Part shown: positions 1 through 21,201 of the stretch, one piece after another
Numbering within the stretch: position 1 is the first letter of the stretch
How the letters are laid out: the number at the start of each line of letters is the position of its first letter
Source of the DNA: a virus
Reading direction: 5' to 3' (one strand)
Virus record (IMG/VR): IMGVR_UViG_3300049433_000287
Location: 1-21,201 of that record
DNA length: 21,201 nt
Made by a program: the position numbers and the translations under genes
The notes under the pieces: generated by a model
Database searches by the model: none
Seen by the model: only the letters and a program-made list of their open reading frames with translations
Told to the model about the DNA's origin: nothing

Positions 1-41
1 TCACGTCTTGCGCCGCCACTCTGCCCCGGCGTGGGGGGTTC
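1..41. repeat. Half copy (right arm) of the composite palindromic element
   Basis: This stretch matches 842-882 with a single difference inside the arm (CCACTCTGCC against CCGCTCTGCC). Both copies point the same way, so the RAYT gene is bracketed by direct repeats of one arm. The RAYT stop codon lies at its first three bases. The rest of this copy presumably lies left of the window. Confidence 0.85.
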
Positions 42-609
42 TGCTTTTTTTCGATGGGCGCTTGCGTCCGAAACGTCCCTCGAAAGATTTATCGCGAACG
101 GACCACGTCCAGACGTCCGCGCCTTGATCGTAGAGAATGTATTCGAACGCGACGAATTGATGGCGACGATCCTTAATCGCCTTGAACGTCGCGCCGGAAG
201 ACCAAACGCTACCCGGCAAGTCCGCCTTCACCGCCCGCGACGAGATTCGCTTTGCCTTCCCAACAATCGCCCGGATCCGCACAATATTGTCCGAAAGCTC
301 CACCAGAAAATGCGCGTGAGTGCCCGTCACCGCGGCACACAACACGTCATGATCATCCTCAAGAAGCTGCGCCACCAGCGATCTTCCAATCACCGGCCGC
401 AGGTCTTTCTCGACCGATACTCGGTCGCGCGAGTGATCCTCCTGATATTGCAAAAGTCCCGCGTGCTCGCCTGCGGGCGGCCGATCGCGATAGTCCCCCG
501 ACGAGTGAACGCGATGCCGGCGATTTCGAAACCCGCGCGAATCTCCATGAAGCCAGGACGATAGCGTGTTGACAATCACATGACGCCATCGCTTTCCGGG
601 CCTGGCCAT
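1..609 (-). CDS. REP-associated tyrosine transposase (RAYT), IS200/IS605-like HUH family
   Basis: A 202-residue protein if started at MARPGKRW (607-609). RAYTs are single-domain HUH nucleases that nick and join single-stranded DNA at palindromic repeats. Visible features are the N-terminal WRHVIVNTLSSWLHGD strand, a THAHFLVEL segment giving the HUH-type pair His98/His100, and tyrosines 157 and 160 in FEYILYDQ as the candidate catalytic residue. The order (HUH first, Tyr about 60 residues later) and the length fit this family. The frame is open upstream to 936, but that part is repeat sequence, so the internal Met is preferred. The last residues (about 187-202, with TPHAGAEWRR) and the stop codon are encoded by a palindromic arm at 1-41, so the native C-terminus was replaced or extended by the repeat. 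A complete composite palindrome lies just upstream at 689-879. Identification is from motif recognition; an inactive relative cannot be excluded. Confidence 0.82.
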   Translation of the reverse strand: MARPGKRWRHVIVNTLSSWLHGDSRGFRNRRHRVHSSGDYRDRPPAGEHAGLLQYQEDHSRDRVSVEKDLRPVIGRSLVAQLLEDDHDVLCAAVTGTHAHFLVELSDNIVRIRAIVGKAKRISSRAVKADLPGSVWSSGATFKAIKDRRHQFVAFEYILYDQGADVWTWSVRDKSFEGRFGRKRPSKKSRTPHAGAEWRRKT

Positions 610-688
610 TCCCGAATCATCACGTCGCGCCCTGCTCTCAACAACCCCCAGGACCCGGAAGTATCGACACCGTCCGCATTCAGAACGA

Positions 689-879
689 CCCCCACGCCGG
701 GACAGAGCGGCGCGAGTGACATCGTCTTGCTGGTGAGTGCTAACGCCGCGCCGTCCCGGATCCTGGAAGCGCCGCAATTTCGTTGCGATTAATGAAAACG
801 CAGAATCCGGGGCGGCGCGGCGATTGCGCCTTTGATGTACTTCACGTCTTGCGCCGCCGCTCTGCCCCGGCGTGGGGGG
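689..879. repeat. Composite palindromic element, copy 1 (191 bp)
   Basis: Four arms in nested inverted order. The outer arms are 689-714 (starts CCCCCACGCCGGGACAGAGC) and 851-879 (ends CCCCGGCGTGGGGG). The inner arms are 745-766 (GCCGCGCCGTCCCGGATCCT) and 803-823 (GAATCCGGGGCGGCGCGGC). As single-stranded DNA it would fold into a long hairpin with two stems separated by an internal loop, the kind of structure RAYT proteins recognise. It has the same length as copy 2 (191 bp) but differs between the arms, so it looks like a different subfamily. It lies upstream of the RAYT gene, directly before a short GTGCCTCCGTGGTGAA repeat fragment (883-898). Confidence 0.88.
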
Positions 880-949
880 TTCGTGCCTCCGTGGTGAAAC
901 ATTTCTTCTGCGCTGATTTTCTTTCCTCAAAAACATCCGAATTTTTCTC

Positions 950-977
950 TTGCACTATTGTTAGGTATTTGTATGGT
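950..977 (+). promoter_or_regulatory. Possible promoter for the 1051 gene, with an anti-Shine-Dalgarno leader
   Basis: TTGCAC (950-955) and TATGGT (972-977) are 16 bases apart in an AT-rich island between repeats. This is a weak to moderate sigma-70-like match. The following leader has TCCTCCT (979-985), an exact complement of the AGGAGGA Shine-Dalgarno region at 1039-1045, and a GC-rich hairpin between them (991-1014). Confidence 0.35.
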
Positions 978-1050
978 ATCCTCCTGTCACGCCGACGGCT
1001 CGGGCACCGCCGGCGTTTGAACCATTCCAACTTCCAAAAGGAGGACTTCC

Positions 1051-1545
1051 ATGCTCCCCAATTCTTCGGATCCCGGCTCTCCGTCTGCGCACAAGAACCG
1101 CAAACGCCGGGTCGGGCTTTCCCTGTACCACGAGGATCGTCTCAAGCGCCAACTGCGCGAGTCGGCACCCAGTGAGCCCTGGGTGGAGGCCCAGTTCATC
1201 ACCGCGCTCGACCAGGATCAGGAGGGAGAGCCGATCGTTTATCGCTATCACGATCCGCGGGCGTTTCCGCCGGGCGGAGCGGAGACGGGCATGATCCGCT
1301 GCCCGGGGTGCGGCATCTTCATGCCGCCCAACGCGTTCGAGGACGGCCAATGCCTCGACCATGCCGACCACAGCGCCTGGGGCCGATCCCCCTCGGCAAT
1401 CGCGATCGAGGCGCTCCAGATGCGCAACCTTCGGCTCATCGATTCACCACTGCCTTCCGAGGACATTTCTGCGTTACGACAGGAGATTAGCAATTTTTAT
1501 GAAAAACGTGCGCAAATTTTTAAGTCCAGTTCCCATCAGGGTTAA
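1051..1545 (+). CDS. Hypothetical protein with a CPGC...CLDH cysteine/histidine cluster
   Basis: 164 residues. The start is set by a textbook AGGAGG (1039-1044) six bases upstream. The N-terminal part is basic and polar. Near the middle CPGCGIFMPPNAF is followed by GQCLDH, giving CxxC and CxxxH pairs suited to binding one zinc ion. The C-terminal third is helical (SEDISALRQEISNFYEKR). I do not recognise the family. The metal-binding core may serve nucleic-acid or protein contacts, but no function can be assigned. It is the first + strand gene after the RAYT element and has its own possible promoter. Codon use and GC content resemble the neighbours. Confidence 0.7.
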   Translation: MLPNSSDPGSPSAHKNRKRRVGLSLYHEDRLKRQLRESAPSEPWVEAQFITALDQDQEGEPIVYRYHDPRAFPPGGAETGMIRCPGCGIFMPPNAFEDGQCLDHADHSAWGRSPSAIAIEALQMRNLRLIDSPLPSEDISALRQEISNFYEKRAQIFKSSSHQG

Positions 1546-1604
1546 AAGGTCAGTTTGTCCACTTCTGCCTATATAGTGCGGGGATAACTAAATGCGAACT
1601 GCCT

Positions 1605-1826
1605 ATGCGAGACACCGATCGACAGAAATTAGCCCTCTATTTGCGTCACGAGCTGGGTTGGTCGCTGAGACGGGTCGGAAGGAAACTCGGCCTCAGCGTA
1701 TCGGGTGTCGGCAAGCTGTTGACCCGAGCGACGGAACAGGAAAGTCTGCGGATGGATCGTTCCGAGCAGGCGAGCCTCCGTCGCAGGATTTACCCGATCT
1801 CCCTGTCCATCGTCCATAACCATTAG
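1605..1826 (+). CDS. Small helix-turn-helix protein
   Basis: 73 residues. Residues about 8-42 (LALYLRHELGWSLRRVGRKL followed by GLSVSGVGKLLTRA) have the pattern of a helix-turn-helix resembling sigma region 4 or small phage regulators: a helix, a turn at Gly-Leu-Ser and a recognition helix. The C-terminal 25 residues are basic and look disordered. The upstream AT-rich stretch (CTATATAGTGCGGGGATAAC, 1569-1588) may hold a promoter, but no clear Shine-Dalgarno precedes ATG 1605, and an overlapping ATG at 1592 opens a different frame. A DNA-binding regulator is the most likely role; a small-terminase-like HTH is an alternative. Confidence 0.55.
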   Translation: MRDTDRQKLALYLRHELGWSLRRVGRKLGLSVSGVGKLLTRATEQESLRMDRSEQASLRRRIYPISLSIVHNH

Positions 1827-1841
1827 CCCGTGGGTACGCGG

Positions 1842-2043
1842 GAATGACGAATTCCGAAATTCGAATGACAAATGAATGATTGAATGACCAAATGTCCCCG
1901 GTTAGCGGCGATCCCGAAGGGGAGCGTTTTTCCGTGCAAGCAGAAGAAGCGCTCCCCTTCGCGTCGCGGCTAACCCGGTTCTGGTTTCGGTCATTTGAGC
2001 ATTCGTCATTGATTCGAATTTCGTCATTCGAGTTTCGTCATTA
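1842..2043. repeat. GACGAAT-type inverted repeat with a nested hairpin
   Basis: The left arm (1842-1893) and right arm (1987-2043) are built from alternating words such as GAATGACGAAATTCGAATGA and their complements. Between them is a nested hairpin: GGTTAGC (1900-1906) pairs with GCTAACC (1969-1975), and the perfect 12-bp arms CGAAGGGGAGCG (1915-1926) and CGCTCCCCTTCG (1950-1961) form the top. It fills the gap between the HTH gene and the lipoprotein gene and could act as a transcription barrier. Related repeats lie at 14289-14446, 15961-16137 and 17121-17325. Confidence 0.85.
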
Positions 2044-2082
2044 TTCACCAACTCCACTTTTTTAATCGAAAGCGAGAACAAC

Positions 2083-2658
2083 ATGCACTCCCATCTATTT
2101 GCAAAATCGGTTCGATGCACAGCGATCATAATCTGTGCCTCGATCTTCCTCGTCGGCTGCACCGCCCAGGACCTGCAGCAACTGCAGCAGGCGCGCACCC
2201 AGGCGGTTGCCACGCTGGATCAGGCACAGACCGCCCAGAGCCAGATCCAGAAGCAGCTCACCACGCTCCCCGCGAGCGATCCTCTGCGCCAGCAACTGGA
2301 GCCCAAGCTGGAGAAGCTCGACGCGCTGATCACGCAGATCCAGACATACGTGCCGGTGCTGGATGGCGCCATCCGATCGCTCGGCACCGGCCAGCCGGAT
2401 CCGGCGCTCCAACAGGCCGCCGCCGTCATCCCCTACGGCTCGCTCGCCCTGGCCCTCATCGGTGTCGTCTTCGGCGTGATCAAACACGTGCAAGCCGGCA
2501 ACCTGAGCGATCAGGAAGCGCAGACGCAAAAAGCCTTCGAGCAAATAGTCAGCGCCCTGGACGCGGCCCTCCCCACGCCAACGCCCGAGCAGAAAGCCGC
2601 GGTGGATGCAGTGCTGGACACGGATGTCAAGGCGAAAGTCGCCGCGGTGCGTTTGTAA
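2083..2658 (+). CDS. Predicted lipoprotein with coiled coil and a membrane segment
   Basis: 191 residues. A type II signal peptide is visible: Arg/Lys in residues 1-11, a hydrophobic run (CTAIIICASIFLVGC) and lipobox LVGC with the lipidated Cys at residue 26. A Gln/Ala-rich coiled coil follows (about 28-100), then a hydrophobic stretch (IPYGSLALALIGVVFGVI, about 116-133), then an Ala/Pro-rich tail. The mature protein would be lipid-anchored and possibly span the membrane again. The next gene, 26 bp downstream, encodes another coiled-coil membrane protein. The pair could be a phage holin/spanin-like set or superinfection-exclusion proteins, but no lysozyme is nearby. The ribosome binding site is weak (GCGAG). 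Confidence 0.75.
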   Translation: MHSHLFAKSVRCTAIIICASIFLVGCTAQDLQQLQQARTQAVATLDQAQTAQSQIQKQLTTLPASDPLRQQLEPKLEKLDALITQIQTYVPVLDGAIRSLGTGQPDPALQQAAAVIPYGSLALALIGVVFGVIKHVQAGNLSDQEAQTQKAFEQIVSALDAALPTPTPEQKAAVDAVLDTDVKAKVAAVRL

Positions 2659-2684
2659 AGACGACGCGGGGACGCGGAGACACA

Positions 2685-3023
2685 ATGTCCAACGACGACC
2701 TAACCACCGGCCAGCTCGACGCGATCCAGCGGCTGCTCAGCGAGCCCTTACGGCAAGCGGTGCGCGCCGAGATGCAGTCCGGCCACGAACGGCTCACCGC
2801 CGCGATCGAAAAGCTCGCCGAGCAGCTTGCCGGGCACATCGCCGACACGCTCCGCCGCGACCGGCTCCGCGAAACCCGCCTCGACGCGCTGGAGCGACGG
2901 GTAGCCGCCCTCGAGCGCTTTCGCGGGAAAGTATTGATCGTGTATGCCGCGCTAACGCTGCTTCTAAGCTTCGGCTGGTCGATCCTCCGCGAATGGGCGA
3001 CAGGTTTTGCGCGGAAAAGATAA
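2685..3023 (+). CDS. Small coiled-coil protein with C-terminal membrane anchor (holin-like candidate)
   Basis: 112 residues starting at MSNDDLTTGQ. Residues about 20-80 are an amphipathic charged helix typical of a coiled coil. One hydrophobic segment follows (VLIVYAALTLLLSFGWSIL, about 83-101), then a basic tail ending FARKR, so the N-terminus may be on either side of the membrane. Size and layout match small phage membrane proteins often annotated as holins or as DUF-type tail-anchored proteins. The family is not recognised. The region before the start has a GACGCGGGGACGCGGAGA word that also occurs in dispersed repeats of this window. Likely cotranscribed with the lipoprotein gene. Confidence 0.7.
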   Translation: MSNDDLTTGQLDAIQRLLSEPLRQAVRAEMQSGHERLTAAIEKLAEQLAGHIADTLRRDRLRETRLDALERRVAALERFRGKVLIVYAALTLLLSFGWSILREWATGFARKR

Positions 3024-3035
3024 ATCAAATTCGGA

Positions 3036-3156
3036 TTCACCACGGAGGCACGGAGGACACGGAGAAATGCAAAGAGAAGATTTGATTGGGATTTAATAAA
3101 TCACATTAATTTGTCTTTGTCTTCCTCCGTGTCCTCCGTGCCTCCGTGGTGAATCC
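3036..3156. repeat. CACGGAGG-type inverted repeat pair
   Basis: Arm TTCACCACGGAGGCACGGAG and following bases (3036-3064) is the near-perfect complement of 3125-3153 (CTCCGTGTCCTCCGTGCCTC onwards), with a loop of about 60 bases. Arms of the same family recur at 883-898, 3361-3486, 9800-9833, 12195-12230 and 15417-15566. Confidence 0.88.
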
Positions 3157-3170
3157 CTCTGGAGTTCTTT

Positions 3171-3344
3171 ATGACGCGCAAGCCGAACTCACAACGCGAT
3201 CCGCGTCGACGACAGCCATCCGATCGGAAGGAACTCCCCGATCGGTTTCAGCTGCTGATCGAGTGTCGGGACGAGGCACAGCAGCGTTGTTTATACGAAT
3301 GGCTTGTCGCCCGGAAATACGTCTGCCGGGTCATGGTGCTTTAA
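3171..3344 (+). CDS. Small conserved-looking protein (57 residues)
   Basis: The frame begins ATGACGCGCAAG and ends GTGCTTTAA. GGAG (3161-3164) sits six bases before the start. The protein has a basic N-terminus (MTRKPNSQRDPRRRQ) and a compact C-terminal part with DRFQLLIECRDEAQQRC and LYEWLVARKYVCRVMVL, a beta-alpha-beta-like pattern. From memory, short proteins ending in similar 'ECRDEA..R..YE.L...GY.CRV' patterns are common in planctomycete genomes near phage genes, but that cannot be checked here. It is flanked on both sides by CACGGAGG-type repeats and lies upstream of the ATPase gene. Function unknown; a small regulator or accessory of the packaging module is possible. Confidence 0.65.
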   Translation: MTRKPNSQRDPRRRQPSDRKELPDRFQLLIECRDEAQQRCLYEWLVARKYVCRVMVL

Positions 3345-3360
3345 AAGCAAATACAAAGAA

Positions 3361-3486
3361 GGATTAACCACAGAGACACAGAGGGCACAAAGAAAATCGG
3401 AGAAGAAATGCGGAATGCCTTTGTATTAAAACCAATTAATAACTCAGTGTTTCTTCTCCGTGTCCTCCGTGCCTCCGTGGTTAATC
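3361..3486. repeat. CACAGAGACACAGAGG / CTCCGTGCCTCCGTGG inverted repeat pair
   Basis: The left arm from 3364 (TTAACCACAGAGACACAGAG) and the right arm 3450-3486 (TTCTTCTCCGTGTCCTCCGT onwards to GGTTAATCC) are imperfect complements around a loop of about 60 bases. The element fills the gap between the 57-residue gene and the ATPase gene. The open frame upstream of ATG 3513 runs through it and is not thought to be translated. Confidence 0.8.
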
Positions 3487-3512
3487 CAAATTTGAATTTT
3501 CCGACAACACAC

Positions 3513-4799
3513 ATGCTCACAATCACAGTTCAATCTCCGATTCACGACAGTTTCCGCGTCCGGCAGGTCGCGGGGATGTTCGACCTTCACGTCGGCGAGT
3601 CCTGCTCGCAGACGTTCGAAGCCGAAGTTCCCGCGCTCTCGGAAGTATGGGACATCGGCGTCATCGTCGGCCCCTCCGGCAGCGGCAAGACCACCCTCGC
3701 CAAAGCCGCCTTCGGCAACGCCCTCTACCAGGGCGCCGACTGGCCCGCGGGCCGCGCCGTGATCGATTGCTTCGGCAATCTGCCCATCAAGCAGATCACC
3801 CGCGCCCTCACCAGCGTCGGCTTCAGTAGCCCGCCGTCCTGGTTAAAACCCTACGCAGTCCTGAGCAATGGCGAGAAATTCCGCTGCGAGCTGGCCGCGG
3901 CGCTGCTGCGAGCTGCTGGTGCGGCAGGGGTCAGCGGACAGGGCTCAGGGGACAGTGAAATGCAGGGAAAGGGCGAGGAACAAGTGACCAAGAACCAGGA
4001 ACCAGGAACAACTCTTCAACGCGTTTGTCCTTCACCGCCCCCTCTCGTTTTCGACGAGTATTCCAGCGTCGTCGACCGCACCGTCGCGAAAATCGCCTCA
4101 GCGGCCATCGCAAAAGCAATCCGCTCAGGAGTGACCAAAACCCGCTTCGTCGCGGTCACCTGTCACTACGATGTTGTCCGCTGGCTCCAGCCCGATTGGG
4201 TGCTGGACATGTCGGGGCCGTCGCTGTCGCGGGGGCGGATTCGACGCCCGCCGATCGCGCTGCGGATCGCTCGCGTCGAGCGGTCGCTCTGGCAGATGTT
4301 CAAGCGTCATCATTATTTAACCGGCTCACTCCACCGAGCCGCCCAATGTTTCGCGGGATTTATCGACGATCGACCGGCCGTCTTTACCGCGGTGCTCCCG
4401 TTCCCGCACCCGGTTCGCCCGGGTTGGCGCGAACACCGAACGGTCTGCCTGCCCGATTTCCAGGGCATCGGGATCGGAGCCGCGATGAGCGAGTTCATTG
4501 CGAGTGTATTTGTCGCAACTGGAAAGCCATATTTCAGCACGACGAGTCACCCGGCGCTGATTCGTCATCGAGCCCAGTCGCCCTTATGGAAAATGCACCG
4601 CAAGCCGGGAATGGTGGGCCGATGCGGAGTGACGAGTCGAAAGACCACCGGCATGTCCGACACCAATTCCCGGGGAAGAAACACCGCCGGATTCGAATAC
4701 ATCGGACCCGCCCGCACCGCGGACGCAAGGAAGCTCGGTGTGCAAATAACCCCCCACGCCGGGGCAGAGTGGCGCGGGATGCGTTGCTTCGCAGGATAG
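3513..4799 (+). CDS. ABC-type ATPase fused to an acetyltransferase-like domain (COG2401-like)
   Basis: 428 residues. The ABC half shows Walker A GPSGSGKTT (53-61), signature LSNGEKFRCELAAAL (117-131), Walker B PPPLVFDEYSSVVD (175-188, Asp181/Glu182) and an H-loop His218 in VTCHYDVV. The C-terminal half (about 245-405) has a GNAT-like acetyl-CoA loop LPDFQGIGIG (313-322). The architecture matches 'ABC-type ATPase fused to a predicted acetyltransferase'. Because it lacks membrane domains, it is not a transporter. Two oddities stand out. Residues about 139-169 (GVSGQGSGDSEMQGKGEEQV and following) are an in-frame repeat insertion between the signature and Walker B. The last residues (GVQITPHAGAEWRGMRCFAG) are encoded by the left arm of composite palindrome copy 2. 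The start at 3513 lies just after a repeat, with no clear Shine-Dalgarno. It sits before the terminase genes and may act in phage DNA or capsid modification; this is inference. Confidence 0.8.
   Translation: MLTITVQSPIHDSFRVRQVAGMFDLHVGESCSQTFEAEVPALSEVWDIGVIVGPSGSGKTTLAKAAFGNALYQGADWPAGRAVIDCFGNLPIKQITRALTSVGFSSPPSWLKPYAVLSNGEKFRCELAAALLRAAGAAGVSGQGSGDSEMQGKGEEQVTKNQEPGTTLQRVCPSPPPLVFDEYSSVVDRTVAKIASAAIAKAIRSGVTKTRFVAVTCHYDVVRWLQPDWVLDMSGPSLSRGRIRRPPIALRIARVERSLWQMFKRHHYLTGSLHRAAQCFAGFIDDRPAVFTAVLPFPHPVRPGWREHRTVCLPDFQGIGIGAAMSEFIASVFVATGKPYFSTTSHPALIRHRAQSPLWKMHRKPGMVGRCGVTSRKTTGMSDTNSRGRNTAGFEYIGPARTADARKLGVQITPHAGAEWRGMRCFAG
3927..4017. repeat. Repeat-derived insertion inside the ABC ATPase domain
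   Basis: The sequence changes character here: words such as GGGGTCAGCGGACAGGGCTC and AAGAACCAGGAACCAGGAAC are low-complexity purine-rich repeats, unlike the GC3-rich flanks. It adds about 30 codons without a stop and keeps the frame between the ABC signature and Walker B. It resembles the dispersed GTCAGTGG-type repeat at 13734-13803. Confidence 0.6.
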
Positions 4800-4940
4800 T
4801 TGATCGCCGCGCCGCCCCGGATTTGGGAGCGCCGGGTTTTGACGCACGACGCGCGCGGAACACGAAGAATCCGGGGCGGCGCGGCCGAGCGCATCTCCAC
4901 TGACCATACAACCGCGCGCCGCTCTGCCCCGGCGTGGGGG
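4750..4940. repeat. Composite palindromic element, copy 2 (191 bp)
   Basis: Outer arms 4750-4776 (CCCCCCACGCCGGGGCAGAG onwards) and 4914-4940 (CTCTGCCCCGGCGTGGGGG at its end); inner arms 4806-4827 (GCCGCGCCGCCCCGGATTTG) and 4867-4885 (GAATCCGGGGCGGCGCGGC). It has exactly the length and arm order of copy 1. Its right part (GAGCGCATCTCCACTGACCA to CTTGTTC) is nearly the same as copy 3, so copies 2 and 3 are one subfamily. The left arm encodes the end of the ATPase-acetyltransferase. Confidence 0.9.
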
Positions 4941-4956
4941 CTTGTTCCCGATTTGT

Positions 4957-4978
4957 AGTGTCCGCACTGCGGACCACT
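4957..4978. repeat. Short hairpin before the small terminase gene
   Basis: TCCGCA and TGCGGA (4961-4966 and 4968-4973) are perfect arms around a single C, flanked by AGTG and CCACT, in AGTGTCCGCACTGCGGACCA. It lies 8 bases before the first possible start codon of the next gene, so it could affect translation or be another dispersed repeat. Confidence 0.5.
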
Positions 4979-4985
4979 TTGGTGA

Positions 4986-5444
4986 ATGCAAATGATACTT
5001 CACAAAAATGTTCAATCAGAAATTCTCCTGGGCCTGCAGACGGGCATGTCCTTCCGTCGCGTAGCAGAGTTGATCGGGTATTCCGTCGAGGACATCGGTA
5101 AGGCAATGATGGAAGATCCGACCTTCGCTACGCAAGTACGACAAGCCCAGGCCAAACCGGAACACGAGCTGCTCCAAAGGATGCATAGTTCGGAGCAATG
5201 GCAGGCATGGAAGTTCCTGCTTCAGTCCCTGTATCCGACGCGCTACGTTTCCAGTCGAAAAAAGCCGGGCACGTTGCAGCCTCCGAAGCTCGAATCCGAA
5301 CAGACGCGCCTCGCCCGACTGAACAAGGCCGAGCTGGCGCAGCTTCTACCTATAACCGAGAAGATGGATGGAAAACGAGTCGACGCTCCAGACTCCCAGC
5401 AGCGACGGCACCAGGAAAGAGCTGCTGGCGAAGGATCTAGTTAA
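4986..5444 (+). CDS. Terminase small subunit-like protein
   Basis: 152 residues. The N-terminal half has a helix-turn-helix pattern (LQTGMSFRRVAELIGYSVED, about 17-36), then helices (ATQVRQAQAKPEHELLQRMH) and a QAWKFLLQSLYPTRY segment common in small terminase and related DNA-binding phage proteins. The C-terminal part is basic and polar. The gene ends 77 bases inside the large terminase gene, in the usual order TerS-TerL, which supports the call. No strong Shine-Dalgarno precedes ATG 4986; ATG 4992 is an alternative start. Small terminases bind the packaging site and stimulate the ATPase. Confidence 0.7.
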   Translation: MQMILHKNVQSEILLGLQTGMSFRRVAELIGYSVEDIGKAMMEDPTFATQVRQAQAKPEHELLQRMHSSEQWQAWKFLLQSLYPTRYVSSRKKPGTLQPPKLESEQTRLARLNKAELAQLLPITEKMDGKRVDAPDSQQRRHQERAAGEGSS

Positions 5445-7083
5445 ATTCATTGAACACGCCTGGCACGTGGTTGAACCCTCGACGCCTTATGTCCATGGCA
5501 CACACATTCAACTCGTCGCCGACCACCTGGAAGCCGTCACTAAGGGCCAGATCCGCAACCTGCTCATCAACCTCCCGCCCCGGCACATGAAGTCGCTGAC
5601 CGTCAGCGTCTTCTGGCCGGTGTGGGAATGGATCGCGGCGCCGCACCGCCGCTGGCTGTTTGCCAGCTACGCGGCTTCGCTTTCCATCCGCGATTCGCTC
5701 AAGTGCCGGCGGCTCATCGGGTCCCCCTGGTTCCAGGAACGGTGGGGCGATCGCTTAAAGTTGACCAGCGACCAGAACGAAAAGATGCGATTCGAGAACG
5801 ACAAAACAGGCTGCCGAATCGCGACCAGCGTCGGCGGGTCCGCTACCGGAGAGGGCGGCGATCGGGTCGTCGTTGATGACCCGCACAACGTGTCTGAGCG
5901 CGAGAGCGATTCGATTCGACGCGCGACTTTGACCTGGTGGGATGAAACCATGAGCACACGATTGAACGATCCGAAGACGGGCGCGAAGGTGATTGTCATG
6001 CAGCGAATTCACGAGAAGGATTTGTCGGGCCACGTGCTGGAGCAGGGGGGCTACGTGCACCTGTGTCTCCCGGCCGAGTTTGATCCGGCCCATCGCTGCA
6101 CGACGATTCTGAACTTGAAAGACGAGCGGATGGTCGAAGGAGAGCTGCTCTGGCCCGAGCGGATTTCGCGATCTGAAATCGCAGATTTCAAATTGCGCCT
6201 GGGTCCGGCGGGATATGCCGGCCAGTTCCAACAGCGCCCCGCCCCCGCGGGCGGGAACCGGTTCAAGCAGGAGTGGTTTCGATACTATCGCACGGCGCAG
6301 CCGGGCTCCCTCTCTTACCCCCTCTCCCTCCGGGAGAAGGGAGCGGATTGGGCGACTGCCCGCGACCGGGCTGGGGTGAGGGGGAATGACGAATGCGTCA
6401 CTCAGTCAGAATCGTCCGCAGCTTCCCCTCACCCCAACCCTCTCCCAAGGGGAGAGGGGGCCAGAGGCGAGCGCGCGGACTACATCCTCGCAAGGCCCGA
6501 TGGCTCCGAGCTCTGCATCCGCCCCGACCAATGCTCGCGCTTTGCCGTCATGGACCCGGCAGGCACGGAGCCCGATCAAAACACCCGGCCCTGTTACACC
6601 GTGATCCAGGTATGGGATGTCACGCCGGCGCATGACATGCTGCTGGTTCATCAATATCGCGCCCAGGTGCAGGCGCCCGATGCCGCCGCGGCGGCAGTCC
6701 GCATCGCCCGCGAATTCGACGTCGGCTTCCTCGCGATCGAAAAAGACGGCCACGGCCTCGGCATCGTCCAGACCGTCAAGCGGGCCGGCATCGCGGTAAA
6801 GCCGATCAAAGCCCGCGGCAGCAAGGAGGCCCGCAGCGAAACCGCCGAGATCCGCATGGCCGGCGGGATGATCTACTTCCCGCAAGGCGCCCCGTTCCTC
6901 TGGGACCTGGAGCAGGAACTGATCCATTTCCCGCGCGGTGAATATGCCGACCAGGTGGACGCGCTGGCCCACGCCGCGATGCAGGTGCAGAGGATGAGCG
7001 GAGGACTCGTCGCTCCGAAGGAACCGATCCATCCAGAGACGTTGCCGGTCGATGACGAGTTGAACGACGACGACTGGATATAG
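5368..7083 (+). CDS. terL: Phage terminase large subunit
   Basis: 571 residues. The ATPase domain has a Walker A-like LPPRHMKS (69-76), Walker B RVVVDDPHN (166-174) and a coupling motif IVMQRIHEKDLSGH (209-222). The RNase H-like nuclease has conserved acidic positions Asp396 (RFAVMDPAGT), Asp460 (AIEKDGHG) and Asp528/Asp531 (DQVDALAHA). This protein drives DNA into proheads and cuts the concatemer. Start ATG 5368 has a GAGAAG upstream and overlaps the small subunit gene. Between the domains, residues about 314-369 (from SLSYPLSLREKG to EGARGERAD) are encoded by a dispersed palindromic repeat (6308-6463) inserted without breaking the frame, so the protein is longer than usual relatives. The nuclease and ATPase motifs otherwise look intact. 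Confidence 0.93.
   Translation: MENESTLQTPSSDGTRKELLAKDLVKFIEHAWHVVEPSTPYVHGTHIQLVADHLEAVTKGQIRNLLINLPPRHMKSLTVSVFWPVWEWIAAPHRRWLFASYAASLSIRDSLKCRRLIGSPWFQERWGDRLKLTSDQNEKMRFENDKTGCRIATSVGGSATGEGGDRVVVDDPHNVSERESDSIRRATLTWWDETMSTRLNDPKTGAKVIVMQRIHEKDLSGHVLEQGGYVHLCLPAEFDPAHRCTTILNLKDERMVEGELLWPERISRSEIADFKLRLGPAGYAGQFQQRPAPAGGNRFKQEWFRYYRTAQPGSLSYPLSLREKGADWATARDRAGVRGNDECVTQSESSAASPHPNPLPRGEGARGERADYILARPDGSELCIRPDQCSRFAVMDPAGTEPDQNTRPCYTVIQVWDVTPAHDMLLVHQYRAQVQAPDAAAAAVRIAREFDVGFLAIEKDGHGLGIVQTVKRAGIAVKPIKARGSKEARSETAEIRMAGGMIYFPQGAPFLWDLEQELIHFPRGEYADQVDALAHAAMQVQRMSGGLVAPKEPIHPETLPVDDELNDDDWI
6308..6463. repeat. Dispersed CTCTCCC/GGGAGAGG inverted repeat inside terL
   Basis: The left part contains CTCTCCCTCCGGGAGAAGGG then GGATTGGGCGACTGCCCGCG, ending CTGGGGTGAGGGGGA (6382). 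The right part starts CCCTCACCCCAACCCTCTCC (6426) and ends GGGGAGAGGGGG. The same element is found at 19680-19838, with the left-part word inverted. No stop codon arises in the terL frame. Confidence 0.88.
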
Positions 7084-7113
7084 GTTAGTGATGAAGCGTT
7101 GAAATTGTGAAAA

Positions 7114-7294
7114 CCCCCCCACGCCGGGGGCAGAGCGGCGCCAAGTGGTGTTGATTTCGAAGTGATCGCGATCGCCGCGCCGCCCCGGATCTCCGTGCGC
7201 CCTAGTCCCTGCTTCAATGATTGCGTTCGCAGATCCGGCGGAGCGCATCTTCAACGACCACACAACCGCGCGCCGCTCTGCCCCGGCGTGGGGG
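7114..7294. repeat. Composite palindromic element, copy 3 (181 bp)
   Basis: Outer arms 7114-7140 (CCCCCCCACGCCGGGGGCAG onwards) and 7268-7294 (CTCTGCCCCGGCGTGGGGG at its end); inner left arm 7174-7195 (GCCGCGCCGCCCCGGATCTC). The inner right arm is shortened to AGATCCGGCGGAGCG (7231-7245), where copy 2 has GAATCCGGGGCGGCGCGGCC, a deletion that removes most of the inner stem. The segment to the right is nearly identical to copy 2. It occupies most of the terL-portal gap. Confidence 0.88.
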
Positions 7295-7357
7295 TTGTTC
7301 GCGAAGGGCGTTCGCGCGCCGCAATTGAGTTGTCGCAAATCGAAGAACGGAAGATCC

Positions 7358-8941
7358 ATGAACGAACCCGTTTACAACCTGACGCTGACTCCTACACACG
7401 CGGGCGACTTCGTCGCCGCGAAGGGCGCCGAAACCATCGGCGGATCGTCGTTCCTCTCTCCGCTGCCACTTGGCGCAGCTTACAGCGATGTATTCCGCAA
7501 GAGCCGCGCACCCTCTCCGGCGGAGTTGATTCAGCAACTCGTAGGCACCGCGTATGCGTGTGCCACGTTGAATGCGGATCTCGTGGCATCTACGCCAATC
7601 AAGTTGTATGTCGCCACCCGACCGGGCGACGCGAAGCCCAAGGGCTATCTGCGGCCGCACGCGGTCTCCCGCAAAACCCTCGCCCGGCTCGCGGCCGACA
7701 CGGCCCTCGCGGGATTCGTCGCCGGCGAAGTGACCATTCATGAAGTCACGCATCATCCGTTGCTGTCGCTGCTGAAATCGCCGCAAGCCGACCCGGAGAA
7801 TCCGGGCCTCAGCGGGTACGACTTCCGATGGATGACACAGCTCTATCTCGAATCCGTCGGCAGAGCCTACTGGCTCATCGAGCGCGATGGCCTGGGGGTG
7901 CCGGGCAAATTGTGGCTGCTCCGCTCGCACCTCGTGCGGGAAGTCGCGGACACCACGGGCCGGCGGATCATCAGCCACTACGAATACGGCGGATCGCGTG
8001 GCGCCCGCTATCAGCCATCAGAGATTATCCGCTTCCATTTCCCCGATCCGGAGAATCCGTACTTCGGCGGGTACGCGCCGCTGATGGCCGCGATCGAAAA
8101 GATTCGCATCGCCCGGAAAGAAGATGCGCACCTGAACGCGATGCTGGAAAACATGGGAAGGCCCGACGCGATCTGGTCGCCGCGGGGCGACAGCGAAGGG
8201 GGAGGAATTGGCTCTGCCGAGGCACAGCGGGTTCGCTCCGCCTTCCGGCAAACCTTCGGCATGGCCGGCCGCGGCGGCCTATTCGTCAGTGAATACCCCG
8301 GCACCCTGCAGCCGCTGCAATGGGCGCCGCAGGATGTGGTCGAGATCGAGCGCGCCAAGGCGATCAAGACAGACATCTGCAACGTCTTCGGCGTCCCCGA
8401 CGCCAAGCTCGAGCGCAATGCCGCGAACCTCGCTGGAGCGAAGACCGCGGATTACGCACACAAGGTGGATGCCGGGTTACCACGTTGTCGACGAATCGAA
8501 GAAACGCTGAACGCCCGGCTCGTCTCGATGTTCGACGCATCGGGTCGATTATTCGTCGCATACGACTCGCCGGTGCCCGAGGACGAGGTGTTCGCACTCG
8601 AGCAGACGCGCACCGCGAGCATGAGCGGCGCGATCACGCGAAACGAGATTCGCCAATCCGTCGGCCTCGACCCGATGCCCTGGGGCGAGCAGCCGTTGGT
8701 GCCGAATAATATGGTGGAGGTCGATCCTGAAACGGGAAGGCCGCAGCCGTCGATTCACGCGACGCCCGCTCCGATCGAGTTACCTCAGGACAAGGCATTG
8801 GCCGCACTCGCTGATGCCCAGGGCCGACTGGCGGATGCAATTGGCTTGCTCGCGACGCGATGCCAGGAAGAGAAGAAGGCGGAAGTTGCCACAGATGAAG
8901 GCAGGATAGACACAGATGAAAAGCCGGAAGCCGCGATATGA
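7358..8941 (+). CDS. Phage portal protein (HK97 family)
   Basis: 527 residues from ATG 7358, which has a GGAAG six bases upstream. The open frame extends back to 7217 but only through composite palindrome copy 3. Recognisable portal segments are LLSLLKSPQADPENPGLSGY, the adjacent tyrosine-rich TQLYLESVGRAYWLIERDG, the PSEIIRFHFPDPENPYFGG block (like HxxxxxxDxxxG/YGxSP of the family), LENMGRPDAIW and the C-terminal NEIRQSVGLDPMPWGEQPLV. Portals form the dodecameric DNA entry ring at one capsid vertex. The last roughly 18 residues (EVATDEGRIDTDEKPEAAI) are encoded by a dispersed CACAGATGA repeat (8888-8923), an unusual tail. The next gene starts inside this end. Confidence 0.9.
   Translation: MNEPVYNLTLTPTHAGDFVAAKGAETIGGSSFLSPLPLGAAYSDVFRKSRAPSPAELIQQLVGTAYACATLNADLVASTPIKLYVATRPGDAKPKGYLRPHAVSRKTLARLAADTALAGFVAGEVTIHEVTHHPLLSLLKSPQADPENPGLSGYDFRWMTQLYLESVGRAYWLIERDGLGVPGKLWLLRSHLVREVADTTGRRIISHYEYGGSRGARYQPSEIIRFHFPDPENPYFGGYAPLMAAIEKIRIARKEDAHLNAMLENMGRPDAIWSPRGDSEGGGIGSAEAQRVRSAFRQTFGMAGRGGLFVSEYPGTLQPLQWAPQDVVEIERAKAIKTDICNVFGVPDAKLERNAANLAGAKTADYAHKVDAGLPRCRRIEETLNARLVSMFDASGRLFVAYDSPVPEDEVFALEQTRTASMSGAITRNEIRQSVGLDPMPWGEQPLVPNNMVEVDPETGRPQPSIHATPAPIELPQDKALAALADAQGRLADAIGLLATRCQEEKKAEVATDEGRIDTDEKPEAAI
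8888..8923. repeat. CACAGATGA-type repeat forming the portal C-terminus
   Basis: GCCACAGATGAAGGCAGGAT and following bases match the arms at 10459-10494 (direct) and 10525-10560 (inverted) with few differences. It supplies the last portal codons and the start codon region of the following gene. Confidence 0.8.
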
Positions 8942-9551
8942 TCGTGCCGGCGTGTCTTCCAACCCGGAACAACCTCCTCATCCCGGCGACCGCGTGTCGG
9001 CCGCGCCGAAGCTTGAATACTTCGGAGTCTCTGCGCCACGGGAGAGATATGGGCAGTGGCGCGGGTTCTGGTTTATCGACTTGCTTTCCGCGCCGACAGA
9101 TCCGCAAATGCGCAAGTGGTGGGTCCGGCGGGCCTGTTATTACATCGGTGTCTTTGTCATGTTTCTCATCGGCGCCTTCTACGTGGGGCCAAATGAACTC
9201 CTGTTGGGGAAAATCATGTATCCATACCAGTCGCTGGCGGACTATGTTCCGGAAGTAGAGAAGGAATGCGTGCCGGTGGTTCGGGCAGTCAAAGAGTATC
9301 AGCGCGATCACGGCCGGCTGCCCGCAGATTTGAGCGACGTAGGGCCGCGGCAGTGGCCTTTCGCGGGCTCCTACGGCTACATGCTGGGAGACCAGTTTAT
9401 TTTGCTTAAGGGCGATCATCGGATCTACTACGACTTCACCCCAGGAAGCGAAGGCTGGAGAGTATTTCTGGGCCCAATTGAGGGGCCGATTCCCGCGCCA
9501 ATCGTAACGGTAGGGCCCGCGACGGGGCCGACAACGGTTCCTGCGCAATGA
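8916..9551 (+). CDS. Predicted single-pass membrane protein, unknown function
   Basis: 211 residues, overlapping the portal end by 26 bases. A polar, proline-rich N-terminus precedes one strongly hydrophobic segment (ACYYIGVFVMFLIGAFYVG, about 73-91). A soluble C-terminal domain follows, with AVKEYQRDHGRLPADLSDVG, a pattern also seen after the helix of type II-secretion pseudopilins in planctomycetes, and a Pro/Thr-rich tail. I do not recognise the family. It does not look like a phage head protein and is probably cargo placed between portal and protease. The start is uncertain: ATG 8916 lies in a repeat, and a GTG at 8952 is possible. Confidence 0.6.
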   Translation: MKSRKPRYDRAGVSSNPEQPPHPGDRVSAAPKLEYFGVSAPRERYGQWRGFWFIDLLSAPTDPQMRKWWVRRACYYIGVFVMFLIGAFYVGPNELLLGKIMYPYQSLADYVPEVEKECVPVVRAVKEYQRDHGRLPADLSDVGPRQWPFAGSYGYMLGDQFILLKGDHRIYYDFTPGSEGWRVFLGPIEGPIPAPIVTVGPATGPTTVPAQ

Positions 9552-9558
9552 GGGTGAA

Positions 9559-9768
9559 ATGTATTGTCTACGATGCTATGCCGGTTTGAATTCGGCCACG
9601 GAGACCTGGTGCCCATCATGCGGACGTTTGTTCAACCCGCGCGATCCGGCTTCGTTCCTGGCCCGGCCGTTTCCACGTTGGCGCAAAATCATACTGCAGA
9701 TCGTCGTCACGACAATTATCGGTTTCCTCGTGGCGTTTATCGTGGTGCTGTATCGAGGCGTAGATTGA
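9559..9768 (+). CDS. Small zinc-ribbon membrane protein
   Basis: 69 residues, preceded by GAGGGTGA (9549-9556). Two CxxC pairs, CLRC (residues 3-6) and CPSC (18-21), form a zinc ribbon. A transmembrane helix follows (IILQIVVTTIIGFLVAFIVV, about 44-63) with a short tail. It is likely a membrane-anchored accessory protein with the ribbon on the cytoplasmic side, cotranscribed with the preceding membrane protein (8-bp gap). The function is unknown. Confidence 0.72.
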   Translation: MYCLRCYAGLNSATETWCPSCGRLFNPRDPASFLARPFPRWRKIILQIVVTTIIGFLVAFIVVLYRGVD

Positions 9769-9799
9769 TTGCTTCGCGCTTTTAACCAGTCCGAAATCT

Positions 9800-9833
9800 C
9801 TGTGAGTTCTTCTCTGTGTCTCGGTGGTTAAAT
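9800..9833. repeat. Single CTCTGTGTCTCGGTGG repeat arm
   Basis: TGAGTTCTTCTCTGTGTCTC and following bases to GGTGGTTAAATCC match the right arm of the CACGGAGG/CACAGAGA family seen at 3449-3486. No complementary arm lies close by, so it is a solitary copy between convergent genes. Confidence 0.6.
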
Positions 9834-9843
9834 CCGCATTTTC

Positions 9844-10356
9844 CTAAAACCGATTGCCCTTCTGCGAGCGTGTATTGGCGCGCACGCCATCAACAAGCGT
9901 TTTGAACGGGGCTCGAAGCGCGGTGGGCAGCTTTCCGGCGAATCGCTTGTCGAGCGGGATCGCACGAATGAGCTCTTCGACGTCACCAATGTCTTTACTG
10001 CGACCAGTGTTATTCAGCCCGCAGATAAGTTTGATGGCAATGAGATCCTTCAGACTGACGACGCGAACGCCGTCGATGATGGATGTTTTCTCGACGACGT
10101 GGCGGGCATCTTCGGGAGTGACCGTATGGATTCGGACATCATTGAGAACGTGCTCGCGCGGGGCCGCGTTCCACTTTGCGCCCGCAGCCAGCAGTTGGGC
10201 AGCGGTGACCCGACGGTCCGCTGTGTAAAGATCGAGATCGACCGTTGAGCGGGGATAGCCGTGGAGGTAGACCGCAATACCGCCCAGAACGGGAGCATCG
10301 ACTTGATCACGAATCGAACGCGCGACTTCGAGGATGCGAGAATTATCGCCCGGCAT
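9844..10356 (-). CDS. Nucleotidyltransferase-like protein (MNT/AbiEii-type fold)
   Basis: 170 residues from MPGDNSRILEV. The motif VLGGIAVYLHGYPRSTVDLDLY (GG then HGxxR and DxD) is a nucleotidyltransferase active-site signature; the two Asp residues bind metal. A second block LKDLIAIKL...GRSKDIGDVEELI matches the C-terminal Lys/Asp motif of AbiEii-like and related enzymes. GGAAGGGG (complement of 10364-10371) seven bases upstream favours this start; an upstream in-frame ATG at 10413 would add 19 basic residues. It lies on the opposite strand, bounded by repeats, in the head gene cluster, which is typical of a moron. Some relatives are type IV toxins, but no antitoxin gene is adjacent, so toxin activity is only a possibility. 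Confidence 0.72.
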   Translation of the reverse strand: MPGDNSRILEVARSIRDQVDAPVLGGIAVYLHGYPRSTVDLDLYTADRRVTAAQLLAAGAKWNAAPREHVLNDVRIHTVTPEDARHVVEKTSIIDGVRVVSLKDLIAIKLICGLNNTGRSKDIGDVEELIRAIPLDKRFAGKLPTALRAPFKTLVDGVRANTRSQKGNRF

Positions 10357-10458
10357 CCCGATCCCCTTCCGGCCCAATGCCCGGCGGCGTTTGATTGCAC
10401 CTGCGGTCAGCATGATTCCAGTAGTTTAGCATCGAGCGGTAGAAAACAAATTCAGATT

Positions 10459-10560
10459 CGCCACAGATGAAAACAGGATGGACACAGATAAAACCAAAGC
10501 GACCGATGCGGTCTGCTGTCTTGTCTTCATCTGTGTCCATCCTGTCTTCATCTGTGGCGA
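10459..10560. repeat. CACAGATGA-type inverted repeat pair
   Basis: Arms 10459-10494 (CGCCACAGATGAAAACAGGA onwards) and 10525-10560 (CTTCATCTGTGTCCATCCTG onwards to GTGGCGA) are nearly perfect complements around a 30-base loop. It separates the divergently read nucleotidyltransferase gene from the protease gene and could act on both. The portal C-terminus carries the same family. Confidence 0.88.
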
Positions 10561-10588
10561 ACATTCTTTCTTCTTTTCCTGAACCCAA

Positions 10589-11356
10589 ATGATCAAACGC
10601 TTCGACAATATCATCGAGCATTCCCAAACGGGCTTCACTATTCCCGAGGCCCTGGCCAGGAAGATCGATCAACTCTCCCGCGGGCTTCCCAAGGAATTGG
10701 GCTACCGGCGCATCGCTCGCAAGAGCGACGAATTCACCCTCGACACGGGAGAGCGCACCGACGTGAGCCTGATCACCACCGATGCTCTCGATCGCGACGG
10801 AGAAGTCGTCCTACCAGCCGGCGGCGACTGGTCCACTTACAACCGCGTGGTGACGTTTGCCCATCGGTATGACCAGCTTCCCGTCGGCAGCAACTGGTGG
10901 ATTCGGCCGCGGGGGAATGGCTTGATTGCCAAGACGCATTACCCGCAGAAGCCGACAGATTGGGGCGACGCGCCGTGGTTGCCTTCTGCAGTATTGCACT
11001 TGATGCAGCAGCCGGTGCCGACGTGCACGGGAAAGAGCATCGGCTTTTTGCCGCTGAATGTGCGGGCCGCGACGAGCGATGAAATCGCCCGCCGGCCCGA
11101 GCTGCGCGGCGTGCCGGTCATCGACCGGTGGATTGGCGTGGAATACGCGGTTGTGCCGGTGCCATGCAATCCCGATGCGGAAATGCAGGCGGTCGCCAAG
11201 GGGATGGAAATGGGCCTGATCGACGAAAAGCTCATGCGGCTCATCAGCGAATCGCACACTGCAACGCCAAAGTCCTTTTCACCCGCATTGATTCGTCGCC
11301 GCGTCCTGCAACAGATTCGTGAACAGTATGAACGGCTCACCGGTCGGGTAGGCTGA
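10589..11356 (+). CDS. HK97-type prohead protease
   Basis: 255 residues. The serine-protease core is visible: SLITTDALDRDGEVVLPAGG (strand and loop), VVTFAHRYDQLPVGSNWWIR (catalytic His92), TGKSIGFLPLNV (catalytic Ser150) and EYAVVPVPCNPDA (strand with Pro-Val-Pro). This fits the U9/U35-type phage maturation proteases that process the capsid N-terminal scaffold. The length is typical. In the usual gene order it would follow the portal directly, but here 8916-10560 has been inserted between them. No strong Shine-Dalgarno precedes ATG 10589. A diverged fragment of a second copy lies at 12062-12122. Confidence 0.87.
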   Translation: MIKRFDNIIEHSQTGFTIPEALARKIDQLSRGLPKELGYRRIARKSDEFTLDTGERTDVSLITTDALDRDGEVVLPAGGDWSTYNRVVTFAHRYDQLPVGSNWWIRPRGNGLIAKTHYPQKPTDWGDAPWLPSAVLHLMQQPVPTCTGKSIGFLPLNVRAATSDEIARRPELRGVPVIDRWIGVEYAVVPVPCNPDAEMQAVAKGMEMGLIDEKLMRLISESHTATPKSFSPALIRRRVLQQIREQYERLTGRVG

Positions 11357-11471
11357 TTCCGGACGCCGGGAAGACAAGAGCCTGGACGCGAAACGCAAAA
11401 CAGAAAATGCAAAATGCAAAATCCAAGGGGTTCCCCCGGCCCCATTTTAAGTTTGGATCGTCTTATTTTCA
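11357..11471. other. Short noncoding gap with AAAATGCAAAATGCAAAATCC repeat words
   Basis: The region holds GCAAAACAGAAAATGCAAAA-type direct words (11395-11424), which suggest yet another dispersed repeat, then a weak GGGGTTCCCCC hairpin-like stretch (11429-11439). No gene was found. A promoter follows at 11472. Confidence 0.5.
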
Positions 11472-11500
11472 TTGACAACATTTGGCATCAATATGACAAT
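11472..11500 (+). promoter_or_regulatory. Likely sigma-70 promoter for the 11533 gene
   Basis: TTGACA (11472-11477) is an exact -35 match and GACAAT (11495-11500) agrees at 4 of 6 -10 positions, with 17 bases between. The surroundings are AT-rich, unlike the flanks. The ATG lies 32 bases downstream behind AGGGAAG (11521-11527). The cargo gene can therefore be expressed separately from the head genes. Confidence 0.5.
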
Positions 11501-11532
11501 TCTTTATCAATGGTGGGGACAAGGGAAGAACT

Positions 11533-12057
11533 ATGTGGATTGAAACGCTCGAATCTCGACGCCTGATGTCCGTAACGCTTCTGCCCGATGCGCCCGCGCG
11601 TCCGCTTGAGAATACGGCAGTCCGCGCAGCGCTTCACGCGAAGAAGCTGCCCGACCGGCTCTCCCGCAACATCATCGGCTCCTACAACGGCTTCTATGCC
11701 CTCGGCAAGGTCTCGTTTGCCGGCAGTGAGACGATGACGATTGACAGCCAGACGAGTACAAAATTCACAGGCACGCTTTCTTTCGACGACGGGGCTGCCG
11801 CCCCGTTCACCGCAACCCTCTACCCCCGCGCCCAGTACGCCGCCCTGGGCTACGGCTACTTGTTCATCGCCCATTTCAAGTCCGGGTTCATCAAGAAGAA
11901 GGGTTGGACGACCCTGATCGTGCTCAGAGGCGAATTCCAGCTTGGTGCCAACGGCTTCATCGTCCAGATGAACGGCAGGTTCAACGGGAAACCAGTACCC
12001 AAACCCCACGGCGAACTCAATCTCACCCCCGACGACCCCAGCACGTTCCTGCGGTAG
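11533..12057 (+). CDS. Secreted-type protein with planctomycete LEPR-like N-terminal motif
   Basis: 174 residues. The N-terminus WIETLESRRLMSV matches the 'F/E-x-LE-x-R-x-L(M/L)S' motif typical of many exported or surface planctomycete proteins, with ESRRLMS particularly common in Phycisphaerae. The rest is beta-rich (YNGFYALGKVSFAGSETMTI, TLSFDDGAAAPFTATLYPR and RGEFQLGANGFIVQMNGRF), suggesting a small beta-sandwich or barrel. It has no catalytic motif that I recognise. It has its own promoter-like sequence and Shine-Dalgarno and sits between protease and capsid genes, where no phage gene is expected, so it is probably host-derived cargo. Its function is unknown. Confidence 0.72.
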   Translation: MWIETLESRRLMSVTLLPDAPARPLENTAVRAALHAKKLPDRLSRNIIGSYNGFYALGKVSFAGSETMTIDSQTSTKFTGTLSFDDGAAAPFTATLYPRAQYAALGYGYLFIAHFKSGFIKKKGWTTLIVLRGEFQLGANGFIVQMNGRFNGKPVPKPHGELNLTPDDPSTFLR

Positions 12058-12061
12058 CCGG

Positions 12062-12122
12062 GTGGTGACGTTTGCCCATCGCGACGACCAGCTTCGCGTC
12101 GGAATCAATCGGTGGATTCGGC
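12062..12122 (+). pseudogene. Fragment of a second prohead protease gene
   Basis: These 61 bases match 10847-10907 of the intact protease gene at 53 positions. In frame they encode VVTFAHRDDQLRVGINRWIR, against VVTFAHRYDQLPVGSNWWIR (residues 87-106) in the intact protein, including the catalytic His. The differences are spread out, so this is an older copy or comes from a related phage. The fragment begins four bases after the stop of the cargo gene and runs into dispersed repeats. Confidence 0.75.
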
Positions 12123-12127
12123 TCGTT

Positions 12128-12306
12128 TCGTGGCACGGGCGGCCCACCCGTGCGCCTATGAGGGAAGACACGGGCAAGGCGCCAATTTTGAATTCTCCGT
12201 GTGTCTTCTCTGTGTCTCTGTGATTCATCCGAATTGTCTTTGCATTTAATTTAAGACCGTAGATTGCAGCCGCCGACGCTCGGCGGCGGAGCAATCAGGT
12301 CCTTGT
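12128..12306. repeat. Cluster of dispersed repeats before the capsid gene
   Basis: GGCACGGGCGGCCCACCCGT with GTGCGCC (12132-12158) is a self-complementary repeat. TCTTCTCTGTGTCTCTGTGA (about 12205-12224) belongs to the CACAGAGA family. GCAGCCGCCGACGCTCGGCG (12265-12284) forms a GCCGCCGA/TCGGCGGC-like hairpin. No gene was found in the gap; the three families lie next to each other without clear spacing. Confidence 0.6.
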
Positions 12307-12346
12307 CATCGGTCGTTCAACAACAACATCAACAGGAGTCATCCAA

Positions 12347-13033
12347 ATGAAATGGAACCCATCTAATTCTGATTCCGCGCCGCCATCGAACGATGCGCCG
12401 GGCGCGGCAAGCAACTCGAATGAGTCGCTCGAGCAACTCATTCATTCCGCGGTCTCGGAAGGCTTTTCCGAGCTGCGCAAGGAACTTGCGCCGGCTCGGC
12501 GCTTTACCAATCCGGTGGAGAGCGAGACGTTTCGCGTGCCGGCTAACGTGAAGCGGTACAGCTCTCTCAAGCACTTTGCCGGGCCGGAGGCCGAGGAGCG
12601 GGCGTATCGCTTTGGCATGTTCTGCCTGGGCGTTTACGGGAAGAAACAGGGGATCGAGTTCTGCATCAAGCAGGGCATCCCGCTGATCAGTGCCGGGGGC
12701 GATTCGCTCAGCGATGCGCAGACCAAGACGCAGCGGGAGAACGTCAATATCAGCTCGGGATTCCTCGTCCCCGACGAGTTCCAGAACGATCTGATCGATC
12801 TCCGGGAAAAGTTCGGCGTCTTTCGGCAGAACGCCAAGATCGTGCCGATGGCTTCGGATACGCGATCCGATCCGCGCCGCGTGAACGGCGTCACCGCCTA
12901 CTTCGTCGGCGAATCCACCGCGGCGACTCTGTCCGACAAGCAATGGGATCGCGTCCGGCTCACGGCCAAGAAGCTCATGGTGCTGACCAAGTACAGCAAC
13001 GAGCTGAACGAAGATGCCGTGCTCAATATCTGA
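12347..13033 (+). CDS. Major capsid protein, N-terminal portion up to the TGA
   Basis: 228 residues if translation stops at the TGA. The start is ATG 12347, 13 bases after AGGAG (12330-12334), so the spacing is long. It would hold the scaffold domain, the N-arm and E-loop region, and part of the P-domain, but not a complete HK97 fold. On its own it would not be expected to build a capsid. Confidence 0.7.
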   Translation: MKWNPSNSDSAPPSNDAPGAASNSNESLEQLIHSAVSEGFSELRKELAPARRFTNPVESETFRVPANVKRYSSLKHFAGPEAEERAYRFGMFCLGVYGKKQGIEFCIKQGIPLISAGGDSLSDAQTKTQRENVNISSGFLVPDEFQNDLIDLREKFGVFRQNAKIVPMASDTRSDPRRVNGVTAYFVGESTAATLSDKQWDRVRLTAKKLMVLTKYSNELNEDAVLNI

Positions 13034-13189
13034 GACGATCTGGCCGGAGAAATCGCCTACGCGTTCGCATTAAAGGAAGACCAGTGCGGTTTCCTCGGCG
13101 ACGGCACCAGCGCCTACGGCAGCATCACCGGCCTGATCCCCAAGCTGCTGCAGGTCGATCCCACCGGCGCGAGCAACCCGGCCAACATC

Positions 13190-13726
13190 ATGGGCCTGGT
13201 CGTCGCGTCGGGCACCGGCTACGCCAGCAACTACAAGAGCATCGTCCTCACCGATTTGAATTCGGTGGTGGCATTGCTTCCCGAGTACGCGGACGTTCCC
13301 GGACAGGCCAAGTGGTACTGCTCGAAGCTGTTCTGGGGCTCGGTCCTGCAAAAAGTCGCGACCAATGCCGGCGGCAATCGCATTGCCGAGCTGGAGAACG
13401 GCGCGCTGCGCAAGAGCTTCCTCGGCTACGACGTGGTGATCTCGCAGGTGATGCCAAAGGTCTCGGCCACGAGCCAGGTCTGCTGCCTGTTCGGAAATCT
13501 GGCCATGGCCGCCCGCTTGGGCGACCGGCGCCAGACCACCATTCAGATGTCCGAGCACGCCCTCAACGCGTTCGAGCAGGACGAAGTCGTGATCCGAGGC
13601 ACCGAGCGTTTCGACATCGTCGTCCACGATGTCGGAGATCCAACTTCCGGCGCCGGCCCAGCCAAAAGCGCCCAGCTCGGGAATAGCCCGGGGCCGATTG
13701 TGGGGCTGATTACCGCATCGAGCTAA
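13190..13726 (+). CDS. Major capsid protein, C-terminal portion
   Basis: The frame is open from 13034; ATG 13190 (178 residues) is the first plausible restart, though no Shine-Dalgarno precedes it. The sequence, with GLVVASGTGYASNYKSIVLT, KWYCSKLFWGSVLQ, LGYDVVISQVMP and AFEQDEVVIRGTERFDIVVH, is typical of the A-domain and C-terminal part of HK97-fold capsid proteins. If restarted here it would miss about 52 residues just after the TGA. Confidence 0.6.
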   Translation: MGLVVASGTGYASNYKSIVLTDLNSVVALLPEYADVPGQAKWYCSKLFWGSVLQKVATNAGGNRIAELENGALRKSFLGYDVVISQVMPKVSATSQVCCLFGNLAMAARLGDRRQTTIQMSEHALNAFEQDEVVIRGTERFDIVVHDVGDPTSGAGPAKSAQLGNSPGPIVGLITASS

Positions 13727-13733
13727 AGCTCGG

Positions 13734-13803
13734 GTCAGTGGTCCGTTGTCAGTTGTTAAGACCGGCAACAACGTCAACCAACAACTAACAACGGACCACT
13801 GAC
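13734..13803. repeat. GTCAGTGGTCCGTTGTC inverted repeat (hairpin) after the capsid gene
   Basis: Arms of 24 bases, 13734-13757 and 13780-13803, pair with a single mismatch; 16 of these pairs (GTCAGTGGTCCGTTGT with ACAACGGACCACTGAC) are contiguous. The loop is 22 bases. The hairpin is strong enough to slow or stop transcription between the capsid gene and the next gene, though there is no U-run as in a classical terminator. Confidence 0.85.
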
Positions 13804-13828
13804 ACCTAACAACTAACAAGGATAAATC

Positions 13829-14266
13829 ATGATCGAAATCACCATGTCCAAAAAAGTTCAAAGCGTCTGGCCGCAGGCCCGGATTAACAACGCGGCTGTT
13901 ACGTGTGCCAGTGTTGACCGTCGCGGATTTGATTATGCGGTGGTCCGGGTTGCGATCGGCGCAACCGATGTCGGCATCACCGCGCTCAAGCTGCAGGAGT
14001 CGGATGACAACAGTACGTTTACCGATGTGCCGGGCACCGATTACTCGGTGGCGCCGCTGACGTTGCCGAGCAGTGCGAACGGGAACACGCTGTGGGAATG
14101 GCAGGTGGATCTTCGCGGCTCGCGCAAGCGATATCTGAAGCCCGTCATCACGATCGGCAACGGAACGCTCGGCGCGTTCGTGGCTGCCGAGGTGGAGCTC
14201 TTCCGTGCGGAGCAGGCGCCGTACAACGCGAGCACGCAAGGGCTTGCCGGAGTAGCAGTAGTCTAA
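13829..14266 (+). CDS. Probable capsid-associated beta-rich protein (decoration candidate)
   Basis: 145 residues with AAGGATAA (13818-13825) before ATG 13829. The sequence alternates hydrophobic and polar residues in strands (FDYAVVRVAIGATDVGITAL, KLQESDDNSTFTDVPG, YLKPVITIGNGTLGAFVAAE), typical of an Ig-like or jelly-roll domain, with no enzyme motif. Its place directly after the capsid gene is where phages often encode a cement or decoration protein. The family is not recognised. It could also be a minor head protein. Confidence 0.65.
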   Translation: MIEITMSKKVQSVWPQARINNAAVTCASVDRRGFDYAVVRVAIGATDVGITALKLQESDDNSTFTDVPGTDYSVAPLTLPSSANGNTLWEWQVDLRGSRKRYLKPVITIGNGTLGAFVAAEVELFRAEQAPYNASTQGLAGVAVV

Positions 14267-14288
14267 TTCTTAACATCGCAAGTTGTGG

Positions 14289-14446
14289 AAATTCGAATAA
14301 CGAAATTCGAATGACGAATCAATGTTCAAATGAACAATGATCGAATGACGAAACGAGTCTCTCGTTTGGTCATTGGGTCATTCCAGCATTCATCATTGAT
14401 TCGTCATTCGTCATTCGAGTTTCGTCATTCGAGTTTCGTCATTCCG
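14289..14446. repeat. GACGAAT-type inverted repeat
   Basis: The left arm from 14289 (AATTCGAATAACGAAATTCG) is complementary to the right arm ending at 14446 (ATTCGTCATTCGAGTTTCGT). The element fills the gap between the decoration candidate and the adaptor gene. It is one of four such elements in the window. Confidence 0.85.
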
Positions 14447-14475
14447 ATTCCTCCTCCGATTCAACCGAGCACCCT

Positions 14476-15399
14476 ATGTCTCTCCCCGATCTCATCACGA
14501 ATTCTCGCGCCACGCAAAACGCGACGCTGGGCGCGTTGAACACCAACAACCCGGCTTATCTGGCGTCGCTGATTACGGCCGCCAGCGACGCGATTCGGCG
14601 GGCGTGCCAGCGGGACTTTTCGCAGACGGCTTATGCCGAGTATTACAGCGGCGGGATTTATATCCGCGAGCCGATGCGCCTGCGGCAATTCCCGGTGCTG
14701 GAGATCACCCGCGTCGCAACCAACCCTCGTCCCGCGATCCTGGTGCAGAACGTCAATAGCGGACTCAATCAACGGGCCACGGTGGAGACGACGACGACGT
14801 CGTTGCGGCTGTTTCGCATCGCATCGGCGGCGCCGGCGACCAACGATCTTCCCTTCGCGACGTACCCGACGCTTGCCGCCCTGGCGGCGGCGGTGAATGC
14901 GCTGGGAAGCGGTTGGTCGGCCCAGGTGATTGACCAATTTGCGTTGTGGCCCTCGGCGGATCTGCAACCGTTACAGGGAGCCGCCAATGCGTTGTCCGGC
15001 GGGCGGCAGCTCGAACTCTTTACCGAGGAGTTGCAGCCTTTCGTCAACTGGCCGCCGGGTGATCCGTGGGGCGAGGAGGCCGGCGACCAATCCTGCACCG
15101 GCTGGCGGCTCGACGACGAAACCGGCGAGCTCTTTGGCCGCTTCCCGCGCGGCCAGCTCAACATCCGCATCGATTACTCAGCCGGCTTCGCAACGATCCC
15201 CCAGACGATTCAGGAAGCCTGCGTGCAACTCGTGCTCGACCTCTACAACGGCGGCCTGGTCAACACCACGCTGAAGAAGGCCACGCTGGGCGGCGGCAGC
15301 TTCGAGCTGCAGGATCAAACCAGCACCGCGGTGTTGTCCGGGAAAGTAAGCATGCTGCTCGCGCCGTATATCGATTTCAGCAAGACTATGTTTCGGTAA
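14476..15399 (+). CDS. Head-tail adaptor (gp6-like connector)
   Basis: 307 residues. The N-terminal helix SLITAASDAIRRACQRDFSQ followed by YYSGGIYIREPMRLRQFPVL and EITRVATN, and the C-terminal IRIDYSAGFATIPQTIQEAC with VQLVLDLYNGGL, match the pattern of HK97 gp6 / SPP1 gp15-type adaptors (helix, beta-hairpin 'QFPV', then 'Y.AG....P..I..A'). These form the ring below the portal. At 307 residues it is much longer than the roughly 100 residues of minimal adaptors; the extra part (about 90-210) is an internal domain of unknown role, a common variation. The start ATG 14476 lacks a clear Shine-Dalgarno. Confidence 0.8.
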   Translation: MSLPDLITNSRATQNATLGALNTNNPAYLASLITAASDAIRRACQRDFSQTAYAEYYSGGIYIREPMRLRQFPVLEITRVATNPRPAILVQNVNSGLNQRATVETTTTSLRLFRIASAAPATNDLPFATYPTLAALAAAVNALGSGWSAQVIDQFALWPSADLQPLQGAANALSGGRQLELFTEELQPFVNWPPGDPWGEEAGDQSCTGWRLDDETGELFGRFPRGQLNIRIDYSAGFATIPQTIQEACVQLVLDLYNGGLVNTTLKKATLGGGSFELQDQTSTAVLSGKVSMLLAPYIDFSKTMFR

Positions 15400-15416
15400 A
15401 TCGAATCGAAGAGAAA

Positions 15417-15566
15417 AGGATTCACCACGGAGGCACGGAGGTCACGGAGGGAAAAAAGAGACGCGGAGACGCAGGGACGCGGAGAAAGATAAAAACGCGC
15501 CAATGCGCGTCTGGCCTCTTTTTCCGCGTCCCCCCATCCCCGCGTCTCCTCTTGGCTCCGTGGTTG
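15417..15566. repeat. CACGGAGG-type repeat with GACGCGGAGACGCGG words
   Basis: GGATTCACCACGGAGGCACG and following bases (15418-15448) face CCCGCGTCTCCTCTTGGCTC (about 15538-15558), with GACGCGGAGACGCAGGGACG (15461-15480) opposite CCGCGTCCCCCCATCCCCGC (15523-15542). The arms are imperfect. No gene was found in this 190-bp gap. Confidence 0.75.
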
Positions 15567-15596
15567 CATTGAATTTATTTGTATTAGAGGATGCTC

Positions 15597-15950
15597 ATGT
15601 CACTTACAGCACTACTCGATCGGAAGCTCACACTCGAGCGACAAACGGTGACACCCGATGGGAGCGGCGGGAGCGTACGGACGTTTTCGGCGATTCTGTC
15701 CAATGTTCCCTGTGCCGTTGCACCGGCGGCGGCATCGGTCGTGGCCGACTACGCGCGGCCCGACATGATCGTCGATTACACGGTCTATACCACCGCCGAT
15801 CTCGACAGGCTTATCACCGGCGGCGTCGAACTCGGGGACCGCTTCGCCGACGGCTCAGTTCATTACCTGATCAAGACGGTGAAGAAAAGCGCTAACGCGG
15901 CAATCACTTCGGAACTGCTGTATCAGCTTGATTGCGAGCTGAGGAAATGA
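15597..15950 (+). CDS. Head-closure (head-tail joining) protein-like
   Basis: 117 residues from ATG 15597, chosen because AGAGG (15586-15590) is six bases upstream while the in-frame ATG at 15591 abuts it. The sequence begins MSLTALLDRKLTLERQTVTP with DGSGGSVRTFSAI, the start of SPP1 gp16/HK97-type joining proteins ('L.h.v.i.r...d..G....W'), followed by beta-strands MIVDYTVYTTADL and GDRFADGSVHYLI. The position after the adaptor agrees with head closure. It is short and lacks other motifs, so the call rests on position and N-terminal pattern. Confidence 0.68.
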   Translation: MSLTALLDRKLTLERQTVTPDGSGGSVRTFSAILSNVPCAVAPAAASVVADYARPDMIVDYTVYTTADLDRLITGGVELGDRFADGSVHYLIKTVKKSANAAITSELLYQLDCELRK

Positions 15951-15960
15951 GAGGGCGGGG

Positions 15961-16137
15961 AATGACGAAAGTCGAATGGCGAAATTCGAATTAATGACGA
16001 ATGCTCAAATGACGGAATGACGAAACAAGAAACCGCGCAACATGTTCCCTGAGCGTTCGTAGAGTTTTCGTTTCGTCATTCGGTATTCGGTCATTTGAAC
16101 ATTGATTCGTCATTCGTCATTCGAATTTCGTCATTCG
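15961..16137. repeat. GACGAAT-type inverted repeat
   Basis: The left arm from 15961 (AATGACGAAAGTCGAATGGC) and the right arm ending 16137 (ATTCGTCATTCGAATTTCGT) face each other around a loop with GAAACCGCGCAACATGTTCC. It precedes the 16194 gene. Confidence 0.82.
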
Positions 16138-16193
16138 ACGGCGTCCCTGCACCAAGAACACGCGGCTTCCCTTCATTTGTCTGGAGAAAAATC

Positions 16194-17111
16194 ATGGCCT
16201 TCTACTACTGGTCCTCAACGTCTTCCACCGATCCTACGCTCGGCGCCAACTGGACTGCGGCGGACGGTTCAACCGGCGTCGTTCCTGCCAATGGGGATGA
16301 TGTGACGATTGCCGCCATCCCGGGCGTGGCGCTGGCCAACATCGGGGATGGGAATATGTCGGGCGTCACGCTCAACAGCCTGACGATCAGCCAGACCTTT
16401 ACCGGCACCATCGGGACGAATTCCACCAGCGGCGCGATGGGGTATTTCCAGATCGGCGCGACGACCTGGACGATTGGGACGCCTTCGGGCAACGGCACAG
16501 CCGCGGTCGGCTCAGGCCGGATCAAGATCGACTTCGGCACCATCCCATTTGCCGGCGTCGTGCTGGCCACGGGATCGTCAGTCGATCAGGGCGCCGAGCC
16601 CGTGCGGATCAAGGGCTCTGCCGGCGGCAACCTGCTCTATGTGCTTGGCGGCCGGGTCGGAATCGCGACCAACCTGCCGGGCGAAACCGCGAATCTGAGC
16701 GAAGTGGACGTCGTGGGATCGACCGCGTTCTGCAACGTCGGCGCGGGCGTCACGTGGCTGAATGCCAACGTGTCAGCCGGCGCGACGCTCACGCTCAACA
16801 GCGGCAGCACCGGCACGCTGAGCGTCTCCAGTGGTTCGACGGTTACCACCCGCGGCGCAGGCCCAATTGCCACCGTGAACGCGAGCGGAACGCTGTATCT
16901 GAATCACCGCCCCAATGGCTCGGACGCAATCTCGACCCTCAACCTTTATCCGAGCGGCTCAGCCGACTTCTCGCAATTCCCCTCGTCCGTCGGTGTGACG
17001 ACGCTGAACCACGAGCGGGGCGGCGTGCTGATCGCGAACCCCGCCAATCCAAGCCACCTGGTGGTGGCGACCCGGAACCTGATCAACTGCGGCACGCTGA
17101 CCGCGAGCTGA
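16194..17111 (+). CDS. Beta-solenoid-like phage surface protein
   Basis: 305 residues with GGAG (16182-16185) 8 bases before ATG 16194. The start MAFYYWSSTSSTDPTLGANW is followed by repeated short strands rich in Gly, Thr, Ser and Asn (GVTLNSLTISQTFTGTIGTN, then GATWTI, GATLTLNSGSTGTLSVSSGS, TVTTRGAGPI), which form a ladder of about 10-20 residue repeats. This is the look of a right-handed beta-helix or stacked beta-sheet, as in tail spikes and autotransporter-like proteins. It lies between head-closure and tail-completion genes, so a fiber, decoration or receptor-binding role is plausible. The family is not recognised. Confidence 0.6.
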   Translation: MAFYYWSSTSSTDPTLGANWTAADGSTGVVPANGDDVTIAAIPGVALANIGDGNMSGVTLNSLTISQTFTGTIGTNSTSGAMGYFQIGATTWTIGTPSGNGTAAVGSGRIKIDFGTIPFAGVVLATGSSVDQGAEPVRIKGSAGGNLLYVLGGRVGIATNLPGETANLSEVDVVGSTAFCNVGAGVTWLNANVSAGATLTLNSGSTGTLSVSSGSTVTTRGAGPIATVNASGTLYLNHRPNGSDAISTLNLYPSGSADFSQFPSSVGVTTLNHERGGVLIANPANPSHLVVATRNLINCGTLTAS

Positions 17112-17120
17112 AGCTGCGCG

Positions 17121-17325
17121 GAATGACAAAATTCGAATGACGAATGACGAATCAATGACGAATGCTCGAATGAGCTAATGACGAAACAAGAACCCACGGA
17201 ACAAGTTCCGTGGGCGTTACAGGGAGTATTCGTTTCGTCATTTCAACATTTGGTCATTCGAACATTGATTCGTCATTTGTCATTCGAATTTCGTCATTCC
17301 GCGAACGCGGTCATTTCGTCATTCC
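17121..17325. repeat. GACGAAT-type inverted repeat with a perfect hairpin
   Basis: The left arm from 17121 (GAATGACAAAATTCGAATGA) and the right arm to about 17325 are complementary. Between them CCCACGGAAC (17193-17202) and GTTCCGTGGG (17205-17214) are perfect 10-base arms two bases apart. It precedes the 17342 gene. Confidence 0.85.
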
Positions 17326-17341
17326 ACTCTGAAGGGTGTTT

Positions 17342-17746
17342 ATGCTTCCACTTCTCAACGCAATCTATTCCTACTTCACCGGAAACGGTGAGCTCGTCAC
17401 TACTTTTACCGGCGGTTTTTACCGCGACCAGGCGCCGCAGGCGACGGCGATGCCGTACCTGGTTTCGCATGTCGTTCAGTCGAAGCTCGAATACGCCTAC
17501 GGCGGGCCGAGCAGATCCGATACACAGGTGCGCTTCCGCGCGTACGGCATCGGCCACGATGCCACCGGTGCGCTGATGGATGTCCTGGTGAGTCAATTCG
17601 ACGACGTCCTGCTGACGCTTGCGTCCGGCACCAATGACACCGTCACGCGGCTCGGAGAGCCGCTGCCGGTGCTGCACAAGCATGACGGCCAGGGGAACGA
17701 CGTGTGGGAGTGGGGGGTGACGTATGAGTATGGGGTGAAGCCATGA
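17342..17746 (+). CDS. Tail-completion (neck) protein-like
   Basis: 134 residues from ATG 17342; GAAGG (17331-17335) is six bases before it, while GTG 17336 overlaps that signal. The text MLPLLNAIYSYFTGNGELVT, then YRDQAPQATAMPYLVSHVVQ, and GIGHDATGALMDVLVSQFDD is the pattern of SPP1 gp17/DUF3168-type proteins (N-terminal helix, 'A....PY.v.' strand, C-terminal helix). These proteins cap the neck and join tail to head. The stop overlaps the next start (ATGA, 17743-17746), which shows translational coupling. Confidence 0.7.
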   Translation: MLPLLNAIYSYFTGNGELVTTFTGGFYRDQAPQATAMPYLVSHVVQSKLEYAYGGPSRSDTQVRFRAYGIGHDATGALMDVLVSQFDDVLLTLASGTNDTVTRLGEPLPVLHKHDGQGNDVWEWGVTYEYGVKP

Positions 17747-18534
17747 TTCAACTCACTGAAGATCTCGTTCTCGGCGCTCGATTTACTCTGGGCAAGACGG
17801 GCGGCATGCTGCTCCGTCTGTTCGAAGTCACCGGGCTTGCGCCGGGGGTTGATACTCTGGCGCAGGCGGCCTTCGCCCAGGATGGAAATACCGGGGCCCG
17901 GATTCCCGGCTATGGGGAGCCGCACCCGAAGGTGGCGGGGCTGTTTGTGAGTCACGTGGAAGCCGACCCGGTTTCTAATTCGCAGACGGCGGCACGGGTG
18001 CAGGTGCGGTATTCGACGCCGGAGGCGGCGTCGGTGCCGAACGTCGTGCGGATCTCCATCACCGGGAGCAGCCGCGCGACGCTGATCAGCAAAGACCCAT
18101 CGGATGGGTCGATGTTCATGGTGAAGTACACCGACCCGGCGGGCGCGGCGCTGCAGGAGTTTTTGCAGGTGCCGGCCTTGTCGCCCAACACGATCCTGGA
18201 GTTCACCCGGCAGGAAGGTCTCAGCCCGCTGAAGCGCTCGCAGAAGTTTCGGCGGACGGTGAACTCCAGCCCATGGCAAAATGGAGAGGCCAAAACGTGG
18301 CTCTGCCGGGCGATCGATGCGACGAGCCTGAACAACCTGTTGCGGTACGAGGTGAAATACATCTTCGAGTACAACCCCGACGGCTGGCAGCGCCTCGAAT
18401 ATTACCACGACCCCTACACCGGCAAGATCCCCACCGACGTGAAGGAAAGCGCCAATAACGATCAGGGGATCGCGAAGGTTCTTCCTTATGCGACCTGTGA
18501 TTTCTCGCAGTTCGGGTTGCCGAATGCGTTTTGA
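17743..18534 (+). CDS. Hypothetical phage structural protein
   Basis: 263 residues, coupled to the tail-completion gene by ATGA. This is the slot of the tail tube gene in siphoviruses, but the sequence (e.g. MIQLTEDLVLGARFTLGKTG, VPNVVRISITGSSRATLISK, KYIFEYNPDGWQRLEYYHDP) does not show an obvious tube motif. It is beta-rich with few Cys and no enzyme motif. Planctomycete tube proteins may simply be diverged. Tail tube, minor tail or baseplate component are all possible. Confidence 0.62.
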   Translation: MIQLTEDLVLGARFTLGKTGGMLLRLFEVTGLAPGVDTLAQAAFAQDGNTGARIPGYGEPHPKVAGLFVSHVEADPVSNSQTAARVQVRYSTPEAASVPNVVRISITGSSRATLISKDPSDGSMFMVKYTDPAGAALQEFLQVPALSPNTILEFTRQEGLSPLKRSQKFRRTVNSSPWQNGEAKTWLCRAIDATSLNNLLRYEVKYIFEYNPDGWQRLEYYHDPYTGKIPTDVKESANNDQGIAKVLPYATCDFSQFGLPNAF

Positions 18535-18557
18535 ATTTACCTAGCCTGGATCCTTTT

Positions 18558-18699
18558 TGGTGGAGCAGACATTCCTGTCTGCTTCGAATGAAGAGTGGGG
18601 GACATTCTTGTCCCTCCGAATCATTCGAGTCGGCTCGGCGGGAGCGAGTACGCCCCCGCACTCGCGAACTCGAGACAGGCAGGAATGCCTGCCCCACCA
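18558..18699. repeat. CAGACATTCCTGTCTGC-type inverted repeat
   Basis: TGGTGGAGCAGACATTCCTG with TCTGC (18558-18582) is complementary, with mismatches, to GACAGGCAGGAATGCCTGCC and CCACCA (18675-18699). Short inner hairpins with GAATGAAGAGTGGGGGACAT and GCGGGAGCGAGTACGCCCCC fill the middle. No gene was found in the 190-bp gap. Confidence 0.8.
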
Positions 18700-18724
18700 G
18701 ACAGGTTCACTTTGAAGAGGCGGC

Positions 18725-19666
18725 ATGTCATACGAACTTGAAACCCCGCATGTTACCGATTGGCGCCTCGCGGATTCCGAAGCCGTGCAGGAGCACGAAT
18801 CGGACGCGGCGCCAGGCGCCCTGGAAGAACTTGCGCCGCAGAGTCGGCCGGCATTTGTCGAGCAATTCACCGCGATGATTCGGAGCAGCCCTTGCGGGAC
18901 CGATGTCACATCGGATTACACCGATGCCCGCTACTCGCTGGACCGGGCGATTGCCACGAATGGTGCTTCGAGCGGGCTGGCGGTTCAGAACGATTCGCTG
19001 CCGGGATTGAAGCAATGTCTGACGGCGACCAATCTCGCGGAGCTTTCCGCGAACACGCACCTGCTCCCGGCCGGCGCCATCGTGCAAGTTTTCGCGTTGT
19101 ACACGCGGCCGGGCGCGAAGGTTTATGTTTTCAATCAGCCGCCGCCGGATGGGGCGGTGGTGCAGATCACCGGTGCCGCCGGTGGAGGCGGCAAGTACAG
19201 CGGTCGCATCCTGACCGGCTCCAGCAATGCGGTCGTTTCGGGAAATGTGGCGATGCCCGAAGGGATGAGCATCCCGCCAGCGGACAACGCGCTGATCATC
19301 AACGAGGAAGAAGACGGCCTCAATGGTCATCGCCTGCAGGTCCCCGCATATGCGGTCGGGCAGATTGCAGGGAGCAGTGGGGGGCTTTCGGTGGTCATGA
19401 TTCGCGGGGCGATGGGAGCGACCGCGGGCGCCACCGCGCTAGGCGATGGCACCGGAGGCGCCGTCGCTCCAGACGGCACCGCCTGGAACAAATCGACGGA
19501 TGGGATCCCATTGGACGTCTGGGTGCAAACGAGAAGCGTTTGGGATTCGGGAAGTGGAACATTGTTCGGATGCCTGCGGAAATTCTCGTTCGATGCGCGC
19601 GGCCTGCTGTACGCGGTGTCGGGGGAGAATCAGATTACGGTCGATGTGGCGCAGCCGTGTGCGTGA
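18725..19666 (+). CDS. Hypothetical phage structural protein
   Basis: 313 residues with GAGG (18717-18720) before ATG 18725. The N-terminal third is helical and acidic (ADSEAVQEHESDAAPGALEE). The rest is beta-rich and Gly/Ser-rich (GAVVQITGAAGGGGKYSGRI, SGGLSVVMIRGAMGATAGAT), ending in DVWVQTRSVWDSGSGTLFGC. No signal peptide, membrane segment or catalytic motif is visible. The style matches virion fiber or minor tail proteins. The family is not recognised; it is followed by a dispersed repeat and a Cys-rich protein. Confidence 0.6.
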   Translation: MSYELETPHVTDWRLADSEAVQEHESDAAPGALEELAPQSRPAFVEQFTAMIRSSPCGTDVTSDYTDARYSLDRAIATNGASSGLAVQNDSLPGLKQCLTATNLAELSANTHLLPAGAIVQVFALYTRPGAKVYVFNQPPPDGAVVQITGAAGGGGKYSGRILTGSSNAVVSGNVAMPEGMSIPPADNALIINEEEDGLNGHRLQVPAYAVGQIAGSSGGLSVVMIRGAMGATAGATALGDGTGGAVAPDGTAWNKSTDGIPLDVWVQTRSVWDSGSGTLFGCLRKFSFDARGLLYAVSGENQITVDVAQPCA

Positions 19667-19679
19667 ACATGCCGCATTG

Positions 19680-19838
19680 CCCCTCTCCCTTCCTGCCCCC
19701 TCTCCCTTCGGGAGAGGGCTGGGGTGAGGGGCGAAGTTCGAGAGCCTTTGCTTGAACGAAGCCGTTCGCAGTTCCCGCTCACCCCAACCCGGTCGCGGGC
19801 AGTCGCCCAATCCGGTCCCTTCTCCCGAAGGAGAGGGG
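19680..19838. repeat. CTCTCCC/GGGAGAGG dispersed inverted repeat
   Basis: CCCTCTCCCTTCCTGCCCCC and CCTCTCCCTTCGGGAGAGGG (19680-19719) are followed by GGCTGGGGTGAGGGG. The second half (CTCACCCCAACCCGGTCGCG, 19779 onwards) is the inverted match to 6335-6380 in terL. Both halves are arms of the same dispersed element. It lies between two genes. Confidence 0.85.
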
Positions 19839-19876
19839 ACAAGAACGAGCGGGGACCAACATCCATCGGAGCAACT

Positions 19877-20425
19877 ATGGCGACCATTCGTTTGAACGAC
19901 TCCCGTGGGCATCTCGCAATGTTGTGTCGAGCGCTCCTGGCGTACTTCCTCGACCTGGTCACTGCCGCGGGAAATCTCCTTCGCACGGTCACCGCGCCCT
20001 TTCACTTTTCCCAATGCGCGGCCGCTCCGTGCACCTGTACCTGGCCCGGCGGGCTTTCTGCCACCTATAAAGTCAGCGGGTGGGGTGCGCTGGCAACGTG
20101 CGGCGAGTGCGATGCCAGCAGCGATCCGGCCTGGACCGGTGCATTGCATCACATCGGCAGCGGGTGCGTCTGGTGGGCAGCGGATGCGAGCTTCGATCCG
20201 CTGAGCATTCATAGCCAAATGCTTGACATCACTTACACGCAGGTGCTCCTGCGCACGACGACGACGCCTTGCCGGTGGGAGCTGTATATCGCGTGCGGGA
20301 GCCTGACGAATCCGACGAAGACGATGTGGTGCGGCTACAAAACCGGCGGCTCGACGCCGGCGGGAACGTATGCGTTTGTCGGATCCGATTGCGGGAATAC
20401 GACGCCGGAGATGGTGGTCAGCTAA
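19877..20425 (+). CDS. Cysteine-rich protein, unknown function
   Basis: 182 residues from ATG 19877, with CGGAG (19867-19871) five bases upstream; the frame upstream runs through the repeat. The N-terminal helix (SRGHLAMLCRALLAYFLDLV) is amphipathic. A compact domain follows with about ten cysteines (CAAAPCTCTW, CGECDASSD, GCVWWAADASFD, TPCRWELYIACGSL, WCGYKTGG, SDCGN), likely disulfide-bonded or metal-binding. It ends the likely phage operon. The family is not recognised. The Cys density is unlike the other structural proteins here. Confidence 0.62.
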   Translation: MATIRLNDSRGHLAMLCRALLAYFLDLVTAAGNLLRTVTAPFHFSQCAAAPCTCTWPGGLSATYKVSGWGALATCGECDASSDPAWTGALHHIGSGCVWWAADASFDPLSIHSQMLDITYTQVLLRTTTTPCRWELYIACGSLTNPTKTMWCGYKTGGSTPAGTYAFVGSDCGNTTPEMVVS

Positions 20426-20670
20426 AGAGCTGTACAGGCGGGGAAGACGAGCAATTGTAAGGATTGAGTGGAAATAGCAGTCCGAATTATCGGACTTCCG
20501 CTGCCGAACGACGGGGATTAATGTGGACAGAGAGTTACACGGTTGGTAGTCTTTGCCACATCAAAGGCTACCAACCTATTGCGCCGATATCTAAACGGCT
20601 GAACGTACGCGCATCGGGAAGCGTATAAATGCCGGACACTATCCGGTGAATGCCAGAAAGGAGGCATCCA
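20426..20670. other. Noncoding region with three hairpins
   Basis: AGTCCGA/TCGGACT (20479-20485, 20490-20496) is a 7-bp stem with a 4-base loop. GGTTGGTAGTCTTTG/CAAAGGCTACCAACC (20541-20555, 20562-20576) is a 15-bp stem with one G-T pair and a 6-base loop. CCGGA/TCCGG (20632-20636, 20642-20646) sits just before the next ribosome binding site. The middle one has the look of a terminator or small-RNA hairpin, though no U-run follows. No ORF of note was found. Confidence 0.55.
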
Positions 20671-21201
20671 ATGACCATCTACACCATCGAAGATGTTCAG
20701 AAAATTACCGCGGAAATTCAGAGCAAGTTGGATGCTTGCGATAATGGCGAGGGCATGGAATGCGCAAGCCTGGATGCGTCACTCCAGCACTACGCGCGTT
20801 CTTGCTGCAAATTCTCCTTGCGCGTGCGCGAATGGGCCCAAGGCGTGTTTTCTGGGAAGTTCCCCTCCAATCCGCAGATCGAGCAGGCGTGGCGCGAGGA
20901 AGGCGACCGACTTCTTCGTCGCTGCTCGGATATGCTGCTGCGAGGCGAGCAGGCAGACGTTCCGTGCTATGATTTGCCGGGCCAGAGCATGCTTCGGGCA
21001 TCGCTGTGGGAACTAAGTCTGATCCTGTCTAACTGGGTTGCCCCGAAGCTATCGGTCGCACCATCCGCTCGCGTCAGCTTCACGCCGGAAGATGTAGAGG
21101 CTGCCTCGAATCGCATTGCCGAGCTTCCGCCACTTCCAGAAGGTTGGCAACCAGAAGATCAGAGGCAGCGGACGCTCTATCGGAAGGCAAAAACTTCGTA
21201 G
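20671..21201 (+). CDS. Hypothetical protein, unrecognised
   Basis: 176 residues; GGAGG (20660-20664) is six bases before ATG 20671, a strong start like that of the 1051 gene. Helical text dominates (TIEDVQKITAEIQSKLDACD, ASLQHYARSCCKFSLRVREW, EEGDRLLRRCSDMLLRGEQA). The end is FTPEDVEAASNRIAELPPLP with EGWQPEDQRQRTLYRKAKTS. There is no signal peptide or membrane segment. It is separated from the phage genes by a noncoding hairpin region, so it is probably a host or independently expressed gene at the edge of the module. No function is suggested. Confidence 0.65.
   Translation: MTIYTIEDVQKITAEIQSKLDACDNGEGMECASLDASLQHYARSCCKFSLRVREWAQGVFSGKFPSNPQIEQAWREEGDRLLRRCSDMLLRGEQADVPCYDLPGQSMLRASLWELSLILSNWVAPKLSVAPSARVSFTPEDVEAASNRIAELPPLPEGWQPEDQRQRTLYRKAKTS

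Follow-up and report, generated by a model that had tools for sequence, protein, structure and literature searches.

A REPtron-like locus in a virus record: a class 3-like tyrosine HUH gene and its candidate palindromic dimers

Class 3 TnpA-Y1 transposases are found in Planctomycetes and Acidobacteria, where they are accompanied by atypical flanking hairpin structures in up to ~600 copies (Quentin 2018, PMC6006769). Their motif is YV[VI][AENY]EQ, with NHVH and W[TA], and the class 3 profile is 155 aa long (PMC6006769). In evolutionary terms, they were proposed as intermediates linking IS200 transposases with RAYTs, and experiments on their origin and behavior were called for (PMC6006769). An earlier study described GTAG/CGTC REPs in Rhodopirellula baltica and other deep phyla, as well as numerous tyrosine transposase genes flanked by repeats (Di Nocera 2013, PMC3733652). 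It also described TIRtrons, whose repeats can be doubly palindromic, and the location of REPs at the 3' ends of genes (PMC3733652). A sequence-only reading of the locus presented here had regarded it as a new, non-proteobacterial type. Since deep-phylum cases of such systems were already reported in 2013 and 2018 (PMC3733652; PMC6006769), the locus is a further example and not a new kind. The REPtron-like association suggested by the same reading, in which a tyrosine HUH gene lies amid a dispersed palindrome family, is supported by the anatomy described below.

The window, meaning the whole stretch of DNA that was analyzed, is a virus record of 21,201 bases (G000) with terminase, portal, and capsid genes. 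Bases 1-3 of the record read TCA, the TGA stop of the minus-strand ORF 1-609, and base 21201 is the final base of the TAG stop of ORF 20650-21201. From both ends lying on stop codons we infer that the record is a provirus trimmed at gene borders from a longer contig. The position of the ends also bears on the palindrome piece at 1-41, which had been called a half copy. It is instead the right end (1-38) of a copy cut off by the end of the record, so the truncation belongs to the record and not to the element. Elsewhere in the window, a 65-nt stretch at 10843-10907, within ORF 10589-11356, recurs at 12058-12122 with 86% identity and may be a partial duplication. The features on which the argument rests are as follows.

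1-609, minus strand: diverged HUH/Tyr ORF (TnpA-Y1, class 3-like) of 202 aa, termed P0001; weak profile matches, motifs
1-38, plus strand: visible right end of a fourth copy (copy 0); 31.9 bits with model R1, 5' end cut by the record end
689-878: copy A, head-to-head dimer of 190 nt; left unit 689-768 (minus), right unit 798-878 (plus)
4751-4940: copy B, dimer of 190 nt; left unit 4751-4828 (minus), right unit 4862-4940 (plus)
7116-7294: copy C, dimer of ~179 nt; left unit 7116-7195 (minus), right unit 7226-7294 (plus)

With a probability of roughly 0.6, two REP-like units joined head to head make up the element, and the adjoining class 3 TnpA-Y1 ORF encodes the enzyme that probably mobilizes it. 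The three copies noted earlier (A, B, and C) are all present and the HUH-Y frame does lie between copy A and the piece at 1-38; copy C has a deletion of ~12 nt in one inner arm, in its right unit. The equal length reported for two diverged copies holds for A and B, at 190 nt rather than 191.

At least four copies of the nested palindrome are found within 21 kb. The 20-nt tip GCTCTGCCCCGGCGTGGGGG occurs six times in the window at three or fewer mismatches, compared with no occurrence in 100 shuffles. When the 38 outermost nt of the right units are aligned, copy A matches the 1-38 copy at 36 of 37 bases (0.97) and copy B matches copy C at 37 of 38 (0.97), while identity across these pairs is 0.84-0.86, that is, 14-16% of positions differ. 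Thus the copies that touch the transposase gene form one subtype, and those in the phage gene cluster form another. Copies 0 and A, on either side of the gene, also have the same orientation. The tetranucleotide GAAC, noticed post hoc as a possible conserved end tag, is present at five of seven element ends and is given no weight here.

Copy A is located between divergent genes, 79 nt from the transposase start codon. The left end of copy B overlaps the 3' end of ORF 3408-4799, and copy C begins 32 nt past the stop of the terminase ORF; both are thus at, or directly after, gene 3' ends, a placement also reported for REPs (PMC3733652), and these head-to-head dimers sit inside a phage gene cluster. 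ORF 3408-4799, upstream of the terminase gene, encodes an ABC-type ATPase joined to an acetyltransferase-like part and strongly matches phrog_11143 (function unknown; E = 3e-93). Three of the copies (0, B, and C) either overlap a gene 3' end or come shortly after one, and the hairpins are strong, as would suit palindromes that serve chiefly as transcription terminators or mRNA 3'-end stabilizers and are linked to the HUH gene by chance. This explanation was judged very unlikely. Terminator-like sites are not in excess in positions 1-8000 (7 found vs. 8.5 expected), copy A lies between divergent genes, and a dispersed family with subtypes requires a spreading mechanism whatever its later use. 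A terminator or stabilizer role is nevertheless compatible with dimers mobilized by an HUH enzyme, the two not being exclusive.

Each copy consists of two ~80-nt REP-like units in inverted arrangement, with their feet toward the dimer center. Written along the unit, the consensus reads CAGAAT-CCGGGGCGGCGCGG-(~30 nt)-CGCGCCGCTCTGCCCCGG-CGTGGGGG, in which CAGAAT is the foot near the dimer center, the ~30 nt form a variable loop, and CGTGGGGG is the outer tail. The GC stem of the unit has 13 bp (CCGGGGC+GGCGCG / CGCGCC-GCTCT-GCCCCGG), which a 3'-side bulge of 5 nt divides into 7 bp and 6 bp. An exact CnGA foot, as reported for class 3, occurs in three of the six window units (CAGA in the right units of A and C, CGGA in the left unit of C) and is absent from L076, a second virus record described below. 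Across the six units, the stem pairing is present in 92% of cells, and this value drops to 41-55% with the partner shifted by 1-3 columns. Copy A shows a compensatory change from G-C to A-T in its left unit (columns 16/70 of alignment A3), while its right unit retains G/C. This change preserves pairing within the unit and weakens pairing between the halves, which favors the view that what is conserved is the unit hairpin. No second compensatory event was seen, and 79 of 500 shuffles score equally well. The best interpretation of each palindrome is a head-to-head pair of ~80-nt REP-like units, analogous to a REPIN or BIME.

The same structures can also be viewed as a miniature inverted-repeat element (MITE) of a classical DDE-type IS. 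Here the outer arms would be the terminal inverted repeats, moved by a transposase from another host locus, which would leave the HUH gene as a bystander. The outer arms are 24-26 bp long and 96% complementary, and the whole element, at 180-190 bp, has the usual size of a MITE. Moreover, no fold is more stable than the full-length hairpin: as single-stranded DNA, full copies A, B, and C gave z-scores of -7.9, -7.7, and -7.2 against dinucleotide shuffles, while unit hairpins alone gave -0.3 to -2.9 and are not reliably more stable than their shuffles. The presence of several other inverted-repeat families in the window points in the same direction. On the other hand, the inner arms are conserved too and are related to the outer arms as a bulged unit hairpin, a target-site duplication is not evident by eye in the flanks, and two copies of the same subtype abut the HUH-Y gene. 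A DDE-type origin was thus considered unlikely, and the dimer of REP-like units is retained as the preferred reading.

At least three such families were found besides the one studied here, with units such as GAATGACGAAATTCGAATGACG, CACCACGGAGGCACGGAGG, and CCACAGATGAA. The second inverted-repeat family (GAATGACGAAATTCGAATGACGAAT...) has four dimer-like copies of ~150-200 nt, at 1842-2042, 14285-14444, 15951-16145, and 17117-17303. A third (GGATTCACCACGGAGGCACGGAGGACACGGAG) is found at 3033-3156, 3349-3501, and 15418-15457, and gave short marginal matches to Gemmatirosa plasmids (E = 9e-3). The fourth, of the CCACAGATGAAGACAGGATGGACACAGATGAA type, is present at 10457-10561 and 8888-8920.

The candidate enzyme P0001 contains an HAH motif at residues 98-100 (codons 318-310) and YILYDQ at residues 157-162. 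The predicted catalytic Tyr157 is encoded at 141-139 and Gln162 at 126-124, giving an HUH-Y distance of 59 aa. The protein, first suggested to be a RAYT, carries HUH/Tyr motifs, and its profile matches fall short of their cut-offs: 15.7 bits (E = 0.011) against NF047646, the NCBI RAYT family, where the cut-off is 80 bits, and E = 0.067 against PF01797 (Pfam Y1_Tnp). With a RAYT profile built from Pseudomonadota RAYTs, P0001 was the best of the 134 window ORFs and ranked 4 of 5001 against its own shuffles. The expression H-x-H, 50-70 residues, Y-[IVL]-x-x-[DE]-Q, which was written after P0001 had been seen, matched one of 2035 ORFs of at least 100 codons, namely P0001, and none of 20,000 P0001 shuffles. 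By its spacing and catalytic residues P0001 appears to fit class 3 TnpA-Y1, with disagreement at some consensus letters. A single-sequence AlphaFold model of the protein was set aside, its mean pLDDT being 33.

The frame had been described as complete, and it is indeed open over 202 codons; its last 12 codons and stop, however, lie inside the palindrome copy at 1-38, so that the native 3' end has been replaced or extended. The end of ORF 3408-4799 likewise lies in copy B, and both frames translate the element tip as PHAGAEWR. The altered ending of P0001 would also suit an HUH relic, decayed or non-functional, in which case a different copy of the gene would have spread its elements. The third-position GC of ORF 1-609 (0.655, compared with 0.72-0.80 in eight other window ORFs) and the departures from published class 3 motifs (THAH vs. 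NHVH, WS vs. W[TA]) could be explained in the same way. Set against these features are the frame itself, open for 202 codons, and the catalytic His, His, Tyr, and Gln, all of which are present, and a relic was accordingly rated rather unlikely.

Relatives of the element and of the protein were then sought in wider collections. One homologous whole dimer was found at 11503-11669 of virus record L076, near the record end, with a bulge one base shorter in both units. The independent evidence of homology is the BLAST match to the window (E = 1e-11). With model R1 the two L076 units scored 82.3 and 75.0 bits, values that are high in part by construction, as both units contributed to the alignment behind R1. 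Outside the window, the next match reached 18.9 bits (E = 0.012). The unit covariance model gave one weak match in 398 Pseudomonadota genomes, taken as chance, and no convincing copy. Among 84,980 GTDB species genomes, the exact 22-nt tip was matched once, and no partner arm accompanied it. As partner arms were seen only in L076, the tip-pattern matches in genome and viral contigs (L013, L014, L015, and L077-L084), which lacked them on inspection, were also taken as chance. A further candidate, L075, has just one 23-nt arm. For the protein, neither the viral, plasmid, and phage collections (searched by tblastn for plasmids and phages) nor the 398 Pseudomonadota genomes yielded a homologue of P0001. 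A viral scan using a probe alignment of P0001 and two invented class 3-like rows, which are not database sequences, gave no match and supports no claim, and three matches from a WLHGD motif scan were attributed to chance.

The link between enzyme and element is suggested by adjacency, a common subtype, and the motif fit. Element copies abut the transposase gene on both sides, one by the 3' overlap at 1-38 and the other (A) upstream of its start. Proximity alone is weak evidence, since at least three other inverted-repeat families share these 21 kb, none of them with its own transposase there. Also counting against the pairing is L076, in which the dimer is present and no relative of P0001 was found in its 11.7 kb. 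In the proposed mechanism, the units would fold in single-stranded DNA, such as that of the lagging-strand template. The HUH protein would then cut at the unit foot through Tyr157, with Mg2+ held by His98, His100, and Gln162. The dimers may be excised or copied in this way and then joined to new sites, mostly at gene 3' ends. A bolder proposal, judged quite improbable, is that a class 3 HUH enzyme moves ~190-nt dimers as its transposition unit in or beside a provirus, so that phages would carry enzyme and dimers alike from host to host. This bolder proposal, if true, would make class 3 a functioning intermediate that links IS200-type transposons with domesticated RAYTs. Both the enzyme and its candidate substrate, with unit stem, bulge, foot, and dimer, are defined at this locus and are testable in vitro.

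Among known systems, the locus resembles class 3 TnpA-Y1 (PMC6006769). It has an HUH and a Y-4-Q motif (YILYDQ), a similar length, and flanking repeated secondary structures. Its consensus foot CAGAAT is near the reported CnGA, which is exact in half of the window units (three of six) and inexact in the other half. It differs from class 3 in its THAH and WS motifs and in having strong rather than weak stems, and apparently also in its ~190-nt head-to-head dimers. Like the TIRtrons, it has a tyrosine transposase gene between long inverted repeats that, as in some of those systems, are doubly palindromic and belong to repeat families (PMC3733652). By eye, the tip GGGGCAGA lacks the GGGGWSAS motif common to some, though not all, published TIRs, since its W position is occupied by C. 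P0001 is also too short for the extra C-terminal domain found in most TIRYTs (subclass 2.1; PMC3733652). As in the proteobacterial RAYT/REP, REPIN, and BIME systems (TnpA-REP class 2), an HUH-Y protein is encoded beside inverted pairs of hairpin units, with copies at gene 3' ends. Unlike these, no unit has a GT[AG]G foot, YILYDQ takes the place of Y-x-x-x-NP, and the units are ~80 nt rather than 21-65 nt long. The simplest reading is a REPtron-like class 3 locus, consisting of an HUH-Y enzyme and the dimers it probably moves.
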